Assembly (NCBI GenBank): GCA_013213825.1
Contig: JABSQA010000003.1
Location: forward strand, 1 to 64,000
Length of the DNA stretch: 64,000 bases
DNA from: Henriciella sp.
GTDB taxonomy: Bacteria > Pseudomonadota > Alphaproteobacteria > Caulobacterales > Hyphomonadaceae
Reading direction: 5' to 3'
This document shows, piece by piece, positions 1 through 64,000 of this stretch. A program made the position numbers and the translations under genes. The notes below the pieces were generated by a model. The model did no database searches. It was not told the DNA's origin and worked only from the letters and a program-made list of their open reading frames with translations. How positions within the stretch are numbered: position 1 is the first letter of the stretch; every line of letters begins with the position of its first letter.

Positions 1-261
1 GCGTCTGTCTGGATCTGTGCGGTCCTCCGGGACCAAAACATAGCCGCCGACAAATTCGTCCGGGTCATAGGCGGGCGCTTGAGCGTGAAACGGGCACACA
101 TAAGGTGTGAATGTCGGCTCGAACGTATCCCAGGCTGGGTGTACTTGATCTGGCAGGGTTACCGGATCGATCAGCGGTTCTACCTGGTCCTGTGCTTCGG
201 TTATACCCGCCATCGCAACCAGCAAAATCGCAATGATGAAGGTCTGCCAGATTTTGTTCAT
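1..261 (-). CDS. Secreted protein, possible alpha/beta hydrolase (3' part off the window)
   Basis: An open frame runs from an ATG at 261 on the minus strand to the window edge without a stop (87 codons seen). The first 23 or so residues form a clear signal peptide: MNKIWQ, then a hydrophobic run, then TEAQ as a likely cleavage region. The mature part has a CPFHA segment and a GGYVLVPEDRTDPDR segment. The latter resembles the start of secreted alpha/beta hydrolases of the TAP/S33 type, which often carry a 'CGYVLVPENR' motif. The catalytic serine would lie outside the window, so the hydrolase call is inference. It is exported to the periplasm or beyond. Confidence 0.6.
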   Translation of the reverse strand, partial: MNKIWQTFIIAILLVAMAGITEAQDQVEPLIDPVTLPDQVHPAWDTFEPTFTPYVCPFHAQAPAYDPDEFVGGYVLVPEDRTDPDRR

Positions 262-315
262 GCCCCACTCCCTTTACGACCCCCATTCTCGGTGCGGGTC
301 TCTTTCACAGGCAGC

Positions 316-1344
316 CTAGTCGTCTGGACTGACTTGTACAACGCGGCGGCCAAAATTCTCACCCCGGAATAGACCGCAGAACGCCTCTGGCATGGTTTCG
401 ATACCGCTAAAGCGCTCCTCTTTGAGCTTCAGCTCACCTTTGCCAATCAAACCAGCCATTTCATTCAATGCTGTAGGAAACTCGCGCGCAAAGTCGAACA
501 CGACCAAGCCATGCATCAGCACGCGGTGGGTGATGAAGGGTTTGGTATTGACGATGCCCGGTGTCTCGTCTGGTGACAGATTATAGTCCGCGACCTGTCC
601 GGAAACGCAAATCCGGCCGTTCAGACGCATTTTTGGCAACACGCGGTTGATCATCGCATTGCCGACATTATCAAATAAGAGATCCACGCCTTTTGGCATC
701 GCCTCATCAATGGCCGTGTCTAGGTCCGGCGTTGTTTTGTAATTTATGGCCGCATCAAAACCAGCCTCTTCGACGAGCCAACGGCATTTCTCGTCGCTGC
801 CGGCAACACCTACGACTTGCGCAGCGCCGCCCGCCTTGGCCAATTGCCCTGCGGTGGCACCCACAGGACCCGCCGCAGATGTGATCAAGACGCGATCGCC
901 CTCTGAAAATTTCGCGACGGATTTTAGCCCAAACCAGGCCGTTAAGCCTGGAACACCTAATACGCCAATCCACAAAGAGAGAGGCAGCGCGACAGCGTCT
1001 GGCACTTTGCCAATAAACCCTTTTCCAGACTGTATTGTGTGGGTGCGCCAACCGCCTGCGCAAAAGACTTTTGTGCCGACCGGGTAATCGGCATGTTCTG
1101 AGGCATCGACGACACCGACGCTGAAGCCATCAATGGTCTTGCCGAGAGGGAGCGCGGCGGCATAGCTATCTCCACCGGAAAGACGGGATCGCGTTCCAGG
1201 GTCGACTGAATTCCAAATATGGCGCACGCGGAATTGCTCGGGATTAGGAACGGGGACGGGTTTTTCCACAATCTCGAAATCATTCAGACGCGGGGGGCCA
1301 TCACAATAGCGCTTCAAAACCACTTGTTTCATGAGCTCGGTCAA
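316..1344 (-). CDS. NADP-dependent medium-chain oxidoreductase (MDR family)
   Basis: This is a zinc-free medium-chain dehydrogenase/reductase of the leukotriene B4 dehydrogenase/CurA-like branch, about 342 residues, normal for the family. The N-terminal GroES-like part includes VDPGTRSRL. The Rossmann part carries the nucleotide-binding run AAGPVGATAGQLAK near residue 160, then VDLLFDNVGN. Such enzymes reduce the double bond of enones or prostaglandin-like substrates with NADPH; the natural substrate here is unknown. The start is unclear. GGAGGA lies 5 bases before a TTG at 1344, 2 bases before a GTG at 1347, and 17 before an ATG at 1332 (MKQVVLKRY). I took the TTG on spacing. Confidence 0.85.
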   Translation of the reverse strand: MTELMKQVVLKRYCDGPPRLNDFEIVEKPVPVPNPEQFRVRHIWNSVDPGTRSRLSGGDSYAAALPLGKTIDGFSVGVVDASEHADYPVGTKVFCAGGWRTHTIQSGKGFIGKVPDAVALPLSLWIGVLGVPGLTAWFGLKSVAKFSEGDRVLITSAAGPVGATAGQLAKAGGAAQVVGVAGSDEKCRWLVEEAGFDAAINYKTTPDLDTAIDEAMPKGVDLLFDNVGNAMINRVLPKMRLNGRICVSGQVADYNLSPDETPGIVNTKPFITHRVLMHGLVVFDFAREFPTALNEMAGLIGKGELKLKEERFSGIETMPEAFCGLFRGENFGRRVVQVSPDD

Positions 1345-1475
1345 CACATTCCTCCACGATCGCGAAAACTGGACACGGACCCCGCATGAAATACGTCCAT
1401 GGCGCGGAGTCTATGTGCGACGCTGCGTCAGTCATCCAAAATCAGCAAAGCTAACGGCTAAAACCAGTTGTTCTC

Positions 1476-1491
1476 AGGCTCTTGTGAGCCT
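1476..1491 (+). other. Short stem-loop in the leader of cysD
   Basis: AGGCTC and GAGCCT form a perfect 6-bp stem around a TTGT loop, about 40 bases before the GTG start of cysD. No T-run follows at once, so it is not an obvious terminator. The rest of 1345-1533 shows no tRNA or recognisable riboswitch. The promoter for cysD-cysNC should lie here. Confidence 0.35.
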
Positions 1492-1533
1492 ATTTCACGC
1501 CCAGATAAAATCTGTGAGAATTGAGTTATCCTA

Positions 1534-2436
1534 GTGACCTCCCTGACCCATCTCGATCGGCTTGAAGCCGAATCTATTCATATCATACGTGAAGTTGCGG
1601 CCGTGGCTGAAAATCCAGTCATGCTTTACTCGGTCGGAAAAGATAGTGCGGTGATGCTGCACTTGGCGATGAAGGCGTTTTACCCGAGCGTACCGCCTTT
1701 TCCGCTGATGCATGTCGATACGACTTGGAAGTTTCGCGAAATGATCGCTTTCCGCGACCGCAAGGCCGCTGAGATCGGAATGGATTTGATTGTGCATTCC
1801 AATCAGGAAGGCATTGATGCGGGCGTTGGCCCCTTCACGCACGGATCTTCGCGCCATACTGACATTATGAAGACCCAAGCGCTGAAACAGGCTTTGGACA
1901 AATACAAGTTCGATGTCGCCTTTGGCGGAGCGCGCCGCGATGAAGAGAAATCACGCGCGAAAGAGCGGGTCTTCTCGTTCAGAACCGCGGAACACCGTTG
2001 GGATCCAAAAAACCAACGTCCCGAACTTTGGAACCTCTACAATGCGCGGATCAATCCAGGCGAAAGCATTCGTTGCTTCCCGATCTCGAATTGGACGGAG
2101 CTGGATATTTGGCAATATATCCGCCGCGAACAGATTGAGATTGTACCACTTTATTATGCCGACAAGCGTCCCGTGGTCGAATGGGAAGGCAGTCTGATCA
2201 TGGTCGATGATGACCGCGTGCCTCCCGAACTGGCGAAAACGGCGGTCGAAAAATCCGTGCGGTTTCGGACACTCGGATGTTACCCGCTCACCGGCGCCGT
2301 GGAAAGCACCGCGGATACGTTGGAAGATATTATCCAGGAAATGTTGCTGACCACTTCATCAGAGCGCCAAGGCCGCACGATTGACCGGGATCAATCGGCG
2401 TCGATGGAAAAGAAAAAGCAAGAGGGTTATTTCTAA
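1534..2436 (+). CDS. cysD: Sulfate adenylyltransferase subunit 2
   Basis: CysD is the ATP-pyrophosphatase subunit of ATP sulfurylase. With the GTPase CysN it makes adenosine 5'-phosphosulfate from ATP and sulfate, the first step of assimilatory sulfate activation, in the cytoplasm. The 300-residue length is normal. The PP-loop SVGKDSAVM sits near residue 33, and [16 protein letters not shown] and LGCYPLTGA are typical of the family. The start is GTG at 1534; an in-frame stop lies just upstream and no closer ATG fits the family N-terminus ([12 protein letters not shown]). Its stop overlaps the cysNC start by one base (TAATG), indicating coupled translation. Confidence 0.97.
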
Positions 2437-4343
2437 TGTCCCATATCGACTCCCTCATCGCTGAAGACATCTCCGCTTATCTCGAGGCGCACGAAAACAA
2501 GTCCCTCCTTCGTTTCATTACCTGTGGCAGTGTAGATGATGGCAAATCGACATTGATTGGCCGCTTGCTTTATGATTCCAAAATGATCTTCGAAGATCAG
2601 CTTGACGCCCTTGAAAGCGACTCGAAGAAACACGGGACCCAAGGTGAGAATATCGATTTCGCGCTTCTGGTCGATGGTCTGTCTGCCGAGCGCGAGCAGG
2701 GTATCACGATAGATGTCGCCTATCGGTTCTTCTCCACCGACCGACGCAAATTCATCGTGGCGGATACGCCTGGCCATGAACAATATACGCGCAATATGGC
2801 GACAGGCGCATCAACGGCCGATCTCGCTATTTTGATGATTGACGCGCGCAAAGGCGTTCTAACCCAGACGCGACGCCATAGCTTCATTGCAAGTTCGCTT
2901 GGCATTCGCAAACTGGTCCTGGCGATCAATAAGATGGATTTGGTCGACTATGATGAGGCGGTTTACACTCGCATCGAGCAAGACTTCTTGGAATTTGCTG
3001 AAGAATTATCGGCGGGCATCGAAATCCAAGCCATTCCAATGTCGGCCTTGGCCGGGGATAATATCACCGAGAATTCTGAAAATATGACCTGGTATCAAGG
3101 TCCACCTTTGATGGAATATCTCGAAACGGTCCCGGTGGATGATCAGCGTGTGAGCGCGCCATTTCGGATGCCTGTTCAGTGGGTCAATCGGCCCAATCTC
3201 GACTTTCGCGGATTCTCGGGACAAATCGCCTCTGGTACGGTGAAGCCTGGTGACCGGGTCAAAACGCTACCGAGCGCGAAGGAGACCGTGATTGAGCGGA
3301 TCGTCGTACATGGCGGCGATCTGAAAGAAGCCGTCGCGGGCCAATCGGTCACGCTGACCTTCGCCGATGAAGTCGACACCTCGCGTGGCGATGTGATTTG
3401 TGCCGCTGGCGAGCCCGCTGAAGTCGCAGACCAGTTTCAAGCGCGCGTCTTATGGATGGCCGATGCGGAAATGCTACCAGGACGCCGGTATCTTTTGAAG
3501 ATTGGCGCCAAGACGGTGACTGCGACCGTGCTCGATCTTAAATTCGGGATCGACGTCAACACGCTACAGGACAAACCTTCCAAGACGCTGGGATTGAACG
3601 ATTTCGGCGTCATCACGCTAGCGCTGGATCAGGCCATTGCGTTCGATCCTTATGACATCAACCGTGAGACGGGTGGCTTTATTCTGATTGACCGGATGAC
3701 CAATAATACGGTTGGACTGTGTCTGCTCGATTTCGCCTTGCGTCGCGCCGGTAACATTCACTGGCAGGCTTTGGACGTCGACCGCACCGCTTTGGCAACG
3801 CAGAAAGAACAGAAACCCGCGGTGCTTTGGTTCACCGGTCTGTCTGGGTCGGGCAAGTCGACCATTGCCAATGCGCTACAACAGAAACTGTTCGCCATGG
3901 GCAAGCATACTTTTGTGCTGGATGGGGATAATGTCCGACACGGTCTCAACCGGGATCTTGGTTTCACCGATGCCGACCGAGTGGAGAATATTCGTCGTGT
4001 CTCGAACGTTTCTAAATTGATGAGTGATGCGGGGCTGATCACCTTGGTCAGCTTCATCTCGCCATTCCGGTCGGAACGACAAATGGCGCGCAATATGATG
4101 GCCGAAGGCGAGTTCGTCGAAATTTTCGTCGACACGCCGCTTTCCGTTGCGGAAGAACGAGATGTTAAAGGTCTGTACAAGCGGGCGCGTGCCGGGGAGA
4201 TCAAAAATTTCACCGGGCTAGATAGTCCGTACGAAGCGCCGCAGAATCCTGAAATCACTATCAATACAGTGCAGATGAGCGCCGAGGATGCAGCGGATCA
4301 AATCATTAATTGGATGCGCGAGCGCGGATGGTTTGAGGTCTAA
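2436..4343 (+). CDS. cysNC: Bifunctional sulfate adenylyltransferase subunit 1 / APS kinase
   Basis: This is the fused CysN-CysC protein of 635 residues. The N-terminal two thirds form the GTPase subunit of ATP sulfurylase: G1 [15 protein letters not shown] near residue 31, [12 protein letters not shown] (G3) and NKMDL (G4). The C-terminal part from about residue 455 is adenylylsulfate kinase, with P-loop GLSGSGKST and the [15 protein letters not shown] motif. Together with CysD it converts sulfate to PAPS. Both halves keep their nucleotide-binding motifs, so both activities should be intact. It forms a two-gene operon with cysD; no cysH or cysI is in the window. Confidence 0.97.
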
Positions 4344-4352
4344 GAAAGCGCG

Positions 4353-6158
4353 TTAGGTTGCCAACGCTTCTTTCTTTTCCTCGATTTCCATCCAATCCAG
4401 TTCGGCTTGTTCCAATTCTGCGCGCGCGGCTTCCAGGCGGGTATTGATGCGTTGGAATTCGTCTGGATTTTCATTGAATAGATTTGGATCGGATAGACCG
4501 TTTTCGAGCTCAGAAATTTCGGATTCTAAGCGCGGCATGGCCTCTTCAACTTCTTTCAGACGGTGCTGATCTTTGAAGCTCAGTTTTGTTGGTTTCTTAT
4601 CGCTGCTCGTTTTTGGCTTCGCGGCTTTGGGCTTTTTCTCTGCCTTGCGGGCTTTGCCGGGCTGACCTTTAATCTGCGACTGCGCGTCGCTCCAACCACC
4701 AGCGGTTTCGACCCATGCGCCTTCCCCAAGCGGCACGAGGCATGATGTCACCGTCGCGTCGAGAAAGGCGCGGTCGTGGCTGACCAAGATCAAAGTGCCC
4801 TCAAAATTGAGCAGCATGTCTTCGAGCAAATCCAAGGTTTGCATGTCGAGATCATTGGTCGGCTCGTCGAGCACCAGAACATCTGTCGATTGCGCCAAAG
4901 CGATTGCCAGGGTGAGGCGGTTGCGTTCACCGCCAGACAGCGCAGCTACGACTTGTCGCAACTGGTCCGGTTTGAAGAGGAAGTCTTTGGCATAGGCGGC
5001 GACGTGACGTTGTTTGCCTTGCACCATGATACTGTCGCCGCCTTGCGGCGCTAAAGCTTCCCAAAGTGTATCCTTCGGTCGAAGCGTATCACGGGTTTGA
5101 TCGAGATAAGTGATGCGCAGGGCGGGGTTGAGTTTGACATTGCCGCTATCGCGCTCGAGCTCGCCCAGCATTAACTTCAACAATGTGGTTTTACCGACGC
5201 CATTGGGACCAATCAGACCCACCCGATCGCCACGCAAAATTTTGAAGTCTAAGCCCTCGACGATTTTGAGATCGCCATAGGCTTTGCTGAGTCCGAACGT
5301 CTCAATCACTTTTCGCGACTGATGCCCGGCATCTTCCGCACTGATCCCAGCTTTGGCTTTTTGGGCGACAATGGCAGCTTTACGTCGAGCGGCTTCCGCG
5401 CGCATGGCTTTCAGCTTGTGGAGGCGGCCCATATTCCGCGCCCGTCGTCCTGTGACACCGCGCTGCAACCAATGCTCTTCAGCTTTCAATTGGGTTTTGA
5501 GTTTCTCAAGCTGGCGGATCTCAGCCTCTTCAATCTCTTCCGCCCAGCGCTCAAAATCGCCGTAACCTTTTGGGCTTTTTAGCACCACGCCATCGCGCAA
5601 CCAAAGCGTGTTGGTTGTGACATTCTCCATAAATCTGCGATCGTGACTGACCAGGAGGACTGCGCCGTTAAACCCCATCAAGCGGGTTTCCAGCGTCTCG
5701 ATCATTGGCACATCGAGATGGTTGGTCGGTTCGTCGAGCAAAAGAATTCCGGGAGCAACCGCAAAGGCTTTAGCGAGCGCGGCGCGGCGGATCTGCCCGC
5801 CAGATAGGATGTTCGGGGTCGCGCTGGGATCAACACCAAAATGGCCGAGCTCGGCTTCGGCCTGCCAAGCTTCGGCGCCGCTTGATTGCGCGTAGTCGAG
5901 AACGGTCTGATAGTCACTTAAGTCAGGTTCTTGGTCGACCTTGGTGATCACGGTGCCAGGGTGGATCCAAAGTTCACCATCATCTGGTTCGTGACGCCCA
6001 GTGATGAGGCGCATCAGGGTCGACTTACCAGCACCATTGCGCCCGACCAAAGCCGCACGCTCGCCCTTTGCCAATGTGAAGGTCACGCCCTCGAAAAGGG
6101 GTTTCCCACCAAAAGCGAGACGGACATCTGTCATGGTTAGAATTGGTAAGGCAGACAT
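4353..6158 (-). CDS. uup: ABC-F family ATPase Uup
   Basis: A soluble ABC-F protein of 601 residues with two ATP-binding cassettes and no membrane segments. Cassette one has GRNGAGKSTL (about residue 38), the signature LSGGQ and LLLDEPTNHLD. Cassette two has GPNGVGKTTLL, the signature ALSGGERNRL and LVLDEPTNDLD. A basic Ala/Lys/Pro linker (about 500-530) leads to a C-terminal coiled-coil domain (LESEISELENGL and following), which marks Uup rather than EttA. Uup-type proteins act on ribosomes and influence DNA recombination and transposon excision. It converges on cysNC, with 9 bases between the two stops. Confidence 0.9.
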   Translation of the reverse strand: MSALPILTMTDVRLAFGGKPLFEGVTFTLAKGERAALVGRNGAGKSTLMRLITGRHEPDDGELWIHPGTVITKVDQEPDLSDYQTVLDYAQSSGAEAWQAEAELGHFGVDPSATPNILSGGQIRRAALAKAFAVAPGILLLDEPTNHLDVPMIETLETRLMGFNGAVLLVSHDRRFMENVTTNTLWLRDGVVLKSPKGYGDFERWAEEIEEAEIRQLEKLKTQLKAEEHWLQRGVTGRRARNMGRLHKLKAMRAEAARRKAAIVAQKAKAGISAEDAGHQSRKVIETFGLSKAYGDLKIVEGLDFKILRGDRVGLIGPNGVGKTTLLKLMLGELERDSGNVKLNPALRITYLDQTRDTLRPKDTLWEALAPQGGDSIMVQGKQRHVAAYAKDFLFKPDQLRQVVAALSGGERNRLTLAIALAQSTDVLVLDEPTNDLDMQTLDLLEDMLLNFEGTLILVSHDRAFLDATVTSCLVPLGEGAWVETAGGWSDAQSQIKGQPGKARKAEKKPKAAKPKTSSDKKPTKLSFKDQHRLKEVEEAMPRLESEISELENGLSDPNLFNENPDEFQRINTRLEAARAELEQAELDWMEIEEKKEALAT

Positions 6159-6227
6159 GGAAACGGTGTTTGCGCTGCTACTGCGAACAGGTCAATCTTT
6201 ACGCTCAGGATCTCGTCCCGTTTGCGA

Positions 6228-7061
6228 TTACGCCTTCAGCTTATAGCCCGATCGCAGCATCCACCAAACGCCGGCCGAAGCCGCGAAAGCGACGGCGCCG
6301 CTGACCACCATGCCGGTCAGGATGTTCGAATTCGCGGCGTCCAAAAAGCCATAGCGGAAGCCATCGATCAGAAAGAAAATCGGATCAAAGTAAGCCAGCG
6401 ATTTAAACGGCTCGACCAAAACATTGATGTCGTAAAATGTCCCCGACAAGAAGGTCAGAGGGACAATCACGAAGTTAGAGACCGCCGCTAAGTGATCAAA
6501 CTTGTCGGCCCAGATGCCGCCCATTGCGCCAATCGCAGCCAGGAAAATGGTTGCCATTAGGCCGAACCAGATCACTGGCCAAATGTGTACTACAGAGAGA
6601 TTGGCGAGGCCGCTAAAATGAATGCCAATCGCGGCGATGAGGCCAACCATGATCCCGCGCGTGGCGGCGCCGAAGATGAAACCGATGGTCAATTCAAGGG
6701 GCGATAGCGGTGGCATTAGGAAATCCACCTGGCTGCCTTGCACCTTGGCGATGGTCAGCGAGCTGGACGAGTTTTGAAACGCGTTTTGCAGCATCGACAT
6801 GACGATCAGGCCGGGCGCCAAAAAGCTATTATAGTCTAGTCCGGCGAAATCACCGGACAATTCCCCACGATTGCCAAAGGCCAGCTTAAACACTGTCATG
6901 AACAGCAAAGTGGAGACCACCGGCGCCAAGAGCGTTTGCATCCAGACCTTCATAAAACGGCCTACTTCTCGTTTATAGAGGGTCCATAAGCCGAGCCAGT
7001 TGACCGCCCCATAAGTGCGAGGTTTCGGCGCGGATAACACAGTATGAGATGAATCGGGCAT
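6228..7061 (-). CDS. ABC-2 type transporter permease
   Basis: A 277-residue inner-membrane protein with about six hydrophobic segments and the ABC-2 permease layout. LYKREVGRFMKVWMQTLLAP at the N-terminus and the late PLTFLSGTFYDINVL segment are typical of the YadH/NodJ/DrrB family of export permeases. Such subunits work with a separate ATPase, which is not adjacent here; Uup next door lacks the features of a transport ATPase and is an unlikely partner. The substrate cannot be read from sequence. It is divergent from gcrA, so the two share the 7062-7266 control region. Confidence 0.85.
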   Translation of the reverse strand: MPDSSHTVLSAPKPRTYGAVNWLGLWTLYKREVGRFMKVWMQTLLAPVVSTLLFMTVFKLAFGNRGELSGDFAGLDYNSFLAPGLIVMSMLQNAFQNSSSSLTIAKVQGSQVDFLMPPLSPLELTIGFIFGAATRGIMVGLIAAIGIHFSGLANLSVVHIWPVIWFGLMATIFLAAIGAMGGIWADKFDHLAAVSNFVIVPLTFLSGTFYDINVLVEPFKSLAYFDPIFFLIDGFRYGFLDAANSNILTGMVVSGAVAFAASAGVWWMLRSGYKLKA

Positions 7062-7080
7062 GACCGCACATTTAAGAGGT

Positions 7081-7200
7081 GACTCGCGCTTTGGCGATAG
7101 GTTAAAATCTATCCACAGCTGCTACTATATATTGATTGGCTGTGGACAGAGGTTATCAGCATCTTGTGTTTCATTTCGCCCCTGCTACGATATATAGCGT
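7081..7200. promoter_or_regulatory. Shared control region of gcrA and the ABC permease, with DnaA-box-like inverted repeat
   Basis: A GANTC site (GACTC) is at 7081-7085. An inverted repeat has 8-bp perfect arms, TCCACAGC at 7112-7119 and GCTGTGGA at 7139-7146. The left arm is part of CTATCCACA (7109-7117), one base away from the DnaA box TTATCCACA. Two near-identical 14-mers, CTGCTACTATATAT (7119) and CTGCTACGATATAT (7182), lie 63 bases apart in the same orientation. In Caulobacter, gcrA transcription is activated by DnaA, which fits this layout; binding here is inference. Confidence 0.5.
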
Positions 7201-7266
7201 TAGAGCGGGGCTGGTGGCGACGCTCATATCAATATCTAGGGGCTGCCAAAGAGCGGGGTTTTGCGC

Positions 7267-7794
7267 ATGGCGTGGACTGAAGATCGAGTAGAAGTACTAA
7301 AGAAGCTATGGGCAGAGGGTCATTCGGCCAGCCAAATAGCCAAAGAACTCGGCGGCGTAACGCGCAACGCCGTCATCGGAAAGGTACACCGTTTGGGACT
7401 TTCTGGGCGGGCAACGCCGTCGCGTCCGGTCAAACGTCCACCGCGTTTGGCGCGTCCGAAGCCGCGCGTGCAACCAGATGGCAGCGTCATCACGCCAAAA
7501 CCACAGCGTGTTGTGGCTGAACCAGACCTCAAACAGGTCGAAAAAACAGCCATGCTCACGACGCTACCACCACAACCTCTCGCAGATGGCGAAGCGGCCA
7601 CCATTTTGACCTTGCGCGACAGCATGTGCAAATGGCCGATTGGCGACCCAGCTGATCCCAAATTCGCGTTTTGCGGCCGTAAAGCCACATGTGGCCCCTA
7701 CTGCGCGGAGCATGCGAAGATCGCATTCCAGCCTGCAAAGAAGCGCGAAAAGAAAAAAGCCGATTACGACTATGTCCGTAAGATTGCTGGCTAA
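7267..7794 (+). CDS. gcrA: Cell-cycle regulator GcrA
   Basis: GcrA is a sigma-70 cofactor that activates promoters carrying CcrM-methylated GANTC sites, controlling division and polarity genes in Caulobacter-type bacteria. The N-terminus MAWTEDRVEVLKKLW followed by GVTRNAVIGKVHRLGLSGR is the diagnostic helix-turn-helix. A Pro/Arg/Lys-rich linker follows, then a C-terminal domain with cysteines (DSMCKWPIGDP, FCGRKATCGPYCAEH) that contacts sigma-70. Length is 175 residues, the family norm. ATG 7267 matches the Caulobacter N-terminus better than the TTG two codons upstream. GANTC sites before mraZ and ftsZ in this window are plausible targets. Confidence 0.93.
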   Translation: MAWTEDRVEVLKKLWAEGHSASQIAKELGGVTRNAVIGKVHRLGLSGRATPSRPVKRPPRLARPKPRVQPDGSVITPKPQRVVAEPDLKQVEKTAMLTTLPPQPLADGEAATILTLRDSMCKWPIGDPADPKFAFCGRKATCGPYCAEHAKIAFQPAKKREKKKADYDYVRKIAG

Positions 7795-7827
7795 TTGCCG
7801 CGAGGCATTTCGGTGATGAAAGCAAGG

Positions 7828-7856
7828 CGGCTCGGGATCTCCCGAGCCGTTTTTTC
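7828..7856 (+). terminator. Rho-independent terminator of gcrA
   Basis: CGGCTCGGG and CCCGAGCCG form a perfect 9-bp GC-rich stem around an ATCT loop, followed directly by six T residues. It lies about 30 bases after the gcrA stop. Confidence 0.92.
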
Positions 7857-7978
7857 TTTGTTTTGACGCATGACGCGCTTTGAGGGAGTCGGCAGTTAAC
7901 GACCCTAGCTCTTAAACAAACCAAGCGGTTTTCATATTTGACTTCCCTGATTTGACGATTTCCCGCATAGCCCGACAA

Positions 7979-9193
7979 ATGCTGAGTTTTCTGCGTGATA
8001 ATGGGCGATGGATTTCAGGGGGCTTCTTGCTCACCTTCTTTTCGTCATTTGGGCAAACCTTTTTTATCGGTCTGTCGGGCGAGGAGCTGCGGGCCAAGTT
8101 CCAGCTGACCGATGGGGAATTTGGCGGCATCTATATGATCGCCACGATTGGCAGCGCGCTGACCTTGCCGTTTTTGGGGCGAACCTTGGATCACATGCCG
8201 GGTTGGAAAGTTGCGCGATTTGTCATTCCGGCTCTTGCAGGCGCGTGTCTGCTCATGGCCTTCGCACCGTCAATTTTGGTTTTGGTGCTCGCCCTCTATT
8301 TATTGCGTCTCTTCGGTCAGGGCATGATGACCCATACGGCATATACCGAAATTGGTCGTTGGTATGTCGCCAATCGCGGTCGCGCGACGTCACTGATCGT
8401 CCCAGGACATCAGACCGGCGAAGCCTTGTTGCCCATTGGTTTTACAATCGTTGCGGTTGGCCTGGGGTGGCAAGCGGGCTGGCTGATCGCAGCAGGCCTT
8501 CTACTGCTCTTCGCCATGCCGATGATCCTATCGCTCTGGCGGGTTGAGCGTACGCCGCAAGCCAGCGATCCAGATCTCACGCAAGCGCGCCTTGGCCCAG
8601 ATAAAACGGTCGCACAAGTGGCTGCGGATCCGATCTTTTATGCCTTATTGGTCGGTGTGCTCGCACCGCCCTTTATTGGGACGACGATCTTTTTCCACCA
8701 AGACTATCTGATCGAATTGCGGGGATATGATGCGCTCGCCTTCGCCGCAGCCTTTCCGATCATGGCGATCACGACGGTCGTCTTTTCTCTGATGAGCGGT
8801 CAGCTGATTGATCGGTTCGGCGCTATTCGTTTGCTGCCATTCTATTTGATCCCGCTTTGTTGTGCCTGTCTTACGGTCGGCTTGCTGACGCCCTTATGGG
8901 GCATTTATGCTTTCATGTTTCTGGTCGGCGTGAGTTATGGCTTTACCGCACCGCTGATCGGAGCCTTGTGGCCAGAGGTTTACGGGGTTCGGAATTTAGG
9001 CTCTGTGCGAGCCATCGCGGTCGCTGCAGGTGTTGCGTCGACGGCGATTGGGCCTGGCCTAACTGGCTATCTTATCGATCGCGGGGTCACTTTGCCGACG
9101 CAAATGCTGTATCTCAGTGGCTGGTGCATCGTAGCGAGTGGAGTCTTAGCTCTGGTCTCGCCGGTTATTCTGCGGCGGACTGCTGAAGCCTAA
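7979..9193 (+). CDS. Major facilitator superfamily transporter
   Basis: A 12-helix inner-membrane carrier of about 404 residues. The N-terminal run RWISGGFLLTFFSSFGQTFF matches a proteobacterial MFS subfamily of unknown substrate. A conserved loop after helix two (GRTLDHMPGWKVAR) and another after helix eight (GQLIDRFGAIRLLP) are the MFS signature loops in each half. ATG 7979 gives the family N-terminus (MLSFLRDNGRW); a TTG at 7952 would add nine residues. I see no strong ribosome site for either. It stands alone between the gcrA terminator and a reverse-strand terminator. Confidence 0.88.
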   Translation: MLSFLRDNGRWISGGFLLTFFSSFGQTFFIGLSGEELRAKFQLTDGEFGGIYMIATIGSALTLPFLGRTLDHMPGWKVARFVIPALAGACLLMAFAPSILVLVLALYLLRLFGQGMMTHTAYTEIGRWYVANRGRATSLIVPGHQTGEALLPIGFTIVAVGLGWQAGWLIAAGLLLLFAMPMILSLWRVERTPQASDPDLTQARLGPDKTVAQVAADPIFYALLVGVLAPPFIGTTIFFHQDYLIELRGYDALAFAAAFPIMAITTVVFSLMSGQLIDRFGAIRLLPFYLIPLCCACLTVGLLTPLWGIYAFMFLVGVSYGFTAPLIGALWPEVYGVRNLGSVRAIAVAAGVASTAIGPGLTGYLIDRGVTLPTQMLYLSGWCIVASGVLALVSPVILRRTAEA

Positions 9194-9207
9194 TCGAGCG
9201 CGCGCTC

Positions 9208-9256
9208 AAAAAGAAAAGACCGCTGCGGACCGATTAAATCGATCAGCGCAGCGGTC
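9208..9256 (-). terminator. Terminator of the TorF-type porin gene (minus strand)
   Basis: GACCGCTGCG (9218-9227) pairs perfectly with CGCAGCGGTC (9247-9256). Read on the minus strand the stem is followed by TTTTCTTTTT (9217-9208). This placement ends the gene at 9314-9967; read on the plus strand it lacks a T-run. Confidence 0.8.
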
Positions 9257-9313
9257 AGTCAAACCCCGCCCAAGACAGGAGGGCAACAGGCGGGCTTGAA
9301 GCCTAAATCAGGC

Positions 9314-9967
9314 TTACAAAGAACGGCTGACGGTCAGAACAACCCGTTCGTCAGCGTTTGGATCACCGTCAACATCAGACCCCCAGAAGCGTAGGTCAAA
9401 GTCGACATATTCGGTGCTCAGTGTCGCGCCGAGTGAATAGTTTGTGTACTCATCGAAGCCGTCGAGATAGTTGCCGACCGTGGCGTCAAAGCCGAGCGTG
9501 TCGGTCGCGCTGAAGCCAGCAGACAGGTCGAGATAGACGGTCTCATTGTCTGGGTCGACATAGAGGTAGCCGCCGAGTGAAACAGCGTCGAATGTGTAGC
9601 CGAGACCACCATATACTTCGACAAAGTCGAGATCATCTGTGTCTGGATAGATATAGCCGATAACACCGACATCCCAAGACAGGCCCGCCTCTGTTTCGCC
9701 AGCAAAACCGCCATATAGGTCAAGCTCCATATTGGCGCCGCCAAAATCGACGATCGATGCCCATGTGCCCGCGTAGAACGCGCCATTAGCATAATCAAAG
9801 CCACCTTGAATGGCTGGGTTTTCGCTGTTCTGCGAGAATCCGCGCCAGACATAATCGGTGGTCAGGGCAACATTGCCCGAAAACTCACCTTCAGCGATCG
9901 CTGCAGGGGCTGTAAACGCACCAGCGACCATTGCGAGCGCCAGACCTCGTGAAATCATTTTTCCCAT
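9314..9967 (-). CDS. TorF family putative outer-membrane porin
   Basis: A 217-residue outer-membrane beta-barrel candidate. A signal peptide of about 26 residues ends at PAAIAEG. The mature part begins FSGNVALTTDYVWRGFSQ, the hallmark of the TIGR02001/TorF family. Alternating strands rich in Tyr, Gly and Asp follow, ending in VVLTVSRSL. The family is thought to form small porins; its substrate is unknown. ATG 9967 sits 7 bases after GGAAGGAG, so the TTG one codon upstream was not used. It has its own terminator. Confidence 0.85.
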   Translation of the reverse strand: MGKMISRGLALAMVAGAFTAPAAIAEGEFSGNVALTTDYVWRGFSQNSENPAIQGGFDYANGAFYAGTWASIVDFGGANMELDLYGGFAGETEAGLSWDVGVIGYIYPDTDDLDFVEVYGGLGYTFDAVSLGGYLYVDPDNETVYLDLSAGFSATDTLGFDATVGNYLDGFDEYTNYSLGATLSTEYVDFDLRFWGSDVDGDPNADERVVLTVSRSL

Positions 9968-10070
9968 CAATCCGCTCCTTCCAGATATTGCGATTGGTGG
10001 GCCTAAAAGAGCCGACTGCCTGGGATTTAGCCACTATAGACCAAACAGAGCGCTGTTTTTTCTGCGGATC

Positions 10071-10085
10071 GCACGAAATTCGTGC
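10071..10085. repeat. Perfect short palindrome upstream of the porin gene
   Basis: GCACGAAATTCGTGC has 7-bp arms around a single central base. It lies about 105 bases before the start of the TorF-type gene, after the end of egtD. It may be an operator or an RNA hairpin; no T-run follows on either strand. Nothing else stands out in 9968-10183. Confidence 0.4.
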
Positions 10086-10183
10086 AGATGCGTGAATTCG
10101 CGCTCGTAAACGCGTCGGCGGCACGCAATTACACCAGTTTGTGGGTGAGCGGCGCAAAGCGTTACCCAAATGTCACCCTGTTG

Positions 10184-11137
10184 CTATTGTGCTGACAGCA
10201 GCAAAACGGCGAAATAGCGTCTCTCATCTTGCCAAGAGTGCTGCAGCTGCCAGCCCGCATCGGACAGTTGCGCCGTCAATGATTCCAAATCGAATTTGCG
10301 GGAGTTTTCTGTGTGAATGGTTTCGCCAGCTGTGAACTTGAACTGATCGGCGCCAATGGTCACGCTTTGGTCGACCAAGCTTTCGAGATGCATCTCAATC
10401 TGAGAGGCGGCATCATTCCAGACCGCTTTGTGCCGGAAGGTATCCAAGTTGAAATCCGCGCCAAGTTCGCGATTGATGCGGGTCAGGAGGTTCAAGTTGA
10501 AGGCCGCAGTGACCCCTCGGGAATCATCATAAGCGGGGATGAGGATGTCGGCTGATTTTCGCAAATCTACGCCTAGGAGAAATTGTCCATCGGCTCCCAA
10601 AAGCGCTCGCGCCGCCCGCATAAATGCGCCAATTTCCACATCATCAAGATTGCCAATTGTCGAGCCGGGGAAAAACCCAACGGGTGTACCTCTCGCTTCT
10701 GACGGCAGCCCGAACCGACCCATAAAGTCACCCACAATCGGATGCACGGGCAAGTCCGGATACTCGTTTCGCAATCCGTCTGCGGTGTCCAACAAGAAGT
10801 CTTCTGAAACGTCGATGGGCACATAACCAGCAATGCGATTCAAACTGTCGAGAAGGATACGCGTTTTCGTTGAGGCTCCCGCGCCATACTCCACCAAAAG
10901 GACGTCGGGTCCGAGCGCCTGCGCGATATCGGCCGCATTTTGCTGCAAGATCGCGGTTTCCGTGCGTGTGGGATAATACTCATCGAGTGTCGTTATCTGT
11001 TCGAAGAGGTTTGAGCCGATTTCATCATAGAAATACTGGCAGGGTAGCGTCTTCTGCAGTTGCGAGAGTCCATTCACCACGGCTTTGAAAAAGGCTGCGC
11101 GTGCACCGGACGCAACGGGATCAAATGCATCATCCAT
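10184..11137 (-). CDS. egtD: L-histidine N-alpha-methyltransferase (ergothioneine biosynthesis)
   Basis: EgtD trimethylates histidine to hercynine using three S-adenosylmethionine molecules, the first step of ergothioneine synthesis. The 317-residue protein has the family opening CQYFYDEIGSNLFEQIT and DEYYPTRTE, the SAM-binding segment VEYGAGASTKTR near residue 83, and FFPGSTIGN. The C-terminal HTENSRKF motif (about residue 283) is part of the histidine site. It follows egtB with no gap (egtB stop at 11138, egtD start at 11137), so the two form an operon. Confidence 0.95.
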   Translation of the reverse strand: MDDAFDPVASGARAAFFKAVVNGLSQLQKTLPCQYFYDEIGSNLFEQITTLDEYYPTRTETAILQQNAADIAQALGPDVLLVEYGAGASTKTRILLDSLNRIAGYVPIDVSEDFLLDTADGLRNEYPDLPVHPIVGDFMGRFGLPSEARGTPVGFFPGSTIGNLDDVEIGAFMRAARALLGADGQFLLGVDLRKSADILIPAYDDSRGVTAAFNLNLLTRINRELGADFNLDTFRHKAVWNDAASQIEMHLESLVDQSVTIGADQFKFTAGETIHTENSRKFDLESLTAQLSDAGWQLQHSWQDERRYFAVLLLSAQ

Positions 11138-12397
11138 TTAGATATCTCTTGCCAGGCGAAGACCGGAAAACTGCCAGCGTTTTTCAGGGTGAAAGAAATT
11201 GCGATAGGTTGCACGGATATGATCATCTGGGGTCGCGCAGGAGCCCCCCCGCAGCACCATCTGCCCGCTCATGAATTTGCCATTATATTCCCCCACCGCG
11301 CCGGATGCGACGGTAAAGCCGGGATAAGGCGTGAATGGGCTGGCCATCCATTCCCAGACATCACCGAAATAATAGTTCTGATCTGCGGCCGTTTGGACTT
11401 GCGGTTGGTAATAGCCTGCGCCGGCAAACGTTCCCATGGGAGCGGTCTCGCGCGCGGCAATTTCCCATTCTTGCTCCGTCGGCAACCGAGCGTCTGCCCA
11501 AGTCGCGTATGCGTCGGCTTCATAGAAGCTAATGTGCGTGACTGGGGCTTCGAGATTGACCCTTTGTGGACCGGATAGGGTCATTGTGTGCCACTGGTCT
11601 TCACGTTTGTGCCAGTACAGCGGCGCTTGCCAGGCTTCCGCCTGTGCGCAGGCAAAGCCATCTGAAAGCCAATACTGGGGAGACTCATAACCCCCCGCCT
11701 TCATGAAGCTAAGCCACTCGCCATTTGTGACCGCGCGGCTGGCCAGCTCGAATGGACGAACAATGATGGGGTGCAGCGGAGTCTCACAATCGAATGCGAA
11801 CGCTTCGCCGTCATGCCCGATTTCGGTGACGACACCATCAAATGTGTTCCACACCAATGGCGCAGCTTCGAGATTTGCGGTCTGCAAGTTCACATCTGGC
11901 TTCAGCGCGGGTTGCAGCGGATTCTGCGCGAACAGGTGAAGAATATCGGTGAGCAAGAGCTCTTGATGTTGCTGCTCATGTGCAAGCCCGAGATCAAGCA
12001 AGTCGAGCGCCTCTGAATGGTCGCGGATCAGCGATTCCATTTGGGCGTCTACATGGCGCCGATAGGCAAACACCTCATCCAATGAAGGGCGCGTAAGCAA
12101 ACCGCGTTTGGCGCGCTCATGCCGCGTGCCGACAGCGTCATAATAGGAATTGAACAAGAAGCTGAAGCGGTCATGGAACCGTATTTTATCGCCAAAGATC
12201 GGGGCCAACATGAATTCTTCAAAGAACCAAGATGTGTGCGCTAAATGCCATTTGGCGGGGCTTGCATCCGGCATCGATTGCGCAGTGGCATCAGCATCGC
12301 TCAATGTCGACACCAATGCCATCGATTGCGCGCGGACGGCACGGTAGCGCTCGAGTTCAGATGGGGAGGAAACGCGCTTTTTTATCGGTTGTGCCAT
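11138..12397 (-). CDS. egtB: Ergothioneine biosynthesis sulfoxide synthase EgtB
   Basis: EgtB is a mononuclear iron enzyme that joins hercynine to a thiol donor with oxygen, giving a sulfoxide on the way to ergothioneine. The 419-residue protein has an N-terminal DinB-like four-helix domain with the iron-binding histidines visible in [13 protein letters not shown] and [10 protein letters not shown]. The C-terminal formylglycine-enzyme-like (FGE-sulfatase) domain ends in [17 protein letters not shown] and GLRLARDI. No egtA (gamma-glutamylcysteine) or egtC gene is adjacent, so the thiol donor may be cysteine itself; that is inference. It is first in the egtB-egtD operon. Confidence 0.93.
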
Positions 12398-12464
12398 ACG
12401 CGTTTGTTTCGCCTTTTACGTGTAGGGTCAACCGTGACTGATGACAGAAAGCGTCAGTAGCTCT

Positions 12465-13001
12465 TCACACTAATGTGTAGTCTGCCTGCGGGACATAAAG
12501 GCTTTGGCGGCGATGTCCCGTGAAGCTTTCATAAAGATGGAAGGCGTCGACGAGATAGGGTTCACTGCGCAGGATTTGAAAATCCTCACTCCAAGCCCGC
12601 ACGGCTTCAAGTGGGGATTGGTTGCAATAGGCGACCGTAATATGCGGCACAAATGGGTCTTGGCCGAGTGTGAGGCGAAACTGACGTGCGAGCTTGCGGC
12701 ATTGTTCCGCTAAGTCGCTGAGCGCGTCTGTCTCAGCCACTCTTGCATAAAGTGCGCGGGGTTCTTTGCGACCAACCCACCCGACACCGGACAGTTCCAA
12801 GGAAATGGCAGGCGCGCGTACAGTGTCTAACGCATCAGCGAGCTCGTGTGCGACTTCACCATCAACTTTGCCATAAAAACAAAGCGTTACGTGATAATGC
12901 TCGCGGCGGCGCCAGCGCGCGCCATAGACATCGACCCTCAAAGGTTCGAGGCGATCGGCGAGATCATCGGGGACGGGTAGGGCAGCGAATAAGCGGTGCA
13001 T
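12465..13001 (-). CDS. thpR: RNA 2',3'-cyclic phosphodiesterase (2H family)
   Basis: A LigT/ThpR-type 2H phosphoesterase of about 178 residues. The two catalytic HxT-type motifs are present: HVTLCFYG near residue 36 and HITVAYCN near residue 120. The family opens 2',3'-cyclic phosphates on RNA ends. ATG 13001 (MHRLFAALPVPDDL) matches the family N-terminus; the open frame continues 25 codons upstream to 13076 but that part looks unrelated. It may be co-transcribed after the DUF2853 gene at 13091. Confidence 0.88.
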   Translation of the reverse strand: MHRLFAALPVPDDLADRLEPLRVDVYGARWRRREHYHVTLCFYGKVDGEVAHELADALDTVRAPAISLELSGVGWVGRKEPRALYARVAETDALSDLAEQCRKLARQFRLTLGQDPFVPHITVAYCNQSPLEAVRAWSEDFQILRSEPYLVDAFHLYESFTGHRRQSLYVPQADYTLV

Positions 13002-13090
13002 GACAATTTCAGGGTGAACCTGATCAATGTTAAAACCAACAAGCCCGACCAAATCGGCCGGGTTTGCAAAACTCAATATGAGGTCACGCT

Positions 13091-13423
13091 CTATCCTGCA
13101 AGAGCCTCGAGTTTCCCGAAATGCTCGGCTAGCAAATAGTAGAAAGTGACGCGAGATTTGTTCCCGCCTTCATCTTTCAATGCATCGCAAACCGTCGCGA
13201 TCGCGGCGTCTAGCTCATCATTGGTGTGCGCTAGAGACAGTTTCCCACGGCACCATTTCTCGCGCACGCGCTGTAACTCGGTGCTGTCTGAGCACGAAAC
13301 AAGTGAACTGTCCCGATTGCGCAGCGCGATGCCGAGGTGTCCGACAATCTTTTCTGCCGCGGCTTGATTATAGCCATTGGCGTATTTTTTGATGTTGTCT
13401 TCGTATTTTGAGGCGTCTGCCAT
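13091..13423 (-). CDS. DUF2853 family protein
   Basis: A 110-residue cytoplasmic, mostly helical protein. The segments LGIALRNRDSSLVSCSD and SRVTFYYLLAEHFGKLEAL match the uncharacterised DUF2853 family. No catalytic motif is evident and no function is known to me. The start ATG 13423 (MADASKY) follows AAGGGGA by 7 bases; the frame is open for 34 more codons upstream but without a comparable ribosome site. It lies on the same strand as thpR and the aldo-keto reductase. Confidence 0.85.
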   Translation of the reverse strand: MADASKYEDNIKKYANGYNQAAAEKIVGHLGIALRNRDSSLVSCSDSTELQRVREKWCRGKLSLAHTNDELDAAIATVCDALKDEGGNKSRVTFYYLLAEHFGKLEALAG

Positions 13424-13528
13424 TTGTATTCCCCTTTGTTGCGAGCGTTTCGTGTAATGGTTGAAACGCTCGCAAGAAAACTGCCTTCTGGCGGGGGTAA
13501 AGTCAAACGAGGACAGGCCTGTCATTGG

Positions 13529-14584
13529 TTAAGGACAGGGCGATGGTTGCTCTGCGTGGAGGGTGTTCACAGCCTCTTCTAACTCGTCGGTCCAGGGCAG
13601 ATCGAAGGCGTCGATACAGATTTCCAGCTGTTCCATTGTCGTGGCGCCAATAATCGTCGAGCCCATGAACGCGCGCGTATCGCAGAATTTTAGCGCCAGT
13701 TTGGTCGGGTCGATACCGTGCTTGTCGGCCAATGCGAGATAGGACTCTGTCGCCCGCAATCCTTGCGGGCTTTCATAACGCTGCAAGCGCTGAAACAGTT
13801 CTTTGCGTGAGCCTTTCGGCAACGCGCCATTGCGGTACTTGCCGGTTAAATAGCCTTGTGCCAGCGGTGAATAGGCCAATAAGCTGATCTCTTCCCGGAC
13901 ACACACCTCTTCCAGGCCACCATCTTCGAAAGTTCGATTGACGAGATTGTAGGCATTTTGAATGGAGGCCATGCGCGGGAGTGCACGGGCATTGCTTTCT
14001 GCCAAAAACCGCATGACCCCAAATGGGGTTTCATTCGAAACGCCGACATGACGAATGCGCCCGGCTTTTACATGCGCGTCTAGATGCGACAGGATTTCCT
14101 CAAACGGTTCGTACGGATACCCGTAAGCCTTTGAATCTATTTTGTTTCCAAACATTGACGTAGGACGGGCTGGCCAATGTAATTGGTACAGGTCGATATA
14201 GTCGGTTTGCAGCCTTTTCAGGCTTTTCATCACGGCTTCATCGACTTGGTCCTTGGTGTGACGCGTCCAAGTGACATCGGCATCACGCGTCCATAGCTGT
14301 TTGGATAGGCCGGCGATTTTGGTTGCGAGAATGACCTCCTGACGGCGGCCCGTCTTTTGAAACCAGGTGCCGATAATGCGCTCAGTTGACCCTTGGGTTT
14401 CGGCTCTGGGCGGTACCGAATACATTTCCGCAGTGTCCCAAAAATCGACCCCCCGATCCATGGCATAGTCCATTTGGGCGTGGCCTTCAGCTTCTGTATT
14501 TTGCTCGCCCCATGTCATGGTGCCGAGACAACAAGAGCTGACCATCAAATCTGTACGCCCCAAGCGCCGTCGCTCAATCGTCAT
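13529..14584 (-). CDS. NADP(H)-dependent aldo-keto reductase (Tas-like)
   Basis: A 351-residue aldo-keto reductase with the (beta/alpha)8 barrel fold. Catalytic residues are visible: Asp in DFWDTAEMYS, Lys in LATKIAG, and His in LYQLHWP. The run GLGTMT is represented by CLGTMTWGEQNTE, which places it with E. coli Tas and YeaE-like enzymes. The C-terminal NADPH-binding portion is GSTIIGATTMEQL. The substrate is unknown; such enzymes reduce aldehydes and ketones. It ends in EQPSPCP and appears complete. Confidence 0.92.
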   Translation of the reverse strand: MTIERRRLGRTDLMVSSCCLGTMTWGEQNTEAEGHAQMDYAMDRGVDFWDTAEMYSVPPRAETQGSTERIIGTWFQKTGRRQEVILATKIAGLSKQLWTRDADVTWTRHTKDQVDEAVMKSLKRLQTDYIDLYQLHWPARPTSMFGNKIDSKAYGYPYEPFEEILSHLDAHVKAGRIRHVGVSNETPFGVMRFLAESNARALPRMASIQNAYNLVNRTFEDGGLEEVCVREEISLLAYSPLAQGYLTGKYRNGALPKGSRKELFQRLQRYESPQGLRATESYLALADKHGIDPTKLALKFCDTRAFMGSTIIGATTMEQLEICIDAFDLPWTDELEEAVNTLHAEQPSPCP

Positions 14585-14730
14585 AGGAATTTCCTCATTA
14601 CTTGATCGCTAAAACCGATAGGCACGGAATCTTGTCCTGACCAGCCGGTTGTTCTTGAAAAGCGATAAAAAAGAGCACATAATATAGGCAATCCGTGCGC
14701 TCGTGTGCGGGCCTTTGAAAAGAGGAAGAA

Positions 14731-15495
14731 ATGAACCAATTCAATACGTCTGCGGCGCATGGCCGGACAATGGATGCCAGCGTCAATGAGGGCCTCCGCT
14801 CGTTCATGCTTGGCGTCTACAATAAACTGGCTCTTGGCATCGCCCTGTCCGGTATTATTGCTTATGTCGCGGGATCTGTCGCACCGATTAGCATGGCGAT
14901 CTATACGCCACCGCTGACCTATATCGTTATGTTCGCCCCTGTCGCGCTCATCTTTGGCTCCATGTTCTTGATGAAAAATCCCAGCCCAACGGGCAGTGCG
15001 ATTCTCTATTGGGCGATTGTTGTCGCACTCGGCCTGTCCATGGGGGTCTACTTCCTGATGGCAAATCTTGGCCTTGGTGGCATGTCGCATTTCGTCATCA
15101 CCAAAGCTTTCTTGGCGACGGCAGCGACCTTTGCAGGCCTCTCTCTGTTTGGTTATACGACAAAGCGTGACCTGGGTCCGATCGGCACATTCGCCATTAT
15201 GGGACTTTGGGCGACATTCATTATCGGCCTGTTATTCTTCATCCTGCCGATGATTTTCCCAAGCATACCATTCTTTGAATTCGGTAGCCCGATGCAGCTG
15301 ATCATTTCCGGTGGCTTTGCGCTCTTCTCTGCCATCTTGGTCGCTTGGAACACGCAATCTTTGAAGGAAACCTATTTCCAGCTGGGCGGTGACCAGCGGG
15401 GAATGGCCGTCGCAACCAATATCGGCGCGCTGAACTTCTTCATCTATTTCGTCAACATTTTCCAATTCTTCCTGTCGCTCTTGTCCAGCGACTAA
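14731..15495 (+). CDS. Bax inhibitor-1/YccA family membrane protein
   Basis: A 254-residue inner-membrane protein with about seven transmembrane segments and the BI-1 layout. Family features are the N-terminal LRSFMLGVYNKLALGIALSG, the central FAGLSLFGYTTKRDLG, and the C-terminal LNFFIYFVNIFQFFLSLL. Members are proton-sensitive calcium leak channels or modulators of membrane protease FtsH. The ATG follows AAGAGGAAGAA. A strong terminator follows, so it is a single-gene unit. Confidence 0.93.
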   Translation: MNQFNTSAAHGRTMDASVNEGLRSFMLGVYNKLALGIALSGIIAYVAGSVAPISMAIYTPPLTYIVMFAPVALIFGSMFLMKNPSPTGSAILYWAIVVALGLSMGVYFLMANLGLGGMSHFVITKAFLATAATFAGLSLFGYTTKRDLGPIGTFAIMGLWATFIIGLLFFILPMIFPSIPFFEFGSPMQLIISGGFALFSAILVAWNTQSLKETYFQLGGDQRGMAVATNIGALNFFIYFVNIFQFFLSLLSSD

Positions 15496-15519
15496 TCTCA
15501 GATTGGATCTGTTTTGAAG

Positions 15520-15551
15520 AAGCCCCGGCCAATTGGTCGGGGCTTTTTTGA
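15520..15551 (+). terminator. Rho-independent terminator
   Basis: AAGCCCCGGCC and GGTCGGGGCTT form an 11-bp stem (one G-U pair) around AATT, then a run of six T residues. It ends the Bax-inhibitor-like gene. Confidence 0.93.
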
Positions 15552-15611
15552 TGTTGCCTCTTGCAGTGCCGAATGACTTGGAACATTATGGCAACAAACT
15601 GGGAGGCAATC

Positions 15612-16043
15612 ATGCAGGCAGAGACACTCGACCCTGGCGCGGCTGAGATCGCACGTGGCGTGTTAAGGCTCCTGCATGATTATGGCTTTGCTGGCGTCAC
15701 CGAGATGACTTTGGCCAATGGTCGCCGCGCGGATGTGGCTGCGATTGGGCCAGGAGGCGAGATTTCGATTGTCGAGATTAAATCCTCTGTCGCCGATTTT
15801 CGCAGCGATCAAAAATGGCCGGAATATCGTCCTTTTTGCGATCGGTTTTACTTCGCCGTGAGCCAAGGGTTTCCGCAGGAGCTGATTCCTGAAGACACAG
15901 GATTGATCATTGCTGACGCCTATGGCGGGGCGGTCATACGCGAGCCGGATATTGAGAAGCTCGCAGCAGCTCGCCGCAAGGCCGTGACATTGCGATTTGC
16001 GCGGTTGGCCGCGACGCGTTTATGTCAACCGGCCTTGGCCTGA
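15612..16043 (+). CDS. mmcB: MmcB family DNA repair protein
   Basis: A 143-residue protein of the MmcB family, a PD-(D/E)xK-like nuclease fold. RRADVAAIGPGGEISIVEIKSS carries the Asp, Glu and Lys of the likely catalytic site, followed by DFRSDQKWPEYRPFCDRFYFAV. In Caulobacter, MmcB acts with the ImuABC mutasome pathway in DNA damage tolerance. ATG 15612 follows GGGAGG by five bases; the open frame extends 17 codons further to 15561 without a ribosome site. No imuB or dnaE2 lies nearby. Confidence 0.85.
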   Translation: MQAETLDPGAAEIARGVLRLLHDYGFAGVTEMTLANGRRADVAAIGPGGEISIVEIKSSVADFRSDQKWPEYRPFCDRFYFAVSQGFPQELIPEDTGLIIADAYGGAVIREPDIEKLAAARRKAVTLRFARLAATRLCQPALA

Positions 16044-16099
16044 AGATTGTCTGATATGCGGACTGGACTCTCCCTCTATCTGGACCTAGCTGCTGCGCT

Positions 16100-16537
16100 A
16101 TGAGCCATGCTTATCCCCTTGGAAAAACCGCCCGTGATGCGCTGAAAAATGCGCAGGCGGCGGCCCGCACGCGGTACGAAGCTGAGGAATTGGCTGAAAA
16201 CGTCGCGATTGCGTCTTTGGAAACGGAGTGGATTACACCAGCGGAGAAGGATCTCGCGAAAATTCTCGAACAGGCTGAGACCAATCCCGGTCATGGCTTC
16301 GTTCAGAATTACGAGGATGGGGCTGGCAATACCGTCCTGGCGGTGACCTATTGGAAACTTGCGAAAACGCCTAAAAAGCCAAAGCCTAAACCGCGACCGA
16401 TTCAAGATCCGGATCCCAATCAAGAAGATCACACAGACGATCTATATTTCAAATCGGGCCGAACGAAAAAAAGCCGACGCAAACGCTTTGTCGATCCTAA
16501 TCAAATGGATTTGTTCGGGGCCGCGAAAGACGATTAA
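16100..16537 (+). CDS. Hypothetical protein, basic and Lys/Pro-rich C-terminus
   Basis: A 145-residue soluble protein I do not recognise. The first 90 residues look folded and mostly helical (LKNAQAAARTRYEAEELAE), ending in VLAVTYWKLAKT. A Lys/Pro tract (TPKKPKPKPRP) and an acidic patch follow, then a basic segment and the tail DPNQMDLFGAA. That last stretch resembles a beta-clamp-binding motif (QxxDLF-like), which is interesting beside mmcB, but this is inference. Its stop overlaps the stop of the convergent msrB by four bases. Confidence 0.6.
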   Translation: MSHAYPLGKTARDALKNAQAAARTRYEAEELAENVAIASLETEWITPAEKDLAKILEQAETNPGHGFVQNYEDGAGNTVLAVTYWKLAKTPKKPKPKPRPIQDPDPNQEDHTDDLYFKSGRTKKSRRKRFVDPNQMDLFGAAKDD

Positions 16538-17058
16538 GCGGGCTTGAAGGTGAGCGCGACACCATTGTTACAATAGCGCAAGCCGGTTGGCGCCGGTCCA
16601 TCATTGAAAACATGGCCATGATGACCGCCACACCGGGCGCAATGATACTCCGTGCGCGTCATCCAGAGTTTATTGTCTTCCTTAAAACCAAGCGTCCCTG
16701 GAATGTAGTCGTAGAAGCTCGGCCAACCGGTTCCGCTATTATACTTCGTGTCGCTTTCGAAGATGGCTAAGTCGCAGCCGGCACAATGAAACACGCCTTT
16801 TCGCTTTTCATCATTGAGCGGTGATGTGAAGGCCCGTTCGGTCGCTTCTTCACGCAACACCCGAAAAGCAAGAGGATCCAATCTTTGCTTCCATTCCTCT
16901 TCCGTGAGCGTCCGCCACTCACTGCCCGAGAAATCGGTCACAGCCGTGTCGGCAAATGCCTTACCGCCATTGCCCGCGCCTGAACAGGCGGTGATCAGCG
17001 CCGCTGGCGCCGCCAAAAGGAAGGCGCGACGCGGCATGAACATCATCTTGTCTCTCAT
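16534..17058 (-). CDS. msrB: Peptide-methionine (R)-S-oxide reductase, exported lipoprotein form
   Basis: MsrB reduces the R form of methionine sulfoxide in proteins. The zinc ligands are the two CxxC pairs, CAGC and CARC, and the catalytic cysteine is in LRYCNNG near the C-terminus. The family motif SGTGWPSF is present. The N-terminus MPRRAFLLAAPAALITACSG is a signal sequence with a lipobox-like LITAC, so the enzyme is probably membrane-anchored and faces the periplasm. Several ATGs (17058, 17046 and 17037) could start it; the signal sequence is kept in all cases. Confidence 0.92.
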   Translation of the reverse strand: MRDKMMFMPRRAFLLAAPAALITACSGAGNGGKAFADTAVTDFSGSEWRTLTEEEWKQRLDPLAFRVLREEATERAFTSPLNDEKRKGVFHCAGCDLAIFESDTKYNSGTGWPSFYDYIPGTLGFKEDNKLWMTRTEYHCARCGGHHGHVFNDGPAPTGLRYCNNGVALTFKPA

Positions 17059-17219
17059 CATAATCTTCAAATAAGTCGTCCGCGCGAGAGGTCTACTCAC
17101 GATGACCTCAATTTCCTGTTAGGCAGCGGCTGCAAAACGTCGCGATTGCCTCTCGCAAAATAAAGCATTTGCGATTAGGGAGCGGGAGCCTTTGAGACGA
17201 ACATATTGCGAGAGATCTA

Positions 17220-17480
17220 ATGACTGAGCCGATGAATGACAATTTGAGCGAAACCGCCCGCGACAAGCTGCGTCTGACGGTTGAACGCATTGAACGGCTT
17301 GAGGAAGAGAAGAAAGAAATCGCTGAGCAGATCAAAGAAGTTTATGGCGAAGCCAAAGCGCTGGGCTATGACACCAAGGCGTTGCGCACGGTGGTCAAAC
17401 TGCGCAAGCAAGATCGTCAGGAACGCCAAGAACAAGAAGCGATTTTGGAAGTCTATCTCGACGCGCTTGGCGAACTCTAA
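17220..17480 (+). CDS. gapR: Nucleoid-associated protein GapR (DUF2312)
   Basis: An 86-residue coiled-coil protein: [20 protein letters not shown] then [13 protein letters not shown] and [19 protein letters not shown]. This pattern is the DUF2312 family, whose Caulobacter member GapR clamps overtwisted DNA ahead of replication forks and stimulates topoisomerases. The ATG at 17220 follows GAGAG by five bases. Finding GapR and GcrA in one window supports a Caulobacter-like cell-cycle programme. The next gene, at 17525, is on the same strand 44 bases downstream. Confidence 0.92.
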
Positions 17481-17524
17481 GCCTGACGCTTGATTAACCG
17501 TGTCGGAACCCCGTAGATAAGGGC

Positions 17525-18010
17525 ATGCCGCGCGACGTTGACGAAAAAAAGAAACGCAAAGCTCTGCGGAAGATCCGCAAGGCGGCGATGTTGGCTGAGC
17601 AAGGCTTAGGCCCGCCCCTTTCTGATTGGGAAAAGCAGTTTTTAGAGGAAGTTGAAGAGCGGATAGAAACTTACGGTTCGGCCTTTCATGATCCTGAGAA
17701 AGGCGCAGCTGATGAAGCGCTTTCCTCCTTGCAGCACATCAAATTGCGCGAAATTGACAAAAAAGCACGCGGCAAGGCCAAGTCTGGGTTCGGGGCCAAA
17801 GGCGGCTTTAAGCGCAGAACCGCGCCGCGCGTTCGCCAAATCGACGAGGACGTTGAAGACACATCGCCACCGCCGACTCGATCCAGCACGCCTCAACTGG
17901 TCCGTGCCAGCGACATGCCATCAAACGAGCCCGCACCAACGGAGCGTACGCCCCGCCCAAAATCCCGTCCGAATCTGAAAGTGATCAAAGGTGGTGCAGA
18001 TCGCGATTAA
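17525..18010 (+). CDS. Conserved hypothetical protein, basic, disordered C-terminus
   Basis: A 161-residue soluble protein without a domain I can name. The N-terminal 75 residues look helical and charged (MPRDVDEKKKRKALRKIRK, then LSDWEKQFLEEVEERIETYG). The Lys/Arg/Gly-rich middle (KARGKAKSGFGAKGGFKRR) and Pro/Ser/Thr-rich end are likely disordered. The basic character suggests nucleic-acid contact, which is inference. It follows gapR closely and may share its transcript. Confidence 0.65.
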   Translation: MPRDVDEKKKRKALRKIRKAAMLAEQGLGPPLSDWEKQFLEEVEERIETYGSAFHDPEKGAADEALSSLQHIKLREIDKKARGKAKSGFGAKGGFKRRTAPRVRQIDEDVEDTSPPPTRSSTPQLVRASDMPSNEPAPTERTPRPKSRPNLKVIKGGADRD

Positions 18011-18064
18011 TCCATATTGTATATTAGTGCGTATAGAAAATAAACACGTCTAGGAATCCGCTTT

Positions 18065-18919
18065 ATGAAAACCGTCGTCATCACCGGCGCCTCGACCGGC
18101 ATTGGCCGCAGTGCCGCAGAACATTTGGCCGCGAAAGGCTGGCAAGTCTTTGCCGGTATTCGCAAACCGGAAGACGGTGAGGCGCTCCTCGCAGCGGATG
18201 AACGGATCAAGCCAATCTTGTTAGACCTGACCACTCCGGAGCAGGTCGACGCTGCGGTGGATACGATCCGCGCAGCCTTGTCCGGCCAAAAGCTGGCGGG
18301 CTTGGTCAATAATGCCGGGATCGCCAATATGGGGCCCTTGGCGGTACAGCCGCTTGACCAATTCAAATCGCATTTTGACGTCAATGTTTTTGGATTATTA
18401 CGCGCCAGCCAAGCCTTCGTACCATTGCTGGGTATGGACGAGTCGCTGAACGGTCCGGGTGGCCGGATCATCAATATTACCAGCGTTGGCGGACGCCTCG
18501 CTTCGCCTTTCCTTGGTGCATATACAGCCACCAAGCATGCGGTCGAAAGCATGACAGACAGTTTGCGCCGAGAGCTCGTCATTTTCGGCATCGACGCGAT
18601 CGCGATTGGGCCCGGTGCAGTCAAGACGCCGATATGGGATAAAGCTGAAGCGGATAATAGCTCCAACCCTTATTCCAATTCCCCTTGGGCAGCGCCAATC
18701 GAAAAGTTTAGCGAGACCATGTTAGAGGGCGGGCGTACCGGGTTAGATCCATCGATCATTGCGGAAACGATCGAAACCGCATTGACCGCGGCCAAGCCCA
18801 AAGCGCGTTATGCACCGGTGCCCGACAAATTGACCAATTTCACCTTGCCCATGTTGCTCCCCAAGCGCGTTGTCGATGGCTTCTTCTGGAAACGTTTTGG
18901 GATGACGCCGAAATCCTAA
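18065..18919 (+). CDS. Short-chain dehydrogenase/reductase
   Basis: A classical SDR of 284 residues. The cofactor motif TGASTGIG is at the N-terminus, NNAG in the middle, then ITSVGGR and the catalytic YTATKHAVESM. The PGAVKTPIW motif follows the active site. The closest general type is the SDR group that oxidises or reduces hydroxysteroid- or retinol-like substrates; the actual substrate is unknown. The ATG follows AGGAATCCGCTTT. Its stop overlaps that of the convergent rlmH by four bases. Confidence 0.9.
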   Translation: MKTVVITGASTGIGRSAAEHLAAKGWQVFAGIRKPEDGEALLAADERIKPILLDLTTPEQVDAAVDTIRAALSGQKLAGLVNNAGIANMGPLAVQPLDQFKSHFDVNVFGLLRASQAFVPLLGMDESLNGPGGRIINITSVGGRLASPFLGAYTATKHAVESMTDSLRRELVIFGIDAIAIGPGAVKTPIWDKAEADNSSNPYSNSPWAAPIEKFSETMLEGGRTGLDPSIIAETIETALTAAKPKARYAPVPDKLTNFTLPMLLPKRVVDGFFWKRFGMTPKS

Positions 18920-19380
18920 GCCTTGTGATAGGGCAAACCGGCTTGCAAGCTGACAGCGCGATAGAGTTGTTCGGTCAGCATCACTTTGACCAAACGATGG
19001 GGCCAGGTTTGCGGGCCAAAGGCCAATGTCTCTGGGCAGGCAGCGCGTACCGCGTCTGAATAGCCTTCCGCCCCGCCGACTACAAAACAAAGCTGTCCCA
19101 TTCCATCATCGCGCCATTTGGCGATCTGGCTAGAAAGCTTCATCGAGCTCCATTGAGGACCATGCTCGTCCAATCGAACCACTTTCGCCCCGCTCGGTAG
19201 CGCGGCGAGTAGACGCTCACCTTCAGCCTGCAGGCCTCCACCACTGGCTAAATCGATGAGTTTCAGAGATCGCAGTCCAATGCCCGGGCCTGCTTTGTTG
19301 AAGCGGCCAACATAGTCATCCACCATATCCTTTTCCGGACCGCTTTTCAGCTTTCCGATAGAAATCAAACGAATGTGCAT
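18916..19380 (-). CDS. rlmH: 23S rRNA pseudouridine-1915 N3-methyltransferase
   Basis: RlmH is a SPOUT methyltransferase that methylates pseudouridine 1915 of 23S rRNA in the assembled ribosome. The 154-residue length is normal. Family motifs are the N-terminal MHIRLISIGKLKSG, the knot segment LCFVVGGAEGYSD, and the C-terminal WPHRLVKVMLTEQLYRA. It lies 18 bases downstream of rsfS on the same strand, the usual rsfS-rlmH pair. Confidence 0.95.
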   Translation of the reverse strand: MHIRLISIGKLKSGPEKDMVDDYVGRFNKAGPGIGLRSLKLIDLASGGGLQAEGERLLAALPSGAKVVRLDEHGPQWSSMKLSSQIAKWRDDGMGQLCFVVGGAEGYSDAVRAACPETLAFGPQTWPHRLVKVMLTEQLYRAVSLQAGLPYHKA

Positions 19381-19398
19381 GAGGCGGCGCTGCGGCGC

Positions 19399-19848
19399 TT
19401 ACACGTCAGACGGACGGTGACCGCTATCACCCGCCCATATCTTTTCCAGATTGTAAAAGGCGCGCACTTCAGGACGGAAAAGGTGAACAATCACGTCGCC
19501 CAAGTCGATCAGAACCCAATCGGCATTTGGCAGGCCTTCAAGCTTCGGCGACTGACCCGTTTTCTCCTTCACCTTCTGCGCCAGATGATCCGCAATTGCG
19601 CTCACATGCCGGGCTGAGCGACCGGATGCGATGATCATAATATCTGCGAGTGAGGATTTTTCCGTTAGATCAATAACGGTCAAGTCTTCGGCTTTGTCAT
19701 CTTCCAAAGAGGCGATGATGATGTCTGAGAACGCGCGGATGTCTTCAATCGTCGCAGCGCGGGCCGAATTTGTCTCAGTTTTTACAGCGGGCAGGGCGAA
19801 GCTCCATAGGGTTGTTTGTGTGATCAACTTAACATGCGTCGCGAGCAT
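19399..19848 (-). CDS. rsfS: Ribosomal silencing factor RsfS
   Basis: RsfS binds ribosomal protein L14 and blocks subunit joining when nutrients are low. The core DKAEDLTVIDLTEKSSLADIM, ASGRSARHVSAIADHL and DWVLIDLGDVIVHLF is diagnostic. At 149 residues it carries an N-terminal extension of about 30 residues relative to the core, and no better internal start is visible. In many alphaproteobacteria nadD lies directly upstream; here nadD is 2.9 kb away, past four accessory genes. Confidence 0.93.
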   Translation of the reverse strand: MLATHVKLITQTTLWSFALPAVKTETNSARAATIEDIRAFSDIIIASLEDDKAEDLTVIDLTEKSSLADIMIIASGRSARHVSAIADHLAQKVKEKTGQSPKLEGLPNADWVLIDLGDVIVHLFRPEVRAFYNLEKIWAGDSGHRPSDV

Positions 19849-19964
19849 GGCCTAGGGTGAATCCGCAACAGTGACTGGGAATCTGTAATTGTTGCACCGC
19901 GGCGTATGCAGTTACAGTCCACAATCCGCTTGCCACACAATGCTCCTGTTTTTAGCGTCTCGCC

Positions 19965-20822
19965 ATGCCTTGGCGAAGAATTCTCTTTGGTTTTGTTGCA
20001 ACCTTTATACTCGGTGTGAGCGTAGCGATATTCGTACTCGCGCACCGTACCCCGGACGCGCAGGTGCGGACCGAGATCTATCGAGGTGTTTATCTCACGG
20101 TCGAAGACCTACCGGAGACGCATGAAGCGCGTGGCAAGGTCATGATTGTCGAGGTACACTGGGATACGCCGGGGGTTCGGATTGAAAACCGCCCGTTCGA
20201 TTTTGATGTCCGCTCAGATGATCCGACCGGTGCACATTATAAGTTGCAATTCGCAGATGCGGCTTTGTGGCGGAGTGGGGCTGCTGTGTTGATGAATACG
20301 TGCTTGTTTCATCCCGGATCTATCACCAGCGCAATACCTGGAAAAGCGGTACGATCAATAGAAACAATGGTCGTGGATGGCGAGGTATCTCATCTGCATG
20401 AGCATTCTTATCTGCTCTATTGGGATGCCGCCATGGCGGCTGAATTTTTGCTCGAAAAACCTCCCAGTGCTGACAGTTTAGATCGCGCGACGCTTGGGCT
20501 CGGCGTGCAGGGCGTACAAGTGAGAAATAATCAACCCGTGCCAATCGCTCTGAGCAGTGTGGACGAAGTTTTTGCGCGAACATTTATCGGCATAGATCCG
20601 GAGGCGCGTGTCCTTTACTTAATGGCATTCGAGCATGTGTCGGGGCACTATATGATAGATCGCGCGGTCAGAGCAGGCGTCGTTTTTGGTGGGCAGCTCG
20701 ATTCCGGCAGTTCCACCAATATGCTGATTGGTCCCGATGCGCGCGGCGTCGGCGCCCATAGTGGCATCCGCAATCTTCGACCTCTTGGTCCTTATATGAT
20801 GATTTTTGCGGACCCTCTTTGA
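19965..20822 (+). CDS. Phosphodiester glycosidase-like protein, membrane-anchored
   Basis: A 285-residue protein with an N-terminal membrane anchor or signal (about residues 6-26). The rest resembles the NAGPA/DUF2233 phosphodiester glycosidase fold: an early YRGVYLTVEDLP strand region, MNTCLFHPGS, and a C-terminal GGQLDSGSSTNMLIGP segment matching the 'DGGGSST' site of the family. These enzymes remove N-acetylglucosamine or similar sugars from phosphodiester linkages; the substrate here may be an envelope glycan, by inference from export. It lies in the gene insert between rsfS and nadD. Confidence 0.6.
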   Translation: MPWRRILFGFVATFILGVSVAIFVLAHRTPDAQVRTEIYRGVYLTVEDLPETHEARGKVMIVEVHWDTPGVRIENRPFDFDVRSDDPTGAHYKLQFADAALWRSGAAVLMNTCLFHPGSITSAIPGKAVRSIETMVVDGEVSHLHEHSYLLYWDAAMAAEFLLEKPPSADSLDRATLGLGVQGVQVRNNQPVPIALSSVDEVFARTFIGIDPEARVLYLMAFEHVSGHYMIDRAVRAGVVFGGQLDSGSSTNMLIGPDARGVGAHSGIRNLRPLGPYMMIFADPL

Positions 20823-20831
20823 GGCCGAAAC

Positions 20832-21320
20832 CTATTCTTCCGACACAAAACGACCCGCCGCGCGGTCTTTGCGGACCTGATCGGCGGGGAACACATGTCC
20901 ATTCATCGCCAAATAGACGCCAGGCGGTTGTAGGCGCGCCGCGCAAATTGCGAATCCGACATTAAAAATGGCGTCAGTTGATCGCAAGCGCGCTGGTTGC
21001 ATCGCGCCGGTCAGGACAATCGTCTTGTTCTCTATGCCCATTAAGTGTTGGCCGGTCTGGGCCATGGTATCTGTGCCATGCGTCAGCAATATGTGCCGAC
21101 ACGCCGACTGATCAACCGCATCACGTATCAAGTCGCGATCAGGATCGGTCAGCTCGAGGCTATCTTTTTTCATCAATGAGGTCAGCTCATAATCGATACC
21201 GACATTGGCCTCGCGTAAAATAGCGTCCAGTGGCGACTCGCCGACTTGGAATTCGGACAAAGCGTCGAAATAGACTTTGTCAATCGTGCCGCCTGTAGTG
21301 AAGATGTGAAGGTCTGTCAT
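20832..21320 (-). CDS. Single-domain asparaginase-like protein
   Basis: A 162-residue protein equal to the N-terminal domain of bacterial L-asparaginases. The two catalytic threonine motifs are present: FTTGGTIDK at the start and LTHGTDTM near residue 80, followed by IVLTGAMQPA. The C-terminal domain of full-length enzymes (about 330 residues) is absent, as in a known group of short asparaginase-domain proteins. The frame is intact and ends cleanly. Whether it hydrolyses asparagine is not clear. It converges on the phosphodiester glycosidase-like gene. Confidence 0.8.
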   Translation of the reverse strand: MTDLHIFTTGGTIDKVYFDALSEFQVGESPLDAILREANVGIDYELTSLMKKDSLELTDPDRDLIRDAVDQSACRHILLTHGTDTMAQTGQHLMGIENKTIVLTGAMQPARLRSTDAIFNVGFAICAARLQPPGVYLAMNGHVFPADQVRKDRAAGRFVSEE

Positions 21321-21413
21321 AGCCCGCCTCCGATCTCGAAACGATCATCAAGTGTGTGAAGATTTCTTGCCCATATAAGAACTGTCTTAACCTGGCTATG
21401 GTTTCATGTGCGC

Positions 21414-22077
21414 ATGAAAAAATTAGTGTTGGGGACACTAATTTGCCTCGCTGCGTGCGGTGAATTTGAACCAAAATTCGGAAGTCCAGAAGATCATGCG
21501 GTGCCACAGATCGTACCGGATGAATTGGGCCTGAAACGGTCACGGGTTTTAATCAGCCCAGGTCGGCACATTCGTTTCTTAGAGCCAGATGACTGGGAAT
21601 TGTATGAGTATGATTCTGTCCCCCATTTTTCTTACTTTCAGGGTGAACGCAAACCCGATCAAGAACGTTATCTTGACGGTATTTTGTTCCATCCAAATGC
21701 CAGAGTGGTTTGTCGCGTAATTTCGGAGTTTACGCCCATAGGTTCTGATATTGAACAACGCGTGGCGGAAGATCTTGATGACCAAATTCACTTTGTTTTT
21801 TTTGCAGGGCTCTTGGGGAAGCCTGCTTGATGGATTTATCGATGATACTTGGTTGCAAGCAGGTGATCAGATGACTGCTGCACCCATGCACGAGATGCAA
21901 TGGTATTTCGTTCTGTTTGATACTGATTACCCAGCCCTCGGATTCGGCGTCGCTGACACGACCGACCGAACGTCAACGCACGCCTTTTGCTATTGGGTGG
22001 ACGGCGCGCGCGGTGACAATGAGCTCGAATTGCTCAGGCAAGTGCGCGCCGCAGTTCGCTTCGTTGGGGTTGGGTGA
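21414..22077 (+). pseudogene. Lipoprotein gene broken by a frameshift at a T8 run
   Basis: The ATG at 21414 starts a lipoprotein signal (MKKLVLGTLICLAACG, lipobox LAAC). This frame stops at 21830. A second frame carries the expected continuation (DTWLQAGDQ, then STHAFCYWVDGARGDNE) to a TGA at 22077. The frames meet at eight T residues, 21796-21803; removing one T joins them into about 220 residues. The joined product resembles the next gene (22074-22805): GILFHPNARVVC against AVFYHPSSDLLC, and a shared late CxW motif. The cause could be true decay, slippage, phase variation or a sequencing error. The function is unknown. Confidence 0.65.
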
Positions 22078-22805
22078 GGCTCCAAGTGTTGAGATCCTAC
22101 TCAATCGGCTTGCTGGTGCTCTGGTTGGCAACCTCAATTCTGTCGCAGACAAGCGCGGCTGAAACTCCATTTGAGCGGCGTTTCGTGACGCAAGAACGGT
22201 CGGATTTCGCGGCTGAGAATGCCGTGCCGGGTATATTGAGCGACATTGGTATGATCTCTATCCAATCGCCGCCTGGATGGCGCTTATTCTACGAACCGCA
22301 TCATGTGAGAAATGCGAAAAGAACGAAAATCGCAAGACCGGGTCCGCTCGGAAGCCTGGATCGCCTCCTGGCTGTTTTTTATCATCCATCGAGCGATCTT
22401 CTTTGTGATCTTTCCGTAAACATCGACCGACCGCAAAGGTTTAGAATGACCGGCTTCGGGTCTGAGCATGGAATCACCCTTTCACCTGCGGCAAACTACG
22501 AGATTATGCAGAGAGATCTTTCGATGACCGTATGGATATGGATGCGGGAATTTGGTCGGTTCACACATTTCGGTACATCTCAAACGGGACGAACCTCACA
22601 GCCGAATCTGGTCGCTGCAGCGTGGCAGTATGAGAGCGAAGACGGCTCTCTCTCAGAAGGGATCGGCACAACCAACTTGATCAATAGCACCTTTGTTTTG
22701 ACCTTTTGTCATTGGCCAAAAGGGCAGCCGCGGGGCCCGGATGGTATACAGCGTCTCAAAGAGCTCCGCGATAGCGTGTTCCTTCTACCGCTCGATGAAA
22801 ACTAA
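22074..22805 (+). CDS. Secreted hypothetical protein, apparent paralogue of the preceding gene
   Basis: A 243-residue protein with a hydrophobic signal near residues 9-28 (SIGLLVLWLATSIL, then TSAAETP). No known domain is recognised. Conserved-looking points are PPGWRLFYE, AVFYHPSSDLLCDL and LTFCHWPKG, with two cysteines that might pair. Similar elements occur in the same order in the upstream broken gene, suggesting tandem duplication. The GTG start at 22074 overlaps the upstream TGA by four bases (GTGA), so translation was coupled. Its stop overlaps nadD (convergent) by four bases. Confidence 0.65.
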   Translation: MRLQVLRSYSIGLLVLWLATSILSQTSAAETPFERRFVTQERSDFAAENAVPGILSDIGMISIQSPPGWRLFYEPHHVRNAKRTKIARPGPLGSLDRLLAVFYHPSSDLLCDLSVNIDRPQRFRMTGFGSEHGITLSPAANYEIMQRDLSMTVWIWMREFGRFTHFGTSQTGRTSQPNLVAAAWQYESEDGSLSEGIGTTNLINSTFVLTFCHWPKGQPRGPDGIQRLKELRDSVFLLPLDEN

Positions 22806-23413
22806 GACGATTGCAATTGGCGAAGCTGGGTCGACGACACGGGATTGAGCGGTGCGGGCAGGTAGACCCAGGCTGGTGCGTTTCGTGCTGGTAATGCCAA
22901 TGCGGCATGGTCTGGTAAGCGACGTGTTTTAAGCAGTTTCGCGAACGGGCTAACACGCGCTGCGAGTTCAAAGCCCGGCCGTGCGACGACGGCGACGGGC
23001 ACCAGCTCGGTCAGCTTTTGCCAGTCTTTCCAATAGTGAAAGGTCATCAAACTGTCGCCGCCCATAATCCACACCAATTGGGCCTCACGGCAATGTCGTT
23101 TGAGCAACTCAACCAGGTCAATTGTGTATCTGAGGTTCAGTCTCTTTTCGACATCACTGACGCGAAACTTACGGTGATGACGGGTGAGGGTTTCGACTGC
23201 GGCAAACCGCGCGTCATAGTCGCTCGGCGCCTCTTTTAGAGGATTGCCGGGCGTCGGGAACCACCAGACCTGGTCGAGCCCGAGATGTTTCATCGCGGTC
23301 TCAGCGACGTGCAAATGCCCGCTATGTGGGGGATCGAAACTGCCGCCGAACAGCCCGATGCGCGCACGTATGCTGCGCGGCGGCAAAAAGGCTGCAGGTC
23401 GAGAATATGTCAT
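22802..23413 (-). CDS. nadD: Nicotinate-nucleotide adenylyltransferase
   Basis: NadD adenylates nicotinate mononucleotide to deamido-NAD in NAD synthesis. The 203-residue protein has the nucleotidyltransferase motif GLFGGSFDPPHSGHLHVA (about residue 20) and WIMGGDSLMTFHYWKDW. The C-terminal ISSTR-type motif appears as VSSTQLRQLQ. It lies 24 bases downstream of proA on the same strand. The usual downstream partners rsfS and rlmH are displaced by four accessory genes. Confidence 0.94.
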   Translation of the reverse strand: MTYSRPAAFLPPRSIRARIGLFGGSFDPPHSGHLHVAETAMKHLGLDQVWWFPTPGNPLKEAPSDYDARFAAVETLTRHHRKFRVSDVEKRLNLRYTIDLVELLKRHCREAQLVWIMGGDSLMTFHYWKDWQKLTELVPVAVVARPGFELAARVSPFAKLLKTRRLPDHAALALPARNAPAWVYLPAPLNPVSSTQLRQLQSS

Positions 23414-23437
23414 AAGGGCTTTATCGCCTTGTCGCCG

Positions 23438-24724
23438 TTAAGGACGGGTTTGTCCGTCGCCGCGAACGACATATTTGAATATGGTCAACTGCTCAGCCCC
23501 CACCGGACCACGCGCGTGAATGCGACCGGTCGCGATGCCGATTTCGGCGCCCATGCCAAACTCACCGCCATCGGCGAATTGTGTAGAGGCATTATGGATC
23601 AAAATGCCGGCATCAATTTCTGCAAAAAAGCGCTCTGCCGTGGCGGTGTCTTCCGTGATGATGCACTCCGTATGGCTGGTGCCATAGGTCGTGATGTGCT
23701 CAATCGCGCCCGCCAAGCCGTCGACCACGCGCACAGAAATCGTCGGCGCCAAATATTCGGTCCGCCAATCTTGTTCTGTGGCGACACGCATGTCCGGATA
23801 AATTGCGCGGGCGGCATCATCCCCGACCATCGCGCAGCCTGAATCTTTCAGCGCACTCGCGATCGCAGGCAGCAAGGAGTCCGCGACGTGTTGGTCAATC
23901 AGCAAGGTCTCCGCCGCGCCGCAAATTCCTGTCCGGCGCATCTTCGCATTGACGGTGATGTCGATCGCCATCTGTGGATCGGCCGCGGCATCGACATAGA
24001 CATGGCAGAGGCCTTCCAAATGACCGATCACGGGGATGCGGGCTTCTTCTTGCACGCGCTCAACCAGGCTTTTGCCCCCGCGTGGAACGATCACATCCAG
24101 ATTGCCGTTTAGGCCAGACAGCATGTAGCCAACGGCTGCTCGGTCTTTGGTCTGGACCAATTGCACCGCATCTGCCGGCAAGCCGACCGCGCTTAAGCCA
24201 GCACGAAGGGCATCCGCGATGGCCATTGCAGAGTGCAAGCTCTCGCTGCCCGCCCGCAACAGGGCGGCATTGCCAGAGCGGACACATAAAGCAGCCGCGT
24301 CTGCGGTGACGTTTGGACGGGCTTCATAGATGATGCCAATAACGCCAAGCGGAGTCCGTACCCGGGCGATATCCAGCCCGGAGGGTACGGTCCAGCGCGC
24401 GATCTCACTGCCAACGGGATCTGGTAGTTCAGCCACTGCGCGCAGCGCATTGGCGATGCTTTGCACGCGATCAGATGTCAGGGCGAGACGATCCATCATC
24501 GCATCCGTGAGGCCTTTCTCGCGACCGCCAGCAAGGTCTTGTGCATTAGCCTCTAAGATTGTCGGCTCAGCCGCGTTGAGCGCGTCAGCCATGGCGAGAA
24601 TAGCTTGGGTGCGTTCATCTGTACCCGCCTTGGCGAGTTTGCTTGAGGCAAGGCGTGCGCGCCGCCCCATGTCGAGCAACGTCGCCTGCAAATCTTCTGT
24701 CGGTGTGTGCAATGTATCGGCCAT
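23438..24724 (-). CDS. proA: Glutamate-5-semialdehyde dehydrogenase
   Basis: ProA reduces gamma-glutamyl phosphate to glutamate semialdehyde, the second step of proline synthesis. The 428-residue length is normal. It has the aldehyde dehydrogenase superfamily layout, with GVIGIIYEARPNVT, VPRGGKSLVERV, and the catalytic cysteine in RRTGICGAAETLL. The late segment STQFADGGEFGMGAEIGIATGR is typical of ProA and includes residues for substrate binding. proB is not adjacent in the window. It probably shares a transcript with nadD. Confidence 0.96.
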   Translation of the reverse strand: MADTLHTPTEDLQATLLDMGRRARLASSKLAKAGTDERTQAILAMADALNAAEPTILEANAQDLAGGREKGLTDAMMDRLALTSDRVQSIANALRAVAELPDPVGSEIARWTVPSGLDIARVRTPLGVIGIIYEARPNVTADAAALCVRSGNAALLRAGSESLHSAMAIADALRAGLSAVGLPADAVQLVQTKDRAAVGYMLSGLNGNLDVIVPRGGKSLVERVQEEARIPVIGHLEGLCHVYVDAAADPQMAIDITVNAKMRRTGICGAAETLLIDQHVADSLLPAIASALKDSGCAMVGDDAARAIYPDMRVATEQDWRTEYLAPTISVRVVDGLAGAIEHITTYGTSHTECIITEDTATAERFFAEIDAGILIHNASTQFADGGEFGMGAEIGIATGRIHARGPVGAEQLTIFKYVVRGDGQTRP

Positions 24725-24783
24725 GGCGTGCTTCTGCCGGATTTATCGCGCGGGAGCAATGAGGGATTCTAATCCCTGACTGC

Positions 24784-26244
24784 TTAACCGCGCCAGAATT
24801 GACGGGTCATGAGAACGAAGACCGCGGTAAACTCTAAGCGTCCGAGCAGCATCGCGATGGCGCAGATCCACTTGCCGCGATCGGTTAAGTCTTGAAACGT
24901 CCCCGCTGGACCAATTTCCGCGCCAAGGCCTGGACCAACATTGGACACGCTGGTCGCGGCGCCAGAAATCGCCGTGAGCGGGTCTTCACCTGTGAGACTG
25001 AGCAAGATTGCAGCGACGATAAATGTGGCGAGGTACAAGAACACAAATACCATCACCGATTGCAATGTATCATTGTCGATGACCTTACCGCCATAACGGA
25101 TGCGCACGACCCGGTTTGGACTGACCATTTGCTGCGCGTGCGCCAGCACGGCGCGGAAACTGATCTCCAAACGGAACATCTTAATCCCGCACGCCGCCGA
25201 ACCGGCGCAACCGCCCAGAAAGATCGTGATCAAGAAGATCATCACCACGGGCTCGCCCCAGCTGTCATATGGTGCCGTGGCGTAGCCTGTCCCGGTCATC
25301 ACCGAGACGACATTGAACAAGGTCTCGATAAACCCGCCCAGCGGGCTGATAATCACATAATCCTGATCCGCGAGCACGCGCAGGAAGAAGACCAGAAGCG
25401 TAATGCCAGCGATGAGGCCTATAAAGAGTCGGGGTTGCGGATCCGTGAGGAGGGGTTTGAAGCGGCCATGGATCATGGCCAGTGCGAGCAAGCTGAACGG
25501 CAGCCCGGCAATGATCATGAACATGATCGCAACAGGAATAGCGGCCGGGGCTTCTTCCAAAAACGCCCCAAACGACGCGTCCGACGTCGAGTAGCCACCA
25601 GCCGCGACTGTGGTCATGGCGTGCGCGATGGCGTCGAATGCGTCCATGCCGCTCAGCATATAAGCGGTGGCGCAAGTGGCTGAAATGAACAGATAGATCA
25701 TGCCGATCTGCGAGGAGACCTCGCTGATACGGGGCACGAATTTTCCGGACACATCTGAGCTTTCAAGCTGGAACAATTGCATCCCGCCAACGCGCAACAT
25801 TGGCAAAATTGCAATCGCGGTCACGATAATTCCAATGCCGCCAAACCATTGTAGGATGGCGCGCCACAATAAAAGGCCCCGTGGTTGAAACTCCAGCCGG
25901 TCCATTACGGTCGATCCGGTGGTTGTCAGTCCGGAAATGCTTTCAAACATGGCGTCGGTGAAGCTCATCCCGATGCCCATGAAAGGAATGGCTGCCATGG
26001 CCGGAAGGACGACCCAAACCGCAACGGTCAGCAGAAACGCTTCGCGTGCACCGGTGCGTTGCTTATGTCCGCCGGAGAGGATGATCAAACCGCCCCCAAA
26101 TAAGAGCAACATGGTCGCGCTGGCGGCGAAGACGGGCCACTCCTCGCGCCCGTCTGCGACGTCTAAAAGCCAACACGGTATCATGGCCGCGCCGAGCAGG
26201 GCGGTCATGATGCCAATGGCAAGAATGACGACTCGTAATTGCAT
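24784..26244 (-). CDS. trkH: TrkH family potassium uptake protein
   Basis: The membrane subunit of a Trk/Ktr-type potassium transporter, 486 residues with about ten hydrophobic segments in the repeated M1-P-M2 arrangement. Selectivity-filter-like segments are visible: SGLTTTGST near residue 105, TVAAGGYST near residue 220, VMTGTGYAT near residue 315 and TSVSNVGPGLG near residue 435. These glycine-rich P-loops line the potassium pore. A cytoplasmic TrkA subunit is required and is not in the window. The gene is separate from proA by 59 bases on the same strand. Confidence 0.93.
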   Translation of the reverse strand: MQLRVVILAIGIMTALLGAAMIPCWLLDVADGREEWPVFAASATMLLLFGGGLIILSGGHKQRTGAREAFLLTVAVWVVLPAMAAIPFMGIGMSFTDAMFESISGLTTTGSTVMDRLEFQPRGLLLWRAILQWFGGIGIIVTAIAILPMLRVGGMQLFQLESSDVSGKFVPRISEVSSQIGMIYLFISATCATAYMLSGMDAFDAIAHAMTTVAAGGYSTSDASFGAFLEEAPAAIPVAIMFMIIAGLPFSLLALAMIHGRFKPLLTDPQPRLFIGLIAGITLLVFFLRVLADQDYVIISPLGGFIETLFNVVSVMTGTGYATAPYDSWGEPVVMIFLITIFLGGCAGSAACGIKMFRLEISFRAVLAHAQQMVSPNRVVRIRYGGKVIDNDTLQSVMVFVFLYLATFIVAAILLSLTGEDPLTAISGAATSVSNVGPGLGAEIGPAGTFQDLTDRGKWICAIAMLLGRLEFTAVFVLMTRQFWRG

Positions 26245-26374
26245 GTATCCGTGGGGCTAGGCCGAAAAAGCTGAAAAGGCGTGTACTTTTGGCAACGCAG
26301 ACGTGTTTTGCGCATACAAATAAAGGGCCAGTGTGGAAAAAATCTGCAAAAAAGTGCAATTTTTTGCCGGTCAG

Positions 26375-26569
26375 GAGTCTTGGTTAACCAATTGTAAAAA
26401 AAGAGTTTTGTATAGGTTAACAGAACCGTCATATGGTGCGTTCCGGTATATTTCTGGTTTGTTCTGTTTTGGTTTCGTCAATGCGGCCTTGTGGACAGCA
26501 GGGAATCACCAAGTTGCCCATTTGAATCCAAGCTGTCCCATGTTATCCCATATCAGTACATGCTGAATC
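26375..26569. promoter_or_regulatory. Control region of the dcw cluster: MraZ operator, GANTC sites, TTAACC palindrome
   Basis: The gap 26245-26607 has no gene. Read on the minus strand, four boxes TGGGA, TGGGA, TGGAT and TGGGC lie at 26550-26546, 26540-26536, 26530-26526 and 26520-26516, each separated by exactly five bases. That is the known arrangement of MraZ operators (TGGGN repeats with 5-base spacers). GANTC sites lie at 26375, 26503, 26524 and 26565. TTGGTTAACCAA (26380-26391) is a perfect palindrome containing the CtrA half-site TTAACC, and GGTTAACA follows at 26415. Binding by MraZ, CcrM/GcrA and CtrA is inferred from motifs. Confidence 0.7.
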
Positions 26570-26607
26570 CAAGAGATTTCGGCTGGGGCGAAGGATGGGA
26601 GTTGGGC

Positions 26608-27099
26608 GTGTTTGTCTCGACCTATGAGACATCGTTGGATAGCAAAGGACGGGGTTCTGTGCCCGCGGCTTTCCGTCATGCCTTGCAGGGTGGCGCGCGC
26701 ATTTTGCTGTATCCAGCTTTAGATGGCTCTCCTTGTTTAGAGGGCGGTGGTGATGCGCTGATGCAGCAGAACCAGGCCACGCTATTGCGGATGAGTCCTA
26801 ACACAACCGCGCGGAAAGTGTTCTTGAATCGCACGGTTTCGAAAGCCGTTGAACTAAAGCTTGATGATACGGGCCGGATTAAAATTCCCGAAAAACATCT
26901 CGCAATGGCAGGTATTCAAAAGGACCTGGTTTTCGTCGGCGCCATGGATCGCTTCTATCTGTGGGAGCCAGACCGCTACGCCGCTTATGATGCTGAAATG
27001 GAATCGCAGCTGGATGATGTGCAGGGCGATTTTGAAGGCTCGTTTAACGCCGCCTTCGCGGCGCCCGGTATTCGCGGTGTGGTCGGGGAGAGCGATTAA
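26608..27099 (+). CDS. mraZ: Transcriptional regulator MraZ
   Basis: MraZ is a DNA-binding AbrB-like protein that represses the dcw cluster through TGGGN repeats upstream of its own gene. Two SpoVT-AbrB-type repeats are visible: STYETSLDSKGRGSVPAAFR at the start and ELKLDDTGRIKIPEKHL near residue 85. I chose GTG 26608, which gives the family start (VFVSTYE) and follows GGGAG by six bases; the open frame runs back to 26491. Length is then 163 residues. Its stop overlaps rsmH by one base. Confidence 0.93.
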   Translation: MFVSTYETSLDSKGRGSVPAAFRHALQGGARILLYPALDGSPCLEGGGDALMQQNQATLLRMSPNTTARKVFLNRTVSKAVELKLDDTGRIKIPEKHLAMAGIQKDLVFVGAMDRFYLWEPDRYAAYDAEMESQLDDVQGDFEGSFNAAFAAPGIRGVVGESD

Positions 27100-28091
27100 T
27101 GAGCCATATTCCCGTCCTTCTGCCGGAAGTGATTGAGGCATTGGCGCCGCAAGATGGCGAATCCTATGTCGATGGCACGTTTGGTGGTGGCGGGTACGCC
27201 ATGCGCGTGCTCGAGGCCGCGAATTGCAAACTTTACGGCATCGATCGTGATTTCGACGCGATCAGTCGCGCCGAAGCCATGGCTGAGCAAGAACCACGTC
27301 TGACCCCTCTGCTCGGTCGCTTTGGTGATATGGATGCCTTGCTCTTGAGCCATGGCATCGAAAGTGTCGACGGCGTGATGCTGGATATCGGCGTTTCATC
27401 CTTTCAAATCGATCAGGGCGCGCGCGGTTTTTCCTTCATGCGGGATGGGCCGCTCGATATGCGCATGGGCCAGACCGGGCCGAGCGCCAAAGATGTCGTC
27501 AATCAAATGGCGGCGCAGGACCTCACCGCAATCTTCCGCCAGCTCGGTGAAGAACGCCAAGCCAAACGCATTGCCAATGTGATCGTTGCCCAACGAAAAG
27601 AAAAAGCGTTTGAGACCACCGCCGAGCTCGCAGATTGCGTTGAGCGCGCGGTTGGTGGGCGTCGCGGTAAGAAAACCCATCCGGCGACGCTGACCTTCCA
27701 GGCCATTCGCATGTATGTGAATGATGAGCTTGGTGAACTCGCCCGCGGCTTGGCGGCGGCTGAGAAACTCCTGCGTGCGGGTGGACGTCTTGTCGTGGTG
27801 ACCTTCCATTCGTTGGAAGACCGGCTGGTCAAGAATTTTATGCGCACCCGCTCCGGTGCCGTCAGCGGCGGTTCCCGCTACATGCCTGAGGTCAATAAAG
27901 GACCAGAGCCGAGCTTCGATCTCACCCGTCGCAAAGCGGTTGAGCCCAGCGAAGCGGAGACGTCTGTAAACCCGCGCGCACGGTCCGCCCGTTTGCGCGT
28001 GGTCACCCGGACGAAAGCGCCAGCCTGGGCGGAGCCCGTGGATACAGGCCTGCGTCTGCCACCGCTTAACGCATTGGAGGTGGCGTCATGA
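27099..28091 (+). CDS. rsmH: 16S rRNA (cytosine-1402 N4)-methyltransferase
   Basis: RsmH (formerly MraW) methylates C1402 of 16S rRNA with S-adenosylmethionine. The 330-residue protein opens with HIPVLLPEVIEAL and VDGTFGGGGYAMRVLE, the SAM-binding loop. Further family motifs are MLDIGVSSFQID, GARGFSFMRDGPLDMRM and VVTFHSLEDRLVKNFM. The C-terminus ends NPRARSARLRVVTR, also typical. It overlaps mraZ by one base and ftsL by four, so it is translated as part of the dcw operon. Confidence 0.97.
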   Translation: MSHIPVLLPEVIEALAPQDGESYVDGTFGGGGYAMRVLEAANCKLYGIDRDFDAISRAEAMAEQEPRLTPLLGRFGDMDALLLSHGIESVDGVMLDIGVSSFQIDQGARGFSFMRDGPLDMRMGQTGPSAKDVVNQMAAQDLTAIFRQLGEERQAKRIANVIVAQRKEKAFETTAELADCVERAVGGRRGKKTHPATLTFQAIRMYVNDELGELARGLAAAEKLLRAGGRLVVVTFHSLEDRLVKNFMRTRSGAVSGGSRYMPEVNKGPEPSFDLTRRKAVEPSEAETSVNPRARSARLRVVTRTKAPAWAEPVDTGLRLPPLNALEVAS

Positions 28092-28429
28092 GCAAACGCG
28101 CTTTCTTCTTTGGATTGGCCGTCGTGGCGCTGCTCATCTTTAGTCTCTACCGGGCCAAATATGGGGCTCAAGAGACGGTTGCTGAGATCGAGATGGTCGA
28201 GCAACAGATCGAGTTGGCGCAATCGGAACAAGCCGATCTCTTGGCTGAATTCGCGCACCGATCGCGTCAGGAATGGATTGAGGAGTTCGCCCGCCGTGAG
28301 CTGGGCATGGTGCCCGCCCGAGCGGAGCAATTCGTGCGAACGGTAGATTTAGACGGCCGTGTTGGCCCTCCCACGGAGCTGCCTGACGCGAGCGTGCAGA
28401 CAGATCGGGAGGCGCCGCGTGCGAACTGA
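28088..28429 (+). CDS. ftsL: Cell division protein FtsL
   Basis: A 113-residue bitopic membrane protein in the position of ftsL, between rsmH and ftsI. A transmembrane helix near residues 5-20 (FFFGLAVVALLIFSLYRAKY) is followed by a periplasmic leucine-zipper-like coiled coil (VAEIEMVEQQIELAQSEQADL) and a basic ARRELGMVPARAEQF segment, all as in FtsL. FtsL joins FtsB and FtsQ at the septum. Primary sequence is poorly conserved in this family, so position and topology carry the call. It overlaps rsmH by four bases and ftsI by eleven. Confidence 0.85.
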   Translation: MSKRAFFFGLAVVALLIFSLYRAKYGAQETVAEIEMVEQQIELAQSEQADLLAEFAHRSRQEWIEEFARRELGMVPARAEQFVRTVDLDGRVGPPTELPDASVQTDREAPRAN

Positions 28430-30083
28430 ATCTGGATCTGAAATCACCATGGGTGGCGGCGGTATGCGCACGCGCATCGTCTCCATCTGCTTGTTGGCAG
28501 TGTTTGGCGTGATCGGTGCCAAAGGCCTCATTGTGGCTTTAGAGGGCTCGGGTGCAGAGGCGAGAGTAGCAAGTGCCACCAGTCTGAAACCTGCGCCACG
28601 CCGCGCCGATATTGTTGATCGAAATGGCGATTTGTTGGCGACATCTGTGACGGCCTATTCCGTGTTTGCCGATCCCCGTGCCATCGGCGAACCTGAACTG
28701 ATTGCACAAGAATTGGCCCGCGTTCTGCCTGACTTGAATATCGAGACGATCACAGCCCGCCTGTCCAATAATGAGCGTGCCTTTGCCTGGATTGAACGCG
28801 GAATCACACCGCGCCAACGCCAGGCCGTGTTCGAGCTTGGTCTTGAGGGTATCGGCTTTCGCGAAGAGTCGCGCCGGGCCTATCCGCGCGGAACATTGGC
28901 GGGTCACGTCCTTGGCTTTGCTGGCGCTGATGGCCAGGGGCTCGGCGGGATTGAATTCGCCATGGATGACCGGCTGAGCGGCAATGAAGATCCGCTATTT
29001 TTGACCATAGATGCGAATGTCCAATTCAGTCTCGAAGCGGAGTTGGCTGCGGCGGTGGGTGAATATGAAGCGGAAGCTGGCGCTGGCATCGTCCTCGCTG
29101 CCCAATCGGGCGAAGTTCTCGGCATGGCGAGTTGGCCGCCTCTCGATCCGCACAAGGCGGCAGAGCTAAGCCGCGATGACCCAGCCTTGCTCGACCGGGC
29201 GAGCGGCGCAATCTATGAACTGGGTTCCGTATTCAAGCCGCTAACGGTCGCAGGCGCATTGGATGCTGGCGCGGTGCGACCGGGTGATCGGTTTGATGTA
29301 CGAGAGCCGCTGCGCATTCGCGGGCGTCAAATCCATGATGATCATCCAATTGTCGGGCGTCCAACACCGCGTGAGATTATCGCGGATAGTTCAAATATCG
29401 GCACCGTGAAAATCGCATGGCAAATGGGCTCGCGGCGTCAGCAAGAATTCTTTGGGTCGCTGGGTCTGTTTTCGCGTTCGCCGATCGAATTGGCGGGGAG
29501 TGCCCGTCCGCTTCTGCCAGAGCAGTTTGACGAATTGCATAGCGCGACCGCGAGCTACGGACATGGCATAGCGGTCTCGCCAATTGCTTTTACGAGCGCC
29601 TATGCCTCGCTTGCGAACGCCGGAGAGGTGATCGCGCCGACCTTGCTTTTGGCACCAGAGCGGAAGCGCAATCCGAAACGCGTCATGGCCGCCCCCACCG
29701 CTAATCTCGTCACCCGCATGCTGCGCGAGGCCGTCGTGGATGGCACCGGCGAACGCGCTGATGTAGGCGGCTATCGCGTCGCCGGTAAAACTGGAACGGC
29801 CGAAAAACCCATTCCTGGCGGCTATTCCGAGACCGAGAATATTTGCAGCTTCGCCGCCATTTTCCCAGCAGATAGCCCTGAATATGTCGTATTGATCGTG
29901 CTGGACTCTCCTAAGGCTGGAGCGGATCGTGGCCGGGCGGCGGCATGGAATGCAGCGCCCACGGCAGGTCGGGTGATTGAACGGATCGCACCCCTTTTAG
30001 GGGTCGAGCCAAGATTCGATGAGCCCGTGCCGAATGCCCCTCGTATCCGCTCCGTCGCAGATAGGAGAGGTACGACACTATGA
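28419..30083 (+). CDS. ftsI: Septal peptidoglycan transpeptidase FtsI (PBP3)
   Basis: FtsI is the class B penicillin-binding protein that cross-links septal peptidoglycan. An N-terminal membrane helix (about residues 18-36) is followed by a dimerisation domain (RADIVDRNGDLLATSV) and the transpeptidase domain. The active-site motifs are SVFK (in ELGSVFKPLT), SSN (in ADSSNIGTVK) and KTG (in VAGKTGTAEKP). GTG 28419 follows GGGAGG by six bases and was chosen over upstream codons in the same frame (to 28359) that lie inside ftsL. Length is 554 residues. It overlaps murE by four bases. Confidence 0.95.
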   Translation: MRTESGSEITMGGGGMRTRIVSICLLAVFGVIGAKGLIVALEGSGAEARVASATSLKPAPRRADIVDRNGDLLATSVTAYSVFADPRAIGEPELIAQELARVLPDLNIETITARLSNNERAFAWIERGITPRQRQAVFELGLEGIGFREESRRAYPRGTLAGHVLGFAGADGQGLGGIEFAMDDRLSGNEDPLFLTIDANVQFSLEAELAAAVGEYEAEAGAGIVLAAQSGEVLGMASWPPLDPHKAAELSRDDPALLDRASGAIYELGSVFKPLTVAGALDAGAVRPGDRFDVREPLRIRGRQIHDDHPIVGRPTPREIIADSSNIGTVKIAWQMGSRRQQEFFGSLGLFSRSPIELAGSARPLLPEQFDELHSATASYGHGIAVSPIAFTSAYASLANAGEVIAPTLLLAPERKRNPKRVMAAPTANLVTRMLREAVVDGTGERADVGGYRVAGKTGTAEKPIPGGYSETENICSFAAIFPADSPEYVVLIVLDSPKAGADRGRAAAWNAAPTAGRVIERIAPLLGVEPRFDEPVPNAPRIRSVADRRGTTL

Positions 30084-31522
30084 TTTTAAGGGAGCTCTTC
30101 CCAGATTATTCTGGGCCAGGCGCAGACGCTGAGATTACCGGAATTACAGCCGATAGCCGCCAAGTGCAGCCAGGTTTCGTGTTTGCTGCAATGCAGGGCG
30201 TTGCCGCGGATGGCCGAACCTTTATTCCCAGTGCGATTGAGGCGGGTGCCATTGCGGTGCTCGGAGAGAACCTGCCGGAAATTGCGGGCGCCGCAGCCGT
30301 GCAAGTGTCCAATGCGCGCTTGGCGCTGGCGCAAGCGGCGGCCAATTTTTATCCCGCGCAACCCCAACACATCGTTGCGATTACGGGCACCAACGGAAAG
30401 AGCTCAACTGTCGATTTCCTGCGCCAGATTTGGAGCAGCGCCGGTCTTGGCGCGGCCAGTATGGGTACGCTGGGGGCGATTGGTCCAAGCGGGAATATTG
30501 ATCTAGGGCATACGACACCGGATCCCGTGGCCATTCACGCGACTTTGCAAAAACTCGCTGAAGATGGCGTTTCGCACGCGGCGATGGAGGCGTCTTCACA
30601 TGGGCTGGCGCAATTCCGGCTGGATGCGGTGAACCTTTCGGCGGTGGCCTTTACCAACCTGACGCAAGACCATCTCGATTATCACAATACGATGGATGAG
30701 TACCGCGCGGCCAAACTGCGCCTATTTAGCGAATTGGCGCCGAAAGGCTGCCCGGCTGTCGTCAATGCCGATAGCGATCAACGTCTATTCTTTGAGGCCG
30801 CCGCGCAAGACGCTCGCCTGGATCTGATCTCGGTCGGATGGCGCGGCGTCGATCTGAAGATTGAAGAATTGATGCCAAAGGCCATTGGGCAGCGTATTTT
30901 CCTCGATTGGCGGGGCGAGAAGGCCGCAATCGATTTGCCGCTGATTGGTGAGTTCCAAGCTTTGAACGCATTGACCGCTGCCGGACTAGCACTGGCAGGC
31001 GGTTTGGACTTGCAGTCGGTTGCGACGGGCATGTCTATTCTAAAACCGGTAAAGGGTCGCTTGGAATTTGTTGGCGAGTCTAATGACGGTGCGGGCGTGT
31101 TCGTAGATTATGCGCATACGCCTGCAGGTTTGGATGTTCTCATTCGGGCTGCGCGTCCGCACACAGCGGGTCGTCTCGTCGTGGTCTTTGGGTGTGGCGG
31201 AGATCGCGATCGCGGGAAGCGGCCGCTTATGGGTGAAGTTGCGGCCAAACATGCGGACGTCGTGATTGTGACCGATGACAATCCACGCAGTGAAGATCCA
31301 GCAGCGATCCGTAAAGAGGTTCTGGTCGGCGTGCCGAATGGGATTGAAATTGGCGATCGTGGCAAGGCTATTGATCAAGCCATCGCGGATCTGAAAAAAG
31401 GCGATACGCTTCTGATCGCGGGCAAGGGTCATGAGACCGGTCAGATCATTGGTGACACCGTCGTACCATTTAGTGATCAAGAGGCGGCCCGCGCGGCGCT
31501 GGCGGGAGGCGCCCATGTTTAA
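30080..31522 (+). CDS. murE: UDP-MurNAc-tripeptide synthetase (meso-DAP adding) MurE
   Basis: MurE ligates the third stem-peptide residue to UDP-MurNAc-L-Ala-D-Glu. The 480-residue protein has the ATP loop ITGTNGKSSTVDFL near residue 105, the carbamylated-lysine region and the C-terminal domain. The motif DDNPRSEDP contains DNPR, which selects meso-diaminopimelate, as expected in a Gram-negative cell. It overlaps ftsI by four bases. The expected next gene, murF, is missing; instead 419 bases without a convincing gene separate it from mraY. Confidence 0.96.
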   Translation: MILRELFPDYSGPGADAEITGITADSRQVQPGFVFAAMQGVAADGRTFIPSAIEAGAIAVLGENLPEIAGAAAVQVSNARLALAQAAANFYPAQPQHIVAITGTNGKSSTVDFLRQIWSSAGLGAASMGTLGAIGPSGNIDLGHTTPDPVAIHATLQKLAEDGVSHAAMEASSHGLAQFRLDAVNLSAVAFTNLTQDHLDYHNTMDEYRAAKLRLFSELAPKGCPAVVNADSDQRLFFEAAAQDARLDLISVGWRGVDLKIEELMPKAIGQRIFLDWRGEKAAIDLPLIGEFQALNALTAAGLALAGGLDLQSVATGMSILKPVKGRLEFVGESNDGAGVFVDYAHTPAGLDVLIRAARPHTAGRLVVVFGCGGDRDRGKRPLMGEVAAKHADVVIVTDDNPRSEDPAAIRKEVLVGVPNGIEIGDRGKAIDQAIADLKKGDTLLIAGKGHETGQIIGDTVVPFSDQEAARAALAGGAHV

Positions 31523-31941
31523 GGCATCCGGCGTCCGTCAGACTTTTTTGCAGGACATGAGACTCTTCCGAGATTCATCCACAGATTTACGACCTGTCGG
31601 TTCAATAGGGCTGTCTGCCCTAGCGGCACCTTCGCGGCATTTTTCGCCTATTAGGCGAGAAGTTCGTTTGATCCCAATGGCTTGCATCCGCCGCGAGCGC
31701 GCATGTGGTTTTTATGTCCCTGTGGAAGCCCATGGAGAACGAATAGAGTCCGTTGGCGAGGTCAATCCCCAGCTGTCAAATTCTAACCGAAAAGACACGC
31801 ATAAAGACAACATCCCGCCCTTGTTTAATCGTGCGAATACCTGCCGAATACGGTCATTCGCAGACCAGCAGCGACAAAAGAGTGCTGCGGCAGACGATGG
31901 GTTGATGGACCGCGGCGCAGAATGTGCTGCAGGGGGTATTG
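31515..31941. other. Gap where murF is expected; structured, apparently non-coding
   Basis: After murE an ATG at 31515 has an excellent ribosome site (GGGAGG, then five bases) and opens a 145-codon frame to 31952. Its translation has no recognisable domain, is rich in Arg, Ser and Cys, and does not resemble MurF (about 450-480 residues). The DNA holds two perfect stem-loops (TAGGGC/GCCCTA at 31606-31622, TCGCCTA/TAGGCGA at 31644-31658), a DnaA-box-like TCATCCACA (31575-31583) and GANTC sites at 31572 and 31746. It may be a deletion scar that kept the murF start signal, or a promoter for mraY onward. Confidence 0.5.
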
Positions 31942-33135
31942 ATGTTATTTGAATTGCTGGCGACTGAAGAAGGGCCACTTCGACTTTTCAATTACCTGAC
32001 GTTCCGCACGGGACTGGCTTTGGTGACTTCGTTTTTGGTCACTGTGATCATTGGTGGCTGGTTGATTGACGTGCTTCGCGCGCGCCAAGGCAAAGGCCAA
32101 CCGATCCGTGATTTGTCGCTGGAAGCGCAAATGGCCAAGCAGGGCACCCCGACAATGGGCGGCTTTCTGATTTGGTTTGGGTTGATCCTTGGTACGCTTC
32201 TCTTTGCAGATCTAAGCAACCCATACATCTGGGTGGTTTTGGTCGTGTCTCTGTCTTACGCCTTTCTCGGTTTCCTGGATGATTATGCCAAGGTCACCAA
32301 GCAGAGCACCGATGGTGTTTCAGCGCGCTTGCGCCTTGGAACAGAGTTTCTCGTCGCCGCGGCCGCGGGCGCATTTATTATGGGCTTGCACGGCGCGCAT
32401 ACGCCACTCGGACATGCCGAATGGGGGGCGCTCAATCCGCTGGCGGAGTGGATTGCCGGGTTTGCTCCAGAAACATCGGTAGAGCGCAATGAGGCGTCGT
32501 TTTCGGGCGGCGTCGCCATCCCGTTCGTGAATGATTATTTCTATCCGCTCGGCGGCTTCTTCATTGTTTTCGCGTGTATTGTGATCGTTGGCTTTGCCAA
32601 TGCGGTGAACTTTACCGATGGCTTAGACGGTCTCGCCATCGTTCCGATCATGTTTACCGGCGCCGCGTTCGCATTGATCGCTTATCTTACGGGTAACTTT
32701 GTCTTCGCCGGATATCTCGGCATTCAATTCACGCCTGGCGCAGGTGAAATGGCAGTCCTGATGGGCGCAATGATGGGCGCTGGGATGGGCTTCCTTTGGT
32801 ACAATGCCTATCCCGCGAAAGTGTTTATGGGCGACACCGGATCGCTCGGTCTTGGCGGGCTGATCGGTGTGGTCGCGGTGGCGATTAAGCACGAGTTCGC
32901 GCTCGCGGTGATTGGCGGCCTATTTGTCCTCGAGGTGCTGTCCGTTGTCCTGCAAGTCAGCTGGTTCAAAATCACCCGTCGTCTGACGGGCGAAGGCAAG
33001 CGTATCTTCCTGATGGCGCCCTTGCATCACCATTTCCAGAAGAAGAATTGGCCCGAAACGCGCGTTGTCGTGCGGTTCTGGATACTCTCGCTCTTATTCG
33101 CCCTCGCGGGCCTTGCCACACTGAAGTTGAGGTAG
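31942..33135 (+). CDS. mraY: Phospho-MurNAc-pentapeptide transferase MraY
   Basis: MraY transfers phospho-MurNAc-pentapeptide to undecaprenyl phosphate, making lipid I, in the inner membrane. The 397-residue protein has about ten hydrophobic segments. Catalytic motifs are FLDDYAK (the Asp pair), [13 protein letters not shown], and the magnesium and uridine site [15 protein letters not shown]; the MAPLHHHF tail motif is present. ATG 31942 follows AGGGGG by five bases and was preferred to 31924. Its substrate needs MurF, which is not in this cluster. Confidence 0.96.
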
Positions 33136-33145
33136 CGCCCATCTT

Positions 33146-34567
33146 ATGATCCCGATCACCGAATATGCAGGGCGCGATGTCGCCGTCTACGGCCTCGGCC
33201 GCACCGGGTTGGCCGCGGCCAAAGCCCTGGCGGCGGGCGGTGCGCGCGTGCATGCATGGGATGATGGGGAAGCGGCGCGATTGAAAGCGGAATCTGAAGG
33301 GGTTGCCGTCAGCGATATCAATAAACGCGACTGGCAAAAATTCGCAGCTTTAGTCCTATCGCCCGGCATTCCGTACAAATTCCCTCAGCCGCATCGCCTG
33401 GTGCGAATGGCGGAGATGATGAATGTCCCGGTTGTCGGTGATATGGAATTGTTTGCCCGAGCCGTGCAGGCTTTGCCGGAAAAAGGGCGTCCAAAAATTG
33501 TTGGCATTACCGGCACGAATGGAAAGTCGACAACCACAGCCCTGATCGGCCACATCCTGCGCGAAGCCGGACGTGACGTCCGCATTGGCGGGAATATCGG
33601 CACTGGCGTACTGGACATGGCACCCCTCAATGCCAACGCGATTTACGTTCTGGAGCTGTCGTCTTACCAGCTCGACCTGGTGGATAGTCTGCGCTGTGAC
33701 GTCTCAGTATTCTTGAACATTTCGCCTGACCACTTGGATCGGCATGGCGGGATGGACGGCTATGTCGATGCCAAAAAGCGCATTTTTGCCAATCAGCGTC
33801 CACGCGATGTCGCGGTGATCGGAATCGATGACCCATACACGCAAGCCATTGCCATGAGCCGTTTGCGGCCTGGGGATGCTCGGGTTGTTCAAATCAGCTC
33901 AGAATTCGGTTTGGCGCGCGGGGTGAGCGCTGTAGATGGCCATCTTTATGACAGCACAGGCGGGCAGGCCATTCGCGTCGGTGATTTGGCCGAGGCCGAG
34001 GCGCTACCCGGGCGACATAATTTCCAAAACGCTGCGGCTGCCTATGCGACTTGCCAAGCGCTCGGTGTTGCACCGGGCCGCATCATGGCGGCGATCCAAT
34101 CCTTCCCGGGCTTAGAGCACCGTATGGAACGCGCCGGTGAGGTTGAAGGCGTTCGCTTTGTTAATGATAGCAAAGCCACCAATGCCCAAGCCGCAGAACA
34201 AGCGCTGAAGACCTGGCCGAAAGTCCATTGGATTGTCGGCGGCGTCGCTAAAGCGGAAGGCATTGCACCCCTCGAGCCTTGGTTTGACCGGGTTGAGAAA
34301 GCCTATCTGATTGGCGAAAGCGAAGCGGCATTTGCGAAGACTCTGAAAGGCAAAGTTGAGGTGGTCAGCTGCGGCACGCTCGAAGCTGCAACGCAAGCCG
34401 CCTTTGATGCCGCAAAGGCGTCAGGCGAGGCCAATCCCATTGTTCTTCTCTCTCCCGCGTGTGCAAGTTTTGATCAGTTTAAAGATTTCGAAGCACGTGG
34501 TGATGCATTCAAGGACTTCGTGCGCAGGCTCGCCGCGCAAGTCGAACCGCAAAAGGAAGCTGTATAG
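33146..34567 (+). CDS. murD: UDP-MurNAc-L-alanine:D-glutamate ligase MurD
   Basis: MurD adds D-glutamate to UDP-MurNAc-L-Ala in the cytoplasm. The 473-residue protein has an N-terminal UDP-binding domain (VAVYGLGRTGLAAAKAL), the ATP loop GITGTNGKSTTTALIGHI near residue 115, and NISPDHLDRHGG. The C-terminal domain carries NDSKATN and LLSPACASFDQF, typical of MurD. It starts 10 bases after mraY and ends 9 bases before ftsW, in keeping with a shared transcript. Confidence 0.96.
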   Translation: MIPITEYAGRDVAVYGLGRTGLAAAKALAAGGARVHAWDDGEAARLKAESEGVAVSDINKRDWQKFAALVLSPGIPYKFPQPHRLVRMAEMMNVPVVGDMELFARAVQALPEKGRPKIVGITGTNGKSTTTALIGHILREAGRDVRIGGNIGTGVLDMAPLNANAIYVLELSSYQLDLVDSLRCDVSVFLNISPDHLDRHGGMDGYVDAKKRIFANQRPRDVAVIGIDDPYTQAIAMSRLRPGDARVVQISSEFGLARGVSAVDGHLYDSTGGQAIRVGDLAEAEALPGRHNFQNAAAAYATCQALGVAPGRIMAAIQSFPGLEHRMERAGEVEGVRFVNDSKATNAQAAEQALKTWPKVHWIVGGVAKAEGIAPLEPWFDRVEKAYLIGESEAAFAKTLKGKVEVVSCGTLEAATQAAFDAAKASGEANPIVLLSPACASFDQFKDFEARGDAFKDFVRRLAAQVEPQKEAV

Positions 34568-34576
34568 GAGCGCGTC

Positions 34577-35701
34577 ATGGTCGAAGTTGCCCTCCGCCCC
34601 CGGTCTGCAACGGGGCGTCTGCTAGAGTGGCAACGCGGCTTAGACTGGCCGATTTTGATGTCGGCGGTGCTCTTATTGTGCGCAGGATTACTCTTATCCT
34701 TAGCCGCGGGACCACCGGCGGCGGAGCGGCTTGGCTATTCGGACAGTTTCTTCTTCGTCAAACGGCACGCCATGTTCGTCGGTGCCGCTGTAACCGTCAT
34801 GGTTGGTGTAAGCGTGCTGGAGCGCGTTTGGGCGCGCCGATTAGCGGCCTTGGTGTTTGTCGGGTCGCTGGCTTTGCTCGCTTTTATTTTGGTGTCTGGC
34901 TACGAAGCCAAGGGCGCACAGCGATGGATTCGGTTTGGCGGGTTTAGCTTGCAGCCATCGGAATTCGCAAAACCCGCCTTGATTGTTCTCACTGGCTGGT
35001 TGCTGGCGCAGCGCCAAATCTATCCGAAAGGCCCTTGGGCAGCGATCACCTTGGTCTTTTTTTGCGTGACGCTTGGCTTCTTATTGTTGCAACCAGACGT
35101 TGGTCAGTCCGCGCTGCTTGCTGCCGCATTTGTGATCACGTTTTTCGTTTCTGGTTTGCCGTGGCGGTGGGCTGCCATTTTTGCCGGCGGCGGCGCGGCT
35201 TTGTCAGGCCTGCTGTATGCGACCCTGCCGCATGTCCGGTTTCGGGTGAACTCATTCATCAACCCGACGGAGTATGACACGTACCAAATCGACAAAGCCT
35301 CTGAAGCGATTGCCCGTGGAGGGCTGTTCGGGGTCGGCCCTGGCGAAGGGACCATCAAGACCGCATTGCCGGATGCGCACACAGATTTCATCTATGCCGT
35401 CATGGGCGAAGAGTTTGGCTATGTCGCAGCTGTGGGATTGATCTTTGTTTTCGGCTTTATCGTCTGGAAGGGCCTGCGTGCTGCGGCGCGACTGTATGAT
35501 CCATATCCCCGCGCCGCCGCGACCGGATTATTTGCGCTTTTTGGTCTTCAGGCCGCCACAAATATCGCCGTAAATGTCAGTCTGATCCCGCCTAAGGGGA
35601 TGACCTTGCCGTTCATCTCTTATGGGGGGTCTTCAATGATTGGCACCGCGCTGACCTTGGGCTTGGCGTTGGCGCTCATTCGACGCGGACAAGTGAGATA
35701 G
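34577..35701 (+). CDS. ftsW: Septal peptidoglycan glycosyltransferase FtsW
   Basis: FtsW is a SEDS-family integral membrane enzyme that polymerises lipid II at the septum with FtsI. The 374-residue protein has about ten transmembrane segments. Typical motifs are GAQRWIRFGGFSLQPSEFAK (the QPSE region), LLQPDVGQSALL with the catalytic-type Asp, a DAHTDFIYAVMGEEFG loop, and LPFISYGGSSM near the end. GGAG lies six bases before the ATG. A palindromic repeat, not a gene, separates it from murG. Confidence 0.95.
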   Translation: MVEVALRPRSATGRLLEWQRGLDWPILMSAVLLLCAGLLLSLAAGPPAAERLGYSDSFFFVKRHAMFVGAAVTVMVGVSVLERVWARRLAALVFVGSLALLAFILVSGYEAKGAQRWIRFGGFSLQPSEFAKPALIVLTGWLLAQRQIYPKGPWAAITLVFFCVTLGFLLLQPDVGQSALLAAAFVITFFVSGLPWRWAAIFAGGGAALSGLLYATLPHVRFRVNSFINPTEYDTYQIDKASEAIARGGLFGVGPGEGTIKTALPDAHTDFIYAVMGEEFGYVAAVGLIFVFGFIVWKGLRAAARLYDPYPRAAATGLFALFGLQAATNIAVNVSLIPPKGMTLPFISYGGSSMIGTALTLGLALALIRRGQVR

Positions 35702-35741
35702 GTATCCGGAGCGTATGGTTCATCAGATCACAAAAAGTAGC

Positions 35742-35816
35742 CTCATCCTGAGCGAAGTCGAAGGACGAGGCGGGCTACAGGAGCACAAATCATCCTTCGA
35801 CTTCGCTCAGGATGAG
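35742..35816. repeat. Long imperfect palindromic repeat inside the dcw cluster
   Basis: Two arms of about 26 bases (35742-35769 and 35790-35816) are reverse complements with one mismatch, separated by about 20 bases. Each contains CCTGAGCGAAGTCGAAGG or its complement. This word belongs to a widespread intergenic repeat of alphaproteobacteria and other Proteobacteria. It would form a strong RNA hairpin between ftsW and murG and could affect read-through or RNA stability. Confidence 0.85.
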
Positions 35817-35836
35817 CGCTGCGCATGGGGTAAATT

Positions 35837-36928
35837 ATGACCACTAAACCCCTTGTCGTGATCGGTGCTGGTGGCACGGGTGGCCATATGTTTCCGGCGG
35901 CGGCTTTTGCTGAAGAAATGGCGACACGTGGCTGGGAAGTCGGCCTCATCAGCGATGATCGCGGTCTGCGCTATGCCGAGACTTTTCCCGCCAGCTGGAA
36001 GATGGAAGTCAAAGCCGCGAGCCCTAATATTCGCAAACCATGGACCCTTCCCGGCACGGCTCTGAAACTTCGTGCGGGGGTGAACAGCGCGGTGCGTCGG
36101 TTCAAACAAAAACAGCGGCCAGCCCTGATTGCGGGCTTTGGCGGCTATCCCGCTTATCCGGCGCTGTCTGCAGGTCGGCGGCTCGGCATTCCGCTGCTGA
36201 TCCACGAGCAAAATGCTGTGCTTGGCCGGGTTAATCGCGCTTTTGCGAAACAAGCGAGCGTGGTTGCGTCTGGCTTTGCGCGGCTCGATCGATTGCCGGG
36301 CGGCGCTAATCATCAACCGATTGGCAATCCAGTCCGTGCGCCGATTGCGGCGGTACGGGATGTGCTGTTTCCCAGCATGGACGATGAGCTGACCATATTT
36401 ATCACGGGGGGCTCGCAAGGGGCGCGCATCCTCGGCGAAGCCATTCCGCTGGCCATTGCCAATCACATTCCAGCTCCGCTCCGCGTGCGTTTGCATGTGG
36501 TGCAGCAAGTTCGCGAGGAACAGCTAGAGGCGGTCCGCGCCATCTATGACAAGGTCGACGTCAAAGCGACGTTGCAGCCCTTCTTCTCTGACATGCCAGA
36601 CCGTTTGGCGGCAGCGCATTTGGTGATCGCGCGATCGGGTGCCGGGACGGTGAGCGAGATTGCCGCGGTCGGACGGCCTTCGATTCTGATCCCGCTCAAG
36701 ATTGCCATGGACAATCACCAGGAGGCCAATGCTGAGGGCTTGGTCGATGCAGGCGGTGCGGACATGTTGCTCGAGGACAATCTCTATCCAAACTTGCTCG
36801 GCGAATTGATTGCCGTTCGGCTTGGCGATGCCAATGATCTAGCTGTGCGCGCAGCGGCGGCGAAGGCGCTCGGCAATGTGCGGGCGGCGCAGGATTTGGC
36901 GGATCTGGCGGAGCAGGTGGCAGAGTGA
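35837..36928 (+). CDS. murG: Lipid II-forming N-acetylglucosaminyltransferase MurG
   Basis: MurG adds N-acetylglucosamine to lipid I, giving lipid II, on the inner face of the membrane. The 363-residue GT-B protein starts with [15 protein letters not shown] (the first G loop), then [11 protein letters not shown] and [13 protein letters not shown]. The C-terminal half has the second nucleotide site [11 protein letters not shown], followed by [22 protein letters not shown] and DNHQEANA. It begins 20 bases after the palindromic repeat and ends overlapping a small orphan gene. Confidence 0.96.
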
Positions 36929-37335
36929 GCATGTCCGGGAACAAGGGACCGTCGCTCATAAAAACCGTGAACTTATTATACTGGATTGCATTACCCATTC
37001 TGGCATTTGCCTTCGTAAGGGTGACCCACCTCGAGCTTCATACCGGGCTACCAAAAACGGATTACTGGTCGGAGATTGGTTTGGGGCTGCTCTACGGCGT
37101 AGCGATGACTTTTATAAACGTTACGCCAATCTATTTTCGATTCCTAATGGAGGTTCGCGGTCGAAAGACCGTCTATCTCCTAAAGGTATATCTCATTGGT
37201 ACAACATTAGTGGGATTGTGCGTTTCCCTCGTCTGGCAATCGTCAGTTCTGCAAAGCGACATAATTGGATATGTGGGGTTCGTATTGTGCGGATTTAGCA
37301 TCGGCGTAGGACGCCTCATTTTGCCCAACGCGTAA
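36925..37335 (+). CDS. Orphan membrane protein within the dcw cluster
   Basis: A 136-residue protein I do not recognise. It has about four hydrophobic segments: [46 protein letters not shown] and [16 protein letters not shown]. Loops are short and carry basic residues ([10 protein letters not shown]). The GTG start at 36925 overlaps the murG stop (GTGA), with a second in-frame ATG at 36931. It looks more AT-rich than its neighbours, which suggests a late insertion between murG and murC. It would be translated with murG. Confidence 0.6.
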
Positions 37336-37345
37336 CCAATTTAAC

Positions 37346-37828
37346 TCAAGCCGCGTCACACCGATGCGTCTCATACATCTTCGCGTCTTTCAGCCACGTC
37401 CAGCCAAAGGCTTCGTCTGAGTCGCCATGCGCTTCGCGATGCTTCAGCCGCGCCAGAGCTTCCTCCAGCGTGGGCTCATGCCCTTCCGGTACCCACCACA
37501 TGACAAAATGCATGCCACCAAGGACTTCGAACCACTCTTCGCGGCGCTCGTAGAATTGCTTGTGCACCGTTCCCCAAACGAATTTTTCGAGACTCTCAAC
37601 ATCTTCCCAGACCGTTAGGTTCGACACGAATTGTGGGTCGCCATCAATCTTGGCTTCGGTATTGCCCGTGCCAGGTTCGCCTGAGCCTTCCATCATCCAG
37701 ACAAAGCCGGGCATCCGTTTGCCCAGGCCATTGATAAAGTCCAAATTGTCCATGAAGTCTTTGACCCGTGGATCATCCGTTGGAGCGATCAAACGGCCAA
37801 TATTCAATTCAGCTAAATGCATTGTCAT
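37346..37828 (-). CDS. DUF3291 family protein
   Basis: A 160-residue soluble protein on the opposite strand to the dcw genes. The HLAELNIGRL opening, DDPRVKDFMDNLDFINGLGKR and the FVMWWVPEGHEPTLEEALARL segment match DUF3291, a dimeric alpha-beta-barrel-like (ABM/monooxygenase-like) family of unknown role. No catalytic residues can be assigned. It converges on the membrane orphan and is divergent from murC, so it breaks the murG-murC continuity and implies a separate promoter for murC. Confidence 0.85.
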   Translation of the reverse strand: MTMHLAELNIGRLIAPTDDPRVKDFMDNLDFINGLGKRMPGFVWMMEGSGEPGTGNTEAKIDGDPQFVSNLTVWEDVESLEKFVWGTVHKQFYERREEWFEVLGGMHFVMWWVPEGHEPTLEEALARLKHREAHGDSDEAFGWTWLKDAKMYETHRCDAA

Positions 37829-37971
37829 GTTCGCTCCTTTTTTTGGCCATTTCTGATAGGCACAGACCGGGTATGGATACCAGACCTCATTTCGATTTCA
37901 GCCCTGAGCTTGCCTCATCGCCCGCGAACGCGGTAACGCCATTTCAACCACTCTCTGAGCATTGGACTGTG

Positions 37972-39381
37972 ATGAAACCTTCTCCAACCCCGTTTCCGCT
38001 TGGCCCCGCCCATCTTGTCGGCATAGGCGGCATTGGCATGTCCGGCATTGCTGAGATCATGATGAACCTGGGCTACCAGGTCCAAGGCTCTGATGTTTCC
38101 GAAAGCGCGAATGTGAAACGTCTGCGCGAGCGCGGCGCGGTCGTACACATTGGACACACGGCAGAGAATGTCGCGGGGACGAGCGCGGTGATCATTTCGA
38201 GCGCGATCAAAGACGATAATGTTGAAGTCCAGGCAGCGCGCGCGGCAGGGATCCCGGTCGTTCGCCGTGCCGATATGTTGGCGGAGATTATTCGCCTGAA
38301 ATGGACTGTCGCGGTCGCAGGCACGCATGGCAAGACCACAACCACGACCATGGTGGCGGCTTTGCTGGATGGCGCTGGCATCGATCCCACCGTCATCAAT
38401 GGCGGCATCATCAATGCTTATGGCTCGAATGCGAAAGCCGGCGATGGCGACTGGATTGTGTTGGAAGCCGATGAATCCGACGGCACTTTTATGAAAATTC
38501 GACCGACAATCTCCATCGTCACCAATATGGATCCAGAACACATGGAGCATTATGGCTCCATGCAGGCTCTGCGCGACGCGTTTGATACCTATGTCGGCAA
38601 TATTCCGTTTTATGGCTTCGGCGTTCTTTGTACGGACCATCCAGAAGTCGCGTCTATGGTGGCGCGTGTCTCAGACCGGCGGATCATTACCTATGGCTTC
38701 AATCGCCAAGCTGACGTGCGGGCGGTGAATTTGCAGCCTTCGTCTGAAGGTGTCTGTTTTGACGTCATGATCCGGGCTCAGCTGAATGCGACGGGGCGCG
38801 TGATTGAGCAGGTCTTCTTGCCCATGGCCGGCGAACACAATGTTTCCAACGCGCTCGCTGCCATCGCGGTCGCGGTCGAGCTTGGCGCCACGAATGAGCA
38901 ATTGCGCGACAGCCTCAAAGCGTTTGATGGCGTCAAACGGCGCTTCACCAAAGTCGGTGAATGGAATGGTGTGAAGATTATCGATGACTATGCCCACCAT
39001 CCAGTAGAGATCATGGCCTGCCTCAAAGCGGCGCGCGCCATTCAGGGCCAGGGCCGAGTCATCGCTGTCTCGCAGCCGCATCGCTATTCACGTTTGAACG
39101 ACCTGTTTGATGATTTTGCCCAATGCTATCGCGAAGCAGATATCGCGCTGAACACGCCGGTCTTCGCCGCCGGGGAGCCGCCGATTGAAGGGATCGATCA
39201 CGCCGCTTTGGTCGACAGTATGAAAGGGCATGGTCATAAAATGGCCCAAACCCTTGATGACCTGGAAACCTTACCGAACCTGATCCGCGACATCGCGGAA
39301 CCCGGCGATATGGTTGTATGTATGGGCGCGGGGAGCATTTCTGCACACGCAAATGCCCTGATCGAAAAGCTCGAATCCTAA
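37972..39381 (+). CDS. murC: UDP-MurNAc:L-alanine ligase MurC
   Basis: MurC adds L-alanine to UDP-MurNAc, the first stem-peptide step. The protein has VGIGGIGMSGIAEIMMNLG at the N-terminus, the ATP loop AGTHGKTTTTTMVA near residue 120, EADESDGTF, and IDDYAHHPVEI in the C-terminal domain. The open frame runs back to 37768, but ATG 37972 (MKPSPTPFPLGPAH) fits the usual alphaproteobacterial start and gives 469 residues. The ribosome site there is weak, so an earlier ATG (37873) is possible. Confidence 0.95.
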   Translation: MKPSPTPFPLGPAHLVGIGGIGMSGIAEIMMNLGYQVQGSDVSESANVKRLRERGAVVHIGHTAENVAGTSAVIISSAIKDDNVEVQAARAAGIPVVRRADMLAEIIRLKWTVAVAGTHGKTTTTTMVAALLDGAGIDPTVINGGIINAYGSNAKAGDGDWIVLEADESDGTFMKIRPTISIVTNMDPEHMEHYGSMQALRDAFDTYVGNIPFYGFGVLCTDHPEVASMVARVSDRRIITYGFNRQADVRAVNLQPSSEGVCFDVMIRAQLNATGRVIEQVFLPMAGEHNVSNALAAIAVAVELGATNEQLRDSLKAFDGVKRRFTKVGEWNGVKIIDDYAHHPVEIMACLKAARAIQGQGRVIAVSQPHRYSRLNDLFDDFAQCYREADIALNTPVFAAGEPPIEGIDHAALVDSMKGHGHKMAQTLDDLETLPNLIRDIAEPGDMVVCMGAGSISAHANALIEKLES

Positions 39382-39483
39382 GACTTATGGTAAACTGATC
39401 CCCGCCAATTTTGGGTTAGGCGGTCGGATCTTGTAAAAGCCTGCCTGGCATAATCTGCTCTCGGTGGTGAGAGGGATTCGCCC

Positions 39484-40050
39484 GTGCGTGCGAGATGGTT
39501 TGTAGCTCTTTCTTTGGGAGTTGTTGCGGCGGCGATGCCAGTCATTGCGGACATTCGCGATGATGAGCCTGTCTTACGTTTACGCCTGACCGACCCAATC
39601 CTAGACGCCGCGCCGAAACCTATCTTACGTCCTCGCCTAAGCGAAGATGTCACCGCCCGTTCTGCGCCTATGCCAATGCCGGTTGTGACTTTGGAAGAGG
39701 TCGGTCGGGTCAGTAAGCTCGCCTATATTTCGACGCCGCATCCGAATCTCGTTGTTGCGGTCGGGGCGACGGAGGATCGCTCTGAACTTGGGCGGCAAAT
39801 CGACCGGGCGATTATGGATATGACCCCCGAGAACAGCCTTTACGACATGGATCAAGACAGCATGCCCTTTATCGGCTTCGGTCTTCGCGCGGGTCAACAG
39901 CACCAAGGCTGGGCTGTTGATGCGACAGTCGGTGCCGGCCTGATCAATGAAGCCGAGACGGCCCGCCTGGCGGAATGGTCTTATTCAGAGGCATCAGATC
40001 GATTAGAACCAGAAGCGCGCGCCCATGTTCGCCTTCGATATCGCTTCTAA
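39484..40050 (+). CDS. Small exported hypothetical protein
   Basis: A 188-residue protein with a signal peptide (VALSLGVVAAAMPVIADI). No known domain is visible. A repeated phrase occurs early (RLRLTDPILDAAPKPILRPRL). The end, EARAHVRLRYRF, has alternating residues and a terminal Phe like an outer-membrane beta-strand, but the protein is short for a barrel. The GTG start follows GAGAGGG. It lies between murC and the reverse-strand GPP34 gene and may be a lineage-specific envelope protein. Confidence 0.6.
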   Translation: MRARWFVALSLGVVAAAMPVIADIRDDEPVLRLRLTDPILDAAPKPILRPRLSEDVTARSAPMPMPVVTLEEVGRVSKLAYISTPHPNLVVAVGATEDRSELGRQIDRAIMDMTPENSLYDMDQDSMPFIGFGLRAGQQHQGWAVDATVGAGLINEAETARLAEWSYSEASDRLEPEARAHVRLRYRF

Positions 40051-40052
40051 GT

Positions 40053-40730
40053 CTAATTCAAAATCTGCGCGGTGACGCTATCCGACGCCGCATTCGCGGC
40101 CTCGATCGCGGCGTGAACTGAGGTCATCACAGCCTCAGTCGCGCTGGATGAGAGGCATTGGCCCGCGGCGATCGATGCGATCCGGTCTGCATTCTGCTCT
40201 AGCTCCGCCGCATCGAAATTATAGCTGAGAAGATCAACCGCGTGCGCAAGCGCGATGGTTAGGCACAATGTTTCATCCACCGATGCACGCTCGCTGAACA
40301 TGGCCTGCGCCATTTCGGCTTTGAGATGTGTCTCTAAGACGGGCGAGGCTTCTGGCCAGACCGTTCGGGAGAACAGTCCAAACACGCGAGTCCGTTCTTG
40401 CGACAAAGCGCCGAGATGACAAAGTTCATCCGCCAGCGTGGCTATGAAGTCTTTCTGATTGGCCAGCTCAGCAAGCCAATGGGAGAGCGGCTGCGGCGTC
40501 GCGGCGCGGCCGATCTCTGAGTCGCACATGCTGAGAAACGCCCCCAGGTTTTCACTGTGTCGTAGTGGGATCGCCCGACCGGTCTGGGTTTCAAGTTCGA
40601 GACAGCCACGTAAGAACAATTCGGCCAGGGCCGCGCCAGTTAAGGCAGGTTGATAATAAGCTTTCTCCGTTTTGCCCGTTTCATCATTCAAAGATAGAAG
40701 AAGGATCGCTTGAGGAAGTGTGATGTCCAT
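40053..40730 (-). CDS. GPP34 (GOLPH3/Vps74-like) family protein
   Basis: The opening ITLPQAILLLSLNDETGKTE and ALTGAALAELFLRGCLEL match the GPP34 family, the bacterial relatives of Golgi phosphoprotein 3, which binds phosphoinositides in eukaryotes. The rest is helical, as in the family (about 225 residues from ATG 40730, after AGAGA; the frame extends to 40868). Bacterial GPP34 proteins are mostly known from actinobacteria and have no settled role. Here it is divergent from murB within a wall-synthesis cluster, which is unusual. Confidence 0.75.
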   Translation of the reverse strand: MDITLPQAILLLSLNDETGKTEKAYYQPALTGAALAELFLRGCLELETQTGRAIPLRHSENLGAFLSMCDSEIGRAATPQPLSHWLAELANQKDFIATLADELCHLGALSQERTRVFGLFSRTVWPEASPVLETHLKAEMAQAMFSERASVDETLCLTIALAHAVDLLSYNFDAAELEQNADRIASIAAGQCLSSSATEAVMTSVHAAIEAANAASDSVTAQILN

Positions 40731-40827
40731 ACGTTTCTCTAATTGAGGGTGGATCTCAGCGCGTATCACGCTCCAATCCACCCACATCGGCCCTTTTCGA
40801 GCGGCGTGACAAGCGTTAGTCGACCCT

Positions 40828-41757
40828 ATGACGTTCGATTTGACGAAGATGCCTGAAACTCGCGGCAAACTGATGAAGGATGCATCATTGGCGCCCTATA
40901 CGTGGTTTCGCGTGGGCGGGCCGGCTGATTGCTTGTTCCTGCCGGCGGATGAGGCTGATCTCGCGAGCTTTCTCGCCGCCTTGCCGAAATCGGTGCCGGT
41001 GACCGTGCTCGGCGTCGGGTCGAATACAATTGTGCGCGATGGTGGCATAGAAGGTGTCGTCGTACGGTTGATGGGGGCGTATTGGGGACAAGTAAAAATT
41101 GATGGCGGCATGGTTCGGGCCCGGGCGGGCGCCCTTGATCTGAATGTCGCTAAAGCCGCGGCAAAAGCGGGCGTCTCGGGGCTCTCATTCCTGTCCGGCA
41201 TTCCAGGTTCGATCGGGGGCGCGGTGCGCACCAATGCAGGTTGTTATGGCTCTGAGCTTAGCGATGTTGTCACCGCCATTGATGGCATCAGTCGCGCAGG
41301 ACAACCTATTCACCTGACCCGTGAAGAAATTGGATTCTCCTACCGGCACACAGATTTTGCATCGGACATTATCGTGACGCGCTTACACTTGCAGGGCACC
41401 CCTGATGGCGACTCTGAACAGCTTGCAGACGAGATTGCGGCGCACCAAAAGCGGCGTGCAGAAACCCAACCGATCAAAGACAAAACGGGTGGCTCCACGT
41501 TCGCCAATCCGGATCCGCCAGGGACCCCCGATGCGCGATCGAGCTGGAAGCTGATCGACGCGGCGGGCTGTCGAGGTCTACGTGTTGGAGGGGCGATGGT
41601 CAGTGAGAAGCATTGCAATTTCTTGATCAATACCGGTGAGGCAAGCGCGGCAGATATTGAAGCTCTGGGCGAATTGGTGCGCGCGCGTGTCCTTGCTCAT
41701 TCCGGCGTGGATCTACGTTGGGAGATCCGCCGGATCGGTCGATTACAGGCCAACTAG
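40828..41757 (+). CDS. murB: UDP-N-acetylenolpyruvoylglucosamine reductase MurB
   Basis: MurB is the flavin enzyme that reduces enolpyruvyl-UDP-GlcNAc to UDP-MurNAc with NADPH. The 309-residue protein has the FAD-binding opening [14 protein letters not shown] and [12 protein letters not shown]. The segment [19 protein letters not shown] and the [22 protein letters not shown] stretch are diagnostic, the latter with the catalytic Ser region and Glu/His residues. The stop overlaps the convergent TonB receptor gene by four bases. ddl normally follows but is absent. Confidence 0.95.
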
Positions 41758-43793
41758 AATGTGCCTTTGAGGCGCAATGTCAGAATGCCACCAAAGTTTC
41801 GACTGCGATCCTCAATCCGCACGAGATCACCGGTGCGGTTCGGGTCAAAGACGAGGCGGTTGAGCTCATCATCGCTGTCGAGGAGGTTGGCGTAGAAGAG
41901 CGTGCCGGTCATCCCGAAAATATCTTTGTGTTCGACAAAGCCCCAGGCAAACCCTTGGGGTTGATTGAACAAGGTCCGAACATCGCTACGGAAGCGCGGG
42001 GATTGTTCAAATTTCTCGTAATTGATGCCCCAAGCCCAATCCGTGTTCGGGATGTCATGCCGGAAATTGAGTTCGTAATAGTAGATCGTGTTTTGATTGA
42101 AATCGCGCGTTTCGCCGGTCAAAGGATCATCTAAGAACGTGTCTTGAAGGAAGACTTCATATTCGAGCTGCGCACCGCTCCAGCCGAGCTTGTCAAATTT
42201 CAAGGTGCCTTCAATTTCCATCGCTATGCGCGCGGCATCATCAATATTGCCCGGCCCTTCACCGCTGCCAATTGGCACCTGATCGACCAAGTCCTCAATT
42301 TGCTCACCGAAGACCTCAGCTGTGATCGCGCCCCATTCGCCAAAGTCCCGTTCGACCTCTAACGCAGCGCGCCATCTTTGATCGGGGACGATATCAATAT
42401 TACCGGTCTGATCATCGCCTTGGTTGAGATCCACATTAGAGACGAAATCAAAGAAATTGAGCTGACCAACTTCGCGCGAGACAGAGATATTGACGTTGGT
42501 TTTTTCGTCCATCGTCCAAGCGAGCGATGCGGATCCTTTGGGGCGCGTAAAGTTACGCGTTTGGCTGTTCGCACCGTCGGACATGATCTCAGATTGTTCA
42601 GCGCCAAGTGAAACTTGTAAGCGCAAGTCTTTATTCAATTGACGTCCGTGCGTGACGAAAGCCTCGCCGCGTTTCTCTTCCACGCGGACACCAGGATTAT
42701 CCATATCGATGCGTTCGACACTCTCGAACGTGGTGCCGCGAAACAGCATGGCATCGCTTTCCAGCGTGTTGAACGCGCCCTCGAGGGAGAATTGCCAGTC
42801 GGAATTGTTGGCGCCCGACAGATTGTATTCGCCGCGCAATATGCTCTCACTTTCCTCGACCACACGATCGAAGATTTGATTGCGTAAGTTTTGGCCATCA
42901 ATATCGGCACCAAAGAAGCGCGACCGGGTCGGACTGTGCTCGTTGCGCTGCAAGCCGATTAATTTCAGTCGGCCTGGGCCAACGCCAAGTTCATAGTCGC
43001 CGCTGACTTCGCTATTCCATTCATTCTCTTTGAATTGAAAGACGGTCTGACGAATCAGCGTGCCATCAGGAGAGAAGACGGAGCTGGTTTCGCGTTCATC
43101 TGGTTCCCACAAATTATACTCGGCATTGAGATTGGCGATATGGCCATTGCTCGGTTTCCAATTCAAACCGCCATTGAAGCCGACAAAATCCGCAATGAAG
43201 GTGCCGTCTTCTTCCCGATACTCGATGAGATTGCCGTCGCCGTCGAAGATATTTTCGCGGCCAGCCGCCGCGCCCCGACCCGGTTCTGTTTCGACGCCTA
43301 GATTCCAACCCAGGGTACCGGATCGACCATTTACCGAAAACTCAAACCACTCATAAGCAGGGGGCAGGTTCTCACGGAACCGGCTGCGAACCGACCAAGT
43401 ACCTGTGATGCCTTCAGCTTCGGCGATGACATTGGCGACTTGTCCGCTCAATCCTGGGATATCAAGATTGGCACCTTCTACAATCTCAATGCGATCGACA
43501 TTGGTTGCGGGGATTCGCGCCAAAGCTTGGCGTGCGCTGGTCGACTTTGAAGAAATACGCTGACCATTGATCAAGATATTTTCTTGCGCCTGGCCGAAGC
43601 CACGTTGTCCGTCGCTCCCTGAAATGCTGAAGCCGGGAATCTGCGAGATCATGTCGAGCGCTGTGCGCGGTGCAAATTGTTCGAAATCTTCGATCGAAAA
43701 GACCCGCGTATCCTCGCTGGAAGCCGCCGGCAATTGTGCATATGAGGGGAGAGGTATGCCAACGAGCATCCCAGCGAGGAAAGTGTATTTCAT
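41754..43793 (-). CDS. TonB-dependent outer-membrane receptor
   Basis: A 679-residue outer-membrane receptor. A signal peptide ends near SYAQLP. The plug domain contains [34 protein letters not shown] and [10 protein letters not shown]. The rest is a long beta-barrel ending in LTLRLKGTF with terminal Phe for Bam-dependent insertion. A recognisable TonB box is not obvious. The substrate is unknown; receptors of this size take up siderophores, sugars or vitamins. It sits in reverse orientation where ddl usually lies. A 16-bp palindrome upstream may be its operator. Confidence 0.9.
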
Positions 43794-43833
43794 TATTTAC
43801 GCCCAAGAATATATGCGATCCCGATGCGCTTCG

Positions 43834-43849
43834 TGTTACATATGTAACA
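43834..43849. promoter_or_regulatory. Perfect 16-bp palindrome upstream of the TonB receptor
   Basis: TGTTACATATGTAACA lies about 40 bases before the receptor start on the minus strand, with a degraded copy, GTTACATTTGTAGT, at 43921. The position and symmetry suggest an operator for a dimeric repressor, but no regulator gene is beside it. The rest of 43794-44243 (450 bases) shows no convincing gene; a 105-codon frame from 44002 overlaps ftsQ and has no recognisable domain. Confidence 0.5.
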
Positions 43850-44243
43850 AGAAGCTACAACCCCTTGGGGAAAATTTTTTTCAAAATGATTGGAATTTCC
43901 GCGGAGGTCGCTGCGGCTGCGTTACATTTGTAGTGATTTATGTCCGAATTGTGGCCGGTTGAACAGATTTAATCTCTCTCAAGCTCTGCAATTCTGACGC
44001 TGTGAGATGCACGGAAATGCGTCTGACAAGGTTTGTGCGGGAAACTGCGACGCCCTTAAGAGAGTTTTACGACTTTACTGCAAAATTGTCGGCTCATGGA
44101 TCGCGCCGCGTGGTGACCGCCGATCTGTTTGATGGTGTCAAAAAAGCTGCCCTAAGTGCAGCAATGAATGCGCATCAAGCGTTGCGGCAAGCCTGGCTCG
44201 ACGTGATCCAAGTCATTTTGGTGATGCGACTCGAGGACGAAAT

Positions 44244-45065
44244 ATGCCCCGCGGAAAAGGCAAAAACTCTGCCCCTGCTGAGGATATCGTGTTGGAACGG
44301 ACGCAAATCGCTTCCGTGATTTTCGGCATGGTCATGGTGATTGCATTGATTGTTGCGGGCGCGGCGAGGCTGGGCGGGTCTTTGTCACAGATCGGCAAAC
44401 GTTGGGGCAGTGCGGTGGATGGCGCGTCGCGATCTGTCGGTCTCTCAGTCGGCACAGTTGAAGTGATCGGACTGGAGCATGTTCCCGCGGTGGCCCGGCA
44501 GATCAAAACAGCGGCGATGATCGAGCCCGGAGAGAATATGTTCCGCGCGGATCCGCATATCATTCGCCGCCGAGTCGAAGACACCCAATTGGTCACCAAG
44601 GTCCGGGTCTACCGTCTCTGGCCTGATACGGTCATGATCTATGCCCACGCGGCGGAGCCGACAGCGCTTTGGAATGATGGCGAGCGGTGGGCCGTGGTTG
44701 ACAGTTTGGGGCGTATTATGACGCGCGCCAAGGCCGTGGATCATAGCCACTTGATCAAAACGACCGGCGCCGGTGGAGCTGAAGCGGTCCCTGCATTGGA
44801 AAAGGCCTTTGCCTTAGCGCCAGAGCTTCGATCGCACGTCAATTATGCGCGCCGCGTGGCCGAGCGTCGCTGGGACTTGGTGCTGAAATCCGGCGCTGTC
44901 ATGAAGCTGCCCACCGATGAGAGATTGTCCGCAAGTCTCCTTTTTTACGCGAAGATTGAGCCCTTGGCCGAACTGGCGCAACGTCCGATCAGCATCATCG
45001 ATTTGCGCGTGGCAGGCCGGGTATTTTTGACACCAAAAACAAATCAAATGGGGGGAGCAGCCTAA
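44244..45065 (+). CDS. ftsQ: Cell division protein FtsQ
   Basis: FtsQ is a bitopic membrane protein that connects early and late division proteins and binds FtsL and FtsB. The 273-residue protein has an N-terminal cytoplasmic tail, a membrane helix near residues 24-45 (IFGMVMVIALIVAGA), and a POTRA domain (VGTVEVIGLEHVPAVARQIK). The FtsQ domain follows (VRVYRLWPDTVMIYAHAAEPTA is the characteristic stretch in two parts). The ATG follows GAGGA by six bases. It overlaps ftsA by one base. No ddl precedes it. Confidence 0.92.
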   Translation: MPRGKGKNSAPAEDIVLERTQIASVIFGMVMVIALIVAGAARLGGSLSQIGKRWGSAVDGASRSVGLSVGTVEVIGLEHVPAVARQIKTAAMIEPGENMFRADPHIIRRRVEDTQLVTKVRVYRLWPDTVMIYAHAAEPTALWNDGERWAVVDSLGRIMTRAKAVDHSHLIKTTGAGGAEAVPALEKAFALAPELRSHVNYARRVAERRWDLVLKSGAVMKLPTDERLSASLLFYAKIEPLAELAQRPISIIDLRVAGRVFLTPKTNQMGGAA

Positions 45066-46360
45066 TGGCGACGAGTGAACAGCGATTGAAACCAAGGCAT
45101 GTTGGCAAAGCGGGCACTGTGGTTGCTGCGCTTGATATTGGCTGTTCCAAAATCGCCTGTTTGATCGGTCGTGTTGATCCTGGCAGTCGGTCTGGTTTCT
45201 CTTTCATGGGCGGGGGGCGCCAACAAAGTCGTGGTTTCAATGGCGGCGGCATCACCGATATCGAAGACTGAGAACGCTCGATCCGCCTGGCGGTGGAGGA
45301 TGCGGAGCGCGAAGCGGGCGAACGAATTGACCGCGTTATCTTGGGAATCACAGGTCCCAAAGTCGATAGCCAATTGGCCGACGCGGAAATCGAACTCGGG
45401 CAACGCGAGATTAGCAGCAAAGACGTACAAAATGTCTGGGCCGAAGCGCTGAATAAGGTCGTGCCCAAGGATCGCGAACTCTTAGGCGCTTATCCCGTCA
45501 TGTATGGTGTGGATGATCAGGATGATATTCGCGATCCCGTCGGCATGATCGGCGATCGTGTTCGCGTATTGTTGAACATCGTCACGGCGCCCAAATCGCT
45601 TGTAAAGAACCTCAAAGAATGCGTGATGCGCGCACATCTTGGCATTGAACGCATCGTTCCTTCTGCCCTGGCGAGTGGTGCGGGGACATTGATTGAAGAC
45701 GAAATCGACAATGGCGCCATTTGTATCGATTTTGGCGGCGGCGTGACCTCTGTGTCTGTGTTCATGAATGGAGCGCCCGCTTGGCTGGACCTGGTCAAGG
45801 TTGGCGGATCGCGTGTGACCAGTGATATCGCTCAAGGAATTGGAACAACTTTCGCGGCAGCGGAACGCCTGAAGAACCTGCACGGAACAGCGGATAAAGA
45901 TGGCCCGGGCATGGCCGAACGGATTGAAGCGCCTGTGCTTGGTGATGATGGGCGCCTGAAAGCTGGGCGTATGACCCGCGGCGAGTTGACCGCAATGATT
46001 GAGCCGCGCGTCGAAGAGGTTTTCGAAATGGTCCAGGCGCATCTGACCGCCAGTCCCCTGCGCCCGATTATGCCGAGACGGACCGTTCTTACCGGGGGTG
46101 CGAGTCAGTTATCAGGCGTTCGCGACCTGGCCGCACGCGTGCTGAAGCAGCCCGTACGCCTCGGACGCCCGATAGATGCTGACATTTTAGGTGAAAATTT
46201 CGGTAATCCGGCCTTTTCCACAGCAGCAGGTCTGATAAGCTATGAAATTAGGGGATTTGCTGACGCATCCAAGGCTGGAGGTGCGGCGGCGCTGGCCGGA
46301 TCTGAGTCCGGGCGTGGAGTGATTGCTAAGGTCTTAAATTGGATCCGCGAAAATTTTTGA
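45065..46360 (+). CDS. ftsA: Cell division ATPase FtsA, interrupted by an in-frame TGA at codon 69
   Basis: FtsA is the actin-like protein that tethers FtsZ to the membrane. The first part (45065-45271) has the actin phosphate-1 motif VAALDIGCSKIACLIG and stops at TGA 45269-45271. The same frame then continues with ERSIRLAVEDAEREAG, ICIDFGGGVTSVSVF (phosphate 2), VLTGGASQLSGV (adenosine) and a C-terminal amphipathic helix (KVLNWIRENF). Only one codon separates homologous sequence, so this is a nonsense codon, not a frameshift. The gene's own terminator is also TGA. A restart at GTG 45293 would lose domain 1A. Read-through, suppression, a split protein, a duplicate copy or a sequencing error are all possible. 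Confidence 0.85.
45275..45309 (+). other. Stem-loop just after the in-frame TGA of ftsA
   Basis: Three bases after the TGA, CGCTC (45275-45279) pairs with GAGCG (45305-45309), and ATCC (45281-45284) with GGAT (45298-45301), enclosing a 13-base loop. Bacterial read-through and selenocysteine signals occupy a similar place, but such short stems also arise by chance in coding DNA. Confidence 0.3.
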
Positions 46361-46380
46361 GCGAGATGACAATGATTTAA

Positions 46381-46421
46381 GAGTCTTTTAGGCCAAGGCG
46401 TTCATTCTGGACCCAAGACTC
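46381..46421. promoter_or_regulatory. Two GANTC sites before ftsZ
   Basis: GAGTC at 46381-46385 and GACTC at 46417-46421 lie in the 101-base gap between ftsA and ftsZ. In Caulobacter, CcrM methylation of GANTC plus GcrA controls ftsZ transcription, and gcrA is in this window. A separate ftsZ promoter here is inference. Confidence 0.5.
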
Positions 46422-46461
46422 AGTGTAAAGCGCGTAGATTATTTGAGATCGGGAATAGGGC

Positions 46462-47817
46462 ATGACTAACGAACTCAAACCACGCATTGTCGTCATCGGC
46501 GTTGGTGGGGCTGGTGGAAACGCTGTCGACAATATGATCGAAGCCAACCTTCAGGGCGTGGAGTTCATCGTCGCCAATACGGACGCGCAGGCGATGCAGC
46601 GGTCCAAAACCGAAAACCGAATCCAGCTTGGTCTCGAAACCACTTCCGGTCTTGGCGCAGGTGCGCGGCCAGAAGTCGGCGAGGCGTCGGCACAAGAATC
46701 CATGCCTGAAATCTTGGAAGCCCTTGAAGACGTTCATATGGTCTTTGTCGCGGCTGGTATGGGCGGCGGCACCGGTACAGGCGCGGCGCCTGTAATTGCC
46801 AAAGCGGCGCATGATAAGGGCATTCTCACCATCGGTGTTGTGACCAAACCATTTGGATTTGAGGGCGCACATCGCATGGCGACCGCTGAAGCTGGTTTGA
46901 AGAATATGAAAGACGTGGTCGACACACTGATTGTTGTGCCGAACCAAAATCTTTTCCGCATTGCCAATGAGCGCTCCACATTTGCCGAAGCCTTCCGCAT
47001 GGCGGATGATGTATTGTATTCTGGCGTCCGCGGCATCACCGATTTGATGATCATGCCCGGCTTGATCAATTTGGATTTTGCCGATGTGCGCACGATCATG
47101 AAGGGCATGGGCACGGCCATGATGGGCATGGGTGAAGGCGAAGGCGAAGGCCGTGCGCTTGAAGCCGCTCGATCGGCGATCGACAATCCATTGCTCGACG
47201 ATGTGTCTATGGCCGGTGCGCAGGGTGTGTTGATCAATATCACGGGCGGCTATGACATGACCCTGTTCGAGCTCGATGAAGCCGCGAACGAGATCCGCCG
47301 CGAAGTCGACGCACATGCGAATATCATTCTCGGGTCAACATTCGATCCTGAATTGGAAGGCCGTATTCGCGTTTCTGTTGTTGCTGCGGGTGTGACGGAA
47401 CAAGCTGCGACTGTGGCCATCGCACCGAGTGTGTCGGAACCGGCATCGCAAGATATTCCTGTCGTCGTGAGCCAACCCGCGCCAAGCTCAACACCAATGC
47501 CAAGCGCTGCGCCGGAAATTGAGCCAGATCAACGTCCCGATTTTCGCGGGCGCGTCTTGCCAGCGGCGCACGTTGAGAGCCAACAAGGCAGCGATACAGT
47601 GAGTGCGGATGCTGCGTTCGCAAAGCCGGTTTCAGATAGCCCGGCCGGGTTCTCAAACCTATTTGGTTGGCGCCGTGAAGATGCCGTCGGGGACAATGAT
47701 AGCGACGAAGATAAGCCGTCTATTGTTTCGACCCCAGATGACCATCCTAAACCTGCTGATTTCGATGATGAAGACCTCGAAATCCCTGCATTTTTGCGAC
47801 GTTCGGCAAACACTTAG
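46462..47817 (+). CDS. ftsZ: Cell division protein FtsZ
   Basis: FtsZ is the tubulin-like GTPase that forms the division ring. The 451-residue protein has [14 protein letters not shown] at the N-terminus, the tubulin signature [12 protein letters not shown] near residue 105, and the T7 catalytic loop region [11 protein letters not shown] near residue 208. A Pro/Ser/Ala-rich linker (about 320-435) leads to the conserved C-terminal peptide [10 protein letters not shown] that binds FtsA. All key motifs are intact, in contrast to ftsA upstream. A terminator follows, ending the cluster transcript before lpxC. Confidence 0.97.
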
Positions 47818-47837
47818 AACCTAAATGAAAAGTCACA

Positions 47838-47868
47838 AAAGCCCTCCAGGCCCGGAGGGCTTTGCTTT
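47838..47868 (+). terminator. Rho-independent terminator of ftsZ
   Basis: AAAGCCCTCC and GGAGGGCTTT form a 10-bp stem around AGGCCC, followed by GCTTTTG. It lies 20 bases after the ftsZ stop. Confidence 0.88.
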
Positions 47869-47956
47869 TGGGGATTGTTGCAACAAAGCGCAATAATGCT
47901 TGTGTTGAGATTAACCTAAATCCGAGTGTTTATGCCGCTCTACAGGGAGAGTAGGC

Positions 47957-48877
47957 TTGTCCAAAGTAGAGTATCAAACCACACTGAATACGACAGTGAT
48001 CTGCGCAGGTATCGGCGTGCATTCCGGCGCGCGTGCCCGGATGGTCATTAAACCTGCGCCCGTTCATACCGGCATTCGGTTCCGACGCCCCGATTTGGAT
48101 GTTTCATCTGATATTTTGGCGCGGGGCGATCACGTCACTGAAGTCCAGCTGGGAACGACTCTGACCAATGAAGATGGCGCGAGTGTCGCAACGGTTGAGC
48201 ATTTCCTCGCTGCATGCGCCGGGATGGGTTTGGACAATTTGCTGATCGAAATTGACGGACCTGAAGTCCCGATCATGGATGGATCCTCCTCCGGCTTTTG
48301 TGAGCTGTTTCACAATGCCGGACTGGTCGAGCAATCGGCTCTGCGGCGCCGCATTCGCATACTCGACACGGTCGAAGTAAAAGACGGTGTGAAATGGGCG
48401 CGTCTAAAGCCGGCTCGCGACAATATCCTGACCTTGAAAGCCAAGATCGAGTTTGAGACCAAAGCGATTGGTACGCAGCAAATGGCAATGCGCCTCGCGC
48501 CTGGGCTTTTTGCGCGTGACATCGCTTTTGCCCGCACGTTTGGATTTGCGCGCGATGTTGAGACTTTGAAAGCGATGGGCTTGGCCCGTGGCGGGTCACT
48601 CGACAATGCCGTGGTGATTGATGGCGACGATATCGTCAATCCTGAAGGCTTGCGCAGCGATGATGAGTTCATTCGTCATAAATTGTTGGATGCCGTTGGC
48701 GACTTGATGCTGGCTGGCGCACCGATTGCGGGCGTTTATGAGGCGCATCAACCAGGGCATGCTATGAATAATAAACTGGTTCGCGCCTTGTTGGATGCAC
48801 CAGAAGCATGGTGCTGGGAAACAGATGCTGAAGCGGCATTTGCCGAACCATCAGCGCGGGCGAGTGTTTCGGCTTAA
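47957..48877 (+). CDS. lpxC: UDP-3-O-acyl-N-acetylglucosamine deacetylase LpxC
   Basis: LpxC is the zinc deacetylase that commits precursors to lipid A. The 306-residue protein has GIGVHSG near the N-terminus, the zinc-binding VEHFLAA, and HKLLDAVGDLMLAG (HKxxDxxGD). The final zinc-site histidine region is EAHQPGHAMNN. The start is TTG 47957, placed five bases after GGGAGAG, which fixes the reading of a non-ATG start. It has its own unit after the ftsZ terminator, and its stop overlaps the convergent ELM1-like gene by four bases. Confidence 0.96.
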   Translation: MSKVEYQTTLNTTVICAGIGVHSGARARMVIKPAPVHTGIRFRRPDLDVSSDILARGDHVTEVQLGTTLTNEDGASVATVEHFLAACAGMGLDNLLIEIDGPEVPIMDGSSSGFCELFHNAGLVEQSALRRRIRILDTVEVKDGVKWARLKPARDNILTLKAKIEFETKAIGTQQMAMRLAPGLFARDIAFARTFGFARDVETLKAMGLARGGSLDNAVVIDGDDIVNPEGLRSDDEFIRHKLLDAVGDLMLAGAPIAGVYEAHQPGHAMNNKLVRALLDAPEAWCWETDAEAAFAEPSARASVSA

Positions 48878-49956
48878 AGCCAACTCGGCGCGACCGTTTT
48901 CATATCGTCAAAAGATTCGATCTCAGGCTGAGGGTACTGTTCCAAAAGCCGTTCGATAATTTGATCGGCCACGCGTCCCGCCTCACGCAGAGGCTGGTAC
49001 TCCCAGTGCTCAAGCGGCGTATCGAACCAACGGGCACAGCCGCGATCAATCAAGCTTTGATGCAACCGATCAAACTTCGCCGCGCCCCCTTTCAGTCGGG
49101 CAATATGCACGGGTAGGCCATGCCAAGCGGCGTCCGATAGCATGTTTGAACTGTCCTCAGTCACCACCGCGACGTCAGAATAAAGCAGCCATGCCAAATA
49201 CGGGTTGGGACCATCGCCGTCATTCGCCCAGAAACTGGCACCGACTCGATCGGCAAATTGGCGCATCTTGGCGACAACTGAGACCGGCGTGCGACGTGAA
49301 CACGTGATACGCAATCGCCACCCCGTTTGGGCGGCTGTTTCCAGTTTCTGGATAAGCGTTTCGGTCGATTCACGATCAAAGGAATGGGCTTTGGACTTGC
49401 CACCCAAAATCACCACGGCGCTTTTCCCGCGCTCATCCGCCAGGTCCGCGAAGGCTTGACCCGCATCTTCAATGGCATCTTCTGTGAAATGTGTCGGTGA
49501 GCCCGTCATGCGGATCACATTGGCGCCAATCAGACTGTCATGCTCGGGCACAATAACCAGATCAAACTTCTCCGGGTCGGTTTTTGGATCGAGGATTTGG
49601 ACCGTCAAAGTCTTGCCACCACTCCACCTGCGCACAGCTGCCGAGTAAGGCGCGCTGCGTCGGCCCGCCGCCACCCAGAGGGTTGGCCAGGGACTCACCA
49701 ATTGCGCGCGATTGGCCTTTGGCAAGGCCTGCAGCGGAAGTGGCCAACTTGCCCCAGGTAACCAGGTCCATGGCGGTCTGGGGTGCAAGGTCAGAGGCTC
49801 CGCGCGATGCCCCTTTCCAGCAATATGTCCGATTTGCAGCCAGCGTCGGGTTTCCGATAAGGCCGCCAGGATGGCCCGCACTTGCGCGGCATTCCCAGCG
49901 CGGCCATCACTGATAGCCCAAATCGATGGGCCATGGGAAGAATCAGACGCACTCAT
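48874..49956 (-). CDS. ELM1/GtrOC1 family putative glycosyltransferase (DUF1022)
   Basis: A 360-residue protein of the family related to plant mitochondrial fission protein ELM1, predicted to have a GT-B glycosyltransferase fold. Family motifs are IWAISDGRAGNAAQ at the N-terminus, then VAAGRRSAPYS, VPEHDSL, and VTEDSSNMLSDAAWHGLPVH near residue 270. Bacterial members often lie near lipid A genes, as here beside lpxC, and a role in envelope glycan modification is plausible. That role is inference. It is convergent with lpxC and upstream of nothing obvious in the same direction. Confidence 0.82.
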   Translation of the reverse strand: MSASDSSHGPSIWAISDGRAGNAAQVRAILAALSETRRWLQIGHIAGKGHRAEPLTLHPRPPWTWLPGASWPLPLQALPKANRAQLVSPWPTLWVAAGRRSAPYSAAVRRWSGGKTLTVQILDPKTDPEKFDLVIVPEHDSLIGANVIRMTGSPTHFTEDAIEDAGQAFADLADERGKSAVVILGGKSKAHSFDRESTETLIQKLETAAQTGWRLRITCSRRTPVSVVAKMRQFADRVGASFWANDGDGPNPYLAWLLYSDVAVVTEDSSNMLSDAAWHGLPVHIARLKGGAAKFDRLHQSLIDRGCARWFDTPLEHWEYQPLREAGRVADQIIERLLEQYPQPEIESFDDMKTVAPSWL

Positions 49957-50005
49957 ACCTGTCTGCGTGCCAGAATTCGTGTATCAGTTGAAGCAGAAAG
50001 GGGCG

Positions 50006-50479
50006 CTAAACGAACTTAACTTCAGCAATTTCGTACACGCGAGCGCCACCTGGGGCAGCGACTTCGGCCTCATCGCCTTCGCCTTTGCCAATTAAGGCAC
50101 GCGCGATTGGAGATGTGTTTGAAACTTTGCCTTGGGCAATGTCAGCCTCGTCTTCGCCTACGATTTGATAGGTCGACTCATCCTCTGTATCGACATCAAT
50201 CACAGTCACGGTCGCACCGAACACGATTTTGTCGCCTTTAACTTTGCTCAAATCGATCACGTCCGCGCGCGAAAGCTTGTCTTCTAATTCGACGATACGA
50301 CCTTCAATAAAGGACTGTTTTTCCTTCGCCGCGTGGTATTCGGCGTTCTCCGAGAGGTCGCCATGCTCACGCGCTTCCGCAATCGCCTGGATGATGGCCG
50401 GGCGTTCGACGGACTTCAGATTTTTCAATTCTGCATCGAGGGCGGCATAGCCCCCGGCGGTCATAGGAGTACGTTGCAT
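50006..50479 (-). CDS. greA: Transcription elongation factor GreA
   Basis: GreA rescues backtracked RNA polymerase by stimulating transcript cleavage. The 157-residue protein has the N-terminal coiled coil with [18 protein letters not shown] and the acidic tip [20 protein letters not shown]. The C-terminal FKBP-like domain includes [18 protein letters not shown]. It lies 104 bases downstream of carB on the same strand, a common neighbourhood in alphaproteobacteria. Confidence 0.96.
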
Positions 50480-50583
50480 GAATGTGTACCGTTCTTAGGT
50501 TTTTATGCCTTTTCGACTGTCCCAAAGAAGGTTCAATCAAAAAGAAGCCCGGTCAAGTAGTCTAAAATGTTCTGCTTCGCAAG

Positions 50584-53500
50584 TTATGCTTTTTGCAGGG
50601 CGCGAACCGAAAGCGGTTTTTCGCGTATCGCGCGAATGGCCTTAACCGCCGCGAGACAGGCTGAAAGCGTCGTAAAATAGGGTATTTTTTGGATCAGAGA
50701 GGTTCGCCGGATCGATTTGGAATCTTTGCGCGATTGGGCCCCTTCCGTTGTGTTCAGCACCAGATCAATCTCTCCATTTAGGATCGCGTCTTCAATATTG
50801 GGTTTGCCTTCGAGTACTTTTTTGACGAGGCGCGCTTCGATCCCATGCTGAGAGAGAAATTCCGCTGTGCCTGCGGTGGCGACAATGTCGAAGCCCATTT
50901 CAACTAAGCTCTTCGCGGCGTCTATAATTCCGATTTTGTCAGCTTCGCGGAGCGAAATGAAGGCGGTGCCGCTGGTCGGTAGAGTTTCTCCGGCGCCAAT
51001 TTGCGCTTTGAGGAATGCGGTGCCGAAATCATCATCCCAACCCATAACTTCGCCCGTTGAGCGCATTTCTGGCCCGAGGATCGGATCCACATTGGCAAAC
51101 CGCGCGAATGGGAAGACGGCTTCTTTGACCGCGACGCGCTGTGCTTCTGCATGGCGTAAATCGAAATCGGTCAGTGACTCGCCGCCCATGATTTTAGCGG
51201 CAATGCTGGCAATCGGAGCGCCAACGGCTTTGGCGACGAAAGGCACGGTTCGGCTGGCGCGTGGATTGGCCTCGAGGACGAAAATCTCGTCATCTTTCAC
51301 TGCATATTGGATATTGATCAGTCCGGTGACTTTCAACGCTTTCGCGAGCGCAATTGTTTGTTCGCTGAGGCGTCCAATGACACTTGGTGAAAGTGTGTAG
51401 GGCGGCAATGCACAGGCACTGTCGCCGGAATGCACGCCCGCCTCTTCAATATGCTCCATGATACCCGCGACATGCACATGCGTGCCGTCGCAGAGCGCAT
51501 CGACATCGACTTCAATCGCATCTGAAAGATAGCGGTCAATGAAGAGCGAACCGTCGCCAGCCACAGATAAAGCGTAACCTGCATATTCGCGGACATCATC
51601 ATCCGAGTGGCAAATCCGCATAGCCGTACCCGACAACACGAAAGATGGACGCAGCATGACCGGATAACCAAGTTGGTTCGCTTTTTCGAGCGTCTCTTCC
51701 AAACTGCGCGCGGTTGCCGAGGGCGGTTGTTGAATGCCGAGATTGGAAAGCAATTTCGCCCATTCTTTGCGGTCTTCTGCGAGATCGATACTGTCTGGGC
51801 TGGTGCCGAGGATTGGCACACCGGCTTGGTTGAGCGGTTGGGCGAGTTTGAGTGGGGTTTGACCCCCAAATTGGACAATCACGCCTGCCAATTCGCCTTT
51901 GCTTTGTTCCTTATAGATAATCTCAGAAACATGTTCTTCGGTCAGCGGCTCGAAATAGAGTCGGTCAGACGTATCGTAATCGGTGGAGACCGTTTCTGGG
52001 TTACAATTGACCATAACGCTTTCAATGCCGATATCGGCCATGGCGAAGGCGGCGTGGCAGCAGCAATAGTCAAACTCGATCCCTTGCCCAATCCGGTTCG
52101 GTCCGCCGCCTAGAATAATCGCCTTTTTCCGGCTCGATGGATCTGCTTCACAATCGGCGGTGCTTTGCCCAAAGGCGGGCTGTTCATAGGTCGAATACAG
52201 ATAAGGGGTTTGGGCCGCGAATTCCGCAGCGCAGGTATCGATCCGCTTATAGACCGGCCGCACGTTCAGAGCATGTCGGGCCGCACGAATATCGGCTTCG
52301 CTTTGTCCCAAAATATCGCCGAGGCGCGCATCAGAGAAACCGAGGGCTTTGAGCTCCGTAAACGCGCGTGCATTTGTCGGCAAACCGTCACGACGGATAT
52401 CTTCCTCACGGGCGACGATTTGAGCGATCTGGCGCAAGAACCAAAGATCGATGCTGGTTAGCGCGTGCACATCTTCGACCGAAAGCCCCATGCGGAAGGC
52501 TTGCGCAACGATGCGCAGTCGATCCGGCGTTTGTTTGCTCAGGGCCTCGCGTAGAGCGCCGGGGCTATTAAACTCGATCTCATTGAAACCATTCAAACCT
52601 GTTTCAAGAGAGCAGAGCGCTTTCTGCACGCTTTCCTGGAAGTTCCGGCCGATCGCCATCGCTTCCCCAACCGACTTCATTGCTGTGGTCAGCACGGGCT
52701 CAGCGCCTTCGAACTTCTCAAACGCGAAGCGCGGAATCTTGGTCACGACATAGTCAATGGTCGGCTCGAACGAGGCGGGCGTCACGCCCGTAATGTCATT
52801 GTCGAGTTCGTCCAGCGTGTACCCAACGGCGAGCTTGGCGGCGATTTTGGCAATCGGGAACCCCGTCGCTTTGGAGGCCAGGGCGGATGAGCGCGATACG
52901 CGGGGGTTCATCTCGATCACGACCAGACGACCGTCAGCCGGATTGACGGCAAATTGTACATTCGAGCCGCCAGTCTCGACACCGATCTCGCGCAACACCG
53001 CCAATGAGGCATTGCGCATGACTTGATACTCTCTGTCGGTGAGTGTTAGCGCCGGGGCGACGGTAATCGAGTCACCGGTATGCACGCGCATCGGGTCAAT
53101 ATTCTCGATTGCACAAATGATGATGGCATTGTCGGCTTTGTCGCGGACAACCTCCATCTCGAACTCTTTCCAGCCCAGAAGGCTTTCATCGACCAAAATT
53201 TGCGCCACGGGTGAGGCGGCAATGCCGGATCGGCAGATCTCTTCATACTCAGCGCGATTATAAGCAACGCCGCCACCTGTTCCGCCCAAGGTAAAAGCCG
53301 GGCGGATAATGGCAGGGAGACCGACATGATCGAGCACATCCATCGCATTTTTGAGGCCGGTTATTCGGTCATAAGAGCCGTCTTCATTCTTCGGCGAAGA
53401 GACGATTTCCGCTTTTGGGTTTTCCAACCCAATCCGATCCATCGCTTCGCGGAACAATTTGCGGTCTTCCGCTTTTTCAATCGCATCGGCGCGGGCCCCA

Positions 53501-53847
53501 ATCATTTCCACGCCGTGCTTAGAAAGAACCCCCGCCTGTTCAAGGGCGAGGGCACAATTCAAAGCGGTCTGACCGCCCATGGTTGGAAGCAATGCGTCGG
53601 GCTTTTCGATCTCGATAATCTTCTCGACAAAGTCCGGCGTGATCGGCTCAATATAGGTAGCGTCTGCGAGCCCCGGATCGGTCATGATGGTCGCTGGATT
53701 GGAATTAACCAGGATGACCCGATATCCTTCGCCTTTAAGCGCTTTGATCGCCTGAACGCCGGAATAATCGAATTCACAGGCCTGCCCAATAATGATGGGT
53801 CCGGCACCGATAACAAGAATGGACTGAATATCGGTGCGTTTGGGCAT
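50584..53847 (-). CDS. carB: Carbamoyl-phosphate synthase large subunit
   Basis: CarB makes carbamoyl phosphate from bicarbonate, ammonia and two ATP for arginine and pyrimidine synthesis. At 1087 residues it is full length, with two homologous ATP-grasp halves. The first opens [20 protein letters not shown] and the second [20 protein letters not shown] near residue 560. [20 protein letters not shown] and [18 protein letters not shown] are the metal-binding segments. The C-terminal MGS-like regulatory domain is present. ATG 53847 follows AAGGAA; an upstream GTG or ATG at 53880 is less likely. carA is not in the window. Confidence 0.97.
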
Positions 53848-54202
53848 CTGGTGTTCCTTCTTGTCACGCGGCGTAGACAAACGGGTGGCCTATAACGGGG
53901 AGTCGCCATTGCGGGCAAGCGAAAAAGCGTCCTCGGGTGGGAAAACTATGTCGCAGGGGTCAAAACACCAGTGGAAGGTCCACCGGATGAGTTGACCCTT
54001 GGGCAATCGGAAATAGGCATTTCAGGTGTCGAAAAAGCAGGCAGAGCGATTGATTTACACTACGGAAATGAGGCAAGGATTGACTTCAATTTTCTCGCGA
54101 CCTGTCTAGCAGACGTGCGGCAACCGAGGGGCTTCAGACGCGCGAATGCTCGACTCTCAAATCAGTCCAGTTCATCGCCATACCGAGCGAACAGGCTCCG
54201 GT
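53848..54202. other. Divergent spacer between carB and the glycosyltransferase cluster
   Basis: This 355-base stretch has no convincing gene; the open frames in it carry no recognisable domain. It should hold the promoters of carB (minus) and of the 54203 cluster (plus). One GANTC site lies at 54152. No tRNA, hairpin terminator or repeat was seen. Confidence 0.4.
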
Positions 54203-55441
54203 ATGGCGCGGAAGATCGCGATATTGTCTTATCGTTCAGATCCGAAGGTCGGTGGTCAGGGCGTCTATGTCGATTACTTATCGCAAGCCTTGGTCAATGC
54301 TGGCGCGCAAGTGGATGTGATATCAGGGCCGCCTTATCCGCAGCTTTCTAAGCAAGTGCGCTTAGTGAAACTCCCTTCCTTGGATCTATATGCGCAGCCG
54401 CATAATGGGCATTATGCGCTACGTCCGCGCCATTTGTTGAGCCCCACCGATACATATGAGTATTTTGGTCATCTCTCTGGCAAATTCGTGGAGCCATATA
54501 CGTTCGGGCAGCGGGCATTCGCCTATATGAAGCGCGCTGGGCATAAGTATGATGTGGTGCTCGACAATCAGACTCTGGCGTCTGGCATATATAAAATCGA
54601 TTCAAAGCTCGACCTGCCTTTAGCGACCACGATCCATCACCCCATCACACGTGATATAAAGCTGGCGCTGGAGTCGGCGCCAACCTGGAAGCATCGTTGG
54701 CTGGTGCGCCGCTGGTATGCGTTTCACAAGATGCAAATTCGCACCGCGCGAAAACTGCCCATGATAACCTGTCCATCGCAGGCCGCGAAAGATGATATCG
54801 TTTCTGAATTTGGGGTCGCGCCAGAGCGCATTTTTCCGATTCCGCTCGGCGTAGATCAGACGACATTCCAGCCGAATTCCGCGGTTGCTCGCGCGGCGCA
54901 GCGGATCATCACGACAGCGAGCGCAGACACGCCGCTAAAAGGCCTTCACATCCTCGTCCAAGCCTATCACCAAGTGCTGCAAAGCTTTCCAGACGCCGAA
55001 CTCATCGTGATTGGCAAATTGCGCAATGGACGGGCCAAGAAGACCATTGAGGCGCTCAATCTCGGCGATCGGGTGACGTTCAAACATAATTTAAGCCGCG
55101 AGGCGCTGGCCGAAGAGTTTCAATCGGCCACCATTGCTGTGACGCCGTCTATGTATGAAGGCTTTGGCTTGCCTGCGGCGGAAGCGATGAGTTGCGGGAC
55201 GCCGATTATCGTCACCGATGGGGGCGCCTTGCCAGAGGTCGCTGGCGATGCGGGACGCGTGGTCCCGAAAGGCGACCCCGACGCTTTAGCCCAGGAGATA
55301 AACGTTTTACTCGCCAACCCTGACTTGCAGAATGACATTGGTGCGGAATGCCTTGAGCGCGCGCAAGAGCATTTCAATTGGGAGCGGATTGCGCCGAAAT
55401 ATCTCGCCTTCTTCGAGCAGACGATTGCGGCGAAATGCTAA
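54203..55441 (+). CDS. Glycosyltransferase family 4
   Basis: A retaining GT-B glycosyltransferase of about 412 residues. The N-terminal half binds the acceptor (SDPKVGGQGVYVDYLSQAL has the typical glycine-rich loop). The C-terminal half binds the sugar nucleotide: TTASADTPLKGLHILVQA, then EGFGLPAAEAMSCGTPIIV, which includes the EX7E motif, and GALPEVAGDAGRVV. The sugar and acceptor are unknown. ATG 54203 (MARKIAILSYRSD) was chosen as the natural start of the fold; the frame opens at 54146. It overlaps the next gene by seven bases, starting a three-gene operon. Confidence 0.88.
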   Translation: MARKIAILSYRSDPKVGGQGVYVDYLSQALVNAGAQVDVISGPPYPQLSKQVRLVKLPSLDLYAQPHNGHYALRPRHLLSPTDTYEYFGHLSGKFVEPYTFGQRAFAYMKRAGHKYDVVLDNQTLASGIYKIDSKLDLPLATTIHHPITRDIKLALESAPTWKHRWLVRRWYAFHKMQIRTARKLPMITCPSQAAKDDIVSEFGVAPERIFPIPLGVDQTTFQPNSAVARAAQRIITTASADTPLKGLHILVQAYHQVLQSFPDAELIVIGKLRNGRAKKTIEALNLGDRVTFKHNLSREALAEEFQSATIAVTPSMYEGFGLPAAEAMSCGTPIIVTDGGALPEVAGDAGRVVPKGDPDALAQEINVLLANPDLQNDIGAECLERAQEHFNWERIAPKYLAFFEQTIAAKC

Positions 55442-56163
55442 CGGCGCGGTTTAAACATCTTGGCTTGTCGGCGGGCAATCGCGTTTTAGACTTGGGCTGC
55501 GGCGAAGGCCGGCATGTGCATGGCCTATACCTGTTGGGCGGGCTTGAGATTTACGGCGTGGATCTCAATCAAGCCTCGCTCGACAAAGCCGCCGAAGGTC
55601 TTGCGACTCTGGCGACGCCTCAGCTGGATGAAACGAGCCAGGTCACCTTCGAGACCGGCGATGCGACGGCGTTGCGATTTGAAGACGGCTATTTCGATGC
55701 AGTGATCTGCTCCGAAGTGATGGAACATTTGCCGGATTATCACGCCGCGATAAAGGAAATCCGTCGGGTGCTGAAGCCGACTGGCAAACTCTGCATCTCC
55801 GTCCCGCACGCTTGGCCTGAACGCATTTGCTGGCAACTCGCGCCACCGCCAAATGGATATGCGTTTGAGCCAGGTGGGCACATTCGCATTTTTGACGAAG
55901 TCGATTTGAAAGTGTCTGTGGAAAGCCACGGATTCAAACTGTTCAACCGCCACCATGCGCATGGCATTCACGTCCCGTATTGGTGGCTAAAATGTGCATT
56001 CTGGGATCGTGAGGACGACCACCCGATGGTCAAAGCCTATCACAATTTCCTGGTCTGGGACTTGATGAAAAAACCATTCCTGTCGCGGGCATTGGACACT
56101 GTCGTTTCGCCGGTGATGGGCAAAAGCATGGTGCTCTATTTTAATGGCGTGGAGGCTCACTAA
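55435..56163 (+). CDS. Class I SAM-dependent methyltransferase
   Basis: A 242-residue methyltransferase. Motif I is VLDLGCGEGRHVHGL, followed by YGVDLNQAS, GDATALRFEDGYFDAV and CSEVMEHLPDYHAAIKEIRRVLKPTGKL, the standard UbiE/Methyltransf_11 pattern. The C-terminal part, with HAWPERICWQL and HIRIFDEVDL, is specific to a smaller group. The substrate is unknown, perhaps a glycan or lipid. ATG 55435 overlaps the glycosyltransferase end by seven bases, and its stop overlaps the next start by one base. Confidence 0.88.
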   Translation: MLTARFKHLGLSAGNRVLDLGCGEGRHVHGLYLLGGLEIYGVDLNQASLDKAAEGLATLATPQLDETSQVTFETGDATALRFEDGYFDAVICSEVMEHLPDYHAAIKEIRRVLKPTGKLCISVPHAWPERICWQLAPPPNGYAFEPGGHIRIFDEVDLKVSVESHGFKLFNRHHAHGIHVPYWWLKCAFWDREDDHPMVKAYHNFLVWDLMKKPFLSRALDTVVSPVMGKSMVLYFNGVEAH

Positions 56164-57221
56164 TGGATGGTAGCTTCCAGACGACGACCGCGTCGGTTGC
56201 GTGCGATCTTCGCCCAGCCGTGCAGCGTATCTTAGATGTCCAGACAGAAGCGGGCGCGATTCCCTGGTTCGAGGACGGCCCTTGGGACCCTTGGAACCAT
56301 ACTGAAAGCGCGATGGCACTTTGTGCAGCAGGCGAGCTCAGCGCAGCGACGAAGGCGTTCGATTATCTCGCCGAACAGCAACGTTCAGACGGGGCGTGGT
56401 TTGGCGAGTATGGCAACGCGCTGCCTATGGTCGACCGGGACTATATTAGCCGTGAGAAAGCTCCGGCATTCCTGGACTCAAATTTCTGCGCTTATCCCGC
56501 TGTCGGCATCGCACACTATTTCAAAGCCACGGGTGACCTGGCGCGGACGCGAGCCTGGTGGCCGATGGTCCAGCGTGCCTTGGACTTCGTGCTCTCCCTG
56601 CAGCGCGCGGACGGGACCATTTGTTGGTCGGGCGAAGCGTTGGGCACAGATGAAGAAGATGCTCTTCTGGCCGGCAATGCATCGATCCTGAAAAGTCTCG
56701 AATGCGGCCTCTATCTGGCGGAGCTATTACAAGACCCACAGACGCATTGGCAGCGCGCCAGCAACCTGCTGCGCCACGCGCTGCAAGAAACACCAGAGCG
56801 CTTCGACCGGCGCAAAACCGGCGCGCGGTTCGCGATGGACTGGTATTACCCTGTCCTGGCGGGCGCTTTGGACTTGCCGACGGCGCGGGCGCAAATTTTC
56901 GAGCGGTGGGAGACATTTGTCACGAATGACCCAGCCTGCCGCTGCGTCTCAGATGAGCCCTGGATCACCGTTGCAGAAACCGCCGAATTGGTGCTCGCCT
57001 TGCTGGCCATAGATGAGCGAGACCGCGCGGCAGACTTGTTCACACAAGTTCAGACCTATCACGATGAAGACGGGGCGTTTTGGATGGGCTGGCAGACCGA
57101 GGAAGAGATTTTCTGGCCGCGCGAAAAGCCGAGCTGGACGCAAGCGGCTGTCATCTTGGCGGCGGATGCACTGGACGGATCCAGCGCGGCGAGCCGTGTG
57201 CTGACGCACTCATTGATCTAA
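56163..57221 (+). CDS. Alpha/alpha-toroid protein (prenyltransferase/squalene cyclase-like)
   Basis: A 352-residue helical protein with repeated motifs like terpene cyclase QW repeats: AEQQRSDGAWFGEYG near residue 73, LSLQRADGTICWSGE near residue 140, and YHDEDGAFWMGWQ near residue 300. Together with WNHTESAMAL this suggests an alpha/alpha barrel as in prenyltransferase/squalene-oxidase repeat proteins, or possibly a glycoside hydrolase of similar shape. A DxDD cyclase motif is not seen. It has no signal peptide. It begins one base into the methyltransferase stop and belongs to the same operon. Confidence 0.65.
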   Translation: MDGSFQTTTASVACDLRPAVQRILDVQTEAGAIPWFEDGPWDPWNHTESAMALCAAGELSAATKAFDYLAEQQRSDGAWFGEYGNALPMVDRDYISREKAPAFLDSNFCAYPAVGIAHYFKATGDLARTRAWWPMVQRALDFVLSLQRADGTICWSGEALGTDEEDALLAGNASILKSLECGLYLAELLQDPQTHWQRASNLLRHALQETPERFDRRKTGARFAMDWYYPVLAGALDLPTARAQIFERWETFVTNDPACRCVSDEPWITVAETAELVLALLAIDERDRAADLFTQVQTYHDEDGAFWMGWQTEEEIFWPREKPSWTQAAVILAADALDGSSAASRVLTHSLI

Positions 57222-57829
57222 AGACGGCGCAAAATCCGCAGACTTTTAATCGCCGCTTCCTCGACATAGAGATCTGAGGCGAGGGCGCGTTGATAAATCT
57301 CGTAAGGTGGCCGCCCACCATCATTGGGGTCAGGGAAGACATCATGAATGGCGACCAAGCCGTTCGGCATGATGTGCGGCATCCATCCGCGATAATCGTT
57401 CAACGCATGCTCCATTGTGTGCCCGCCATCAATGAAGAGAAAGCTGAGCGGCGTGCCCCAACGTTGCGCGATATCGATCGAGCGGCCGACAATCGGAATG
57501 ACGGTGCCTTCGAGGCCAGCTTTGCGCATATTGCTGCGAAAGATCGGCAGCGTGTCGATCGCGCCTGCTGCTTCGTCCCAGAGCGTCTCGTCAAAATATT
57601 CCCAGCCGGGCTGGTTTTCTTCTGACCCTCTGTGATGGTCGATCGAGAAATGTAACTCGTTCGTGGCCGCGCAGGCGGTTCCAATATAGAGCGCCGACTT
57701 TCCGCAATAGCCACCTATCTCCAGGCACGGTCCGTGCGGCGCGCGCGCAGCCGCAGCATTGAACAAAGCTTCGCCTTCTTCCGGCGCCAGGAAACCTTTC
57801 ACCTGATCTGGGTTGATGGGTAATTTCAT
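57218..57829 (-). CDS. Class I SAM-dependent methyltransferase (Methyltransf_24 type)
   Basis: A 203-residue methyltransferase. LEIGGYCGKSALYIG near residue 36 is the SAM-binding motif I variant, and FLFIDGGHTMEHALNDYRGW with IHDVFPDP near the end supplies the metal and substrate acidic residues. This matches the Methyltransf_24 group (cephalosporin hydroxylase- and TylF-like O-methyltransferases). The substrate is unknown. It converges on the toroid gene with a four-base overlap. The gene order suggests a common pathway, although the strand differs. Confidence 0.85.
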   Translation of the reverse strand: MKLPINPDQVKGFLAPEEGEALFNAAAARAPHGPCLEIGGYCGKSALYIGTACAATNELHFSIDHHRGSEENQPGWEYFDETLWDEAAGAIDTLPIFRSNMRKAGLEGTVIPIVGRSIDIAQRWGTPLSFLFIDGGHTMEHALNDYRGWMPHIMPNGLVAIHDVFPDPNDGGRPPYEIYQRALASDLYVEEAAIKSLRILRRL

Positions 57830-57844
57830 CTCTCGCGGGTCGCC

Positions 57845-59035
57845 CTAAAGGCCAAGCACGCGTTTGGCGATGATATTTTTCTGAATCTCATTTGTGCCGC
57901 CATAGATGCTCTGCGCGCGGGCCCCAAAATAGGTTGATACGCCCGGCGCGGCATATGCTGTATGACCCGTCCAGTCAGGACTGACACTGTCATCAAATTT
58001 GCGTTGTCCATGCGATGCTGCAACGTCGAGGTAAAGCGTGGTGATTTGCTGCGCGGTTTCGGTCGCGAGAATCTTAATGATCGATGCTTCCTTTCCGGGA
58101 CTGCCGCCATCTTTTACCGCCGATAGCACGCGCAAGACCGTCATCTCTAGACCATCGACGGCGAGTTCCGCATCCGTAAGTTTGCGCGCAAAAGCGTCAT
58201 CATCGATGAGCTTACGATTGCCGCCTGTCGGCTCTGCCGTCGCCAAGGCGCGAATATGGCTCAATTGTTTGCGTTTGCCACCTATCCGCGCATATGAGGT
58301 GCGCTCGAAGCCGAGCAGATATTGGCTATAAGTCCAGCCTTTGCCTTCTTCGCCGATGAGATAATCAGCGGGCACGCGGACGTCGTCGAAGATGACCATG
58401 TTGAGGACATGTTTGCCATCAATGGTGATGATTGGTTTCAGCGTCACGCCTGGGCGATCCATCTCGGAACAAATGAAGCTGATGCCCATTTGTTTCTTTT
58501 CTTCCTTCGATGTGCGCGCAAGGATGAAGATCCAATCTGCGTGTTGCGCTGCGCTGGTCCAAATTTTGGTACCATTGAGCACGTACTCGTCGCCATCCCG
58601 CTTGGCTGAGAATTGCAATGAGGCGAGATCTGAGCCGCTATCCGGTTCGCTATAACCTTGCGCCCAGCCCAGTGAGCCATCGCGCGTTCCGGGCAACCAT
58701 TTTTCTTTTTGAGCGTCTGAGCCAAACGTATAGAAGATCGGCCCAACATAGATGACACCCATTGGCGTCACGGTCGGAATACCGGCCCGTTCAAGCTCTT
58801 CGTCGAAGATATACTGTTCTTCTAAGCCCCAGCCCGGGCCGCCATACTCTTGCGGCCAGGCCGATGCGAGCCAGCCTTTGGCGCCCAGCGCCATTTCGGA
58901 TTTTCGCACTTCAGCGGTGGTCAGACTGGCGCCGGTGGCGACTTTGGCGCGAATGTCTTGCGGGTATTCCGATTCAAAGAATTCGCGGACGTCTTTGCGG
59001 AACGGCTCAAGGGCGGGATTAGGTGATAGGTCCAT
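57845..59035 (-). CDS. Acyl-CoA dehydrogenase
   Basis: An FAD-dependent acyl-CoA dehydrogenase of 396 residues, the usual length. It has GYSEPDSGSDLASLQ (FAD- and substrate-binding), NGTKIWTSAAQHADW, and the C-terminal YGGTNEIQKNIIAKRVLGL that is the family signature. It introduces a double bond into an acyl-CoA in fatty-acid or branched-chain catabolism; the chain length is not clear. No acyl-CoA ligase or hydratase lies beside it. It may be co-transcribed upstream of the methyltransferase at 57218, 16 bases away. Confidence 0.92.
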   Translation of the reverse strand: MDLSPNPALEPFRKDVREFFESEYPQDIRAKVATGASLTTAEVRKSEMALGAKGWLASAWPQEYGGPGWGLEEQYIFDEELERAGIPTVTPMGVIYVGPIFYTFGSDAQKEKWLPGTRDGSLGWAQGYSEPDSGSDLASLQFSAKRDGDEYVLNGTKIWTSAAQHADWIFILARTSKEEKKQMGISFICSEMDRPGVTLKPIITIDGKHVLNMVIFDDVRVPADYLIGEEGKGWTYSQYLLGFERTSYARIGGKRKQLSHIRALATAEPTGGNRKLIDDDAFARKLTDAELAVDGLEMTVLRVLSAVKDGGSPGKEASIIKILATETAQQITTLYLDVAASHGQRKFDDSVSPDWTGHTAYAAPGVSTYFGARAQSIYGGTNEIQKNIIAKRVLGL

Positions 59036-59116
59036 AATCCTCAGTGTAACCCGACTGGCCGCGCTGAGAAGGGGTGCCCGTGCGGGAATTGGGCAAAGCC
59101 TGTGCGCTTCGCTCCA

Positions 59117-60739
59117 CTAAGATAGCATTTGAGTGAACAAGGTCTCGGGATGCTGGAACATCCAATTGCGACCCGGGTGCGCGATATGGCTGAATTCTAC
59201 GCCGAGCCTTTCCGCATCCGCTTGGCTCTCCTCGGGGCCGACACCGTGCTGTTCCACACTGTTCAGGACGCGCACCGTGCCAGCGCGCGCCAGCAATGCC
59301 TCTAAATCTGGATTGGGCAAGAATGCCGATTGCAGGTCCAACCGCGAATTGTTTCGATCCGCAGTGGCAATATAGCCCGCCATCGCTGCGAACTGATCCA
59401 GATTGGCTTCGACATAGCCTGCGTCACTGCTCTGAGCGCGGTACAACATGCGATAAAACCGTTTACCGCCAAAGGTACGTAGCATGGAGCGCAAAGTTCG
59501 AATGCCGAAATTAAAACTGGTCGATGAACTGAGGCTCATTCGCAGGAGGCCCCTAATCCAAGCCGGCTGTATGCCCTTCAACTTGTCTTGGACGTTCAAG
59601 CCGTAATTCACCAGTAAAGTTTGGCCAATCCGGGCATTGCGATCCTGTACAAGTAATGCCAGCGGGGCTGCGGTCGACAAGCCGATTAGGGTTACGTCTT
59701 CAAGCTTTAACACTCTAATGAATTCAGCAATCAAATCGGCGGCTTCGGGAAGTGTTTCCGTGGCATTCGTGTCGCCAAAGCCAGGACGAATGGGAAAGAT
59801 CAGATTGAGGTGACGGGCGCGCGCCGCTTCGATCATTCTTTGAGATGGCATATAGCCATACTCAATCGAGTGGAGGACAATCACAGGATGGCCACTGGCG
59901 GATCCATACCGGCGATACTCCATCCGTGTTCCCGGTTGTTTTAATGAAATGCGCCGTGCCGCGCTTTCATCCGAGTCTCTCAATCGTTCTGCCGAGGGCG
60001 ATCGCAATTCTACTGCATTAGCAATCTCAATCGCGGTCGAGACCGTTTCGACCAAGCTGCGACATTGCATTTTCGAGTTGAGATGTGCGACATGGGTGCG
60101 GACGGTGTTCAATTTCCCACGTCGAATTTCGGCAATTTGGTCAAGCGAATGACGCTGCATAACCAATTGTAGAATCTCGATCTCGCTTTGTGTTAGACCA
60201 TGCTGCGTCTGCAGGTGTCCTCGAACGGAAGGGCTCAGTTTGGTCAATACGAGATAGGCGATGAAGCCGGATACGCTGTCGCCTTGTATGACTGGGCAGA
60301 TCTTGACTTGGCGCTTGATGCCAAACCGGTCTGTGAGCTCAATAACTTTGGCGCTGTTTTCGGTGTTTGCGGGATGTGTTCCGAGCGAACCAATGTCTAT
60401 GCGATCCCCCTCATTCAATCCAAAGCGGTCCGACAGCGATTTTGAGATATGCGCGATTTCGCCCGTCAGTGTGATTGAGAAAACCTCGTCTGCATCGATC
60501 TCTGGATCCGGCGCGCCCGCGCTGGCAGGACCTGAGGTCTGGGCTTTATCCGACAGCAAAGCGAGCACCGACAGGAAGTCCGGCATACGTGTTGCGTCGT
60601 CTGAGAGGCGCGACCAATCCAGGCAAGCTTGAGCAAATTGATCTGGGTCTTCGCCAGCCCTTGCCAAAGACCGCAAGAGTTCGAACGCAGCTTGCGCCCG
60701 TGGCTCTGAACCGATCTCAGAGGATTGTTTCTGATCCAT
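59117..60739 (-). CDS. LuxR-type HTH regulator fused to an alpha/beta hydrolase
   Basis: A 540-residue protein with three parts. Residues about 80-170 look like a PAS-like sensor (ITLTGEIAHISKSLSDRFG). Residues about 183-245 are a LuxR-type helix-turn-helix (LTQSEIEILQLVMQRHSLDQIAE, in two words, then TVRTHVAHLNSKM). Residues about 265-540 form an alpha/beta hydrolase, with an oxyanion-region VIVLHS, nucleophile candidate Ser in GLSTAAPLAL, and a late His near FQHPETLF. No acidic partner is certain. The hydrolase domain could sense or turn over a small ligand that controls DNA binding, as inference. The fusion order is unusual. Confidence 0.75.
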   Translation of the reverse strand: MDQKQSSEIGSEPRAQAAFELLRSLARAGEDPDQFAQACLDWSRLSDDATRMPDFLSVLALLSDKAQTSGPASAGAPDPEIDADEVFSITLTGEIAHISKSLSDRFGLNEGDRIDIGSLGTHPANTENSAKVIELTDRFGIKRQVKICPVIQGDSVSGFIAYLVLTKLSPSVRGHLQTQHGLTQSEIEILQLVMQRHSLDQIAEIRRGKLNTVRTHVAHLNSKMQCRSLVETVSTAIEIANAVELRSPSAERLRDSDESAARRISLKQPGTRMEYRRYGSASGHPVIVLHSIEYGYMPSQRMIEAARARHLNLIFPIRPGFGDTNATETLPEAADLIAEFIRVLKLEDVTLIGLSTAAPLALLVQDRNARIGQTLLVNYGLNVQDKLKGIQPAWIRGLLRMSLSSSTSFNFGIRTLRSMLRTFGGKRFYRMLYRAQSSDAGYVEANLDQFAAMAGYIATADRNNSRLDLQSAFLPNPDLEALLARAGTVRVLNSVEQHGVGPEESQADAERLGVEFSHIAHPGRNWMFQHPETLFTQMLS

Positions 60740-60883
60740 TTTTTTGAACTCTACGCGTTCGCTCCCAAGACCTCATTGAATGCCACTCGCGCGGTTTGTT
60801 CAAGCGTTCGAGGTGAAAAAGATCGGATTTCTACCAAATTTTGATTATTTCCGATGACGACAGAACTGCATATTCAGATCACT

Positions 60884-60974
60884 TGACGTTTACGTCATAC
60901 GGACCTTCGGCGCTGCCCACACCGCGTCGGAACCATTCGCCCACCGATAGATTCCCCTTTGTTTGTCGGTGGGC
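60884..60974. promoter_or_regulatory. Two inverted repeats upstream of the LuxR-hydrolase gene
   Basis: TGACGT (60884-60889) and ACGTCA (60892-60897) form a 6-bp perfect palindrome around TT. GCCCACCGA (60939-60947) and TCGGTGGGC (60966-60974) form a 9-bp perfect stem around 18 bases. The first could be a binding site for a dimeric regulator such as the fusion protein; the second could be a transcript hairpin, but no T-run follows. Nothing else is seen in 60740-61010. Confidence 0.45.
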
Positions 60975-61010
60975 TTACCGTCTTGTAAAATTGATCAGAT
61001 TTGACTCGGC

Positions 61011-62192
61011 TTAGCGGCCAAGCTCGCGCATGGCGCCGTCCAGACCTTCTAAAGTCATCTCGAACATCCGGTCTGGTCCGATGAGTTCACGGATCAATTG
61101 GATCGAGCCGGTATATTCCCAGGCGCCAGATTTAACTGGATTGAGCCAGGCAAAATTTGGGAATTGTTCAACAAAGCGCTGGATCCAAAGCCCGCCAGGC
61201 TCTTCGTTCCAGTGTTCCACCGAACCGCCGGCATAGGTGATTTCATACGGGCTCATCGTTGCGTCACCTACGACGATGACTTTGTACTCGCTCGGATATT
61301 TGTGCAGCACATCCCAGGTCGGGATGACATCATTGCGTCGCCGGCGATTATCCTTCCAGAGCCCTTCATAAGGGCAATTGTGGAAGTAATAATATTCAAG
61401 ATTCTTAATCTCTGCCCGGGCGGCGGAGAACAGCTCTTCCATGACTTTGACGTGCGGATCCATCGAACCGCCGACATCCATTAATAGAAGAACAGAGACC
61501 GTGTTTCGCCGCTCGGGACGCATCTCGATATCGAGATAACCTTGGCGAGCGGTGTTTTTAATCGTGGCGTCTAGGTCAAGCTCATCTGGCGCCCCGGTGC
61601 GCGCCCATTTGCGCAAACGTTTGAGCGCGACTTTGATATTACGTGTGCCGAGCTCGACACTGTCATCATAGTTTTTGAACTCGCGCTTGTCCCAGACTTT
61701 GGTCGCGCGCCGATGCCGCGACTTATCTTGCCCGATACGAATGCCTTCGGGATTATAGCCATTGGCGCCAAACGGTGACGTCCCGCCCGTGCCAATCCAC
61801 TTATTGCCGCCTTCATGGCGTTTCTTCTGTTCCTCGAGCCGTTTCTTCAACGTTTCCATCAGCTTTTCGAATCCGCCCATGGCTTCAATCTCAGCCATTT
61901 CCTCTGGCGAGAGAAACTTCTCGGTCATTTTGCGCAGCCATTCTTCTGGCAAGTCTTGCGCTTCAATTGCGTCACCCAACGTATCGAGGCCGTTGAAGAC
62001 ATGCCCGAAAACTTTGTCGAACTTATCGATATTACGTTCGTCTTTGACCAAAGCGGCGCGTGCGAGATAGTAAAAATCCTCGACGTCACGGTCGATCACG
62101 CCTTTGTCCATCGCTTCCATTAGCGCCAGATATTCTTTCAAAGTCACAGGTACTTTGGCAGCACGAAGCTCGTTGAAGAAATTTAGGAACAT
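61011..62192 (-). CDS. CoxE-like VWA domain protein
   Basis: A 393-residue cytoplasmic protein with a C-terminal von Willebrand A domain. The metal site motif is LLMDVGGSMDPHVKVMEELF (DxGxS in place of the usual DxSxS, as in this subfamily), with YYYFHNCPYEGLW and VVGDATMSPYEI further on. The N-terminal half is helical and charged. Family members often pair with a MoxR-type AAA ATPase to activate metalloenzymes; no such ATPase is adjacent here. Its role is unknown. Nothing is seen in the 168-base gap to pspF beyond spacing sequence. Confidence 0.85.
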   Translation of the reverse strand: MFLNFFNELRAAKVPVTLKEYLALMEAMDKGVIDRDVEDFYYLARAALVKDERNIDKFDKVFGHVFNGLDTLGDAIEAQDLPEEWLRKMTEKFLSPEEMAEIEAMGGFEKLMETLKKRLEEQKKRHEGGNKWIGTGGTSPFGANGYNPEGIRIGQDKSRHRRATKVWDKREFKNYDDSVELGTRNIKVALKRLRKWARTGAPDELDLDATIKNTARQGYLDIEMRPERRNTVSVLLLMDVGGSMDPHVKVMEELFSAARAEIKNLEYYYFHNCPYEGLWKDNRRRRNDVIPTWDVLHKYPSEYKVIVVGDATMSPYEITYAGGSVEHWNEEPGGLWIQRFVEQFPNFAWLNPVKSGAWEYTGSIQLIRELIGPDRMFEMTLEGLDGAMRELGR

Positions 62193-62360
62193 GCGGATCT
62201 CCTGACGTTCACGTTAAAGGTAACGTGCGCAGGGCAAATTTCCAAGGGTGTCGTGGCGGGAAGCGGTGTGGCTGCATTGGGGACGCCCGGGCGGACAGCA
62301 ATCGGGTGTGTCTTGCTTGCATCTCGGATTTATAGACCGGACCCTTCCAAAATGTCCGGC

Positions 62361-63443
62361 TTACATACTCCGAATGGGCGCTTTGTTCGTCTCCGGCTGC
62401 GGCTTGCCAGCGCCTTTGCCATAGCCGTGCTTTTTCAGCAGGCCCCTGAATTGATGATATGACAAGTCTAACGCCCTCGCCGCTTTGCCTTGGTGGCCAT
62501 CAAAGGCGGATAGAGCGGTGTCGATGAGACTGGTTTCGAACAGCCGTGTTTGGTCTTCAAAAGAAATATCGAGCACGGGAGGCGGCAGCGCCGCTGCGGT
62601 ATCACTGGACGGCGTTGTTTGGGCGGTTGCAGCTGCGAGACTGGCCGCCGGGCGCCAAGGTGAGTCAAAAGGATCGAGGGCGCCGCCATCAAACTGGACC
62701 GGATCTGTCTGATGTTCAGCCAAGGCGCGATACGTGATGCGTTGAGCGAAATTCCGTAGCTCCCGAACATTACCTGGCCAGTTGTGCGCTTCCATCGCTG
62801 CGATGGCCGATGGTGCAAAACCCGGAAAGTCTTCCGCCATTTCGCGGGCCATACGGCGGGCGAAGAAATCGGCCAGCAATGAAATGTCAGCGGGGCGGGC
62901 ACGCAGCGGCGGCAGCGTGACGACATCGAACGCTAAGCGATCGAGCAAGTCCGCCCGGAAGTCGCCTGTTGCGGCTTTGCTTGGTAAGTCGACATTGGTT
63001 GCCGCCACGACGCGGACATTTGTTGTGAGGACCTTTTCACCCCCAAGGCGTTGAAATTCGCCATACTCAACCACGCGTAGGAGCTTTTCCTGCACTTGCA
63101 TCGAGGCGGTCGCGATCTCGTCTAAGAAGAGAGTGCCACCATCTGCGAGTTCAAACCGGCCGAGGCGGCGCTCGGTTGCGCCGGTAAATGCACCGCGCTC
63201 ATGGCCGAATAGTTCGCTGTCCAGCAATTGCTCGGACAGGGCCGCACAATTCACTTTCACAAATGGCCCATCCCAACGCTTGGAAAGAAAGTGCATTCGC
63301 TCGCCGATCAGCTCTTTGCCGGTTCCGCGCTCACCGATGATCAGACAGGGCCGATCCAAGGGCGCCAGTCGAGAGACATGTTCTTGTGCGGCCAGCCAGC
63401 TTGGGTCTTCGCCAATCAGTTGCGGAGTTTGTTCGCCAATCAT
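62361..63443 (-). CDS. pspF: Sigma-54 activator PspF of the phage-shock response
   Basis: PspF drives the psp promoter through sigma-54 RNA polymerase. The 360-residue protein lacks an N-terminal sensor domain, as PspF does, and opens at once with the AAA+ domain: Walker A GERGTGKEL, the sigma-54 loop GAFTGA, Walker B GGTLFLDEIA, and NVRELRNF in the sensor region. The C-terminal Fis-type helix-turn-helix is GKAARALDLSYHQFRGLL. PspA normally restrains it. It is divergent from the small protein gene and pspA. No clear ribosome site precedes the ATG at 63443. Confidence 0.92.
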   Translation of the reverse strand: MIGEQTPQLIGEDPSWLAAQEHVSRLAPLDRPCLIIGERGTGKELIGERMHFLSKRWDGPFVKVNCAALSEQLLDSELFGHERGAFTGATERRLGRFELADGGTLFLDEIATASMQVQEKLLRVVEYGEFQRLGGEKVLTTNVRVVAATNVDLPSKAATGDFRADLLDRLAFDVVTLPPLRARPADISLLADFFARRMAREMAEDFPGFAPSAIAAMEAHNWPGNVRELRNFAQRITYRALAEHQTDPVQFDGGALDPFDSPWRPAASLAAATAQTTPSSDTAAALPPPVLDISFEDQTRLFETSLIDTALSAFDGHQGKAARALDLSYHQFRGLLKKHGYGKGAGKPQPETNKAPIRSM

Positions 63444-63548
63444 TTAGTGTAAATATCAAAATATGTTGGTCAAAACAACTAAAAATAATGACGTAATAGA
63501 CGAAATAGCATTAAGTGAAAAGGACGAAAAAGAAAAAATATACAATAT

Positions 63549-63594
63549 AATCAATGCATTATGAATTTAATTCAAAACTGGCACGGTCCTTGAA
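63549..63594 (+). promoter_or_regulatory. Sigma-54 promoter with upstream IHF site
   Basis: TGGCACGGTCCTTGA at 63579-63593 matches the sigma-54 -24/-12 consensus, with GA rather than GC at the -12 pair. A perfect match to the IHF consensus (WATCAANNNNTTR), AATCAATGCATTA, lies at 63549-63561. The AT-rich region from 63445 should hold PspF activator sites. The predicted transcript starts near 63605 and covers the 51-residue protein and pspA. Confidence 0.75.
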
Positions 63595-63649
63595 ATGAAC
63601 GTGGCATGGCGGCCAGAGGGGTCGCCGGCAAACAAGAAAGACAAAAACA

Positions 63650-63805
63650 ATGACCGAGCGCTCTTACGACAAAGGCTATGACGATACCCGCTACGATCAG
63701 GCCCGCCGTGAGAGTGGCCGTTTCGGCCGCTACCTCTCAACCCGCTCACCAGAGACTTGGATGTTCTTCGTCGCTGGTGTCTTCCTCGGCGGCTTCTTCT
63801 TCTAA
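63650..63805 (+). CDS. Small membrane protein at the head of the psp operon
   Basis: A 51-residue protein. The N-terminal 35 residues are charged and Tyr/Arg/Asp-rich (SYDKGYDDTRYDQARRESG), and the C-terminus is one hydrophobic segment, WMFFVAGVFLGGFFF. It sits between the sigma-54 promoter and pspA, in the slot of a regulated psp gene, but it is not PspB or PspC in sequence or length. It should be induced with PspA and may anchor or modulate it. ATG 63650 is the only sensible start; the ribosome site is weak. The gene is easily missed at this size. Confidence 0.7.
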   Translation: MTERSYDKGYDDTRYDQARRESGRFGRYLSTRSPETWMFFVAGVFLGGFFF

Positions 63806-63881
63806 GAGCTGAAAACAGCCAAAAGAAACCGCGTTTCCTCCCACTCCCAACGAACCCCAAAAGATAAAAGGAAAAACTCTC

Positions 63882-64000
63882 ATGGGAATGTTCTCTCGTC
63901 TCGGCGATATCATTAACTCCAACATCAATGCGATGCTGGACAATGCCGAAAACCCAGAAAAGATCGCCCGCCTGATGATTCAGGAAATGGAAGACACTCT
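63882..64000 (+). CDS. pspA: Phage-shock protein PspA, 5' part
   Basis: PspA is a membrane-binding, ESCRT-III-like protein that repairs damaged inner membrane and inhibits PspF. The visible 39 residues are the amphipathic membrane helix and first coiled coil: [20 protein letters not shown], then [19 protein letters not shown]. This N-terminus is diagnostic. The ATG follows AAGGA by nine bases. The gene continues beyond the window. Confidence 0.93.

Follow-up and report, generated by a model that had tools for sequence, protein, structure and literature searches.

Why should a LuxR-type regulator carry its DNA-binding domain in the middle of the chain and end in an alpha/beta hydrolase, and is that hydrolase an enzyme at all? 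The question is raised by a gene in a 64,000-nt window (the whole stretch of DNA that was analysed) from the genome of a marine Henriciella (3.6 Mb in 276 contigs). An earlier note on the same DNA had described the product as a central helix-turn-helix (HTH) followed by a hydrolase in one chain, and this is borne out by Pfam and by a single uninterrupted frame of 540 codons. The GerE/LuxR HTH covers residues 182-235 (E 2.5e-7, 30.7 bits against a cut-off of 23.5) and the Abhydrolase_6 match residues 299-484 (E 1.6e-6, 29.4 bits against a cut-off of 26.3). The HTH is thus central, with about 280 residues of hydrolase behind it, and does not have the C-terminal placement usual for LuxR proteins. 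Neither a receiver domain nor an autoinducer-binding domain was detected in the protein (Pfam, E<=1). The gene and its parts are:

59117-60739, minus strand: focal gene, PAS-like / LuxR HTH / pseudo alpha/beta hydrolase, candidate one-component regulator, 540 aa (ORF, Pfam, orthologs)
60242-60490, minus strand: PAS-like domain, residues ~84-166 (AlphaFold2 secondary structure; weak PAS_8 matches in relatives)
60002-60232, minus strand: LuxR/GerE HTH region, residues ~170-246 (GerE match; T212, R214, T215, H216 and K223 invariant)
59120-59956, minus strand: alpha/beta hydrolase-fold domain, residues 262-540 (Pfam, AlphaFold2, Foldseek to esterases at E ~1e-12)
59285-59584, minus strand: helical lid region, residues 386-485 (AlphaFold2; invariant positions among orthologs)

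The AlphaFold2 model, built with eight sequences, is of moderate quality (mean pLDDT 70.9, pTM 0.54) and leaves residues 1-80 unresolved. It places the HTH at residues 170-246 and a hydrolase fold with a helical lid (386-485) at residues 262-540. Foldseek matched PDB esterases with a best E of 2.5e-12 and, among the matches listed, TM-scores by target of 0.46-0.75; by Pfam and Foldseek, the C-terminal domain is a member of the alpha/beta hydrolase fold superfamily. The N-terminal domain, proposed at the outset as PAS-like, is a candidate PAS domain: the model has the PAS order of strands and helices at residues 86-163, and PAS_8 was matched in 2 of 17 wider-family members (Pfam, best E 2.3e-4), but the focal protein itself has no Pfam PAS match.

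In the alpha/beta hydrolase fold, the catalytic His belongs to a G-H motif that follows the last strand, and a conserved Pro comes seven residues later. Stand-alone control hydrolases show this motif in the alignment. At the same position, the ten sequences of the focal clade read G523-R524-N525-W/C-x-F-Q-x-P531, with G523, R524 and N525 invariant. The sites concerned are:

59675-59677, minus strand: Ser355, nucleophile position, kept in 10 of 10 clade members (clade alignment)
59249-59254, minus strand: Glu496-Gln497, acid-loop position (clade alignment)
59165-59170, minus strand: Arg524-Asn525 at the catalytic-His position, invariant in 10 of 10 (clade alignment)

The Ser/His pair suggested by the earlier note therefore survives only by half: the Ser is there, but the candidate catalytic His is absent and Arg524 stands in its place. 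A catalytic His elsewhere in the domain was considered and rejected: His290, in the oxyanion strand, is the sole invariant His of the domain among the ten members and His498 is kept in only eight. The nucleophile elbow is also altered: GxSTA or GxSTS replaces GxSxG. Asp-Gln occupies the acid loop in 8/10 sequences, Glu-Gln in 1/10 and His-Thr in 1/10, and in the focal protein the acid position is ambiguous between Glu496 and Gln497. As judged from the alignment, the focal domain does not have the nucleophile, acid and His set of catalytic alpha/beta hydrolases; the reading as a Ser/His enzyme is unsupported, and so is the choice of an esterase assay as the principal test.

Related HTH-hydrolase fusions, with open frames of ~510-930 aa, occur in many of the sampled Alphaproteobacteria, and most of this wider family has lost even the nucleophile. 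Nucleophile and His are both kept in 5 of 59 alphaproteobacterial fusions versus 8 of 11 stand-alone hydrolases found with the same profile (Fisher p 1.8e-5, a descriptive value, since the rows are related and not independent). The five fusions (L044-L048), which retain a Ser or Asp nucleophile together with the His, are possibly active or intermediate members. A second HTH-hydrolase gene lies in the focal genome itself (L068, G000:C218:22000-24209) and is cut by a contig end. A database search of plasmids and phages found no match. No description of LuxR-hydrolase fusions was found in the open-access literature, nor any account of the broad bacterial family that includes the focal protein; this is weak evidence of absence.

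Some stand-alone hydrolases (313-397 aa) are dead, having Gly in place of the nucleophile and Asp where the His would be; in a quick tree, which came with long-branch warnings, they group with the focal domains in a single clade (SH-aLRT 100). All nine genus carriers of the focal gene have two to four of them per genome (L088 and L089 in the focal genome; L090-L102), while none was found in the 20 other genus genomes; one more occurs in another genus of the family. The carriers need about three changes on an SDR gene tree, so this co-occurrence is for the most part explained by common descent rather than by a functional link.

The broken triad might suggest a domain in decay, and the pattern of conservation argues otherwise. 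Near-full-length relatives of the focal protein are found in nine genomes, eight of the same genus (Henriciella/Hyphomonas-type Hyphomonadaceae; 47-55% identical) and a ninth at order level (about 29%). The hydrolase (pairwise identity 0.55) is conserved about as well as the HTH (0.56), and the PAS-like part (0.37) is the least conserved folded domain, with 4 of 86 positions invariant. In the lid region, 19 of 101 positions (386-486) are invariant among ten orthologs, and the invariant hydrolase residues include LHS-x2-YGY, RPGFG, ST-x2-P and GRN. The dN/dS of the hydrolase half is 0.03-0.10 (four pairs, with dS saturated in some), and, in the pairs tested, both halves of the protein stay far below 1. 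Judged by these alignments, the hydrolase domain is not decaying but under strong purifying selection; its HTH-like identity together with the low dN/dS points to a domain retained for a purpose other than the chemistry of a triad. The protein as a whole nevertheless changes much faster than its neighbours: at three loci with the same flanking genes (L031, L033, L034), it is 50-55% identical, as against ~98% for the VWA gene (61011-62192) and 92-93% for the acyl-CoA dehydrogenase gene (57845-59035). In another lineage (L032, L035, L037), the upstream neighbour is a divergent gene, identified as DUF3291 in L035, and one downstream gene is common to L036 and L035.

What is demonstrated is a single gene with this architecture, a lost His, a retained Ser and a strongly conserved hydrolase domain. 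The reading that we favour, at a probability of about 0.6 from sequence, model and analogy, is a one-component regulator in which the hydrolase fold, deprived of its catalytic His, would serve as a binding pocket. The central LuxR-type HTH, between the PAS-like domain and the C-terminal hydrolase fold, would bind DNA. The helical lid would cover a small molecule in contact with Ser355 and the acid loop, for which an acyl or ester-like metabolite is no more than a guess. Closure of the lid might then alter the dimer or change how the HTH is presented, much as the plant receptor GID1 closes over gibberellin, although the domain order, with the hydrolase at the C-terminus, does not show by which route a signal would reach the HTH. 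The idea of the hydrolase as a ligand receptor, raised in the earlier note, gains support, as the His was lost while Ser, fold and lid were kept under strong purifying selection; the binding of a ligand is what we infer from this.

A dead hydrolase fold may have protein interaction as its sole function, and dead enzyme folds are often turned into scaffolds. The main rival, unlikely but the strongest of the alternatives, is that the hydrolase fold acts as a scaffold through which proteins make contact or dimerise, with the PAS-like domain as the real sensor. The absence of even the nucleophile from most fusions would fit such a role, as would the direct contact between hydrolase and PAS domain in RsbQ-RsbP (PMC3183031). 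Against it, the PAS-like part is the least conserved folded domain, and the invariant residues of the hydrolase include the four motifs named above, which in this fold surround the active site. The next rival, which we consider improbable, retains chemistry: Ser355 with a substitute base would form a working hydrolase or an acyl-enzyme, and catalysis or a covalent acyl-Ser would be the signal, as in D14. It draws on the retention of Ser355, where the dead stand-alone paralogs have Gly, on an acidic residue (Asp or Glu) that nine of the ten sequences have in the acid loop, and on the receptor DAD2/D14, which needs its triad (PMC3531792). The altered elbow and the invariance of only the oxyanion-strand His290 speak against it, Arg and Asn are unusual as general bases in this fold, and the lack of a His makes it less likely than the scaffold. 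That two genes were joined by a frameshift, an assembly error or a recent accidental fusion, which the earlier note had named as a possible objection, is refuted by the near-full-length relatives in nine other genomes (about 29-55% identical) and by the low dN/dS of both halves, and is given a negligible probability.

The DNA upstream of the gene contains a conserved element:

60880-60977, minus strand: conserved upstream element of 98 bases, two covarying hairpins and a palindrome (covariation, covariance-model search)
60939-60974, minus strand: hairpin 1, covarying stem with the invariant loop AAAGGGGA (covariation)
60899-60936, minus strand: hairpin 2, covarying stem, less regular (covariation, folding)
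60884-60897, no strand: palindrome TGACGTTTACGTCA (sequence, conservation upstream of orthologs)

The element is kept across both gene contexts in the order hairpin 1, hairpin 2, palindrome. Its covariation lies above all 500 shuffles and the slid controls, and the folding z-scores of individual sequences run from -2.6 to -4.9. With a covariance model, it was found once per genome, upstream of the focal gene, in 9/9 genus carriers and in none of 21 other genomes searched, including the one with the order-level relative (G044). Rfam gave no credible match. The element is possibly an RNA or a DNA element.

The palindrome, already noticed at 60884, is confirmed; the genus orthologs also have it upstream, mostly as TGACG-N4-CGTCA, with a five-base spacer in L035 and one changed base in L008. 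Exact copies of TGACGTTTACGTCA were found only in genus genomes that carry the focal gene. A second exact copy in the focal genome (L117, position 1501; G000:C202:12436-12449) lies in a divergent promoter that is conserved in the genus, between genes which we take, by reading without a profile search, to be SDR dehydrogenase-like and VOC/glyoxalase-like. At this SDR promoter, seven genomes that lack the focal gene have the site with a single mismatch, and the carriers G015 and G026 share the mismatch. The palindrome is for this reason not established as the operator of the focal protein; a genus-wide regulator is as likely to bind it as the focal protein. A LiuR-type operator is a possible identity, offered as a lead. 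Other TTGACG-N4-CGTCA sites outside called ORFs of the same genome are L107, L111 and L113, near genes that by reading look like lipid or acyl metabolism genes.

A wider proposal is more tentative: proteins built from a PAS-like domain, a LuxR HTH and a dead alpha/beta hydrolase may form a class of pseudohydrolase receptors in bacteria that bind DNA within the same chain, a prokaryotic analogue of GID1 with a direct connection to DNA. In the focal lineage, such a protein occurs together with the structured upstream element and with the stand-alone dead hydrolases, which might be its partners or decoys. If true, the making of a receptor from a hydrolase that lost catalysis would have arisen in bacteria on the scale of a family, with a direct coupling to transcription. 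Conservation of the Ser/Arg/Asn site would turn the identity of the ligand into a testable question, and the five fusions that kept nucleophile and His would offer a within-family series, possibly from enzyme to receptor.

Among known systems, LuxR/NarL-type regulators, including PAS-LuxR proteins, have an HTH of the same GerE family and, in a loose sense, a PAS-like domain ahead of it, but the focal protein differs in its central HTH and in the absence of any receiver or autoinducer domain match. In a census of actinobacterial LuxR architectures, the word hydrolase is absent from the main text (PMC3466318). The strigolactone and karrikin receptors D14/DAD2 and KAI2 are also small-molecule receptors with a hydrolase fold; however, the triad of DAD2 is intact and needed for signalling (PMC3531792), and these receptors do not bind DNA. 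The nearest bacterial idea is RsbQ with the PAS domain of RsbP, where a hydrolase fold and a PAS domain also form one signalling unit (PMC3183031). RsbQ is a separate protein that requires its triad, whereas the focal protein is one chain with a broken triad; the reported outputs of hydrolase-PAS modules are a PPM phosphatase, a histidine kinase and a diguanylate cyclase, with no DNA binding among them (PMC3183031), whereas the focal protein carries an HTH. GID1 is a non-catalytic gibberellin receptor proposed to have arisen from lipases when the active-site His was lost; its Ser and Asp contact the ligand (PMC3531792). It acts as a separate protein via DELLA proteins and belongs to the hormone-sensitive-lipase branch, whereas the focal fold is fused to a DNA-binding domain, is a putative ligand binder, and is an Abhydrolase_6 domain with no Abhydrolase_3 match (Pfam, E<=1). 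Both have the alpha/beta-hydrolase fold of a known or putative receptor, a lost catalytic His, a retained nucleophile Ser and a helical lid (PMC3531792), and by sequence and analogy the focal domain appears to resemble GID1 more than an active esterase.
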